The translations under genes were made by a program, and so were the position numbers. A stretch of 39,766 nucleotides of DNA from an uncultured Eubacteriales bacterium (GTDB lineage Bacteria > Bacillota > Clostridia > Christensenellales > UBA1242), in the NCBI GenBank assembly GCA_900321185.1, contig ONVD01000046.1, positions 1 through 39,766 on the forward strand. The letters are read 5' to 3'. How positions within the stretch are numbered: position 1 is the stretch's first letter; each line of letters begins with the position of its first letter. Positions 1-39,766 of the stretch are shown piece after piece. The notes below the pieces were generated by a model. It was not told the origin of the DNA, made no database searches, and saw only the letters and a program-made list of their open reading frames with translations.

Positions 1-9
1 CAAGGAGGC

Positions 10-37
10 ACAAAAAAAACAAGAGTGTGAGACTCCT
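10..37 (-). terminator. Probable terminator of the tRNA unit
   Basis: On the minus strand, downstream of tRNA-Ile, a 6-bp hairpin (AGGAGT/ACTCTT, 5-base loop) is followed by G and a run of eight T. The stem is short and has one G-T pair, so this is moderate evidence. If real, the two tRNAs form a self-contained transcript. Confidence 0.5.
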
Positions 38-46
38 GTTAAGTGG

Positions 47-123
47 TGGTGGAAATAAATGGACTCGAACCATCGACCCCCACCTTATCAGGGTGGTGCT
101 CTAACCAACTGAGCTATATTTCC
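47..123 (-). tRNA. tRNA-Ile (anticodon GAU)
   Basis: The reverse complement folds as a full cloverleaf: acceptor GGAAATA/TATTTCC, D-stem GCTC/GAGC, anticodon stem CCACC/GGTGG with loop CTGATAA (U33, anticodon GAT), T-stem GATGG/CCATT with loop TTCGAGT, discriminator A and encoded CCA (47-49). It is 77 nt with CCA. It lies downstream of tRNA-Ala on the same strand, 34 bases away, and probably shares its promoter. Confidence 0.96.
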
Positions 124-157
124 ATAAAATAGATGAGATTGCAAACACAATCTCAAT

Positions 158-234
158 TGGTGGAGATAGTCGGATTCGAACCGACGACCCCCTGCTTGCA
201 GGGCAGGTGCTCTAGCCAGCTGAGCTATACCCCC
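158..234 (-). tRNA. tRNA-Ala (anticodon UGC) with C33
   Basis: The reverse complement folds as acceptor GGGGGTA/TATCTCC, D-stem GCTC/GAGC, anticodon stem CCTGC/GCAGG, T-stem GTCGG/CCGAC with loop TTCGAAT, discriminator A and encoded CCA. The acceptor stem has the G3-U70 pair, the alanine identity element. The anticodon loop reads CCTGCAA, giving anticodon UGC with C at position 33 where U is nearly universal. All stems pair well, so the gene looks functional. It is the first gene of the Ala-Ile unit. Confidence 0.95.
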
Positions 235-263
235 AAAATATGTTCACTGAATGTGACTTATAC

Positions 264-292
264 ATAATATCATTATTTTGTGTTATTGTCAA
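264..292 (-). promoter_or_regulatory. Sigma-A promoter of the tRNA-Ala/tRNA-Ile unit
   Basis: On the minus strand TTGACA (287-292) and TATTAT (264-269) are separated by exactly 17 bases and point at tRNA-Ala, about 30 bases downstream. A consensus -35 suits a strong stable-RNA promoter. Confidence 0.8.
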
Positions 293-372
293 CAAAAAAT
301 CTAAAAAAAGTCAAAAAATTTAGTGTCAAATATTTTTGGTAATATTAATCTACGATTTAACCTAGATTATAA

Positions 373-401
373 TTGACAGATTGTCTGGGGTGTGTTACAT
401 T
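373..401 (+). promoter_or_regulatory. Promoter of the ThyX-like gene
   Basis: TTGACA (373-378), 17 bases, then TACATT (396-401). The ATG at 432 follows a GAGGTG ribosome-binding site. The -10 is imperfect. Confidence 0.6.
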
Positions 402-431
402 ATTGCTTAATAATAACACTCGAGGTGAATT

Positions 432-1709
432 ATGGAGATAAAAATCGCTGGATATGAGATAGCAGGCAACAGGACGGACTGTACTACAGAGCGTTTTACC
501 AACGAAGACTTAAAGAGCATAGTAGGCAAGATTGCTAGTATTTGTTATACAGACAAGACGTATGATGAATTTTTTGCAGAAAATACAAACAAGTCTGTAA
601 AGCGTACAGATAATTTGTTAAGGAATGGGCACCATAGTCCATTTGACCAAGTTTATTTTACACTATATCTAAAAAACGCTAGTAAGATTACATTTATGGC
701 ACTCAATGGTGAACGATGTTATTCTGCCGAAGAGAGTTCGGATAGATATAGGCCCATGCAGTTATCTAGAAATGAACAACAAGATTTTGACGACTTGACT
801 CAACTTTATCTTGGTAAAATTAAGGAGATAACTCCAAATCCTTGCAAATATATTGAGCGTAGGGCCGAAAAGATTGCACTAGAGAATGCAAGGTATTGTA
901 TGCCAACGGACATGCACTACAAAGACATGTTTTACACTGTATCCCTAAGGCAACTAAACTATTTGTACAACTGGGCAAAAGATTTTAAGATAGAAGATTA
1001 CCCAAGGGTATGTAAAAATATGCAATCTGACCTTGCCGACTTTACTAAATTTGTAGAAGATAATGGTTTACAAATGTCGACACTAAAAGACCATTTTGAC
1101 AGAGGCTTTTCATTTTTTAGAAACAAAATGCCTATACAAAATGAATACGGCTACCATTATACTCTGAATTATCCTTGCACTATTGCTTGCGCTGGACAAA
1201 TGGAGAGACATAGATTTTTGGACTGTCATTTTAGTTTACCAAATAATACAGACAACCTAACGTTTTACATACCAGATATGTTAAAAAACGATTCAAAACG
1301 AATTAGTGAAGTGCAAGCTATTTATGATAAATACCGTGAAAGGCATCCACAAGGCAGTCTTGGCGTAATGACTGAAAGTGCTAATATTAATGATTTTGTG
1401 CGTGTGCTATACGAACGAGATTGTGCCATGGCGCAGTATGAGATAAACAAAGTGGTACAACGCAATTTAAATACTTATTTAAACGGGCTAAAACAACGCA
1501 ATCAAGACATTGCTCGTCTCGTGAGAAGTGCTGGATACCAAGATGATGCACACAGAGCATATCTACGGGACAAACAAGCTGAAAACATTGAGTGTGCAAA
1601 GATTTTGGAACACTACAAAAACAAACAATATTGTCAAGCCAACGGGCATTGTAAGGGCGCAAGTTGTGGATGGGACGAAGGTAGAGATTTTGAATTGCGC
1701 AGATATTAA
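432..1709 (+). CDS. Double-length, divergent ThyX-like (flavin-dependent thymidylate synthase family) protein
   Basis: ThyX enzymes methylate dUMP to dTMP using FAD, NADPH and methylene-tetrahydrofolate. Residues 61-106 follow the ThyX core (NGHHSPFDQVYFTLYL, then SAEESSDRY). Aligned from memory with Thermotoga ThyX, the substrate-site Ser, Arg and Tyr are kept (S103, R105, Y106), and so is an Arg in the SLRQL helix (R173), but the signature RHR is GER (93-95). A second half-copy from about residue 230 has a clear RHR (259-261) without the following Ser/Arg-Tyr. At 425 residues it is about twice a standard ThyX, like the long chlamydial form. The tail is Cys/His-rich (YCQANGHCKGASC). It has its own promoter and terminator. 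It could be a working enzyme with a split site or a repurposed paralogue; the family assignment is firm, the activity is not. Confidence 0.8.
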   Translation: MEIKIAGYEIAGNRTDCTTERFTNEDLKSIVGKIASICYTDKTYDEFFAENTNKSVKRTDNLLRNGHHSPFDQVYFTLYLKNASKITFMALNGERCYSAEESSDRYRPMQLSRNEQQDFDDLTQLYLGKIKEITPNPCKYIERRAEKIALENARYCMPTDMHYKDMFYTVSLRQLNYLYNWAKDFKIEDYPRVCKNMQSDLADFTKFVEDNGLQMSTLKDHFDRGFSFFRNKMPIQNEYGYHYTLNYPCTIACAGQMERHRFLDCHFSLPNNTDNLTFYIPDMLKNDSKRISEVQAIYDKYRERHPQGSLGVMTESANINDFVRVLYERDCAMAQYEINKVVQRNLNTYLNGLKQRNQDIARLVRSAGYQDDAHRAYLRDKQAENIECAKILEHYKNKQYCQANGHCKGASCGWDEGRDFELRRY

Positions 1710-1717
1710 TATTATGA

Positions 1718-1746
1718 GATAATGTTATATACACATTATCTTTTTT
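1718..1746 (+). terminator. Intrinsic terminator after the ThyX-like gene
   Basis: A perfect 8-bp stem GATAATGT/ACATTATC with a 7-base loop is followed by six T, starting 8 bases after the stop codon. It separates this gene from the ferritin-like gene. Confidence 0.85.
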
Positions 1747-1813
1747 GTTGTGTCATTGTATATTTTTGATTGATTTTGGGTAGACTGTTCTAAAATACTA
1801 GTGAGGTGATTTT

Positions 1814-3076
1814 ATGTCTTTTAACCCATTCAACGAAGAAGGTATGCCTATTGACAAAATGTTCATCAATTGGAGCAAGATGTATCCGCATAGTTATGAT
1901 AAACACACAGTAGACCCTTACACACGTTTACGTGTAATTTTGCTTAACGGCGCTGAGTACGAAGCCAACTGGTTTATGCATGAGTTTAACCGTAATTGCA
2001 ATAATAACGATATACGTAGAGATTTGGCGTTTATTAGGCGTACCGAAAAACAACAGCAAATGCGAATTAGTGACCTAAAGCCTATAGACGAGGATATTCT
2101 TGAAACAACCATAGGTTACGAACAATTGGCGGTTGACCTAACAGCCACGCTTGCAAAAATGGAACCAGACCCTTATGTAAAAGCAACTCTAGATTTTGCT
2201 CTGCTAGAGGACTTTGACCATTTGTATAGATATTCTGATTTGTTAGAATTTGACTCTAATGTACACGCAGAAACGATTGTAGGCCGTTACACCGAGATTA
2301 TGCCAGCGCGACCAACTATATCCGAGCATCGCTATCCACGAGACGATATTCGTTATAGTCTAGACTTTAACAAGGCTGACCTGTTAACTAAACTAAACAC
2401 TAACATTATTACCGCTGCCGAGCAACAAACTATGAATTATTATATGAATATCGGGTGTTTTTACAAAAATGACTATGGTCGTCAATTGTTCCAAGAGATA
2501 GGTATGATTGAAGAACAGCATGTATCTAGTTATGGCAGTCTATTGGATACAAATTGTACATGGCTTGAAAACTTAGTTATGCACGAATATACAGAATGCT
2601 ATTTGTACTATAGTTGCATGACATATGAGACGGACCCAAAGATAAAAGATATGTGGAAGCAACATCTTGAGCAAGAAATAACACATTTACACTTGGCAAG
2701 TGAAATGTTAAAAAAATATGAACATAAAGAATGGCAACAAATGTTTGTTAATGGCGCAGATTTTCCAACATTATTAAATATACAGCCACAAGTAGATTAT
2801 GTACGTGATATAATTAAAACTACTGTTAACAACACTGGTAAGTGCGAAGACTTTGTAGATGTTAACGACTTGCCACCAGATTATGCGTTTTTTGAATACC
2901 AACACATAATCAACGGCACAGGCAAAGATACGCCTAGTCACAAAGTTATTCAACAAAAAATAGATAGAGATGGGCAAGATTATCGCTTTATGGTAGATGA
3001 ACACCCAATCAAAGAACTGCAAAGCCGTGACAAAGACAATACCAAATTAGGTAGAGTACAGACAAAAAAGAAATAA
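1814..3076 (+). CDS. Ferritin-like (diiron four-helix) domain protein, 420 aa
   Basis: The C-terminal half has the spaced carboxylate/histidine ligands of the ferritin-like superfamily: E203 (AAEQQTMNYY), E233-x2-H236 (IEEQH), E258 (HEYTECYLYY) and E288-x2-H291 (EITHLHLA), on helices suited to a diiron four-helix bundle. Residues 98-145 hold a further E103 and LEDFDH (132-136), suggesting a second, partial bundle. There is no signal peptide or rubredoxin domain. The last 60 residues are polar and charged. The start follows GAGGTG. Terminators on both sides make it monocistronic. Oxidative-stress or iron handling is plausible by family, but substrate and exact function cannot be read from the sequence. 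Confidence 0.7.
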   Translation: MSFNPFNEEGMPIDKMFINWSKMYPHSYDKHTVDPYTRLRVILLNGAEYEANWFMHEFNRNCNNNDIRRDLAFIRRTEKQQQMRISDLKPIDEDILETTIGYEQLAVDLTATLAKMEPDPYVKATLDFALLEDFDHLYRYSDLLEFDSNVHAETIVGRYTEIMPARPTISEHRYPRDDIRYSLDFNKADLLTKLNTNIITAAEQQTMNYYMNIGCFYKNDYGRQLFQEIGMIEEQHVSSYGSLLDTNCTWLENLVMHEYTECYLYYSCMTYETDPKIKDMWKQHLEQEITHLHLASEMLKKYEHKEWQQMFVNGADFPTLLNIQPQVDYVRDIIKTTVNNTGKCEDFVDVNDLPPDYAFFEYQHIINGTGKDTPSHKVIQQKIDRDGQDYRFMVDEHPIKELQSRDKDNTKLGRVQTKKK

Positions 3077-3087
3077 AATAAAGACGT

Positions 3088-3121
3088 GCATTTTGACTAA
3101 ATTTGGTCAAGATGCTTTTTT
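3088..3121 (+). terminator. Intrinsic terminator after the ferritin-like gene
   Basis: A 10-bp stem, GCATTTTGAC/GTCAAGATGC with one T-G pair and an 8-base loop, is followed by six T, 11 bases after the stop codon. Confidence 0.88.
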
Positions 3122-3164
3122 GTTTATGTTTTAGTTAAATATGAGAATTTTAGCGTTTTTTAAT

Positions 3165-3193
3165 TTGACAAAAAAATTGTTATTTTGTATCAT
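3165..3193 (+). promoter_or_regulatory. Promoter of the HD-domain gene
   Basis: TTGACA (3165-3170), 17 bases, TATCAT (3188-3193). It lies upstream of the ATG at 3243 and downstream of an in-frame ATG at 3141, which supports the shorter start. Confidence 0.6.
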
Positions 3194-3242
3194 AATAGAG
3201 ATATTTATATTTTTAGTTAAGCAGATTTTTAAGGAGGCTTTT

Positions 3243-3839
3243 ATGGAAAAGGTTGATACAAAACAAGAGTTTTTGGAACTTTTTCAACAAAATATACATA
3301 GAGACGGCGCAAAAGAATTGCTAGATTGGTTGGTTAAGACTGATTTTTTTACTGCTCCAGCCAGTACTAGATTTCACTCCAACTACGAGGGCGGTTTGTG
3401 TATTCACAGCATTAATGTTTACAAGAGATTAAAAAAATTGGTAGATACAGAATACGGTGACAAACGCTCTGAGGTGATAAGCGATGAGAGTATTGCAGTG
3501 ATTGGCTTGTTACATGATATTTGCAAGGTCAACAATTACAAACAAGAGGTGCGCAATACAAAAGTAGACGGCGCATGGGTGCAAAAGCCAGTATATACAG
3601 TCGATGACAAGTTGCCTTTTGGTCATGGTGAAAAGTCTGTTTATATGATAAGTGGATTTATGAAACTCTCACGTGAAGAAGCAATGGCAATCAACTGGCA
3701 TATGGGTGGATTTGATGCAAGGGTGATAGGTGGAGCATCTTGGATGATGTCTGAGGCGTACTACCAATATCCAATAGCGACGTTGTGCCACATTGCAGAC
3801 TTTATGGCAACATATTTAGACGAAAAGCCTGTCGAATAA
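3243..3839 (+). CDS. HD-domain metal-dependent phosphohydrolase-like protein
   Basis: The 198-residue protein has an HD-superfamily metal site: H55 (CIHSINVY), H91-D92 (GLLHDICKV), H128 (FGHGEKS), H153 (INWHMGG) and a late Asp, D186 (CHIADF). HD proteins hydrolyse nucleotides, cyclic dinucleotides or RNA ends; which applies here is unknown. The GHGEKSVYMI segment recalls the HD parts of YhaM-type proteins, but no nucleic-acid-binding domain is present. ATG 3243 is chosen because AAGGAGG lies 7 bases upstream and a promoter lies between it and the earlier in-frame ATG at 3141. There is no signal peptide, so it should be cytoplasmic. No terminator was found before the next gene. Confidence 0.8.
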   Translation: MEKVDTKQEFLELFQQNIHRDGAKELLDWLVKTDFFTAPASTRFHSNYEGGLCIHSINVYKRLKKLVDTEYGDKRSEVISDESIAVIGLLHDICKVNNYKQEVRNTKVDGAWVQKPVYTVDDKLPFGHGEKSVYMISGFMKLSREEAMAINWHMGGFDARVIGGASWMMSEAYYQYPIATLCHIADFMATYLDEKPVE

Positions 3840-3939
3840 GGTCGATACATTGAGGTTGATTGTAAATTTTTTGTATAGATTTTGGTTAAACTAGTATTAA
3901 ATAACAAAATATTACCAATTGTTAAAAAGGAGGGAAGAT

Positions 3940-6900
3940 ATGTCTTTTAAAAAATCAGGTACTAACAAATCAAGTGCTGGTTTTTGGTTGACATTAGGTG
4001 TATGCGTTTTGTGCCTTTTTGTTGTTGCGCTGTCCTTTGTGTTGATTCCAAAGAACGAGACACAAAATGACAAGATGTTGGACACTACACTCACAAACCT
4101 TACTAATCAACCATTGGTGAACAAAAAAGGCTGGAACGCTTCGGTTTTATCTGACCTAAGAGATGCTAGTCAGCGCTATGGTGATAATGTTGCGCTAGGT
4201 AATGCTAATGGTGTGCAAGGTGTTTTGGTCTCTTTTGGTGGCTACACATGGGAAGTGGTATACATTCAAGATAATGTCATCACTCTTTATGCTTGTGACA
4301 GTGTGGCTACAATGGTTTTTGACGCGCAAGATTTGGATTATGCCAAAAGTAATGTCAGAGCATATCTTAACGATGAGTTTTATCCGCAATTATTAAAGAA
4401 TATTGGCTTTGCACAATTTGATGATTATGTGGTAGCTACTGGTGGCATTATGCCTAATTATCAAATACATGGGATGCAAAACGTAGAATTACTTACCACT
4501 GACAATCTATTGATACAAAACAACGACATATCTACCCAAGACAAAGTTTGGTTGCCAAGCGCTTATGAGGTAGGTGGCTTTTTGAATGGCGACAATGCCT
4601 CTACTGAGCGTGTTAATAGTTTTAATCTAGAGATTGTATCTAGTAAGAACGTAAGTACTGGACTATGGAATTTGTCTAGTACATGTCGTATGCTGGATAC
4701 CAGTGCATGTTTACGTTCTACTACTACTAATGGTGTGGTTTATATAGGTACAGATGGCAATCTGCTAAGTGGCGATTTGACCCAAACCTTTAGTATTCGC
4801 CCTGCTTTAAATATTATGATACCACAAAAAGCAGAGGACACAGGTAATCTAATCTCCAATTCGGTCAATTTAGCAATTACGGGATTGGGGACACAATCTA
4901 ATCCTTACACTATATCTACGGTGTCTGATTTACTAACATTGTCTAGCAATGTACTACAAGGTAATACGTATACAGGTAAATATATAGTTTTGAACAATGA
5001 TATAGACTTGTCAGGAGTGACTGTGTGGACTCCAATTGGTTTGTACAACAAAGGTACGGACTCAAAACCTTTTAGTGGGATATTTGATGGGCAAGGTTAT
5101 GTTGTGCGTCACGCATCTAGTGCCAACTCTGGACTAGTGGGGTTGTTTGGTTATGTCAGTGGCGGCACTATTAAAAACGTAGCAGTTTCAAATACAAATT
5201 GGTCTACCGCTGGAGATTATGCTGGTGGTGTAGTTAGTGTTATGGATAATGGAGCGACTCTAAGCGAGAGCTACAACAATAGTTCTGTTAGTGGTGCAAA
5301 ATATGTTGGTGGACTGACGGGGTATATAAATAATGCTACTATAATAAATGTTTATAACACTGGTGCTGTGGCTGGGAGCGATGCTGTTGGAGGCTTGGTA
5401 GGTCAAATATCCAGCGCTACCATAACCAACGCTTACAATATTGGTACAGTGAGTTCTAATAACGATGTTTTGGGAAGTGCTGGGACAGATTTTGGTGTGT
5501 CTAATACTTACTATACGAGCACTCAAACTCAATCTTATGGTACAAATTGTGATAGTTTAGATAGTTTACGCAGTGCGTCTACGTTTGTAGGATTTGACTT
5601 TTATTCTAGTACAAATTTAACTGGTGTATGGTTTAAGTCAAATATTCTAAATGACGGGTTTCCAACGCTAAAGATATTTGTAAAGCAAGTTGAGATAAAG
5701 CTGTACTCTAGTAATAATTCGGCTGGGGATTATTACGTAACTTTAGCAGACGCTAACACAAAATACAAATCTACCATATCTACGTTAGGTACAAACGCTA
5801 CATTTGTAGCACAATGTAGCAGTGGATATAGGTTCTTGGGGTGGTACACAATAATATTGTCTACTAGTGGTGCTCCAGTGCTTGGTTCGGATGAGGCTGT
5901 ACTGGTCAACGACGAGGCTCAATTTACAGAAGTTTTGACTGATTATGTCTATCTTGAGGCACGTTTTGTTAAGACGTATAATGTGAGTATCAGCACTTTA
6001 TATAGTGACTTTAGTACCAGTTACACCAACAATGATGCAGTCAGCGTGTCTTCGCAAGGAGTGAGCAATGGTAGTCAATATGACGTTAATGCTATATTGA
6101 CTATAACAGTAAAGACAGATATTCAAGAGTTAAGTTTTGTAGGATTGGGCTACAAGACTAGTGCTACATCCACCACTTACACATCTATTGGTACGGATTT
6201 AAACAATAATTATGGATATTGGACTAGTGTAACACAAAATGCAGATAGCATTGTGTACGTATTGACTGTAGGAGACGTAGATGCATTTACCACCGATGAG
6301 TTTGATATCCAAGTTCACTTTGAACGCCAATTGCAGTTAACTTTGGGCACTACGACTAACGGTACTGACCATACTCCAAGTGCGAGCGTTCAGTTTGGAG
6401 CAAATGGTGCACAAATTACTGCTAGTACTACAACAGTTAGCGATGTCTTTGTTTACAACATAACAGGTGGGCTAAGATTGTCTGTAGACTACACTAATGC
6501 AAGTGTCGACGGTGTGGCAATCTACAATCTTGACCATTGGACCTTAACTATTGATGGAGTTGATACTACGTTAGATTCTGATACGACTAGCATCAACATT
6601 GCTTCATGCATTCCTATAACAACTGATAATGACGATATTTTTGATATTACTCTTATAGCCAACTTTTTGTTGAATACACATACAGTCAGCGCAAACGTGG
6701 CACTTGGCACTGATTTGGCGTCTAATGATAGTGGAGTAAATAAACTTGCTAGTATCTATATTTTAGTCGGTTCGGGTGTTGATGTGAATAGCATTACTTC
6801 GGAACATCAAAGCATTTCTGTTGCATATGGCGCTTTGGTAAGTATTTGTTTTGTACCAAATTATGCATATGGTTATGAATATTTATCTCTTGCCGTGAAC

Positions 6901-8433
6901 GGAGAGGACGTTACTCCAGCACAGAATGACGATGGAGTTTACTATTATGACTTGACTGTAGGCACGTCTGCTGTGATAGGTGAGATAAAAGTTAAATATA
7001 TATTAATAAACATCCAACCATCTGTTGCAATGCTAAATAATGACGCTTACACTACCATTACAGATAATGTAAGTTGCGCTCCTACACAATTTACAAACAT
7101 TGATTTTTATACGGACATCAGTGCCTTGCAACTTAATATGGCAACTACCGACAACTTTTATATGTGTTATGGATTAAAACAACTAGAGGCATCTTTTGAT
7201 AATGGCACAACTTTTGTTTTAGTAAAAACATATGGCAATGAGGTTGCAAAAGCTCAGTATACGTTGTTTAATAGTGGGACTTTGGCTAGTCTTTTGTATC
7301 AACAAGCCAATACTGCGCTAAGCCCAACTACAAACACAGTTTTGTTGCGTGTTGTTATTTATCCTGTGAATACAACTTTGAATATAGTTGCTTATTACAA
7401 AGGCACATCTAGTGTTGTAGATGCTTCGGCATATACCTTGGAGTTGTCCAAAGACAATCAAATAACCTCCAATTTAACGGCACAACAATATAGTTATATA
7501 TTGGGTTCAAATGTTACTATTAATACAACCGCCTCAAATCTAGGGCATAAGGTTTTGGGTTATGGTACAAGTGCAAATATGAGTACAGGATTTTTTGGTA
7601 CTCAAGACTCGGATAATTATAAAAACACAAGTACTTACACATATACAATTACGCAAGATACTACGTTGTATGTGTACTTTGAACTGAGGACATTTAGTGT
7701 GGCATTTGAGTCTGATGCCAACACTTTGGCAAGTAGTAGTGCAACCTTACAATCTCAAGGTATAACAGCACGAGATTTGTCTAAGACTGGCAATTTGACA
7801 TTAAGTTTTGATAAAGATTCGACTACAACATCAACCATTAAAATGGATTATGGTCACACTTTAGCGTTTGGTGCTAATTCAACTACAACTATATCTAGTA
7901 TAGATTTGGTGTTAATGTCTATTGTTGTTCAAGATGTAGCGACAGGAACACAATTAGCACAATATGGGGCGACAACACTTGAGCATACATTTGTGATGCT
8001 AGAAGGTAGTGAACAAAACATTTATGATAGCATCAAAATTATGTTTACATACAACTACAAACAGACTGTTTACATAAAGATTGCTAGTAGCGTTACTGAT
8101 ACATCGCAATTGAATGGTGCAACAATTCAATTTAACAACCAAGATATTGTAGGCAACAGTACATCTGTAAAACTTAATGATAACGTCATTAACCAAGCTC
8201 AAACTAACACCAATGGTTATGGCGTTAGCCTAGTTGCAGATAGTGATGGTACAAAATATACAGCACTATTCTTGATGAATATTTCGTACAAAGTGACAAT
8301 TAGTGGTACAAGCACAAGCAGTACACAGTTTGAGCTTGAGCTAAAGAATGGTGAACCAGTAACATTTATCATTAACGAAGTAAAATTTGACAACAATGCA
8401 GTCAATATTAGTGGATATTTTGTATTTAGTTAG
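3940..8433 (+). CDS. Giant surface protein A: membrane-anchored, DUF6273-like, GLUG-like and InlB-type repeats
   Basis: This 1497-residue protein has one hydrophobic segment (15-36) after a basic N-terminus and no clear cleavage site, so it is probably an N-terminally anchored exported protein. Residues about 90-290 resemble the DUF6273 domain of Firmicutes surface proteins (GYTWEVVYI, VWLPSAYEV, closing SIRPALNI). Residues about 313-537 are a GLUG/right-handed-helix-like stretch (FSGIFDGQGYVVRH, then repeated GG(L/V)VG turns). The rest is beta-rich, Ser/Thr/Asn-rich repeats including an InlB-type unit (GYRFLGWYTI). No LPXTG motif, C-terminal membrane segment or known enzyme domain is seen. 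ATG 3940 is used because AAGGAGGG is 5 bases upstream; the in-frame TTG at 3919 has no such site. It heads a close unit with the PHP and surface protein B genes. Adhesion or envelope function is inferred. Confidence 0.78.
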   Translation: MSFKKSGTNKSSAGFWLTLGVCVLCLFVVALSFVLIPKNETQNDKMLDTTLTNLTNQPLVNKKGWNASVLSDLRDASQRYGDNVALGNANGVQGVLVSFGGYTWEVVYIQDNVITLYACDSVATMVFDAQDLDYAKSNVRAYLNDEFYPQLLKNIGFAQFDDYVVATGGIMPNYQIHGMQNVELLTTDNLLIQNNDISTQDKVWLPSAYEVGGFLNGDNASTERVNSFNLEIVSSKNVSTGLWNLSSTCRMLDTSACLRSTTTNGVVYIGTDGNLLSGDLTQTFSIRPALNIMIPQKAEDTGNLISNSVNLAITGLGTQSNPYTISTVSDLLTLSSNVLQGNTYTGKYIVLNNDIDLSGVTVWTPIGLYNKGTDSKPFSGIFDGQGYVVRHASSANSGLVGLFGYVSGGTIKNVAVSNTNWSTAGDYAGGVVSVMDNGATLSESYNNSSVSGAKYVGGLTGYINNATIINVYNTGAVAGSDAVGGLVGQISSATITNAYNIGTVSSNNDVLGSAGTDFGVSNTYYTSTQTQSYGTNCDSLDSLRSASTFVGFDFYSSTNLTGVWFKSNILNDGFPTLKIFVKQVEIKLYSSNNSAGDYYVTLADANTKYKSTISTLGTNATFVAQCSSGYRFLGWYTIILSTSGAPVLGSDEAVLVNDEAQFTEVLTDYVYLEARFVKTYNVSISTLYSDFSTSYTNNDAVSVSSQGVSNGSQYDVNAILTITVKTDIQELSFVGLGYKTSATSTTYTSIGTDLNNNYGYWTSVTQNADSIVYVLTVGDVDAFTTDEFDIQVHFERQLQLTLGTTTNGTDHTPSASVQFGANGAQITASTTTVSDVFVYNITGGLRLSVDYTNASVDGVAIYNLDHWTLTIDGVDTTLDSDTTSINIASCIPITTDNDDIFDITLIANFLLNTHTVSANVALGTDLASNDSGVNKLASIYILVGSGVDVNSITSEHQSISVAYGALVSICFVPNYAYGYEYLSLAVNGEDVTPAQNDDGVYYYDLTVGTSAVIGEIKVKYILINIQPSVAMLNNDAYTTITDNVSCAPTQFTNIDFYTDISALQLNMATTDNFYMCYGLKQLEASFDNGTTFVLVKTYGNEVAKAQYTLFNSGTLASLLYQQANTALSPTTNTVLLRVVIYPVNTTLNIVAYYKGTSSVVDASAYTLELSKDNQITSNLTAQQYSYILGSNVTINTTASNLGHKVLGYGTSANMSTGFFGTQDSDNYKNTSTYTYTITQDTTLYVYFELRTFSVAFESDANTLASSSATLQSQGITARDLSKTGNLTLSFDKDSTTTSTIKMDYGHTLAFGANSTTTISSIDLVLMSIVVQDVATGTQLAQYGATTLEHTFVMLEGSEQNIYDSIKIMFTYNYKQTVYIKIASSVTDTSQLNGATIQFNNQDIVGNSTSVKLNDNVINQAQTNTNGYGVSLVADSDGTKYTALFLMNISYKVTISGTSTSSTQFELELKNGEPVTFIINEVKFDNNAVNISGYFVFS

Positions 8434-8449
8434 GTAGGAGGAAAGGATA

Positions 8450-9367
8450 ATGTACAACAAACTTTATCGCAACGGGCAATTGATTGATTTGCATATACAC
8501 ACACAATATTCAGATGGTATGTATTCGGTCAAAGAGTTGCTCAATTTTGCCGAAAGGCGGGGTATCGAGGTGTTGGCGTTTACTGACCATGATGTATTGG
8601 ATGCAAATTTTGAAGTACGAGATATGGGTGCAAGGTCAACTATTTATGGTGGCAAAACAATCAACGGTTGCGAAATTGCAGTTACTTTTGAGGGTAATAA
8701 ATACGAGATTTTGGCGTACGACTTTGACTTGGACACTTTAGCTAAGTGGGAAAACTTAAATCGAGATTATCAACTAACACTTGAAAAAGAACGTCTAAAA
8801 TCACTAGTGAGGATAGGTGAGCGCCTGGGCTTTAAAATTACCAAGGGACTCCAATTTGACCCGAGATACCGCACAGCTCAAAAGACCTTTTTTAATGACT
8901 TATCCAAATATCCCGAAAATCAAAAGTTGTACGATCATTATGGTATAAAAAAAAGTGCTAACTTTTACAGAGACTTTGTCGTAAAACCTGGTGCATTGTT
9001 TTATTGCCATGATATTATGGAACAGATTCCTTCTATACAAACAGCGTGTCAAAAAGTGCATGATGCTGGGGGAGTGGTGACATTTGCACATGCGTTTAAG
9101 GTATATGATGAACCAAATCCAAAGGCGCTAATCAAGCGTTTAGCAAGTTTGAATGTCTTGGATGGCTTTGAATGTGTGCACAAAAAGTTCACAAAAGAAA
9201 ACTGCCTATGGTTGAGTAATTTTTGTGACAAAAATAAATTGCTAAAGACTGGTGGTAGTGACTTTCATGGTGACGGCTTTAAGATTGACGGCAAACGTTT
9301 TGCCCCAGAATATTTGGGGTATGTACAAAATGCCAATCTCGAAGTAGTGTTTCCTTTGGAAAAATAA
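8450..9367 (+). CDS. PHP-domain metal-dependent phosphoesterase
   Basis: The 305-residue protein has the complete PHP metal-binding motif series: LHIHTQYSDG (H15, H17, D22), FTDHD (D46, H47), CEI (E75), a FAHAF histidine near residue 212, and GGSDFH near residue 270. PHP enzymes hydrolyse phosphomonoesters such as nucleotide 3',5'-bisphosphates or histidinol phosphate; the substrate here is unknown. About 100 residues between the CEI motif and the FAHAF histidine form a helical insert. There is no signal peptide, so it is cytoplasmic. The start has TAGGAGG 9 bases upstream, 16 bases after surface protein A and 14 bases before surface protein B, so the three are very likely cotranscribed. Why a phosphoesterase lies between two surface proteins is not explained. 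Confidence 0.87.
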   Translation: MYNKLYRNGQLIDLHIHTQYSDGMYSVKELLNFAERRGIEVLAFTDHDVLDANFEVRDMGARSTIYGGKTINGCEIAVTFEGNKYEILAYDFDLDTLAKWENLNRDYQLTLEKERLKSLVRIGERLGFKITKGLQFDPRYRTAQKTFFNDLSKYPENQKLYDHYGIKKSANFYRDFVVKPGALFYCHDIMEQIPSIQTACQKVHDAGGVVTFAHAFKVYDEPNPKALIKRLASLNVLDGFECVHKKFTKENCLWLSNFCDKNKLLKTGGSDFHGDGFKIDGKRFAPEYLGYVQNANLEVVFPLEK

Positions 9368-9381
9368 AATAGGAGGGCATT

Positions 9382-12300
9382 ATGCCTACAAAATTAAAAC
9401 AAACCAAAAAGATTTGGATATTGTTTTTGACACTGTGTACAGCACTGTGCTTTTTTGGCATAATTTTTGCAACTAGAAATGTACAATCTAACCAGGCCAA
9501 TGCCGTCGAGACACCAACCGAACTAATTGACCTCAATGACGACACTGTACTCAGTCAATCATTTACTGGGGATAGTTTTAGCACGATAGATAGTATTAGT
9601 TCGTACAATGCTACGACCAACCCATATGCTATAAACAGTGTGAATGATTTGTTAAGACTGGCGTACTTGGTTAATGTGCAAAAGGATACGACCTATGCAA
9701 GGGCCAGTTATCAACTGACGACTCATCTAGATTTGTCTATGTACAACTGGGCACCTATTGGCGGGTTGTCCAGTACAGTAGATTCGGATGCAATTCCTTT
9801 TTCGGGAACATTTAATGGTAATGGATATTCCATCTATGGATTAACAATACAGAGATATTATGTGTCATCTAACGAAACAGTTGCCACATCTACAACGCAA
9901 CCAGATGATGATTACATTTGGGATAATACTACTGCTGGGTTGTTTGGTGCTGTTTGCTATACTACATATGAAAGCGGAGAAAACACATTGCAAGCCAAGC
10001 CAGTTATTAAACTATTAGGTATGGCTAACACAAACATTCACACAAACGCTTATTATGTAGGTGCTGTTGTAGGATATCTGTGTGGTAACATAGATGATAC
10101 AAATATCAAAATTAGTGGCACTACTGTTATGGATGCTACAGCGTCTTGTGTTGTTCAAGAATGCTATAACAATGGTGCGGTACATGGTGCAATGTACATT
10201 GGTGGTATAGCGGGATTGGTAGCGGATGGTGCAGTGTTGTTTAACTGTCTAAACACACAATCTGCGACTTTAGAGTTGTCAGACGTGACCTATGGCACTG
10301 ACAATGCTACTGGCAAAATTGCTATTTATGGCATACGAACAGATGCAAATGTGGGTGGCCTTGCTGGTGGTGCTCTTGAGAATACTACCAGCAATGTAAT
10401 AAGTAATTCCATCAATACCGCTACTGTAGCAAAATTGGGCAATGGTAATAACGTGGGTGGCATTGTGGGGTACTTCAAGTCATCAAAGGCGTCTTACACT
10501 CGTAATGCTTATTATGAGGATGCGGTCTATACGACAGATGTAAATACTGCGGGCGCTCGCAGAGATATTACTGGAATCAAACGCTATACATCATACAATA
10601 GTTATTGGTCTATTACTCGTATGGGTAGTACCGAATATTTACCATATTCTAGGGGTTCAGACCCAGATGCAATTTGGCATATAGGGGCTATGGTAAATGG
10701 TGGATTGCCATACTTGACACGTGTAAATATTTTGGCTAGGGTGGAACTAAATGTTGAGGCTATTGATAATGTAGTTCCTGCAAGTGTAAATTTTTATGGT
10801 TATGATACCAACGGTGTAAAACAAGCGGGCACCAATTGGTATACACCAATTATAAAGAGTGGGAACGTATTTTATATCGAGCAAGGTAAGAGTGTTGGTA
10901 TAGAAACATCTGCTACTACCGAAAATTCTGGTAAATATGAGTTTGTAGAATGGAGTGTGAACACTCTGCAAAGTAATGTTAGTGATTTTGGCACTAATAC
11001 AATGACTGCGGATATATTATTCTTGTCAACCGATAGTATTTTAACAGCGGTCTATCAGTACAAGTGCTACACCATAACTCTTGCTACAAATGACTCAAAG
11101 CAAGGTAATGTTGTATCTCAAGATTCGCAATCTAGTGATGCAGATAGCATTGATTGGGCAAATATAACATTTAGCACGGATTCTTGTATTAGTGTTAGGG
11201 TAGGTAATGTTTTGCGTCTTGTGGCACGTCCTAATGCAGGTTTTGCTTTACAATCAGTTGTTTCTAGCAATAGTGGGGAACTAACATTTGACAACAATCA
11301 ACTAGATATTGTAGTAAATAGTGATGACAACATTGTATTTACTTTTATTGCAAAAAAATATCAAGTAACGTTAGATTCTAGCAATAGTGATATTGCCAAT
11401 GTTACTTTTAGTATAGACGGAGTAGGCTCGATGACTAGTGGCACAGCTAGTTATGGTGCAGTAGTCACTATTAATATCGACGAATCCAGCCTAGCGACAA
11501 ATTATTATTTGGATAATTTTACAATATCTGCGGATGGCCTAGCACTAACTACTTTGGGTCGCGGTGTTAATACATTCGTAATCCAAGACTTTGATAATTA
11601 TGTCGTGGGTGTAGTATTTACAAAACAAACATACTCTGTCACTATTGTGCAATCTACAGATAAATATTCTGTTAGTTTTATTGAGCCCGCAACAACAGCA
11701 GTGCAATATAATGTTGACTTTGATGCAGAGTTTAGCGTAAAAGTTGACAACATAGCTACAGGATACCAGTTTGAGGGGTGGCTAGTCTCGTATGCAGGTG
11801 CAGACGACGAAACGTGGAATACAGATAACGCGATACTTACAAAGGTAGGTTTGAGTGGAGATTTAACTTTAACTCCGAAAGTAACGGTCAAAACTTTTGT
11901 TGTAAATATTGAGGCAAATGATAATGGAGCGGTAGATAACAATGGCGGACAAAATATTGCTTATGGCGAAACAGTGACAGTTAATGCTCTACCTAATACA
12001 GGCTATCAATTTGTCGAGTGGGTAGATAGTAATAATTCTCCATTGAGCCAAAATTCTTGTTATATTTTTGTTGTAGAGGATAATACAACTATCTATGCTA
12101 CATTCAAGTTGTCGACTTATAATTTGACATTTGATTGTTATGCAGACGATGGCACAACTTTTGGTGATGGTTGTGTTGTGTTGTCGGATGACAATACAAC
12201 GTATACATATGGCAGTACCGCAAACTTTTCTGCAACTTGCCCAGTAGGATATTCTTTTGATAGATGGGAACTTAACACTAACTTAACTGAAGGTAGTTAT

Positions 12301-13653
12301 CAACTCAATGTAGACGGTACAGGAGTTATTAACTCAATAGACAAAAATATTAGTTTGACAGCATATTTTAAATTGGATACATACAAAGTTACATTTAATA
12401 TCAATGACTTAAGATACGGTGACTTCCGCTTTAACTACAATGGTTGGACGTATTTTAGCCGAACATACGCCAGCACCGAGTACAAATATGCTTATAAAGA
12501 CACATTGCAAGTGATTGTGCTCAATCAAAATGAAACATCATATCCAGACGTTGCCAAAAATTTTGCATTTAGTTATTGGAGAATAAATGGTCAGCCATAT
12601 TCTACTGGTACAACTCTAAACATCTCAGTAACAAAGGACATGAATATCCAGGCTATTTACAAACCAGTAGATTATAAAATCACTATAACCAAAAATTATG
12701 AAAATGGAGCAACAATCAACGGCCTATCAAATGATTATTATACTTATGGTTCAAATTTGACATTGTCTGCAATAATTCATTCTGGCTATGAGTTTAATGG
12801 ATGGTATTTGTATGATAGCATTTCTCGCTCTTATAGATTGCTATCAAAAGAGGTGGATTGTGCTCTAAATGTAGATTCTGCTAAAACAGTTTTGTGCTCG
12901 TTATCCAAAGTTGGGAACGTTATTTCAAACGTCAATGACAATAATGCTGGTTCTGTGTCGGGTGCTGGCACTTACAAAGTGGGTAGTGTTATCACGTTAA
13001 CTGCTCATCCAAATGATGGTTTTGCATTTAGTTGTTGGAAGCAAAATGGTAAAGAGGTCTCAAGTCAATCGTCGCTGACAACTACCATAACTGACGAAGC
13101 ACAAAGTTTTGATGCGATATTTGTACCACAATTTAAGATTGCAGTCGTTGCCAATGACCAAAGTTATGGTTCGGTCAATATTGTGAGTGACAATACTACA
13201 GGTGACATTGTGCAATTGATAGCTGTTGCAAATAATAATTGTAGTTTTGTTGGGTGGTCATATAATAACGAAATCATCAGTACTGACGAGGTATATGCTT
13301 TAAATTTGAGTGGTGATCTGGCTCTTGAGGCGGTTTTTCAACGAGACTTTAACTGGGGCGTAGTTATCATAATCGTCGGATGTGTGTTGTTTGCTATTTT
13401 ACTACTTGTGGTTGTTATTCAATATATAAAAGCAAAAGAGGCAGAACCACTAAAGACTAGATTTATCCTAAAGAATATGGACGACAAAAATCTACTCACA
13501 CATAAAAAATCTAAATCCAAAAAAGGTAAGATATCTAGTGTGCCAGTTCGCAAAATAAACGCAAGTGATATCGAGCCAATTCCTGTTCGTAAGACATATA
13601 CAACACAAAAGACTTATAAAAAAGAAGACTCAACAAACAAAAAAACTAAATAA
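9382..13653 (+). CDS. Giant surface protein B: signal peptide, GLUG-like region, about nine InlB-type repeats, C-terminal membrane anchor
   Basis: The 1423-residue protein starts with a signal peptide (basic start, hydrophobic core 11-30, probable signal-peptidase site after ANA, residue 41). Residues about 75-390 are GLUG-like, with FSGTFNGNGYSIYGL and GG(I/L)(A/V)G turns. Residues about 450-1315 contain successive divergent InlB B-type repeats, each with a G-Y-x-F-x-x-W core (GYQFEGW, GYQFVEW, GYSFDRW, GYEFNGW, GFAFSCW and others) ending in xAxF. A single membrane helix (about 1325-1350) and a Lys-rich cytoplasmic tail of about 70 residues end the protein; no LPXTG is present. GAGGG lies upstream of the ATG. 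The architecture matches surface protein A except for the anchor, now at the C-terminus. A strong terminator follows. Role inferred: envelope or adhesion. Confidence 0.8.
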   Translation: MPTKLKQTKKIWILFLTLCTALCFFGIIFATRNVQSNQANAVETPTELIDLNDDTVLSQSFTGDSFSTIDSISSYNATTNPYAINSVNDLLRLAYLVNVQKDTTYARASYQLTTHLDLSMYNWAPIGGLSSTVDSDAIPFSGTFNGNGYSIYGLTIQRYYVSSNETVATSTTQPDDDYIWDNTTAGLFGAVCYTTYESGENTLQAKPVIKLLGMANTNIHTNAYYVGAVVGYLCGNIDDTNIKISGTTVMDATASCVVQECYNNGAVHGAMYIGGIAGLVADGAVLFNCLNTQSATLELSDVTYGTDNATGKIAIYGIRTDANVGGLAGGALENTTSNVISNSINTATVAKLGNGNNVGGIVGYFKSSKASYTRNAYYEDAVYTTDVNTAGARRDITGIKRYTSYNSYWSITRMGSTEYLPYSRGSDPDAIWHIGAMVNGGLPYLTRVNILARVELNVEAIDNVVPASVNFYGYDTNGVKQAGTNWYTPIIKSGNVFYIEQGKSVGIETSATTENSGKYEFVEWSVNTLQSNVSDFGTNTMTADILFLSTDSILTAVYQYKCYTITLATNDSKQGNVVSQDSQSSDADSIDWANITFSTDSCISVRVGNVLRLVARPNAGFALQSVVSSNSGELTFDNNQLDIVVNSDDNIVFTFIAKKYQVTLDSSNSDIANVTFSIDGVGSMTSGTASYGAVVTINIDESSLATNYYLDNFTISADGLALTTLGRGVNTFVIQDFDNYVVGVVFTKQTYSVTIVQSTDKYSVSFIEPATTAVQYNVDFDAEFSVKVDNIATGYQFEGWLVSYAGADDETWNTDNAILTKVGLSGDLTLTPKVTVKTFVVNIEANDNGAVDNNGGQNIAYGETVTVNALPNTGYQFVEWVDSNNSPLSQNSCYIFVVEDNTTIYATFKLSTYNLTFDCYADDGTTFGDGCVVLSDDNTTYTYGSTANFSATCPVGYSFDRWELNTNLTEGSYQLNVDGTGVINSIDKNISLTAYFKLDTYKVTFNINDLRYGDFRFNYNGWTYFSRTYASTEYKYAYKDTLQVIVLNQNETSYPDVAKNFAFSYWRINGQPYSTGTTLNISVTKDMNIQAIYKPVDYKITITKNYENGATINGLSNDYYTYGSNLTLSAIIHSGYEFNGWYLYDSISRSYRLLSKEVDCALNVDSAKTVLCSLSKVGNVISNVNDNNAGSVSGAGTYKVGSVITLTAHPNDGFAFSCWKQNGKEVSSQSSLTTTITDEAQSFDAIFVPQFKIAVVANDQSYGSVNIVSDNTTGDIVQLIAVANNNCSFVGWSYNNEIISTDEVYALNLSGDLALEAVFQRDFNWGVVIIIVGCVLFAILLLVVVIQYIKAKEAEPLKTRFILKNMDDKNLLTHKKSKSKKGKISSVPVRKINASDIEPIPVRKTYTTQKTYKKEDSTNKKTK

Positions 13654-13671
13654 AAAAGATATTTTGGATAC

Positions 13672-13700
13672 AAAATAAGAGTAGTGATACTCTTATTTTT
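13672..13700 (+). terminator. Strong intrinsic terminator closing the surface-protein unit
   Basis: A perfect 12-bp stem, AAAATAAGAGTA/TACTCTTATTTT, has a 4-base loop and ends in T. The A-rich 5' arm means it could also terminate on the other strand. Confidence 0.9.
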
Positions 13701-13749
13701 AGTTACAAACAACCATTGTGCAAAACAGTGAATTTTTTGCATAAAATGA

Positions 13750-13778
13750 TTGCTTTTGTAATGAGTTAATGCTACAAT
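13750..13778 (+). promoter_or_regulatory. Promoter of rpiB
   Basis: TTGCTT (13750-13755), 17 bases, TACAAT (13773-13778), 21 bases before the ATG, which follows AAGGAAGTG. Confidence 0.6.
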
Positions 13779-13798
13779 AAAACCAAGGAAGTGATGTT

Positions 13799-14224
13799 AT
13801 GTTATATATCGCCAGTGACCATGCTGGTTTTACTCGCAAAGAGATGCTCAAAAAATACCTAGGCAAACTTGGTGTAGAGTTTGTTGACTTGGGTACAGAT
13901 AGTACTGAGAGTGTAGATTTTCCGATTTACGCCAAAAAATTAGTCTCTAAGGTACTAACATCTACTGACAACAAGGGTATTTTAATTTGTGGCAGTGGCA
14001 TAGGTATGTCAATTTGTGCCAACCGCTACAAAGGTATAAGGGCAGGTCTTTGCACTAGCGCAAAACTTGCTAAATTGGCACGCCAACACAATGATATCAA
14101 TGTTTTGGTACTGAGGGGGAGATTTGGCACAGATATATCTGCTCGCCATATGGTCAGGGAATTTTTGCGGACACAGGCTTTTGACGGTAAATATGCAAAA
14201 CGTATGCAAATGATAGATAGTTAA
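13799..14224 (+). CDS. rpiB: Ribose-5-phosphate isomerase B
   Basis: RpiB interconverts ribose 5-phosphate and ribulose 5-phosphate in the pentose phosphate pathway. At 141 residues it has the LacAB/RpiB family length and motifs: IASDHAGF at the N-terminus, GTDSTESVDFP, ICGSGIGMSICANR carrying the active-site Cys, GLCTSAKLAKLARQHNDINVL cut here into recognisable pieces, and a late GR-F-G segment. It is bounded by its own promoter and a terminator that begins inside its last codons, so it is transcribed alone. The other pentose-pathway gene here, rpe, lies about 21 kb away. Confidence 0.95.
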   Translation: MLYIASDHAGFTRKEMLKKYLGKLGVEFVDLGTDSTESVDFPIYAKKLVSKVLTSTDNKGILICGSGIGMSICANRYKGIRAGLCTSAKLAKLARQHNDINVLVLRGRFGTDISARHMVREFLRTQAFDGKYAKRMQMIDS

Positions 14225-14241
14225 GAGACTATCTATTTTTT
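14213..14241 (+). terminator. Terminator overlapping the end of rpiB
   Basis: The stem ATAGATAG/CTATCTAT (8-base loop) starts in the last rpiB codons, includes the stop codon in the loop, and ends in six T. Confidence 0.8.
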
Positions 14242-14320
14242 GTTCAGATTTCAAAATTCGTAAAATTTTGCGTGATAAAAATGAAAAACATTCACACAAT
14301 ACTATCAACATGGAGATAGT

Positions 14321-15052
14321 ATGTGGGAAATAACAATAAAATCAAATTTTGAACATCAAGACATGCTTACATATTTACAGACAAAATTATATCAAAAATT
14401 TGGTGACAAAGTAGTTTTGGGTAGATATACGGGCTGTACGCCGTGCTTGTCAATTGCAACGCGTGACGAGTCACAAAATAAAGTGTGGGGATATCTACAG
14501 AAACTATTGTGCGATGTCTTTTGTGAAATGTTTAAATATGAGTTTCTTGCGGAGCATATCATGTTTGTTAGTCCAGACAATGAATATTTTCAGCCATTCA
14601 TCAAAGTGTACACCTATTTTGATTTGGAGTTGGAACGTTCTTTGGCGTACCGTATGTTGCAGTGCATGCCAACCATTAACCTTGAGAGTTACTTAAACTT
14701 TAGGTTACATTCATTAAAGAGCAAGTGGCAAGATTTATGTGATATTACCAACAACAATAGCACCGCTTTTTTGTCTAGTGAGACTTTTTTGAGTTTACTT
14801 AAATTTTTGATAGAAAATCTAGATTACAAAGTCGACAATGTCATTGTATCGCCACAAGATAACTGCTTGTTATATGTCGATATAGAGACTAACGAGCAGG
14901 TTTTTAGACAATTGGACTCTAGCGAAATGCAAGTCATCTGTACTCTTATTGACCTTGCTCCGCGTAAAATCATCATGCATAGCAACCCAACAATGCACGG
15001 TCTACAGCAATTGATTGTGGATTTGTTTGACACACGTGTGCAGATAAAATAA
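14321..15052 (+). CDS. ytxC: YtxC-like sporulation-associated protein
   Basis: The 243-residue protein is assigned to the YtxC family mainly by context and general form: it lies directly upstream of thrS, as ytxC does in Bacillus subtilis, and it has the expected length and a middle segment (ESYLNFRLHSLKSKWQDL) resembling the conserved F-x-x-F/L-R pattern of the family. YtxC is described as a putative sporulation protein of unknown mechanism. No signal peptide, membrane segment or catalytic motif is visible. It starts after GGAGATAGT. The T-box promoter of thrS lies beyond its stop codon, so thrS can be expressed separately. The presence of spoVM elsewhere in the window agrees with the assignment. 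Confidence 0.6.
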   Translation: MWEITIKSNFEHQDMLTYLQTKLYQKFGDKVVLGRYTGCTPCLSIATRDESQNKVWGYLQKLLCDVFCEMFKYEFLAEHIMFVSPDNEYFQPFIKVYTYFDLELERSLAYRMLQCMPTINLESYLNFRLHSLKSKWQDLCDITNNNSTAFLSSETFLSLLKFLIENLDYKVDNVIVSPQDNCLLYVDIETNEQVFRQLDSSEMQVICTLIDLAPRKIIMHSNPTMHGLQQLIVDLFDTRVQIK

Positions 15053-15084
15053 CAAATTTTTTTGCAAAATTTATGATATAAAAC

Positions 15085-15113
15085 TTGACAATGTTACGAA
15101 ATCTTTGTAAAAT
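15085..15113 (+). promoter_or_regulatory. Promoter of the thrS T-box transcript
   Basis: TTGACA (15085-15090), 17 bases, TAAAAT (15108-15113). Transcription would start just before the T-box stem I. Confidence 0.8.
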
Positions 15114-15118
15114 ATAAT

Positions 15119-15345
15119 CTATCAATAGTATAACGAATGGGACAAGTAGAGTTATGCACACTGTCATGAGAGAATGTCACCTTTGGCTGTGAGTGACTGA
15201 TAAGCGCACAATCCGAAACTACCCATACGCTACTGCGCATACTCTGGCGTGACTGGAGTAAAGAGTGGCTGTGCTTACAGCAAAAAAGGTGGAACCGCGG
15301 GTAAAACTCGTCCTTTGTACAATACAAGGGGCGAGTTTTGTTTTG
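15119..15345 (+). promoter_or_regulatory. T-box riboswitch (threonyl) controlling thrS
   Basis: T-box leaders sense uncharged tRNA by pairing with its anticodon and its CCA end. Visible parts: stem I base ATGGG/CCCAT (15137-15141/15222-15226), AGTA of the specifier loop (15145-15148), an AGAGA bulge in the distal stem, and a specifier loop GAA-ACT-A in which ACT (15218-15220) is a threonine codon. Stem III is GCTGT/ACAGC (15268-15281). The T-box sequence GGTGGAACCGCGGG follows at 15288-15301, overlapping the start of the terminator arm. The amino acid agrees with the downstream gene. Confidence 0.95.
15303..15345 (+). terminator. T-box terminator
   Basis: A stem of 16 bp (AAAACTCG + TCCTTTGT paired with ACAAGGGG + CGAGTTTT, 5-base loop) is followed by GTTTTG. 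It competes with the antiterminator formed by the T-box sequence, so thrS is read when tRNA-Thr is uncharged. Confidence 0.9.
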
Positions 15346-15368
15346 TCCCTTACAAAAGGAGTTAAAAC

Positions 15369-17282
15369 ATGCAAATTAAATTAAAAGACAATAGTATTTT
15401 GGATGTGCAAAACAACGCTACGGTACGTGATGTCGCACAAAAAATCAGTGAGGGGTTGGCACGCAATGCAGTGGCTGGATGTGTAAATGGCAAAATGGTG
15501 CAGTTGTCTAGCCCTGTTAAAGATGGAGATGTGGTAGAAGTTATCACTCTAAAAGATGAGCGTGGTATGGAGGTTTTTCGTCACTCTACAGCACACATTA
15601 TGGCACTTGCTGTAAAGCGTTTGTATCCTAATGCAAAGATTAGTATTGGACCTGCACTAAAAGATGGTTTTTATTACGATTTTGATTTCGAAAAACCAAT
15701 TAGTGCAGATGACTTACCAAAGATAGAAGAAGAAATGGGTAAGATAATCAAATCTGGTATTAAGTTCGAACGTGCCGAAATAACTAGAGAACAAGGTTTA
15801 AAAATTTTTGGTGACCTCAACGAAACTTATAAAGTAGAGATACTTTCTGATATTCCTGAGGGTGAGACTATCTCAACCTATCGTTTGGGCGAATATATCG
15901 ACCTTTGTCGTGGGCCACATCTCGAAGACATCTCAATCATCAAAGCATTTAAGTTGCAATCAGTAACTGGTGCTTATTGGAGAGGTGATGAGCACAACAA
16001 AATGTTAACCCGTATCTATGGTACTTGCTTCCCTAAAAAATCAGAGTTGGATGAGTACCTAGACAGGTTAGAGCAAGCCAAACTTCGTGACCACCGCAAA
16101 ATTGGACGTGAACAAGAATTGTTCTTTATCTCTCCATATGCACCTGGTATGCCATTCTTTATGCCACACGGTATGACAGTACTCAATTTGTTGCAGAGCT
16201 TTTGGAGAGAGATTCACCGCAAGGCTGGTTATCAAGAGATTAGCACACCTATGGCTATGTCGCGTGAATTATGGGAAAAATCAGGTCACTGGGCACACTA
16301 CAGAGACAATATGTATACATTTACTATTCCAGGAGATGAACAAGAGTTTGCTATCAAACCTATGAACTGCCCGGGTGGAATACTGTATTACAAAGAGAAT
16401 ATGCACTCTTACAAAGAGTTACCTTTGCGTGTCGCAGAATTGGGGAAAGTTCACCGCCACGAGGCGAGTGGTACTTTGCATGGTCTATTCCGTGTACGTT
16501 GTTTTACGCAAGATGATGCACACTTGTTTATGCGTCCTGACCAAGTGGTAGATGAGATTGAAGGTATTTTGAAACTTGTAGAGCAAGTATATTCAGTATT
16601 TGGTCTCAAGTATTTTATTGAATTATCCACAATGCCAGAAGACCATATGGGTTCACTCGAGGATTGGGCGACCGCCGAGGGGTATCTCAAGGAAGCAATG
16701 AATCGTTTGGGTTTAAAGTACATTCTTAACGAAGGTGATGGCGCATTCTATGGACCAAAACTAGATATTCATATAGAGGATGCAATTGGTAGAACGTGGC
16801 AGTGTGGAACAGTACAACTAGATATGCAGTTGCCAAAACGTTTTGAACTAGAATACATTGACGAAAATGGTGACAAAAAAGAGCCTGTTATGTTACACAG
16901 AGTAATATTTGGTAGTATTGAGAGATTTTTTGGTATCCTGATTGAAAACTTTGCAGGTGCTTTGCCTTTGTGGTTAAGTCCTGTACAAGTAAAAGTCATG
17001 TCACTGACAGACCGTACAGCAAGTGATGCTACAGATTTGGTAGACAAACTCAATGCAATGGGTTTGCGTGCTGAGGCGGATAATCGCAATGAAAAGATTG
17101 GGTACAAGATTCGCGAAGCACAACTACACAAGATACCATATATGGTGGTTATTGGTGACAAAGAACACGAAACAGGCAATATCTCTGTTCGTCATCGTAA
17201 AAAAGGCGATATGGGCAGTATGTCCGTTGATGACTTTATCAAACTTGTTAAACAACAAAACGACACAAAAGCCTTGGATTAA
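15369..17282 (+). CDS. thrS: Threonine--tRNA ligase
   Basis: ThrS charges tRNA-Thr and edits mischarged serine. The 637-residue protein has the full bacterial layout: TGS domain (1-61), editing/SAD domain with HSTAHIMALAV and the CRGPHLED segment, class II catalytic core with the zinc Cys in MNCPGGIL, motif 2 with HRHEASGTLHGLFRVRCF, motif 3 near GSIERFFGILIE, and an anticodon-binding domain (EADNRNEKIGYKIREAQ). The start has AAAGGAG 7 bases upstream. Expression is under the T-box. No truncation or missing key residue is seen. Confidence 0.98.
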   Translation: MQIKLKDNSILDVQNNATVRDVAQKISEGLARNAVAGCVNGKMVQLSSPVKDGDVVEVITLKDERGMEVFRHSTAHIMALAVKRLYPNAKISIGPALKDGFYYDFDFEKPISADDLPKIEEEMGKIIKSGIKFERAEITREQGLKIFGDLNETYKVEILSDIPEGETISTYRLGEYIDLCRGPHLEDISIIKAFKLQSVTGAYWRGDEHNKMLTRIYGTCFPKKSELDEYLDRLEQAKLRDHRKIGREQELFFISPYAPGMPFFMPHGMTVLNLLQSFWREIHRKAGYQEISTPMAMSRELWEKSGHWAHYRDNMYTFTIPGDEQEFAIKPMNCPGGILYYKENMHSYKELPLRVAELGKVHRHEASGTLHGLFRVRCFTQDDAHLFMRPDQVVDEIEGILKLVEQVYSVFGLKYFIELSTMPEDHMGSLEDWATAEGYLKEAMNRLGLKYILNEGDGAFYGPKLDIHIEDAIGRTWQCGTVQLDMQLPKRFELEYIDENGDKKEPVMLHRVIFGSIERFFGILIENFAGALPLWLSPVQVKVMSLTDRTASDATDLVDKLNAMGLRAEADNRNEKIGYKIREAQLHKIPYMVVIGDKEHETGNISVRHRKKGDMGSMSVDDFIKLVKQQNDTKALD

Positions 17283-17303
17283 CACAAAAGTTATCAAAAG
17301 TAC

Positions 17304-17332
17304 TTGACAAAATTAACAAAATATCATATACT
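17304..17332 (+). promoter_or_regulatory. Promoter of infC-rpmI-rplT
   Basis: TTGACA (17304-17309), 17 bases, TATACT (17327-17332): a near-consensus promoter about 145 bases before the infC coding region, leaving room for a leader. Confidence 0.85.
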
Positions 17333-17339
17333 AGTACTG

Positions 17340-17450
17340 TTACAAAGAAGTAGCACTCACTGCTCACCAGTCAAGTTTACTTAGATTTGGTAAATATTAA
17401 CCTAGTATATGGGTTTTTGTAAGTGGGTAGATTGCTATCCACTTCTTTTG
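17340..17450 (+). promoter_or_regulatory. infC leader with attenuator hairpin (probable L20-type leader)
   Basis: The leader ends in a 10-bp hairpin AAGTGGGTAG/CTATCCACTT (17421-17444, 4-base loop, one G-T pair) followed by CTTTTGT, which reads as an intrinsic terminator ahead of infC. In low-GC Gram-positives this operon is controlled by an L20-binding leader. Position and terminator fit; the L20-binding fold itself was not verified here. Confidence 0.7.
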
Positions 17451-17477
17451 TATCAAAATCAGTCTATGGGGGATTTA

Positions 17478-17993
17478 ATTATTAAGGATTTAATGATTAA
17501 TGAGCAAATCAATGCACGCGAAGTGCGTTTGCTCGGCGAGAATGGCGAACAACTTGGTATAGTGCCACTTGCCCAAGCATTGGAACAAGCAAAAGAACAA
17601 GGTAAAGATTTGGTAAACATTAACCCAAACGCTAAGCCGTCTGTTTGCAAAATTATGGACTATGGAAAATACAAGTTCATCGTTCAAAAACGCGAAAAAG
17701 AGGCCAAGAAAAAGCAAAAGGTTGCCGAAGTTAAGGATATGAAACTCAGTATCAATATTGAGGAGCATGACATGTTGTTTAAGGTTAAGGCTGTACAAAA
17801 GTTTTTGCGTGCTGGCGACAAGGTAAGAGTCTTTATCAAGGTTCATGGCCGTATGGCAAACTTTGCGCATTTTGGTATTGACAACATGAACAAGTTTTAC
17901 GAAATGGTCAAAGATGATGCTAACATGGATCAGGCTCCGTTGCTATCTGGCTCAATGATAACTATGGTGCTTTCTCCAAAGACAACAAAATAA
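17478..17993 (+). CDS. infC: Translation initiation factor IF-3 (AUU start)
   Basis: IF-3 binds the 30S subunit, keeps subunits apart and checks start codons. The protein has the N-domain (INEQINAREVRLLGENGEQL, NPNAKPSVCKIMDYGKYKF), a Lys-rich linker and the C-domain (KLSINIEEHDMLFKVK, VFIKVHGRMANF). The start is placed at ATT 17478, in line with the Bacillus subtilis IF-3 N-terminus and 5 bases after a GGGGG ribosome-binding site; ATT 17481 is also possible. Upstream in-frame ATGs are at 17466, which lies in the ribosome-binding site, and at 17409, which precedes the attenuator hairpin. infC is classically autoregulated by IF-3 through an AUU-type start. It is the first gene of infC-rpmI-rplT. 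Confidence 0.95.
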   Translation: MIKDLMINEQINAREVRLLGENGEQLGIVPLAQALEQAKEQGKDLVNINPNAKPSVCKIMDYGKYKFIVQKREKEAKKKQKVAEVKDMKLSINIEEHDMLFKVKAVQKFLRAGDKVRVFIKVHGRMANFAHFGIDNMNKFYEMVKDDANMDQAPLLSGSMITMVLSPKTTK

Positions 17994-18015
17994 ATCAAAA
18001 CGAGGAGTAATTATT

Positions 18016-18210
18016 ATGCCAAAAATGAAATCACACAGTTCTGCAAAAAAGCGTTTTAGGTCTAACGCTAGTGGCAGTACTATTAAACGTGGATGCCAAA
18101 ACACAAGACATAACACAGGCAAAAGAAGTTCAGGAAGGATGAGACGTTTGACCAGTGGAAGCACAGTTAGTAAGTCTGACAGTGCTAAGATTGCCAACGC
18201 AATAAAATAA
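18016..18210 (+). CDS. rpmI: 50S ribosomal protein L35
   Basis: The 64-residue basic protein begins PKMKSHSSAKKRFRSNASG, the L35 signature, and contains NTRHNTGKRSS. It has the expected size and sits between infC and rplT, 22 bases after infC, with a GAGGAG site upstream. It is part of the large ribosomal subunit and shares the infC leader control. Confidence 0.97.
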   Translation: MPKMKSHSSAKKRFRSNASGSTIKRGCQNTRHNTGKRSSGRMRRLTSGSTVSKSDSAKIANAIK

Positions 18211-18229
18211 TAGAGGAGAGTAACTAACT

Positions 18230-18586
18230 ATGAGAATTAAAAATGGTAAGCACGCAATAAAAAAGAGAAACACAATTCTTAAAAAAGCAAAGGGCTATTT
18301 TGGTGCTAAGTCCAAACAATTTAAGGCTGCCAAAGAGCAAGTTATGCGTAGTGGCAATTATGCATTCAAGGGGCGCAAGCTCGAAAAACGCGACATGCGT
18401 TCATTGTGGATTGCCCGTATCAACGCTGGATGTCGTCAAAACGACATTAACTACAGCAATTTTATGCATGGTCTAAAACTAGCAGGTGTTGACCTTAACC
18501 GAAAGGTATTAGCTGATTTAGCTGTTAACGACCCAACAGCATTTACTGCCGTTGTTGAACAAGCCAAAAAAGCAATAGCAAAATAA
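18230..18586 (+). CDS. rplT: 50S ribosomal protein L20
   Basis: The 118-residue protein has the L20 signatures [18 protein letters not shown] and [15 protein letters not shown]-type sequence ([18 protein letters not shown]). L20 is needed early in 50S assembly and in low-GC Gram-positives represses its own operon by binding the infC leader. It starts 19 bases after rpmI with AGAGGAGAG upstream and ends the operon at a terminator. Confidence 0.98.
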
Positions 18587-18595
18587 TAATTTTTG

Positions 18596-18641
18596 CAGTT
18601 TTCTCCCACTAGATAACAATCTTTAAGAGAAAACTGTTTTT
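18596..18641 (+). terminator. Terminator of infC-rpmI-rplT
   Basis: A perfect 10-bp stem CAGTTTTCTC/GAGAAAACTG is followed by five T. The loop is long (21 bases), which lowers confidence a little. Confidence 0.75.
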
Positions 18642-18655
18642 ATTAGGAGTGAAAT

Positions 18656-19408
18656 ATGCGCTACACAATCACAAGTCGACAAAACCCTCACATTGTAGAT
18701 ATATTCAAATTAAAACAAAAGAAGTATCGCGACGAAATGGGGTTGGTAGTTTTGGAGGGTGAGCGTATAATTCGTGACGCGTTAGGACAGAAAATTCAGC
18801 CTCAATGTATGGTGGTTTGTGAAGACAACTTAACAAAATTTGAGTATATTCTAAAAGATCTTGAATGTGATGTTTACGTTACAAGCAAGAGTGTTTTTAA
18901 TACTTTAAGTAATACTCAAAACTCACAAGGTTTGTTGGCTATCGTACATTTTGTCCCAAGTCCTTTTGCTATGCCTACACAAAATTTTTTGGTTTTGGAC
19001 GGTGTGCAAGACCCAGGCAATATGGGGACAATTATCCGTACAGCTGTTGCCTTAGGCTACGCAACTATTTATTTGTATAACTGCGTAGATATTCGTAACG
19101 ACAAAGTTTTGCGCTCTACTATGGGCACAATATTTAAGGCAAAACTAATTGAGGTAGACATAGATATGTTACAACAAGTTGCTAGTGTTGCTCAATTAAT
19201 TGTTGCAGATATGCATGGCACTGACCTAAAGGACATATTGTTAAATGGATTATTTGGGATAGTGCTAGGCAGTGAGGCAAATGGAGTCTCAGATGAAGTA
19301 TCTAGGCTGGCTACACATACAGTGTGCATACCAATGCAAAATAATGTAGAGTCACTCAATGTCGCTGTGGCTGGTGCTTTATTGATGTATGGGCTCAAAT
19401 CGGAGTGA
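18656..19408 (+). CDS. TrmH/SpoU-family RNA 2'-O-methyltransferase
   Basis: This SPOUT-fold enzyme would methylate a ribose 2'-OH in rRNA or tRNA using S-adenosylmethionine. Motif 1 is DPGNMGTIIRTA (residues about 120-131), motif 2 is VLGSEANGVS (about 203-212), and motif 3 is VESLNVAVAGALLMY at the C-terminus. The N-terminal 100 residues (SRQNPHIVDIFKLKQKKYR) form the substrate-binding domain typical of the YsgA/TsnR-like group. The length, 250, is normal. It follows rplT after a terminator, with TAGGAGTG upstream. The target nucleotide is unknown. Confidence 0.93.
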   Translation: MRYTITSRQNPHIVDIFKLKQKKYRDEMGLVVLEGERIIRDALGQKIQPQCMVVCEDNLTKFEYILKDLECDVYVTSKSVFNTLSNTQNSQGLLAIVHFVPSPFAMPTQNFLVLDGVQDPGNMGTIIRTAVALGYATIYLYNCVDIRNDKVLRSTMGTIFKAKLIEVDIDMLQQVASVAQLIVADMHGTDLKDILLNGLFGIVLGSEANGVSDEVSRLATHTVCIPMQNNVESLNVAVAGALLMYGLKSE

Positions 19409-19437
19409 CTTTTTTGGACAATTGACCATCAAAACAC

Positions 19438-19466
19438 TTGACTAAAAGGTAGTTTTTTGGTAGATT
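19438..19466 (+). promoter_or_regulatory. Promoter of yebC
   Basis: TTGACT (19438-19443), 17 bases, TAGATT (19461-19466), 29 bases before the ATG at 19496. Confidence 0.6.
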
Positions 19467-19495
19467 TATACATATTTTTGGAAGGAGATTTAATT

Positions 19496-20245
19496 ATGTC
19501 AGGTCATAGTAAATGGGCAACGACCCACAGAGACAAAGAAAAGACAGACCAACAACGTGGCAAGATATTTACCAAGATTGGTCGTGAAATTGCAATTGCA
19601 GTCAAACAGGGCGGTCCTGACCCCGATAGCAACCCACGTCTTGCTACAGCTATCGAAAAAGCAAAGGCAAACAACATGCCCAACGACAACATTACACGTA
19701 GTATCAAAAAAGCATCTGGTGAACTTAATGCTGTAAACTACGAAGAGATGGTTTATGAGGGATATGGCCCAGGTGGCAGTGCTTTTATGTTGGACGTACT
19801 TACAGATAACAAGAATCGTGCTGCGGCAGATATTCGTCACTTGTTTGACCGCGCTGGTGGTAGCCTTGGTGGTCCTGGGAGTGTAGCATATATGTTCAAT
19901 CGTAAGGCAGTTATTAACGTACAATCTGACACCAAGACCGAAGATGACGCTATGAATATCGTACTTGAGCACGGTGGTGATGATATGGTAACAGACGAAG
20001 GTGGTTATTACACAGTATATGCTGAGCCAACGCAACTTAATGAACTCAAAAAAGCATTTGAGGCAGACGGATTCAAGATAGAATCTGCAGGACTAGAGAT
20101 GGTACCTACTACACTCATTAGTCTTGATGACTCCAAGTACAATGCGTTTTTAAAATTAGTAGACAATCTAGAAGAGTCTGACGATGTACAAAATGTTTAT
20201 CACAACGTTGCATTACGTGAAGACGAAGACGATGGCGAAGATTAA
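19496..20245 (+). CDS. yebC: YebC/PmpR-family protein
   Basis: The 249-residue protein begins SGHSKWATTHRDKEKTDQQR, close to the conserved YebC start, and keeps KANNMPNDNI, YEGYGPGG and GGSLGGPGSVAYMF. YebC-family proteins are described as transcription regulators and, for some members, as ribosome-associated factors helping translation through proline stretches; the sequence does not decide between them. ATG 19496 follows GGAAGGAG; an upstream in-frame start at 19457 lies before the -10 element and is rejected. It is monocistronic, with its own promoter and terminator. Confidence 0.95.
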   Translation: MSGHSKWATTHRDKEKTDQQRGKIFTKIGREIAIAVKQGGPDPDSNPRLATAIEKAKANNMPNDNITRSIKKASGELNAVNYEEMVYEGYGPGGSAFMLDVLTDNKNRAAADIRHLFDRAGGSLGGPGSVAYMFNRKAVINVQSDTKTEDDAMNIVLEHGGDDMVTDEGGYYTVYAEPTQLNELKKAFEADGFKIESAGLEMVPTTLISLDDSKYNAFLKLVDNLEESDDVQNVYHNVALREDEDDGED

Positions 20246-20250
20246 TTAAC

Positions 20251-20278
20251 AAAAGCGTTCTTTATTGAACGCTTTTTT
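20251..20278 (+). terminator. Terminator of yebC
   Basis: A perfect 10-bp stem AAAAGCGTTC/GAACGCTTTT with a 6-base loop, ending in T. Its A-rich 5' arm could make it bidirectional. Confidence 0.92.
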
Positions 20279-20313
20279 GTTTTATCGAAAATATAGTTGG
20301 TAATACTTATTTT

Positions 20314-22017
20314 ATGTTCGAACTATACATTTTGTTTGTCTGTCTATGTGCGTTTTTTGTTTGTCTATTGCCCAAAAAGAAGAAAACTAAACTATTTAGC
20401 ACCAAAAGAATCAAACTAATCAAACATGGTTTTTTATTTTGTAAAAATTTGGTCTTTATAAACGACAAAAATGCTCATTTTTATGCAGAATTTGGAGGGC
20501 GCTTTTTCATTGTTTTTAGTCCAAAATCACGTATTGAGTGCCAAATAATAACAGGGAATACTATGCACATATTTAACGCAAACATTAGATTTATTAGTGC
20601 TAACTATTCGCAAAATATGAGTGCATACTATTACATTGACCGACTGCATAGTATTGCCAACGGACAAGACATAAGTGTCAAGATTAGTTTTATCAATTGC
20701 CAATACGAATGGCTACCCAAAACACAAACAATAAGAGTGATTGTAGATAATCAGGCATATAGTTTAAGTTTGCATGGAGTTAACCGCCCTCAAGCCAAAG
20801 AGCATACATTAGTTTTTTGTGCTAATAATTTGGATATAGATTATTCTAGTTTTGGCTTTGTACTACCAACTGATATGCAAAGGCGGATGTTTTTAAGTAA
20901 GTATTTTGGCTTTTTTGATACTTTAAAATGGCAAAACAAGCAACAATTTTATATGGTGTTTTTGGATAAAGATTCATTACAAAAACGATATTTTTTGAGA
21001 TTGCTGGCTGATGATAACAAGGCAATTAGCAATATGTTTGAGATCAATTATTTTGATTACAACTTACAGTCGCTGACGAGTTTTTGTGTATTAACTAAAG
21101 GCAATAAGATAAAGATAGATTTATCTAGTTTACACGATGGTAAGGTGGTAGACCTAAAGATACACAAAACATACCTATGTGTATTATTTATGGAAACAGG
21201 TTACAAGGTTTATCTCAAGTTCGGCAAAATTATTATCCATGCTTTTGTTGGTTGTGTGTTAGGAGTATGTTATCTCTTTGTACAATTGCAGGGGGCTTGT
21301 GCATTAGATATTTTACCTTTTAGTTTGATGTTTGATATAGGTCTACTTACTCAACGTACAATAACGTGCCTAAAAGTTCCGTTTAACCCTATCCTAAGCG
21401 CCTTTAATGAAACACGTACATTAACTTTATTAGATATTATTGATAGACTGAATATTCAAGTTCTTTTGTATTCTCACTTAGATTGCACCAAGTTGTTAGA
21501 TCATCTTTATTTACAAAACCTTAGTGCCGACACACAGTTTAGAATGGCTAATTTAATATTGTCTAAGTGTCTAGTCTCTGGACAAGCGTTAACATCATAC
21601 AAGGCAAAGCGTTTTATCTTACAACCTCTCAAACATCTTGATTGCTTTAAAAAAAGTGAAGTTTTTTGCTATCTAAATAAACTGCGTAAAATAGTTAACA
21701 GCAATTATCTAATCAGATTGTTGGAGCGACTAATACCTATATTCGAGACGTTAGATTATCATAATTTTGAGTATGTATTTTGTTATGTATTAGGAGTAAA
21801 GATTGAAGAGCATCATATATCGCTACAATCACCCAAAATTTCGTTTTCTATGGTGTTAAACTATAACGGTCAAAAGATAGTCTTAAAGTCTGGCAATAAA
21901 GACGCTGTTATAATAAATGGAGTAGAGTATATTGGCAAAAATGGAATAGATTTGGTAAACTCAAGTTTTAAAAACGCTGTATTGCAATGTTCTATAAATA
22001 ATCTAGACAACGCTTAA
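20314..22017 (+). CDS. Unrecognised 567-aa protein with N-terminal membrane anchor
   Basis: No family was recognised. A hydrophobic segment at residues 3-19 is followed by a run of Lys (PKKKKTK), consistent with a membrane anchor whose bulk is cytoplasmic under the positive-inside rule. Residues about 30-330 look beta-rich with many aromatics, a moderately hydrophobic stretch follows (IHAFVGCVLGVCYLFVQL, about 308-325), and residues about 365-490 are helical. The last 50 residues (KISFSMVLNYNGQKIVLK, VIINGVEYIG) look like a small beta domain, faintly recalling caps of GH65/GH94 phosphorylase-type enzymes, but no catalytic motif is seen. No Shine-Dalgarno sequence precedes the ATG; TAATAC at 20301-20306 could be a -10 giving a nearly leaderless message. 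It is long, open and codon-like, so it is probably real. Confidence 0.65.
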   Translation: MFELYILFVCLCAFFVCLLPKKKKTKLFSTKRIKLIKHGFLFCKNLVFINDKNAHFYAEFGGRFFIVFSPKSRIECQIITGNTMHIFNANIRFISANYSQNMSAYYYIDRLHSIANGQDISVKISFINCQYEWLPKTQTIRVIVDNQAYSLSLHGVNRPQAKEHTLVFCANNLDIDYSSFGFVLPTDMQRRMFLSKYFGFFDTLKWQNKQQFYMVFLDKDSLQKRYFLRLLADDNKAISNMFEINYFDYNLQSLTSFCVLTKGNKIKIDLSSLHDGKVVDLKIHKTYLCVLFMETGYKVYLKFGKIIIHAFVGCVLGVCYLFVQLQGACALDILPFSLMFDIGLLTQRTITCLKVPFNPILSAFNETRTLTLLDIIDRLNIQVLLYSHLDCTKLLDHLYLQNLSADTQFRMANLILSKCLVSGQALTSYKAKRFILQPLKHLDCFKKSEVFCYLNKLRKIVNSNYLIRLLERLIPIFETLDYHNFEYVFCYVLGVKIEEHHISLQSPKISFSMVLNYNGQKIVLKSGNKDAVIINGVEYIGKNGIDLVNSSFKNAVLQCSINNLDNA

Positions 22018-22021
22018 ATAA

Positions 22022-22050
22022 TTGCCAAACAATGCGATATGTGTTAAAAT
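22022..22050 (+). promoter_or_regulatory. Promoter of rarA
   Basis: TTGCCA (22022-22027), 17 bases, TAAAAT (22045-22050), 19 bases before the ATG. Confidence 0.65.
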
Positions 22051-22068
22051 AAACGATACGAGGTTAAA

Positions 22069-23343
22069 ATGGATTTTTTTAGTGAACAAGCAAAGCAAAA
22101 AGCCCCACTTTACGAGCGTATGCGTCCTAATACATTAGATGAGTTTATTGGACAGGAGCATTTGGTGAGTCCCAACTCACTACTTAGCCGTGCCATTCGT
22201 TCGGACATGCTGGGCAGTTGTATATTTTATGGACCGCCAGGCACTGGTAAAACAACACTTGCAAATATCATTGCTAACACCACAAAATCACGATTTGTTA
22301 AACTAAACGCTGTATCTAGTGGTGTGGCAGACGCAAAAAAAGTTATTGACGAAGCAAGACAAAACTTTTTGATGTATGGGCAGAGCACATATCTCTTACT
22401 GGATGAGTGCCACCGTTGGAATAAAGCGCAGTCCGACAGTGTCTTGTCGGCTATCGAGGAGGGGTGTATCATTTTTATTGGTTCTACTACCGAAAACCCC
22501 TTTGTGTCAATGACTCGCGCTATTGTCTCTCGTTGCCGTGTGTTTGAGTTTAAGCCACTCTCAAAAGAGAATATCAAGACTGCTCTAAAACGTGCGCTCA
22601 ACGATAAAGAACGCGGTTTTGGGACACTCAATATCAATTTGACAGATGATGCCATAGAACATTTCGCTTGGGCAAGTAATGGCGACCTTAGATGTGCATT
22701 GAGTGCCTTAGAATTAGCGGTTAAAACCACTCCATTAGACAAAAATGGCGTTATAGTGATTGACAAAAATGTTGCGAGTGAGTCTATTCAACGCAAGGTA
22801 CTTTCGACTGACGAGAACATGTATTATGACATGTTGTCAGCATTTTGTAAGAGTATTAGGGGGAGCGATGCAGAAGCAGGACTATATTGGGCAAATAGAC
22901 TAATCAGTGCTGGTTGTGACCCATTACTGATTGCACGCCGTCTAATTGCACATTGTAGCGAAGATATCGGTATGGCGGATAGTAATGCGCTGTTGTTAGC
23001 TATATCTGCATTAATTTCTCTACAAAATTTAGGTATGCCAGAGGGTAATCTTGCGCTTAGCCACGCTATCATTTATGCTTGCGAAGCGCCCAAGTCAAAT
23101 AGTGTGGTAGTAGCGATGAACAAGGCTCAATATGACGTAGAGCACTTTGGTACAGACACAGTACCTAATCACTTAAAAAATCATCCAGTACTAGACAAGC
23201 AAGAGCTGTACAAATACCCCCACGATTATGGCGGGTACGTCTATCAGCAGTATTTACCAGATGCTATCAAAGACCACGTGTATTACATACCTAGTCAAAA
23301 CGGACGTGAAAAGGGTCTTGTACGTAAAAAGGTAAAAAAATAA
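22069..23343 (+). CDS. rarA: Replication-associated recombination protein A (AAA+ ATPase)
   Basis: RarA (MgsA) is a clamp-loader-like ATPase acting at stalled forks. The 424-residue protein starts with RMRPNTLDEFIGQEHL, has Walker A GPPGTGKTT, Walker B LLLDECHRW (usual DEIHR, here DECHR), sensor 1 IGSTTENPF and SRCRVFEF, then the C-terminal MgsA domain with ISAGCDPLLIARRLI and ending LPDAIKDHVYYIP. Length and order are normal. It has its own promoter and a GAGGT site. Confidence 0.96.
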   Translation: MDFFSEQAKQKAPLYERMRPNTLDEFIGQEHLVSPNSLLSRAIRSDMLGSCIFYGPPGTGKTTLANIIANTTKSRFVKLNAVSSGVADAKKVIDEARQNFLMYGQSTYLLLDECHRWNKAQSDSVLSAIEEGCIIFIGSTTENPFVSMTRAIVSRCRVFEFKPLSKENIKTALKRALNDKERGFGTLNINLTDDAIEHFAWASNGDLRCALSALELAVKTTPLDKNGVIVIDKNVASESIQRKVLSTDENMYYDMLSAFCKSIRGSDAEAGLYWANRLISAGCDPLLIARRLIAHCSEDIGMADSNALLLAISALISLQNLGMPEGNLALSHAIIYACEAPKSNSVVVAMNKAQYDVEHFGTDTVPNHLKNHPVLDKQELYKYPHDYGGYVYQQYLPDAIKDHVYYIPSQNGREKGLVRKKVKK

Positions 23344-23380
23344 CTAAAGTTGCTAATTTTTGTTTTTAATACTAATTTAT

Positions 23381-23409
23381 TTGACAAAAATGCAGAATTT
23401 TGGTATAAC
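23381..23409 (+). promoter_or_regulatory. Promoter of the rubrerythrin gene
   Basis: TTGACA (23381-23386), 17 bases, TATAAC (23404-23409) preceded by TGG (extended -10 like). It appears strong. No obvious operator palindrome was seen. Confidence 0.75.
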
Positions 23410-23440
23410 CAATAAAAATTAAATAAAGTGAGGTTTTAAA

Positions 23441-23992
23441 ATGGAATTAAAAAAGATTGAAGCCCTAAAAGGCACACAGACAGAAAAGAACTTAATGACT
23501 GCTTTTGCAGGTGAGAGCCAGGCTCGCAACAAATATGACTATTTTGCTAGCATTGCAAAAAAAGAAGGTTATGTACAAATTGCTAACTATTTTACAGAGA
23601 CCGCTCTTAACGAAAAAGAGCATGCCAAGATTTGGTTTAAGCTCTTTCACGGTATGGGTAATACAAAGCAATGCCTAGAGTGGGCAAAAGAAGGCGAAAA
23701 CTACGAATGGACAACCATGTACGAAGATTTTGCAAAGATTGCCGACGAAGAGGGCTTTACGGAGATTGCGGAGTTGTTTAGAGGTGTGGCATCTATCGAA
23801 AAACATCACGAAGAGCGTTTTCAGGACCTACTAAATAATCTTGAGCAAGGCAAGACGTTTGAGCGCACAGAAGAGTGCGAGTGGGTTTGCCTCAACTGTG
23901 GTTTCCACTATTTTGGTAAAACTGCACCACAACAATGCCCAATTTGTCAACACCCTCAATCATACTTTGCTTTGATTAAAAAAGACTATTAA
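23441..23992 (+). CDS. Rubrerythrin
   Basis: Rubrerythrin reduces hydrogen peroxide in anaerobes using a diiron site and a rubredoxin-type iron site. The 183-residue protein has the diiron ligands in [28 protein letters not shown] and IEKHHEERF, followed by the rubredoxin domain with CLNCG and [11 protein letters not shown]. All ligands and the length are standard. It has a strong promoter and a terminator, so it is a single-gene unit. It points to an anaerobic host with oxidative-stress defence. Confidence 0.97.
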
Positions 23993-24018
23993 TATTAAAG
24001 TTTACATATGTTTTTTAG

Positions 24019-24053
24019 AGAGAATATGTCGAATGAACATATTTTCTTTTTTT
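24019..24053 (+). terminator. Terminator of the rubrerythrin gene
   Basis: An 11-bp stem AGAGAATATGT/ACATATTTTCT with one G-T pair and a 7-base loop, ending in seven T. Confidence 0.88.
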
Positions 24054-24106
24054 GTTGTCAAAATAATGCAACCTTTGTCGAATGATAATTTACTGCCAAA
24101 AAAGAT

Positions 24107-24135
24107 TTGGATTTGTCAAAAAAATAGTATAAAAT
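24107..24135 (+). promoter_or_regulatory. Promoter of the small gene at 24167
   Basis: TTGGAT (24107-24112), 17 bases, TAAAAT (24130-24135). The adjacent TTGTCA and TATAAA do not give good spacing. Confidence 0.55.
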
Positions 24136-24166
24136 CTGTCATATCAAAATTTTGGAGGTAAAAATT

Positions 24167-24589
24167 ATGGATATGGTGAACAATCAGCATGTCAGCATAA
24201 AATCTACTGCAAAGCAAGCCAAACATAGGCTGACGAGTGGTTATTGGAATGACATTCGACAAAAACGAGATGAATATTTTGACAAAGTAGATTACATAGA
24301 CCGTGAAAAACTTCAAAAAGCTTATTCACACCGTATAGAACGTCGATTAATATGCGAGTCCACCAAAGACCCAGATGCGGTGCTTTACAAAAAGGTATGC
24401 AAACTACAGTCACAAGATACTTTTGTACTAAACCCAATTAGTCACTTAATTAATCACGATGAATATGACAAGTTGGGTGAAACAGACAAACAACTTTATC
24501 TAATGAAACTAACAAAAAAATATAACGAATTGTTGCATAGATACAACAAAGAACAAAAAGAGAATATGGTGCGTTACCAACTTAACTAA
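24167..24589 (+). CDS. Unrecognised small cytoplasmic protein, 140 aa
   Basis: No family was recognised. The protein is hydrophilic, mostly charged and probably helical (REKLQKAYSHRIERRL; TDKQLYLMKLTKKYNELLHR). There is no signal peptide, membrane segment, Cys pair or known motif. ATG 24167 is supported by TTGGAGGT 7 bases upstream; an earlier in-frame TTG at 24152 overlaps that site. It has its own promoter and terminator, which argues that it is a real gene expressed alone between rubrerythrin and pcrA. Confidence 0.7.
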   Translation: MDMVNNQHVSIKSTAKQAKHRLTSGYWNDIRQKRDEYFDKVDYIDREKLQKAYSHRIERRLICESTKDPDAVLYKKVCKLQSQDTFVLNPISHLINHDEYDKLGETDKQLYLMKLTKKYNELLHRYNKEQKENMVRYQLN

Positions 24590-24598
24590 TTTTGGGAC

Positions 24599-24622
24599 AA
24601 AGGGGCTTTTTGCCTCTTTTTT
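24599..24622 (+). terminator. Terminator before pcrA
   Basis: An 8-bp stem AAAGGGGC/GCCTCTTT with one G-T pair and a 5-base loop, ending in T. Confidence 0.85.
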
Positions 24623-24682
24623 GCTTGCCAAAATAGTCAAATGTTGCTATGATTTTGATATCTTATACAAAAGGACAAAAAA

Positions 24683-26896
24683 ATGGAAATTATAGATAGT
24701 CTCAATCAAGAACAACGCGCTCCAGTTTTGCAGACCGAAGGCGCTGTACTAGTTACTGCTGGTGCTGGTAGTGGCAAAACTAGGCTGTTGACACACCGCA
24801 TAGCGTATCTAATTTGCGAAAAAAAAGTGAACCCACGTAATATATTGGCAATAACTTTTACCAACAAAGCAGCCAACGAAATGAAGACAAGGGTTGAACG
24901 TATGGTGCCAAATGCACAAGATGTGTGGATATCTACATTTCATAGTATGTGTGTTAAAATTTTGCGCCACAACATAAGCAAACTCGATGGTTACGACTCA
25001 AATTTTAGTATTTACACAGATACCGAAAAAGACAAGGTACTCAAGCTTATCTGTGCTGAGTTTGGTATCTTTGATGATAGTACAAAAAAGAACTTACTAT
25101 TCCATATATCTAATATTAAGAACAGCAATATGTCACTTGATGCGTACATTAAGAATAACTTAGGAATTGTGGACCCAGACTTGTTTGGTGACGTTTACAA
25201 AAAATACAACGAAACACTGCACAAGTGCAATGCGTTAGATTTTGATGACTTGTTAATCAAAACCTACGAATTGTTGCATGATTTTGACGATGTTAGAACA
25301 TATTACCAAAATTTGTTTAGATATATCCATGTTGATGAGTTTCAGGATACTAACACGGTGCAGTATGACATAGCTAGTATTCTTGCGCGTAAATGGGGCA
25401 ATATCCTAGTTGTGGGTGATGAAGACCAATGTATCTATGGTTGGCGTGGTGCTAACATAGAGAATATTATCAATTTTAAACGTGATTTTCCAAATGTCAA
25501 AGTATTTAAACTAGAGCAAAACTATCGCTCTACAAAAAAGATTTTGGATAAAGCTAACCAAGTGATAGCAAATAACGAACAACGCCTAAAAAAGACTTTG
25601 TGGACTGACAACGAGTCTGGAGCGGATGTGTGTTGTTATATTGCAGACAGTGACCGTAATGAAGCTGAGTATGTCACTAGGACTATACATTCTTTAGTCA
25701 AAGAGGACGGATACAGTTACAAAGATATAGCTATACTAATGAGATACAATGCTCCATCTAGGCTGTTTGAAGAGAGCCTTTTGCAGTACAACATACCTTA
25801 CAAAATGTTAGGTGGCTTTAAGTTTTTTGAACGTGTGGAGATAAAAAATATAATTGCATATATTCGTGCCATAGTAAATCAAAAAGATAACGAAAGTTTG
25901 TTACGTATAATCAACTACCCAAAACGAGGTATTGGGGATAGTGTAATTAACGAGCTACGTAGTTTAGTCGTTTCTGAGAGTTATATTGATGGTATAAAAC
26001 ATTTAGAAAATTATTCTTTTAGCCCAAGTGTAGCAAAAAAACTAGCGTTATTTAGACAAGTATATCTGAATCTGGAAGAACATTCACAAACACAAGACGT
26101 TAAAGACTTTGTTAAATACCTTGTTGATACAATTAACTTTGTAGGACAATATGACCCAAATGATGAAGAAGACTACAATAAGATACAGAATATTGAGCAG
26201 TTTTTGGCAAGTGTTAATGACTTTGTAAACAATAACCCAGAGGCTACTTTGTCAGATTACCTAGAGTCAATTACTTTGGTTAGTGATATAGATACTCTAG
26301 AAGATGATAACAATAGTGTACTTATTAGTACTGTACATGCAGTAAAGGGGCTGGAGTTTAAGGTGGTCTTTATTGTAGCACTCGAAAATGGTATGTTCCC
26401 AATCATTCGTGCAGGTGATAGGCCAAGTGATATCGAGGAAGAACGAAGATTGATGTATGTTGCTATTACTCGTGCTCAAGAGAGGCTATTCTTGACAATG
26501 GCAAGGCGTAGATATCTATACAATCAAATTAAATATCAAGACATGAGCCCTTTTTTGGAAGAAATGGGTTTTGCTAATAACAGTTATGGATTTAACTCTA
26601 GATTTGAGGATTATCATAGGTCATATGGTGCGAATAAAGATTTGTATACAACTCAACCAACTGTCAAAGATAATACTAGCATCCAAGACATGTTTAAGTC
26701 TAAGATTCAATCTCAAAAAAAAGACTTGTCAATGTATACAATGGGTACAAAGGTATTGCACCCAAAGTTTGGTGTCGGTGTTATCATTGATGACTCACAC
26801 CTTAACGACAATAGCACTGTTACAATCAACTTTGACATTGTGGGCAACAAGACACTTAGTCTTGATTATGCACCACTTCAAATATTAAAAAAATAG
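24683..26896 (+). CDS. pcrA: ATP-dependent DNA helicase PcrA/UvrD
   Basis: PcrA is a 3'-5' superfamily 1A helicase for repair, rolling-circle replication and removal of proteins from DNA. The 737-residue protein has motif Q/I (LNQEQRAPVL, TAGAGSGKTRLL), Ia (ITFTNKAANEM), II (VDEFQDTN), III (VVGDEDQCIYGWRGA), IV (LEQNYRST), V (STVHAVKGLEFKVVF) and VI (EERRLMYVAITRAQERL). The C-terminal 60 residues (VLHPKFGVGVIIDD) form the Tudor-like tail that binds RNA polymerase in Gram-positive PcrA. It is followed by ligA after 9 bases, an arrangement also known in Bacillus. Confidence 0.98.
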   Translation: MEIIDSLNQEQRAPVLQTEGAVLVTAGAGSGKTRLLTHRIAYLICEKKVNPRNILAITFTNKAANEMKTRVERMVPNAQDVWISTFHSMCVKILRHNISKLDGYDSNFSIYTDTEKDKVLKLICAEFGIFDDSTKKNLLFHISNIKNSNMSLDAYIKNNLGIVDPDLFGDVYKKYNETLHKCNALDFDDLLIKTYELLHDFDDVRTYYQNLFRYIHVDEFQDTNTVQYDIASILARKWGNILVVGDEDQCIYGWRGANIENIINFKRDFPNVKVFKLEQNYRSTKKILDKANQVIANNEQRLKKTLWTDNESGADVCCYIADSDRNEAEYVTRTIHSLVKEDGYSYKDIAILMRYNAPSRLFEESLLQYNIPYKMLGGFKFFERVEIKNIIAYIRAIVNQKDNESLLRIINYPKRGIGDSVINELRSLVVSESYIDGIKHLENYSFSPSVAKKLALFRQVYLNLEEHSQTQDVKDFVKYLVDTINFVGQYDPNDEEDYNKIQNIEQFLASVNDFVNNNPEATLSDYLESITLVSDIDTLEDDNNSVLISTVHAVKGLEFKVVFIVALENGMFPIIRAGDRPSDIEEERRLMYVAITRAQERLFLTMARRRYLYNQIKYQDMSPFLEEMGFANNSYGFNSRFEDYHRSYGANKDLYTTQPTVKDNTSIQDMFKSKIQSQKKDLSMYTMGTKVLHPKFGVGVIIDDSHLNDNSTVTINFDIVGNKTLSLDYAPLQILKK

Positions 26897-26905
26897 GAGT
26901 AAACA

Positions 26906-28864
26906 ATGTTAGATAATAAGACCAAGCAAGAGATAGAGGCACTTGTTAAAGATTTGAATAAATACAACTATTACTATCATGTGTTAGACAAACCGATTAT
27001 ATCTGACGGAGAGTATGACAAGTTGTACTATCATCTAGTCGACTTAGAAAAGCAAACAGGATACGTTTTGCCAGACAGTCCAACGCAACGAGTGGGTGAC
27101 GAGGTTAAAGAAGGTTTTTCAAAAGTTCATCACGAAAAGCAACTTTTTAGTCTAGACAAAGCGCAAAATTTTGAAGAGTTACAACATTGGTATGACGGAG
27201 TCGTGCAAAAATTTCCAGATTCAACATTTACTATAGAATACAAGTTTGACGGGCTTAGGTTGGCACTCACTTACGAGGGCGGTTTGTTAAAAATAGGTGC
27301 TACTCGAGGTAATGGATTGGTTGGTGAAGATGTGACTGCCCAAGTCAAGACTATCCGTAGTGTCCCTTTGTCTATACCCTTTAAAGGTAAGATAATAATA
27401 GAGGGTGAAGGTATTATGCTAATTAGCGAACTTGACAAATACAATCTAAAGTCCGATGATGGTCTAAAGAATGCTCGAAATGCTGTTGCTGGTGCTATTA
27501 GAAATCTTGACCCCAAAGTGACAGCTAGCCGTAATCTTGACTTTTTTGCTTATGGAGTGCCATATATTGAAAATAAACAGTTTGCCACCCAGGTAGAGTT
27601 ACGGCAGTTTTTGATGGACAATCACTTTTTGGTTGGTAACTTTTTTGAAGTGCGAAAAGATATCAAAGATATAGAAGATGTGGTTAGTCACATAGGAAAT
27701 ATACGCAACTCCATAGACATTTTGATTGACGGAGCAGTCGTCAAACTAAACGAAATACCAAATCGCGAAAAGTTGGGATACACTATTCGTTTTCCAAAAT
27801 GGGCACTGGCATACAAATTCCCACCACTAGAGGTTACTACGACTTTACGTAAAGTTATTTGGCAAGTTGGTAGGACAGGCAAACTGACGCCACTAGCGGT
27901 ATTAGACCCAGTTGATATTGCAGGAGCAACAGTCAAGCGTGCTACATTGAACAATTGGGACGATATTCAGCGTAAAAAAGTAAAGATAAATGCTCGCGTG
28001 TTCTTGCGTCGTAGCAACGAAGTAATTCCAGAAATATTAGGCGTTGCCCAACAAGATGACAGTTGTGTGGAGATAACCAAACCTACAGTTTGTCCAAGTT
28101 GCCATACGCCACTAGTACAAGACGGAGTAAATATTTATTGTCCAAATATTTATAAATGTCCCGAACAACTAAAGGAACGTATAATACACTTTTGCTCACG
28201 CGACGCTATGAATATAGAAGGTATACGAGACAAGACAATTGATGAAATGTACGACAAACTAGATATCAAAACTGTAGCAGACCTATATACCCTAAACGAA
28301 GAAAAGTTATTAAAGTTAGATAAATTTAAAGATAAAAAAGCAAATAATATAGTGCAGTCATTAAAAAAGTCCAAACAGGCAAACTATCCTAACTTTATCT
28401 TTGCATTAGGTATTGATAATGTGGGTATAAAGACCGCAAAGGACTTGGCAAAAAATTTTAAGACATTTGACGAGTTACGGCATGCCAATGTAGAAAGCCT
28501 TAGCCAAATCAAGGATATAGGTCTAATAGTTGCACAAAGCATTGTCGATTATTTTAAGGATGAATACAACAAAGAGATTATAGATAAATTGTTTAGTTGT
28601 GGAGTACAAATCGTATATCCAACAAAGAGTGCCTCGTCTAAGTTTGATAATATGACGTTTGTTTTGACAGGAACGTTACCAACGCTTACACGTGCAGAGG
28701 CAACTAAAATGATAGAGGATAACGGTGGACGTGTATCCACATCTGTTAGCAAACAAACTACTTATGTCCTACTTGGTGAAGATGCTGGCTCAAAACTAGC
28801 TAAAGCAATGGCACTGGGTGTAAAGACTATTAGCGAAGAAGAGTTTTTAGCAATGCTAAAATGA
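26906..28864 (+). CDS. ligA: NAD-dependent DNA ligase LigA
   Basis: LigA seals nicks using NAD. The 652-residue protein has domain Ia (YNYYYHVLDKPIISDGEYD), the adenylation motif with nucleotide-accepting Lys (EYKFDGLRL, Lys near 113), GDGRVGEDVT-type sequence as GNGLVGEDVT, an OB-fold, a four-Cys zinc finger (CPSCHTPL ... YCPN ... KCPEQ), helix-hairpin-helix repeats and a C-terminal BRCT domain (FVLTGTLPTLTRAEA ... GGRVSTSVSKQT). Order and length are standard. It starts after TAGGAG, 9 bases from pcrA, and is probably cotranscribed with it. Confidence 0.98.
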   Translation: MLDNKTKQEIEALVKDLNKYNYYYHVLDKPIISDGEYDKLYYHLVDLEKQTGYVLPDSPTQRVGDEVKEGFSKVHHEKQLFSLDKAQNFEELQHWYDGVVQKFPDSTFTIEYKFDGLRLALTYEGGLLKIGATRGNGLVGEDVTAQVKTIRSVPLSIPFKGKIIIEGEGIMLISELDKYNLKSDDGLKNARNAVAGAIRNLDPKVTASRNLDFFAYGVPYIENKQFATQVELRQFLMDNHFLVGNFFEVRKDIKDIEDVVSHIGNIRNSIDILIDGAVVKLNEIPNREKLGYTIRFPKWALAYKFPPLEVTTTLRKVIWQVGRTGKLTPLAVLDPVDIAGATVKRATLNNWDDIQRKKVKINARVFLRRSNEVIPEILGVAQQDDSCVEITKPTVCPSCHTPLVQDGVNIYCPNIYKCPEQLKERIIHFCSRDAMNIEGIRDKTIDEMYDKLDIKTVADLYTLNEEKLLKLDKFKDKKANNIVQSLKKSKQANYPNFIFALGIDNVGIKTAKDLAKNFKTFDELRHANVESLSQIKDIGLIVAQSIVDYFKDEYNKEIIDKLFSCGVQIVYPTKSASSKFDNMTFVLTGTLPTLTRAEATKMIEDNGGRVSTSVSKQTTYVLLGEDAGSKLAKAMALGVKTISEEEFLAMLK

Positions 28865-28893
28865 TTGACAGATTTTGAAGTGTGTGGTAGAGT
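28865..28893 (+). promoter_or_regulatory. Promoter of gatCAB
   Basis: TTGACA (28865-28870) begins right after the ligA stop codon; a 17-base spacer leads to TAGAGT (28888-28893). This would let gatCAB-rpoZ-priA be transcribed separately from pcrA-ligA. Confidence 0.6.
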
Positions 28894-28923
28894 TTAGTCA
28901 GATTGGATATAAGGAGATAACAA

Positions 28924-29211
28924 ATGGACTTTAGTATAAAAGATGCTGAAAAGTTAGCAAAATTATCAAGGCTAGAATTTACTGATGATGAATTACAGCA
29001 ATTTTCAAAAGAGTTTGATTCAATTTTACAACAAGTTTCTCTTATTAATACTGTAGATGTATCAAATATTGAGTTAAAAGAAGATGAGCAAATAGATATT
29101 ACCAAGTTACGACAAGACACTGTATGCGACACTTTTACACAAGAGCAAGTTATACAAAATGCTCCAGAGAAAAAAGATGGAGCATTCTTAGTGCCTTTGA
29201 CGGTAGAGTAG
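28924..29211 (+). CDS. gatC: Asp/Glu-tRNA amidotransferase subunit C
   Basis: GatC is the small chaperone-like subunit that bridges GatA and GatB. The 95-residue protein has the family pattern VxxLAxLxL near the start (AEKLAKLSRLEF), DELQQFSKEFDSILQQV in the helix pair, and LRQDTV followed by a C-terminal segment with APEKKDGAFLVPLTVE, which matches the conserved APExxxGFFxVPxVxE ending. It follows AAGGAG and lies 9 bases from gatA. Confidence 0.95.
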   Translation: MDFSIKDAEKLAKLSRLEFTDDELQQFSKEFDSILQQVSLINTVDVSNIELKEDEQIDITKLRQDTVCDTFTQEQVIQNAPEKKDGAFLVPLTVE

Positions 29212-29220
29212 GAGGAAATA

Positions 29221-30663
29221 ATGAATTATTTGGATATGGACTTGTGTGAAGTTGTGGAACTTGTAAAGCAAAAAAAAGTAACAAGCGAAGAGCTTACACG
29301 TGAGTGCTTGGATAGAATAAAGCAAACAGAGTCACTAAATGCACTAAATTGCGTATATGCAGATGAGGCATTAAAGCGAGCTAGAGAGATAGACCAACGT
29401 ATCAGGCGAGGCGAAGACGTAGGAGTGCTTGGTGGTGTGCCAATCGTGATAAAAGATAATATAAACATGCTAGATACAAAGACCACTTGCTCCAGTAAGT
29501 TTTTGGAGAACTATGTATCTCCATATAACGCTACTGTTGTACAAAAGCTTTTAGACTCGGGGGCGGTTGTTATTGCAAAAGCCAACATGGACGAATTTGC
29601 AATGGGTAGTAGTAACGAAAATTCTGCGTTTGGTCCTGTCAAAAATCCGATTGACCCAACACGAGTACCAGGTGGCTCGAGTGGAGGGTCGGCTTGTACG
29701 GTGGCTAGTCATCAATGTTTTGGCGCATTAGGCACTGACACTGGTGGCTCAATTCGAGAGCCTGCAAGTTTTTGTGGAGTGGTTGGTCTCAAGCCTACAT
29801 ATGGTCGTGTATCAAGGTATGGCGTCGTTGCTTTTGCGAGCAGTCTTGACCAAGTAGGACCTCTTACGCGTAGTGTTAGAGACAGTGCGTTGTTACTTAG
29901 TGTGATTTCTGGTGCTGACCAACATGATATGACTACTGCTCAGACACCTGTGGACAGTTATCTAACTGATATAGATAAAGGTGTTAAAGGTATTAAGATT
30001 GGCGTACCAAAACAATTCTTTACAGATAAATTAAACAAAGAAGTAAGAGATGCTCTAGACCAAGCGTTAGAGACATACAAAACAATGGGTGCAACAATTG
30101 TCCCAGTGGACTTAAAATCTGTAGATACGGCATTGGCAGTCTATTACATCATATCTAGTGCCGAGGCTGCCAGCAATCTAGCAAGATTTGATGGTATAAA
30201 ATACGGCAGACGTGCTAATGACTACAAGGATTTGGTTGACCTCTATTACAAATCACGCACCCAAGGGTTTGGCAAAGAGGTAAAACGTCGCATTATGCTG
30301 GGTAACTATGTTTTGTCTAGTGGTTACTTTGATGCATTTTACAACAAAGCAAAACGTGTACAAAAAGTAATTAGGCAAGAATTTTTGGATGCATTCAAAC
30401 AATGTGATGTAATATTAGCACCGACAACGGCAACAGTTGCGTTTAAATTAGGGGAAAAGTCACAAGACCCAGTGGCAATGTATCTATCAGATATATTTAC
30501 TGTCCCTGTTAATATTGCTGGCATACCATCTATGAGTTTACCTTGTGGTAAAAATGTTGAAGGTTTGCCAATTGGTATGCAAATTATGGCAAAACATTTT
30601 GACGAAAAGACGATATTTAGAGTAGCGAATGCGTTTGAACAAGCAAAAAAGGAGGCACTATAA
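29221..30663 (+). CDS. gatA: Asp/Glu-tRNA amidotransferase subunit A
   Basis: GatA is the amidase subunit that frees ammonia from glutamine for converting Glu-tRNA(Gln) (and Asp-tRNA(Asn)). The 480-residue protein shows the Ser-cis-Ser-Lys triad: Lys in IVIKDNI (about residue 79), Ser in PGGSSGGSACTV and the catalytic Ser in DTGGSIREPASFCG. It is standard in length. It starts after TAGGAGG; its stop codon overlaps the gatB start by one base (TAATG), suggesting translational coupling. Confidence 0.98.
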   Translation: MNYLDMDLCEVVELVKQKKVTSEELTRECLDRIKQTESLNALNCVYADEALKRAREIDQRIRRGEDVGVLGGVPIVIKDNINMLDTKTTCSSKFLENYVSPYNATVVQKLLDSGAVVIAKANMDEFAMGSSNENSAFGPVKNPIDPTRVPGGSSGGSACTVASHQCFGALGTDTGGSIREPASFCGVVGLKPTYGRVSRYGVVAFASSLDQVGPLTRSVRDSALLLSVISGADQHDMTTAQTPVDSYLTDIDKGVKGIKIGVPKQFFTDKLNKEVRDALDQALETYKTMGATIVPVDLKSVDTALAVYYIISSAEAASNLARFDGIKYGRRANDYKDLVDLYYKSRTQGFGKEVKRRIMLGNYVLSSGYFDAFYNKAKRVQKVIRQEFLDAFKQCDVILAPTTATVAFKLGEKSQDPVAMYLSDIFTVPVNIAGIPSMSLPCGKNVEGLPIGMQIMAKHFDEKTIFRVANAFEQAKKEAL

Positions 30664-32078
30664 TGGCAGAATACGAAGCAGTGATTGGACTAGAAGTCCA
30701 CAGCGAATTAAATACAAAGACGAAATGCTTTTGTGCCTGCAAAAACGAATTTGGTGCTGAGCCAAATACCCATTGTTGCCCTGTGTGTATAGGCTTGCCA
30801 GGTGCTTTGCCTGTACTAAATCAAGAGGCACTAAAAAAAGCGATAACAATGGGACTTGCGGTTGGCTGTACAATTAACAATTATTCTGTATTTGAACGAA
30901 AAAACTACTATTATCCAGATTTGCCGAAAGCCTACCAAATATCTCAAATGGTACACCCTATATGTTTGGGTGGGCATATTGATATCAACATTAATGGTAA
31001 GCCTAAGACTATACGTCTAAATCATATACATCTAGAAGAAGATGCTGGTAAATTAATACATGACAATGATGGCACAATGGTAGACTACAATCGTGGAGGA
31101 GTGCCACTTATTGAAATGGTTTCCGAGCCTGATATGAACAGTGCCGAAGAGGCGGTTGCTTTTTTAGAAAAGATTAGACAGATTTTACTATACACAGGCG
31201 TAAGCAATGCTAGGATGCAAGAAGGTAACATTCGTTGTGATGTAAATGTATCTGTACACCAAAAAGGTACTCCGCTTGGTACTCGTGCAGAACTCAAAAA
31301 TATTAATTCATTCCGTGCCGTTGAACGCTCTATAAAATACGAAGTAGACAGACAGATTGACGTAATAGAAAGTGGTGGCAAGGTTGTGCAAGAAACTCGA
31401 CGTTGGGATGATGACAAAGGTCAGACATTCACAATGCGTACAAAAGAAGACAGTCAAGATTATCGCTATTTTCCTGACCCTGATATTTTGCCAATACATG
31501 TTAGCGACGAATATGTGGCAAACATAAGGGCAACACTACCAAAATTACCTGAGCAACGCAAACAAGACTATATGCAAATAGGGTTAAACGAACAAGATGC
31601 CGACTTGTTAGTGTCTAACAAAGTGTTCTCAGATTATTTTGATGCTGTTTGTGCTATTTATAACGAACCAAAGTTTGTATGCAACTGGATAACAAGTGAA
31701 GTATTTAAACGTCTAAATACTGAGGAAGACGAAGATATTAATATCCCAGTCTGCGCCAATAACCTAGCGAAATTATTAAAGATGTACAAAGATGGTGTGA
31801 TTAATCAAGCAGGTGCTAGGCAGGTGTTTGATGAAATTTGGATTCATGATTCTGACCCAGTAGAGATTGTAGACAAGCAGGGGTTAAAGCAACTTAGCGA
31901 TACTTCGGCACTAGAAGACGTGCTCAAAAAGATTATGGTAGATAACCCTGATGCTGTTGAAAGTTTCAAAAATGGTAATACAAAATTGGCTAGCTTTTTT
32001 GTAGGACAAGTTATGAAAGCTACAAAAGGAAAAGCGAACCCCAAGATAATAAACGAATTATTGTCAAAATTAATGTAA
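30663..32078 (+). CDS. gatB: Asp/Glu-tRNA amidotransferase subunit B
   Basis: GatB phosphorylates and amidates the mischarged aminoacyl-tRNA with ammonia from GatA. The 471-residue protein has the opening VIGLEVHSELNTKTKCFC with a Cys pair, the CCPVCIGLPGALPVLN zinc/catalytic-site segment, GIQISQ-type YPDLPKAYQISQ, HLEEDAGKLIHD, and the EIKNINSF-type AELKNINSFR. The C-terminal YqeY-like tail (NPKIINELLSKLM) binds tRNA. Complete gatCAB suggests dependence on the indirect route to Gln-tRNA (and perhaps Asn-tRNA). Confidence 0.98.
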   Translation: MAEYEAVIGLEVHSELNTKTKCFCACKNEFGAEPNTHCCPVCIGLPGALPVLNQEALKKAITMGLAVGCTINNYSVFERKNYYYPDLPKAYQISQMVHPICLGGHIDININGKPKTIRLNHIHLEEDAGKLIHDNDGTMVDYNRGGVPLIEMVSEPDMNSAEEAVAFLEKIRQILLYTGVSNARMQEGNIRCDVNVSVHQKGTPLGTRAELKNINSFRAVERSIKYEVDRQIDVIESGGKVVQETRRWDDDKGQTFTMRTKEDSQDYRYFPDPDILPIHVSDEYVANIRATLPKLPEQRKQDYMQIGLNEQDADLLVSNKVFSDYFDAVCAIYNEPKFVCNWITSEVFKRLNTEEDEDINIPVCANNLAKLLKMYKDGVINQAGARQVFDEIWIHDSDPVEIVDKQGLKQLSDTSALEDVLKKIMVDNPDAVESFKNGNTKLASFFVGQVMKATKGKANPKIINELLSKLM

Positions 32079-32094
32079 AAAAGAGGTAATAATT

Positions 32095-32310
32095 ATGGAA
32101 GACCGTTTTAGTATGATGGAACCACCTATTGATGAATTGGTGAAAATCGTAGGTAATAAGTTTTTGCTCACAAGTTTAATTTCGGCTAGAGCCAAGGAGA
32201 TTAGTAATCAATATTTCTTAGGCGAACCATCTGATAGTGACCCAAAAGTTATTTCTATTGCGACTCGTGAGATTTATGAAGGGAAAGTAAAACCTAATAA
32301 AACCATGTAA
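32095..32310 (+). CDS. rpoZ: RNA polymerase omega subunit
   Basis: The 71-residue protein matches omega: a short N-terminus ending in PPIDELVKIVGNKFLL, the core ISARAKEI and a late helix with AIREI-type IATREIYEGKV. Omega helps fold the beta-prime subunit. It has GAGGT upstream, lies 16 bases after gatB and 11 bases before priA. In many relatives gmk and coaBC sit beside rpoZ and priA; they are absent here. Confidence 0.9.
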   Translation: MEDRFSMMEPPIDELVKIVGNKFLLTSLISARAKEISNQYFLGEPSDSDPKVISIATREIYEGKVKPNKTM

Positions 32311-32321
32311 GGTAGGGAACA

Positions 32322-34517
32322 ATGATTGCCGAGGTGATTGTTGATATCGCCAACTCTAATGTTGACAAAGTGTTTGATTATCTAGCTAAAGATGATACTA
32401 AACTTGGTAGTCGTGTAAGTATTCCTTTTGGAAAACGCACCATAGAGGGATACGTAATAGGATTAAAAACTACTAGTGATGTGCCAGCGGATAAACTAAA
32501 AAAAATAGGTGATTGCATAGATGATTATCCAGTGCTTACTCAAGAGTTGATAGATTTGGGTGATTTTATGTGTGCAACGAATCATTTGAGGCGCGTCGAT
32601 TGTATGCGCCTTTTTGTGCCTAGCCAATTACGTTCTCAAAAAACAAAGCCTTTGTTGATAAATTACGTCAAAACTTCGGATACTTTTGACAAACAAGCAC
32701 TTTTACAAGATGTTCGTGCCAATGCTACAAAACAGCGACAACTGATTGAATATTTGGAACCAACCAAAGAATATGCTCATGCGGAGTTATGCAAAAAGTT
32801 TGGGGCAAACAATATCTCCAAACTGTTAAGTATGGGTAGTCTTGTGACTTTGCAGAGGCACAAATTACGTAAACCTTATGTAGTAGACAAACTTGACAAG
32901 AGAGTGACGTTGACTGATAGTCAACAAAAGGTTGTGGATGATATTTTGTCTAATAGGCAAGGTGTACATCTAATCTTTGGAGTAACAGGTAGTGGTAAAA
33001 CCGAGGTCTACATGCATATTATTGCTCAAATCATTAGCGAGGGCAAGACTGCAATATTGCTAGTACCAGAGATATCTCTTACTCCACAAGTAATGGGCAA
33101 TTTTAAGGCACGTTTTGGTGATAATGTTGCTTTGTTGCATAGTGGTTTGAGTGATGGCGAAAGATTTGATGAATGGCAACGTATACGTGAAGGCGATGTC
33201 AAGATTGTGATAGGGGCGCGCAGTGCAATATTTGCACCATTAAAAAACATAGGTGCTATCATTTTGGATGAAGAGCATGACCCTAGTTACAAGTCTGAAA
33301 GTAACCCAAGATATCTCACGCATGATGTTGCTAAATTTCGTGCAGAATACAATCATTGTCCGTTGATTTTGGGTAGTGCTACGCCGTCATTAGAGAGTTT
33401 TTATAAGGCGAAACAGCAAGAGTATTTTTTACACGAATTACCTGTAAGAGCAAACAATAAGGCAATGCCTACCATACAGGTTGTAAATATGTGTGACGAA
33501 GTATTAAACGGTAATACTGGTATGTTTTCGCAACAGCTTCTAAATGACTTAACTTCTTGTGTTAGCAATAACAATCAAGCAATGTTATTTATCAACAGAC
33601 GTGGGCACAGTAGTTATATGATTTGTCGCGAATGTGGTTATATTCCCAAGTGCGAAGATTGTGATGTATCATTAGTGTATCACAGTGAAGATAATCAATT
33701 AAAATGCCATTACTGCAACAAACGTTACAAAGCTCTAACCAATTGCCCTAATTGTGGTAGTAGTTATATTCGTTATGGTACTATGGGTACACAAAGGGTA
33801 GTGGCAGAGTTACGTAAAATTTTTCCCAATGTCAAAATTTTGCGTATGGATAATGATACCACATCCACCAAAAACGCTCTAACAACATTGTTAACAGAAT
33901 TTGCTAACACCAAACCCTGTATTTTGGTGGGGACCCAAATGATAGCAAAAGGGCATGATTTTCCAGATGTTACACTTGTGGGTGTAATGAACGCAGATAT
34001 GAGTTTGCATTATAGCGATTTTCGTAGCCCCGAGCGTACATTTGAGCTAATCACTCAGGTGGCGGGTCGTGCTGGACGTGCAGACAAGGCGGGTAAAGTT
34101 GTTATTCAGACATATACACCTAGGCACTATATCTACAGATTCGTTGCAAACTACAATTACGAAGGTTTTTATAACAAAGAGATTAACTTGCGCCAAGTAA
34201 CGTCGTTTCCTCCATTCGCAAAAATCTTTCGCATTTTAATCTCAGGTGAAGACGAGGATAAGGTTAAGACCACAACAAAGGTAATTTTTGATAAAATAAA
34301 AGCTATCAAAAAGATGTTCTCTAGTGAGTTTTTGTATTATGAAGCGATGAAGTCACCTATAGGTCGCATTGAAAAAAAGTTTAGATATCAAATTTTAATG
34401 CGCATAAAACCTACTTATCAAGCGAAGATAGAAAAAGATGTCTACCAAATTGTAGATGACATTCACCCCAACGGTATACAGCTTTTTATTGAAGTTAACC
34501 CGTCAAATTTGTCATAG
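32322..34517 (+). CDS. priA: Primosomal protein N' (PriA helicase)
   Basis: PriA restarts collapsed replication forks. The 731-residue protein has the N-terminal 3'-binding domain (VSIPFGKRTIEGYVIGL), Walker A GVTGSGKTEVYM, Walker B LDEEHDPSYKS, an eight-Cys zinc region (CRECGYIPKCEDCD, CHYC, CPNCG) within the helicase core, and the late motif QVAGRAGRADK. Length and order are normal. The next gene in most Firmicutes would be def; here rsgA follows after 50 bases. Confidence 0.98.
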   Translation: MIAEVIVDIANSNVDKVFDYLAKDDTKLGSRVSIPFGKRTIEGYVIGLKTTSDVPADKLKKIGDCIDDYPVLTQELIDLGDFMCATNHLRRVDCMRLFVPSQLRSQKTKPLLINYVKTSDTFDKQALLQDVRANATKQRQLIEYLEPTKEYAHAELCKKFGANNISKLLSMGSLVTLQRHKLRKPYVVDKLDKRVTLTDSQQKVVDDILSNRQGVHLIFGVTGSGKTEVYMHIIAQIISEGKTAILLVPEISLTPQVMGNFKARFGDNVALLHSGLSDGERFDEWQRIREGDVKIVIGARSAIFAPLKNIGAIILDEEHDPSYKSESNPRYLTHDVAKFRAEYNHCPLILGSATPSLESFYKAKQQEYFLHELPVRANNKAMPTIQVVNMCDEVLNGNTGMFSQQLLNDLTSCVSNNNQAMLFINRRGHSSYMICRECGYIPKCEDCDVSLVYHSEDNQLKCHYCNKRYKALTNCPNCGSSYIRYGTMGTQRVVAELRKIFPNVKILRMDNDTTSTKNALTTLLTEFANTKPCILVGTQMIAKGHDFPDVTLVGVMNADMSLHYSDFRSPERTFELITQVAGRAGRADKAGKVVIQTYTPRHYIYRFVANYNYEGFYNKEINLRQVTSFPPFAKIFRILISGEDEDKVKTTTKVIFDKIKAIKKMFSSEFLYYEAMKSPIGRIEKKFRYQILMRIKPTYQAKIEKDVYQIVDDIHPNGIQLFIEVNPSNLS

Positions 34518-34567
34518 TATATTGCATAAATATACACATTCTTGAATAAATATAGGAGAATACTAAA

Positions 34568-35434
34568 ATTATTGGTCAAGTTTTTAAAGGCGTAGCTGGT
34601 AAGTATCAAGTATACGCAAACAGTCAGATTTTTGATAATGTGAGTGCTCGCAAAAAGTTAAGGTATGCAAAATTATTTGTTGGCGACTATGTTGATTTTG
34701 ATGCTGAACATAATGTGATAAATAGTGTATACGAGCGTAAAAATAGCATTATACGTCCACCACTTGCTAATGTAGACAAGATGTTTGTGGTGATTGCTCC
34801 CAGACCTATACCAGACTTTATGCTGGTAGATAAGTTGATTGTACAATGTATACAAAACAATATAGAACCTATCTTAATAATTAACAAAGTCGATATTGCT
34901 AGCAAAGAGTTTTTACAAGATGTGCATACACAATACGAGCAAGCACTTAAAATTATTGAATGTGTAGCGCTAAATAATGAAGGACTGGAAATTTTATCCA
35001 AAGAATTAAGTGACAGTTTGTCTATATTTGTAGGACAGTCGGCGGTTGGTAAGAGTAGTCTTATTAATATGCTAGTACCTAATGCATTACGCACCATTGG
35101 CGAATTATCCAACAAAACTGCACGTGGCAAAAACTGCACACGTGAGTCGCAAATATATGTGTTGGATAATGGTGCTAGGATTGCTGATACCACAGGGTTT
35201 AGTCTACTAGAATTAAAAGATATCTCCAAAGAGCAATTAAGCGATTGTTATGCAGAGATAAAAAAGTTTAGTGTAGATTGTGCTTTCAATACTTGCAATC
35301 ACATAGGTGAATCCGAAAAGATTTGTGCCGTAAAACGAGCAGTTGCAGACGGTAAGATACCTCAAAAACGTTTTTTACGTTACACGCAGTTGTTCAATGA
35401 GATAAAGCAACAGGAGGAAAAAAGATATGGCTAA
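34568..35434 (+). CDS. rsgA: Ribosome small subunit GTPase RsgA (apparent AUU start)
   Basis: RsgA is a circularly permuted GTPase that checks late 30S assembly. From ATT 34568 the protein has 288 residues: OB-fold start IGQVFKGVAGKYQV, then VGDYVDF, G4 NKVD (106-109), G1 GQSAVGKSS (156-164), G3 DTTGF (207-211; usually DTPGF), and a zinc site C238, C243, H245, C253. No ATG, GTG or TTG exists between the upstream in-frame stop (34553-34555) and GTG 34640, which would cut away the first 24 residues of the OB-fold. AGGAG at 34554-34558 is 9 bases before ATT 34568, so AUU is the best start. It overlaps rpe by 8 bases. Confidence 0.93.
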   Translation: MIGQVFKGVAGKYQVYANSQIFDNVSARKKLRYAKLFVGDYVDFDAEHNVINSVYERKNSIIRPPLANVDKMFVVIAPRPIPDFMLVDKLIVQCIQNNIEPILIINKVDIASKEFLQDVHTQYEQALKIIECVALNNEGLEILSKELSDSLSIFVGQSAVGKSSLINMLVPNALRTIGELSNKTARGKNCTRESQIYVLDNGARIADTTGFSLLELKDISKEQLSDCYAEIKKFSVDCAFNTCNHIGESEKICAVKRAVADGKIPQKRFLRYTQLFNEIKQQEEKRYG

Positions 35435-36086
35435 AGTTTTGGTAGCGCCAAGCACGTTAGCGTGTCCATTGGTCGAAATGACAGATTATTTGCAAGTGCT
35501 AAAGACCGCAAATGCGGATTGGTTGCATTGTGATATTATGGATGGAAAGTTCGTACCAAACAAAACTTTTGATGACATCACTTTGTCGTTAATAACAAAA
35601 AAAACGGACTTGTACATAGATGTACATCTTATGGTCGAAAGGCCACGATTACTGCTTTCTAGATATATTCGTGCAGGAGCACAGGGCATATCTATACATT
35701 ACGAAGCATTTAAAAGTAGGTTGGAGCTTATTGATACGCTAAAAATTATGCGCAACCTTGGACTAAAGGTGGGCTTAGCTATAAAACCTAACACGACTAT
35801 TAACGAAGTATCAACCTTGCTCTCGCTAATAGATGTCTTGTTAATTATGTCAGTTGAACCTGGGTTTGGTGGGCAAAAGTTCATATTGGGCACACTCACT
35901 AAGATTATGGAAGCAAAGCGCATGCGTGAGGAAAAAGGCTTGCATTATCTTATCGAGGTTGACGGTGGTATTAATATTGATAACGCTAGAGCAGTTGTGG
36001 GCGCTGGTGCTGACGTTATGGTATGCGGTAGCGCGTTGTACAAAGCTGAAAATCGTATTGAGTATGTAGCAAAACTTAAAGGTTAG
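35427..36086 (+). CDS. rpe: Ribulose-phosphate 3-epimerase
   Basis: Rpe interconverts ribulose 5-phosphate and xylulose 5-phosphate. The 219-residue TIM barrel has the conserved segments VAPSTLACP, LHCDIMDGKFVPN, VHLMVERP, MSVEPGFGGQKF and EVDGGIN. The metal ligands His, Asp, His and Asp appear in place. Its start overlaps the rsgA stop by 8 bases, with CAGGAGG 9 bases upstream inside rsgA, so the pair is probably translationally coupled. The rsgA-rpe order is common in Firmicutes. Confidence 0.97.
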   Translation: MAKVLVAPSTLACPLVEMTDYLQVLKTANADWLHCDIMDGKFVPNKTFDDITLSLITKKTDLYIDVHLMVERPRLLLSRYIRAGAQGISIHYEAFKSRLELIDTLKIMRNLGLKVGLAIKPNTTINEVSTLLSLIDVLLIMSVEPGFGGQKFILGTLTKIMEAKRMREEKGLHYLIEVDGGINIDNARAVVGAGADVMVCGSALYKAENRIEYVAKLKG

Positions 36087-36133
36087 TGACAAAATAACCT
36101 ATAGCATCATATATAACAAACAAGGCGGTGAAT

Positions 36134-36214
36134 ATGACGATTGTTTGTTTTAGAGCGCCAAAGTTCTTAAAGGCGTTGTTCAAACTGATATTTTATAAAC
36201 AGTTAGTAAAATAA
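36134..36214 (+). CDS. spoVM: SpoVM, small amphipathic spore-coat-anchoring peptide
   Basis: This 26-residue ORF (MTIVCFRAPKFLKALFKLIF, then YKQLVK) has the length of Bacillus subtilis SpoVM, with proline at position 9 and the PKFL motif kept. SpoVM lies on the convex forespore membrane and anchors the spore-coat ATPase SpoIVA. It sits between rpe and rpmB, the same slot as in B. subtilis (there with thiN between). AAGGCGGTG lies a few bases upstream of the ATG, and a terminator follows 5 bases after the stop. It is too short for most gene finders. Confidence 0.85.
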   Translation: MTIVCFRAPKFLKALFKLIFYKQLVK

Positions 36215-36219
36215 AAAAT

Positions 36220-36244
36220 CACCAGTATGTCTGGTGTTTTTTTT
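36220..36244 (+). terminator. Terminator after spoVM
   Basis: A perfect 6-bp stem CACCAG/CTGGTG, 5-base loop, then eight T, ending the rsgA-rpe-spoVM transcript. Confidence 0.88.
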
Positions 36245-36310
36245 GTATTAAGGTAAATTTTGTGATAGTTATTGTAGTCATTAGATGTTTTTTATGTGTT
36301 CGTTTTGTAA

Positions 36311-36342
36311 AATAAAAAAGCACAATCTATTTGACTGTGCTT
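36311..36342 (-). terminator. Terminator of rpmB
   Basis: On the minus strand, a stem GACTGTGCTT... is not continuous, but AAGCACA/TGTGCTT (7 bp, extendable past one mismatch) is followed by a run of T on the minus strand (A-run 36314-36319 on plus). It lies about 20 bases beyond the rpmB stop. Confidence 0.8.
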
Positions 36343-36362
36343 GATATCAAAAACTGCAAACA

Positions 36363-36566
36363 TTATGCATCTTCTTGCTTCATTTTCTTTAAGCATCCAG
36401 TGCAGACTTTCATCTTAGACTTACGTCCATTCTCGTCTGTAACAGTAATGTTTTGCAAGTTTGGCAATCTCTCATATGAGTTACGACCACGAATACCTTG
36501 GTTATCACGTTTGATTTTGTTGCCATTCATCTTGGTCTTGCCACAAATATCACATATTCTGCTCAT
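36363..36566 (-). CDS. rpmB: 50S ribosomal protein L28 (zinc-binding form)
   Basis: The 67-residue protein has the L28 core (SRICDICGKTKMNGNKIKRD, then RRFLPNL-type RLPNLQNITV). Two CxxC pairs (CDIC near the start, CTGC near the end) mark the zinc-binding version; the ends of the protein are Lys-rich. The start at 36566 is chosen over an earlier in-frame ATG because GGGGGTG lies just upstream and L28 begins at MSR. It is the only minus-strand protein gene in the window, an orientation also seen in Bacillus subtilis at this locus. It has its own promoter and terminator. Confidence 0.95.
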   Translation of the reverse strand: MSRICDICGKTKMNGNKIKRDNQGIRGRNSYERLPNLQNITVTDENGRKSKMKVCTGCLKKMKQEDA

Positions 36567-36601
36567 GGTACACCCCCTGTGTGTTATCAATAGTGTATTG
36601 T

Positions 36602-36630
36602 ATTGTACCATTATTTTAAAAATTTTGCAA
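36602..36630 (-). promoter_or_regulatory. Promoter of rpmB
   Basis: On the minus strand TTGCAA (36625-36630), 17 bases, TACAAT (36602-36607), about 36 bases before the rpmB ATG. Confidence 0.7.
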
Positions 36631-36691
36631 CCCTTTTAGTGAAATATTTATGATATAACTTAATTTTTTTTTAAAAAACATATCATTTTAC

Positions 36692-36720
36692 TTGTTTAAA
36701 TTTAAAATATCTAGTATAAT
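36692..36720 (+). promoter_or_regulatory. Promoter of yloU-fakA
   Basis: TTGTTT (36692-36697), 17 bases, consensus TATAAT (36715-36720), 43 bases before the yloU ATG. It is back to back with the rpmB promoter, the two being separated by about 60 very AT-rich bases. Confidence 0.75.
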
Positions 36721-36762
36721 ATATCCATGCTTTTAAACAAAGGGGAATGATTGTGAGGTCTT

Positions 36763-37113
36763 ATGGCAGTTACGACTAATAATGCTTATGGTAAGATTTT
36801 TGTATCTGATGATGCTATTGCCGCAGTTGCGGCATCTGCAGCCCTAGAGTGCTATGGTGTTGTAGAATTGGTACCCAAAAAATTTTCCGATTACACGTCT
36901 GATTTATTCAAAAAGCACGCTTTGGGTACAGGTGTAAAAGTCATCACAAGTGCCAACCGTATTATGATAGATTTGTATGTTAACCTTAAATACGGGGTTT
37001 CGATAAGTGCCGTAGCTGATTCTCTTAAAAAAGCTGTCAAGTATCGCGTAGAGGAGTTTTCCGGAATGATAGTAGATACTGTAAATGTGAATGTAATAGG
37101 CGTGAGAGTGTAA
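36763..37113 (+). CDS. Asp23/Gls24 family protein (YloU-like)
   Basis: The 116-residue protein has the Asp23/Gls24 pattern: an opening beta-strand (NAYGKIFVSDDAIAAVAASAAL), GVVELVPKKF in place of the usual GV-xGM segment, DLYVNLKYGVSI, then a helix and VNVNVIGVRV at the end. Family members act in envelope stress and are usually paired with the DAK2 gene, as here. The start follows GTGAGGT. It is upstream of fakA by 58 bases and shares its promoter. Confidence 0.9.
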   Translation: MAVTTNNAYGKIFVSDDAIAAVAASAALECYGVVELVPKKFSDYTSDLFKKHALGTGVKVITSANRIMIDLYVNLKYGVSISAVADSLKKAVKYRVEEFSGMIVDTVNVNVIGVRV

Positions 37114-37171
37114 GCTCTTTATGCTAGTTTTTGTTTTATAAATTTTGTTTTAATAGTAGGTGGATTAAGTT

Positions 37172-38818
37172 ATGCAGAAGAGTATAAATGGTGCAACATT
37201 TAGAAAAATGGTTATGGTCGCAAACAAAATATTGGATAGCAACCAAAAATATATAGATAGTCTTAACGTGTTTCCTGTTCCTGATGGTGATACAGGTAAA
37301 AACATGTCAATGACGTTTAAGTCCGCAAGCACAGCGGTCAATGAATGTGCAAACAACAATTTTGATACTTTGGGCGAAGCCTTGGGAAAAGGTGCTTTGC
37401 GTGGTGCTAGAGGCAACTCTGGTGTAATCTTGTCACAAATATTGCGCGGTATGTCCAACGAGATTATTTTGCAAACCGAGCTTACTACAAAAAGTTTTGC
37501 CAAAGCCATGAAGAATGGGGCACAAATGGCGTATAAGGCTGTGACCATTCCAAAAGAAGGTACTATTCTCACAGTTATTCGTGTTATGGCTGATGTAGCA
37601 GAAAGTTCTGCCAAAAAGCATGCTGACTTTGAGAGTTTTTTTGAAGAAGTTCTTAATGCAGGTGAGCAAGCTTTGGCACAGACGCCTGAGTTGTTACCTG
37701 TACTTAAGGCCGCTGGTGTTGTGGATGCTGGTGGTAGGGGGTTACTTGTTATTTTTACAGGGCTTTACAAAGGGTTAACTAGTGACGAAGACTTTAATTT
37801 TGAGATTAAGCCTGATGATACGGCAATTCAAATACAAAAGAATGAAGAGTTCCACGTTAATTACCAAAGTTTGGCGGAGATTCAATTTGGTTACTGTACA
37901 GAGTTTATGATTATTCAAATGAAGCCAAAGACAACCGAATCAGACATTGATAAGTTGCGTGAAAAACTTATGCAAATAGGCGATTGCGTTATTTGTATTG
38001 GTGACTTGTCACTTGTTAAGGTACACGTCCACACTAACGAACCTAATAGAGCGTTAGGTTACGCACTAGAACTAGGTGAGATTTGGAATGTCAAGATTGA
38101 CAATATGGTTCAACAAAACCGTGAATTAAAAGAAAAGCAATTAAAAGAAACACAGAATACCAAACCTTTTGGGTTGGTTGCAGTGGCATCTGGTAAGGGC
38201 ATTGCAGATGTATTTAAAGATTTGGGTGCTGACGAGGTTATCGAAGGTGGCCAAACTATGAACCCAAGTGCTGACGATATTGCTAAGGCGGTTGACCGTG
38301 TTCCTAGTGAACATGTGTTTGTCTTCCCAAACAACAAGAATATTATTCTCGCTGCTGAGCAGGCGCAAAATCTGACCAAAAAATTTATCCACGTTATTCC
38401 TTCGGTATCTATTCCAGAAGGTATAAGCGGGATGTTAGCTTTTAATAGTGATGGCACTGTCGAAGAGAATATCGAGGCCATGAAAGCCAGTATGGAAAAC
38501 GTGTCAAGTGGTGCGGTTACATATGCTGTACGAAAGACAAGTATAGACGGATTGAATGTCGAAAAAGATGATATTATCGGTCTAACAGACAGTAAGATTG
38601 TCGCAAATGGTAAAGATATTAACGATACGACAGCCAGTCTTGTTGAAACTATGATTAGCGATGACAAAGTCAACATTACGTTGTTTTATGGTAACGACCT
38701 TAAGGAAGAGGTTGCCAACGCTTTAAAAGAAACATTAGAAAAGAAATATCCAGATTGTGAGATTACTGTCATCAATGGTGGGCAACCTGTTTACTATTAC
38801 CTAATTAGTCTAGAATAG
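37172..38818 (+). CDS. fakA: DAK2-domain fatty acid kinase FakA-like protein (YloV)
   Basis: FakA phosphorylates fatty acids held by a FakB (DegV-family) carrier. The 548-residue protein has the N-terminal DhaL/DAK2 domain (NVFPVPDGDTGKNMSMTF with the Asp residues that hold magnesium and ATP; GALRGARGNSGVILSQ), a central domain (EIQFGYCTEFMI, VKVHVHTNEP) and a C-terminal EDD/DegV-like domain (VAVASGKGIADVF, VFVFPNNKNIILAAEQA). The length is standard. Bacillus relatives carry it at the same position after yloU. No FakB gene is in the window. The start follows GGTGGA. Confidence 0.95.
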   Translation: MQKSINGATFRKMVMVANKILDSNQKYIDSLNVFPVPDGDTGKNMSMTFKSASTAVNECANNNFDTLGEALGKGALRGARGNSGVILSQILRGMSNEIILQTELTTKSFAKAMKNGAQMAYKAVTIPKEGTILTVIRVMADVAESSAKKHADFESFFEEVLNAGEQALAQTPELLPVLKAAGVVDAGGRGLLVIFTGLYKGLTSDEDFNFEIKPDDTAIQIQKNEEFHVNYQSLAEIQFGYCTEFMIIQMKPKTTESDIDKLREKLMQIGDCVICIGDLSLVKVHVHTNEPNRALGYALELGEIWNVKIDNMVQQNRELKEKQLKETQNTKPFGLVAVASGKGIADVFKDLGADEVIEGGQTMNPSADDIAKAVDRVPSEHVFVFPNNKNIILAAEQAQNLTKKFIHVIPSVSIPEGISGMLAFNSDGTVEENIEAMKASMENVSSGAVTYAVRKTSIDGLNVEKDDIIGLTDSKIVANGKDINDTTASLVETMISDDKVNITLFYGNDLKEEVANALKETLEKKYPDCEITVINGGQPVYYYLISLE

Positions 38819-38847
38819 TCTGTTTCCAGTTTTTACCGAACAATATT

Positions 38848-38877
38848 TTGTATTATATATTTTATTCTCCATACAAT
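38848..38877 (+). promoter_or_regulatory. Possible promoter of the small gene at 38921
   Basis: TTGTAT (38848-38853), 18 bases, TACAAT (38872-38877). A 6-bp hairpin TGCAAG/CTTGCA (38883-38898) follows in the expected 5' leader. Confidence 0.5.
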
Positions 38878-38920
38878 ATACATGCAAGCCGACTTGCAAT
38901 AACAAATGGAGGTAAAACCT

Positions 38921-39139
38921 TTGAAACAATCTAGTACAAAGCGAACCTGTAAAGATAGTGATAGTAATGGCAAAAAAGCCAAAAAAGACGGAAATTGCGA
39001 GTGCAACTCAGCGAGTGAAATGTGTAGCAAGACAAAATCGCCCAAAAAGCCTACGTCAAGTACGCGTGCATCTCGCGCTTGCGCAAGTCGCGATTCAAAA
39101 TCGTCACACAAGTCTACCACAACTAAAAGTTGTTCGTAA
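38921..39139 (+). CDS. Unrecognised small Ser/Lys/Cys-rich protein (TTG start)
   Basis: No family was recognised. The 72-residue protein is low in complexity, very rich in Ser, Lys and Thr with six Cys (TCK, NCEC, MC, AC, SC) and almost no hydrophobic residues. An in-frame ATG at 38906 overlaps the GGAGGT ribosome-binding site, so TTG 38921, 8 bases after that site, is preferred. A promoter-like sequence and a leader hairpin precede it and a strong terminator follows 17 bases after the stop, which supports a real gene. It is likely disordered; a nucleic-acid or spore-related role is only a guess. Confidence 0.55.
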   Translation: MKQSSTKRTCKDSDSNGKKAKKDGNCECNSASEMCSKTKSPKKPTSSTRASRACASRDSKSSHKSTTTKSCS

Positions 39140-39156
39140 AGGAGTATGCTTGCATC

Positions 39157-39185
39157 AAAGGACAATCTGCGGATTGTCCTTTTTT
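39157..39185 (+). terminator. Terminator of the Ser/Lys/Cys-rich gene
   Basis: A perfect 11-bp stem AAAGGACAATC/GATTGTCCTTT with a 4-base loop, ending in T. An alternative frame (38958-39206) runs through it. Confidence 0.92.
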
Positions 39186-39225
39186 ATAAAATCACCAAGT
39201 TTATAAAAAATCTCACAAATCACAC

Positions 39226-39254
39226 TTGAAATATATAAATAATTATGTTATACT
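39226..39254 (+). promoter_or_regulatory. Promoter of the last gene
   Basis: TTGAAA (39226-39231), 17 bases, TATACT (39249-39254), 39 bases before the ATG. Confidence 0.7.
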
Positions 39255-39293
39255 CTAAAAAGAGGGTAAATAAAATATAATGGAGATGATAAT

Positions 39294-39671
39294 ATGACGA
39301 AGAAAGAAAAGATTAAAGCAGTGGTAGAGTCTACCAATGATCAACTTACGCTTACAAACATTTCTTACAAAAGAGAACCTAAAAAAGATGCTCCAGCAGT
39401 CAAGGTAAAAGAAAAAGATTACGAAAAACAGGAAATGTCGGATTTTAAGCAGAGGTCATATATAAATTTTCCTCCAAAAAATGCTAAGGGTACAAAGATT
39501 AGAGTTAACAATACGGCAAATAGTGAAACAAAAGACCCACAAATGGCAGATTATAGAGAGAGTTCTCGTAAGCGTTTGCCAAAGAAAGATGGCGCTCCTA
39601 AAATGGGTGAGAAAAAATATATTATTGATGCTACAACCCAAGATGATAGGTGCACTTTGAACAAAAAATAA
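39294..39671 (+). CDS. Unrecognised hydrophilic protein with a two-fold repeat, 125 aa
   Basis: No family was recognised. The protein is Lys/Asp/Pro-rich with no membrane segment, probably mostly disordered. Two segments match loosely: one near residues 43-65 (EMSDFKQRSYINFPPKNAKG) and one near 82-104 (QMADYRESSRKRLPKKDGAP), sharing M-(S/A)-D-(F/Y)-(K/R), a basic-aromatic stretch and PPK/PKK. The start follows TGGAGATGAT. It has its own promoter and terminator, so it is probably expressed. Confidence 0.65.
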   Translation: MTKKEKIKAVVESTNDQLTLTNISYKREPKKDAPAVKVKEKDYEKQEMSDFKQRSYINFPPKNAKGTKIRVNNTANSETKDPQMADYRESSRKRLPKKDGAPKMGEKKYIIDATTQDDRCTLNKK

Positions 39672-39676
39672 AGACA

Positions 39677-39702
39677 AACCAACTTTATGTTGGTTGTTTT
39701 TT
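39677..39702 (+). terminator. Terminator of the last gene
   Basis: A perfect 7-bp stem AACCAAC/GTTGGTT with a 5-base loop, then G and six T. Confidence 0.87.
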
Positions 39703-39721
39703 ATTTTTATCTAAAAAATGT

Positions 39722-39750
39722 TTGTATTTTTTTAAGTTTTGTGTTAGTAT
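39722..39750 (+). promoter_or_regulatory. Promoter for a gene beyond the right edge
   Basis: TTGTAT (39722-39727), 17 bases, TAGTAT (39745-39750), then AAGGGGGTG at the window end, which looks like a ribosome-binding site. The gene itself is outside the window. Confidence 0.5.
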
Positions 39751-39766
39751 GTATCTAAGGGGGTGC

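Follow-up and report, generated by a model that had tools for sequence, protein, structure and literature searches.

Initiation factor 3 (IF3), the product of infC, discriminates against and represses its own AUU start codon (PMC9410913), and start codons of this class are already known as a kind from infC, pcnB, cvfC1, ccpN, citZ and lepA. In S. aureus, AUU and AUA starts yield about 10–30% of the output of AUG, and the non-canonical starts of cvfC1 (AUU), ccpN (AUA) and citZ (AUA) have extended Shine-Dalgarno motifs, with the starts of cvfC1 and ccpN being conserved in relatives (PMC13009471). Translation of E. coli pcnB is limited by its AUU codon and expression is low, according to work cited in PMC13009471. 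Full-length LepA probably requires an AUU start in two species (isolated cases drawn from annotation), and deletions of lepA and rsgA interact in E. coli. For sigR of Streptomyces, a GTC start and IF3-mediated repression are reported (PMC5472188). An earlier note on the DNA analyzed here had called AUU a codon class normally reserved for infC, which is too strong in view of pcnB, cvfC1, ccpN, citZ and probably lepA. A search of the open-licence literature for rsgA together with the single phrase 'AUU start codon' found no paper that joined the two.

The DNA is a 39,766-nucleotide stretch (hereafter, the window) from an uncultured Eubacteriales bacterium, whose genome assembly is a 906-kb draft in 60 contigs and whose family we coded f1. 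In the gene order priA–rsgA–rpe (Table 1), 50 bases separate the priA stop from the rsgA start, and the rpe ATG overlaps the rsgA stop (ATGGCTAA). The rsgA product matches TIGR00157 at 190.7 bits (cut-off 100) over positions 2–246 of 247 and PF03193 at 134.7 bits, and the PDB RsgA chains 1t9h (which we take to be that of B. subtilis) and 6zhl give near full-length alignments beginning at residue 3; its OB-fold, circularly permuted GTPase and zinc-finger arrangement place it in the RsgA/YjeQ/YloQ family. As the earlier note had reported, the frame contains no ATG, GTG or TTG between the upstream TAG and the GTG at residue 25, and an AGGAG lies nine bases before an ATT; we confirmed these coordinates and observed a second ATT (34571–34573) directly after the first. 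RNA structure around the start was unremarkable (z 0.23), with no structured leader found; Rfam models run on the whole window returned two tRNAs only and no element near rsgA, and we looked for but did not find a convincing promoter. Elsewhere in the window are two very long repetitive proteins of 1504 and 1423 residues (3919–8433 and 9382–13653), both with N-terminal signal-like segments and the second also with a C-terminal membrane segment, which look like surface proteins and would be a heavy load in a 0.9-Mb genome.

Table 1. Coordinates in the window of rsgA, its neighbors and infC.
Feature	Position	Strand	Remarks
priA, upstream of rsgA	32322..34517	+	PF17764, PF18074 and others
In-frame stop TAG bounding the rsgA frame upstream	34553..34555	+	
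Shine-Dalgarno AGGAG of rsgA	34554..34558	+	9 bases (34559–34567) before AUU
rsgA (ribosome small-subunit-dependent GTPase A)	34568..35434	+	288 codons from AUU plus stop TAA
Inferred start codon AUU of rsgA	34568..34570	+	comparison of the homologous column
First canonical start codon in the rsgA frame (GTG, residue 25)	34640..34642	+	rejected as start
rpe, downstream of rsgA	35427..36086	+	PF00834, 201.7 bits
Shine-Dalgarno GGGGG of infC	17468..17472	+	AGGAGG here in many relatives
infC (IF3), inferred AUU start	17481..17993	+	TIGR00168, 186.1 bits; family alignment

We detected rsgA in 84 of the 147 genomes of family f1 and could read its 5′ end in 70 of these; adding 50 genomes from other families of the order, we aligned a total of 115 genes automatically, with start calls that are comparative, from genomes that are mostly drafts. 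The other 63 family genomes, several of them 96–99% complete (genera g2, g12 and g17 included), had no RsgA match and have apparently either lost the gene or let it diverge strongly. Five rsgA-type matches (in G412, G353, G107, G236 and G641) each contain one internal stop (TAA, TAG or TGA), for which sequencing errors, decay and recoding are alternative explanations.

Among the 115 genes, 27 had no ATG, GTG or TTG (NTG) at any codon between the upstream stop and the conserved core. At the column of the window's ATT, which sits two codons before a conserved Gly and is flanked by freely varying codons, these 27 carried ATT (17), ATC (5), ATA (3), GTT (1) or GAT (1), whereas 32 other rsgA genes had ATG (17), TTG (8) or GTG (7) at the very same column. 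AUU, AUC or AUA (AUH) in 25 of 27 genes, with a Shine-Dalgarno and no NTG available, therefore occupies the exact position of the ordinary start. In the two exceptions (G111 and G052, with GTT/GAT at the column) the start would have to be one codon later (ATC, ATA). The strict AUH cases span three families: eight genera of the bacterium's own (g1, g41, g14, g9, g33, g24, g8 and g5) plus families f25 and f31, which answers affirmatively whether the codon class is conserved in related genomes. Six more genomes (G044, G144, G124, G024, G290 and G302) probably belong with them, as their sole NTG lies in, before or too near the Shine-Dalgarno. Predicted Shine-Dalgarno pairing averaged −8.7 kcal/mol for AUH genes versus −6.8 kcal/mol for those with a canonical codon at the column (p = 0.03, uncorrected for relatedness), and AUU, AUC, AUA and TTG swapped with one another at or beside the start among relatives. 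Most families of the order start rsgA with ATG, GTG or TTG, and the AUH state is lineage-specific.

Could the ATT be a mistaken reading of the locus? The window's assembly is a fragmented draft, and the earlier note had held that ATG in related genomes would point to a sequencing error or a strain variant. ATG is indeed present at this codon in more distant relatives, but not in the nearest ones: G001, of the same genus and only 62% identical, carries it at the same codon behind the same AGGAG at the same spacing, and independent assemblies from several genera carry ATT, ATC or ATA there. A sequencing or assembly error that hides a true ATG is thereby ruled out, as is a strain variant, and we assign the former a negligible probability. 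Translation might instead truly begin at GTG 34640, the first standard in-frame start and the one that a gene caller would choose, giving an RsgA that lacks its first strand. The codons upstream of this GTG evolve like coding sequence, however: residues 3–15 (GQVFKGVAGKYQV) are identical in the window and G001, while 6 of their 13 codons differ, every change being synonymous. Because the 1t9h and 6zhl alignments already begin at residue 3, the residues upstream of the GTG form part of the N-terminal domain. The codon aligned to the GTG is GCA, GTA, TGT and the like in 18 relatives and NTG in only one, and we found no Shine-Dalgarno before it. Together, the synonymous changes, the missing conservation and the missing Shine-Dalgarno led us to reject the downstream start, which we regard as very improbable. 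More generally, the next canonical codon in AUH rsgA genes falls mostly at residues 9–41 without a properly placed Shine-Dalgarno, and the rsgA of G025 has no canonical start within its first 120 codons. In such genomes, an rsgA annotated automatically would therefore lack the opening segment of the OB-fold (residues 1–24 here).

On an rsgA tree built leaving out the start region, the AUH trait required 11 changes, compared with 26 in shuffles, and was therefore clustered; at least six of the 11 changes were forced by strongly supported branches. The AUH start thus seems to persist over long stretches and to have been gained or lost several times. Because the trait flips in this way and most families have NTG, any regulatory link through rsgA would not be universal. 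Beyond the order, we searched 243 genomes of the class and 398 of the phylum with a degenerate DNA pattern that is too insensitive to give a frequency. One genome outside the order, G578, had GGAGG-N8-ATT at the homologous rsgA start (G578:C1:1791624-1791659, minus strand), a hint that AUH starts of rsgA may occur more widely. Pattern matches in G466, G572, G590 and G458 were excluded as rsgA starts, and that in G444 proved to be a normal ATG start. Phylum-level matches in G678, G737, G860 and G1010 resemble that of G578 and are candidate rsgA starts.

The earlier note had also placed an AUU start on infC in the same genome. The codon stood but its position shifted: alignment to 28 family genomes put the start at 17481, rather than at 17478 (also AUU), because the conserved start directly precedes AAR-GAN. 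At the aligned position, ATT or ATA is found in nearly all 29 family genomes. Departures from this rule (L198 and L199) are G043, with an apparent CTG start (GGAGGAAACTAAA CTG AAA GAC), and G022, in which the start is less clear.

How unusual such starts are was gauged with two screens. The first compared 716 kb of the bacterium's own genome with 738 kb of G001, yielding 366 non-overlapping, 5′-closed ortholog frames, of which rsgA alone, among protein genes, combined 15 or more conserved residues before the first NTG in both genomes with the lack of a normal start. The other matches of this length proved to be tRNA shadows or antisense frames, apart from a single gene whose conserved leader is followed by an ordinary ATG. 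The second, in a genome of another genus (G048; 400 kb, 153 genes with homologs), found exactly three genes with at least 10 coding residues before the first NTG: a flippase (ATA), rsgA (ATT) and infC (ATT). Because a gene with a chance NTG nearby, such as infC in the bacterium's own genome, escapes this kind of screen, the count is a lower bound. A separate, Shine-Dalgarno-scored search yielded rplS as a false lead, with an ATT directly before its ATG; this ATT-ATG (L080:12464, L139) does not differ between the two genomes of the genus, and GGAGGTGA lies at a distance that would suit either codon. A membrane protein on contig C3 of G048 (L251–L261; TTAGGAGTGTAGCC ATT TTT AGT), without a nearby NTG, is a possible further AUU-start gene. 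Proteins of one stretch shared by the bacterium's own genome (C29, L100) and G001 (C17, L148) are 98–100% identical, where other orthologs are often 50–90% identical; this points to a mobile element that the two came to share recently, or else to cross-contamination.

The flippase, which is SpoVB/MurJ-like (TIGR02900 216.8 bits, below the cut-off of 372.3), has a conserved GGAGG-ATA in both the bacterium's own genome and G001, and would be a third AUH-start gene besides infC and rsgA, with no evident link to 30S maturation. Its start is ATT, ATA or ATC in many AUH-rsgA genomes and ATG, TTG or GTG in others: scored by eye and uncorrected for relatedness, 16 of 23 AUH-rsgA genomes had an AUH flippase start, compared with none of six canonical-rsgA genomes (Fisher p = 0.004). 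The gene lies on contig C54 of the bacterium's own genome (L124:17224-18741), and in many genomes of the family its AUA, AUU or AUC follows a strong Shine-Dalgarno (L201–L229).

We conclude that rsgA is almost certainly translated from AUU 34568. The conservation of the start column, the coding N terminus and the rarity of AUH starts (infC, rsgA and the flippase) make it likely that the NTG of the homologous codon was replaced by AUU, AUC or AUA and that selection maintains a weak, discriminated start, suggesting that the cell purposely makes little RsgA and may adjust the amount to IF3. The full reading, in which an AUU start selected for its weakness places rsgA under IF3 control, is in our judgment the best explanation, at a probability of roughly 0.6. 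Initiation at this codon in vivo, the IF3 response and its physiological purpose are all points that we infer.

The same features might arise if start choice had been relaxed throughout the lineage, through an altered IF3, initiator tRNA or 16S rRNA, so that AUH codons simply drift in. AUH starts in three different genes, and their co-occurrence in rsgA and the flippase, are what such relaxation would produce, but in G048 just three of the 153 genes with homologs are affected, and a similarly small number of the 366 own-genus pairs, and the AUH-start genes are the same ones across genera; we consider it improbable. The main rival to IF3 control is that the AUU merely keeps RsgA steadily scarce, in the way suggested for pcnB, with any IF3 effect incidental and no feedback from ribosome assembly. 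The limitation of E. coli pcnB by its AUU, as related in PMC13009471, sets a precedent; the interchange of AUU, AUC, AUA and TTG among relatives is expected if weakness alone matters, and the flippase has AUH starts in the same genomes. Against it, a poor Shine-Dalgarno or a GTG or TTG start would have been a simpler route to low expression, yet these genes keep a good Shine-Dalgarno with an AUH codon, the architecture of infC. We regard constant low expression as a serious minority possibility, and IF3 control as the best mechanism.

IF3 control of RsgA yield through the AUU, by a mechanism like that of infC, has in our estimate about an even chance of being correct. The good Shine-Dalgarno would place the 30S subunit on the rsgA mRNA, and IF3 would destabilize initiator-tRNA pairing at the AUU, keeping RsgA yield low. 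With much free IF3 on mature 30S subunits the yield would fall further, and when IF3 was scarce or 30S assembly disturbed, initiation at AUU and with it RsgA would rise. RbfA leaves the 30S subunit either by RsgA-mediated release or by displacement by IF3 (PMC13246957), and its release by IF3 occurs on mature subunits and not immature ones (PMC9032327). Because RbfA can be released by either IF3 or RsgA, a homeostatic loop would form: with plentiful IF3, RbfA would be displaced by IF3 and less RsgA needed, and with scarce IF3, RsgA would take over. The earlier note's proposal that rsgA is tied to IF3 and mature 30S is thus plausible, since IF3 discriminates against AUU and both factors release RbfA, and the AUU-type start of infC in the same genome (17481) lends it support. 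A broader scheme, which we consider speculative and rather unlikely, is that infC, rsgA and the flippase form a set read out jointly by initiation stringency, with free IF3 on mature 30S holding down the expression of all three genes, which would rise when IF3 ran short or 30S subunits were immature; start-codon choice would then be a global sensor coupling quality control of 30S assembly, IF3 supply and envelope synthesis.

If the preferred reading of IF3 control is right, AUU-class starts are more than one-off curiosities: in this lineage the gene of the 30S assembly checkpoint retains one alongside the classic example on infC, and rsgA would give a naturally occurring system in which IF3 control over a ribosome-assembly factor can be tested directly. 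A close counterpart is infC itself, with AUU autocontrol known from E. coli and Firmicutes, which in the same window and in nearly all family genomes combines AUU/AUA with a good Shine-Dalgarno and whose product, like RsgA, acts on the 30S subunit; the differences are that rsgA encodes an assembly GTPase, such that control would act on a gene other than that of IF3, and that its AUH start is kept in only part of the lineage. Like rsgA, pcnB is a non-infC gene with an AUU that lowers translation, but it has another function, and in the literature on its start we found no report of a comparable phylogenetic spread. The cvfC1, ccpN and citZ starts are also non-canonical, and their extended motifs fit the somewhat stronger Shine-Dalgarno at AUH rsgA genes, although these genes are metabolic or virulence-linked and PMC13009471 does not mention rsgA. 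LepA is likewise a ribosome-associated GTPase with a probable AUU start, but a translational one. In sigR, a gene besides infC is reported to be controlled by IF3 by way of a non-canonical start (PMC5472188), which for rsgA is our proposal, with the differences that the codon is GTC and the product a stress sigma factor. By these comparisons, rsgA appears as an addition to the known AUU-class genes, one with unusually broad, lineage-wide conservation.
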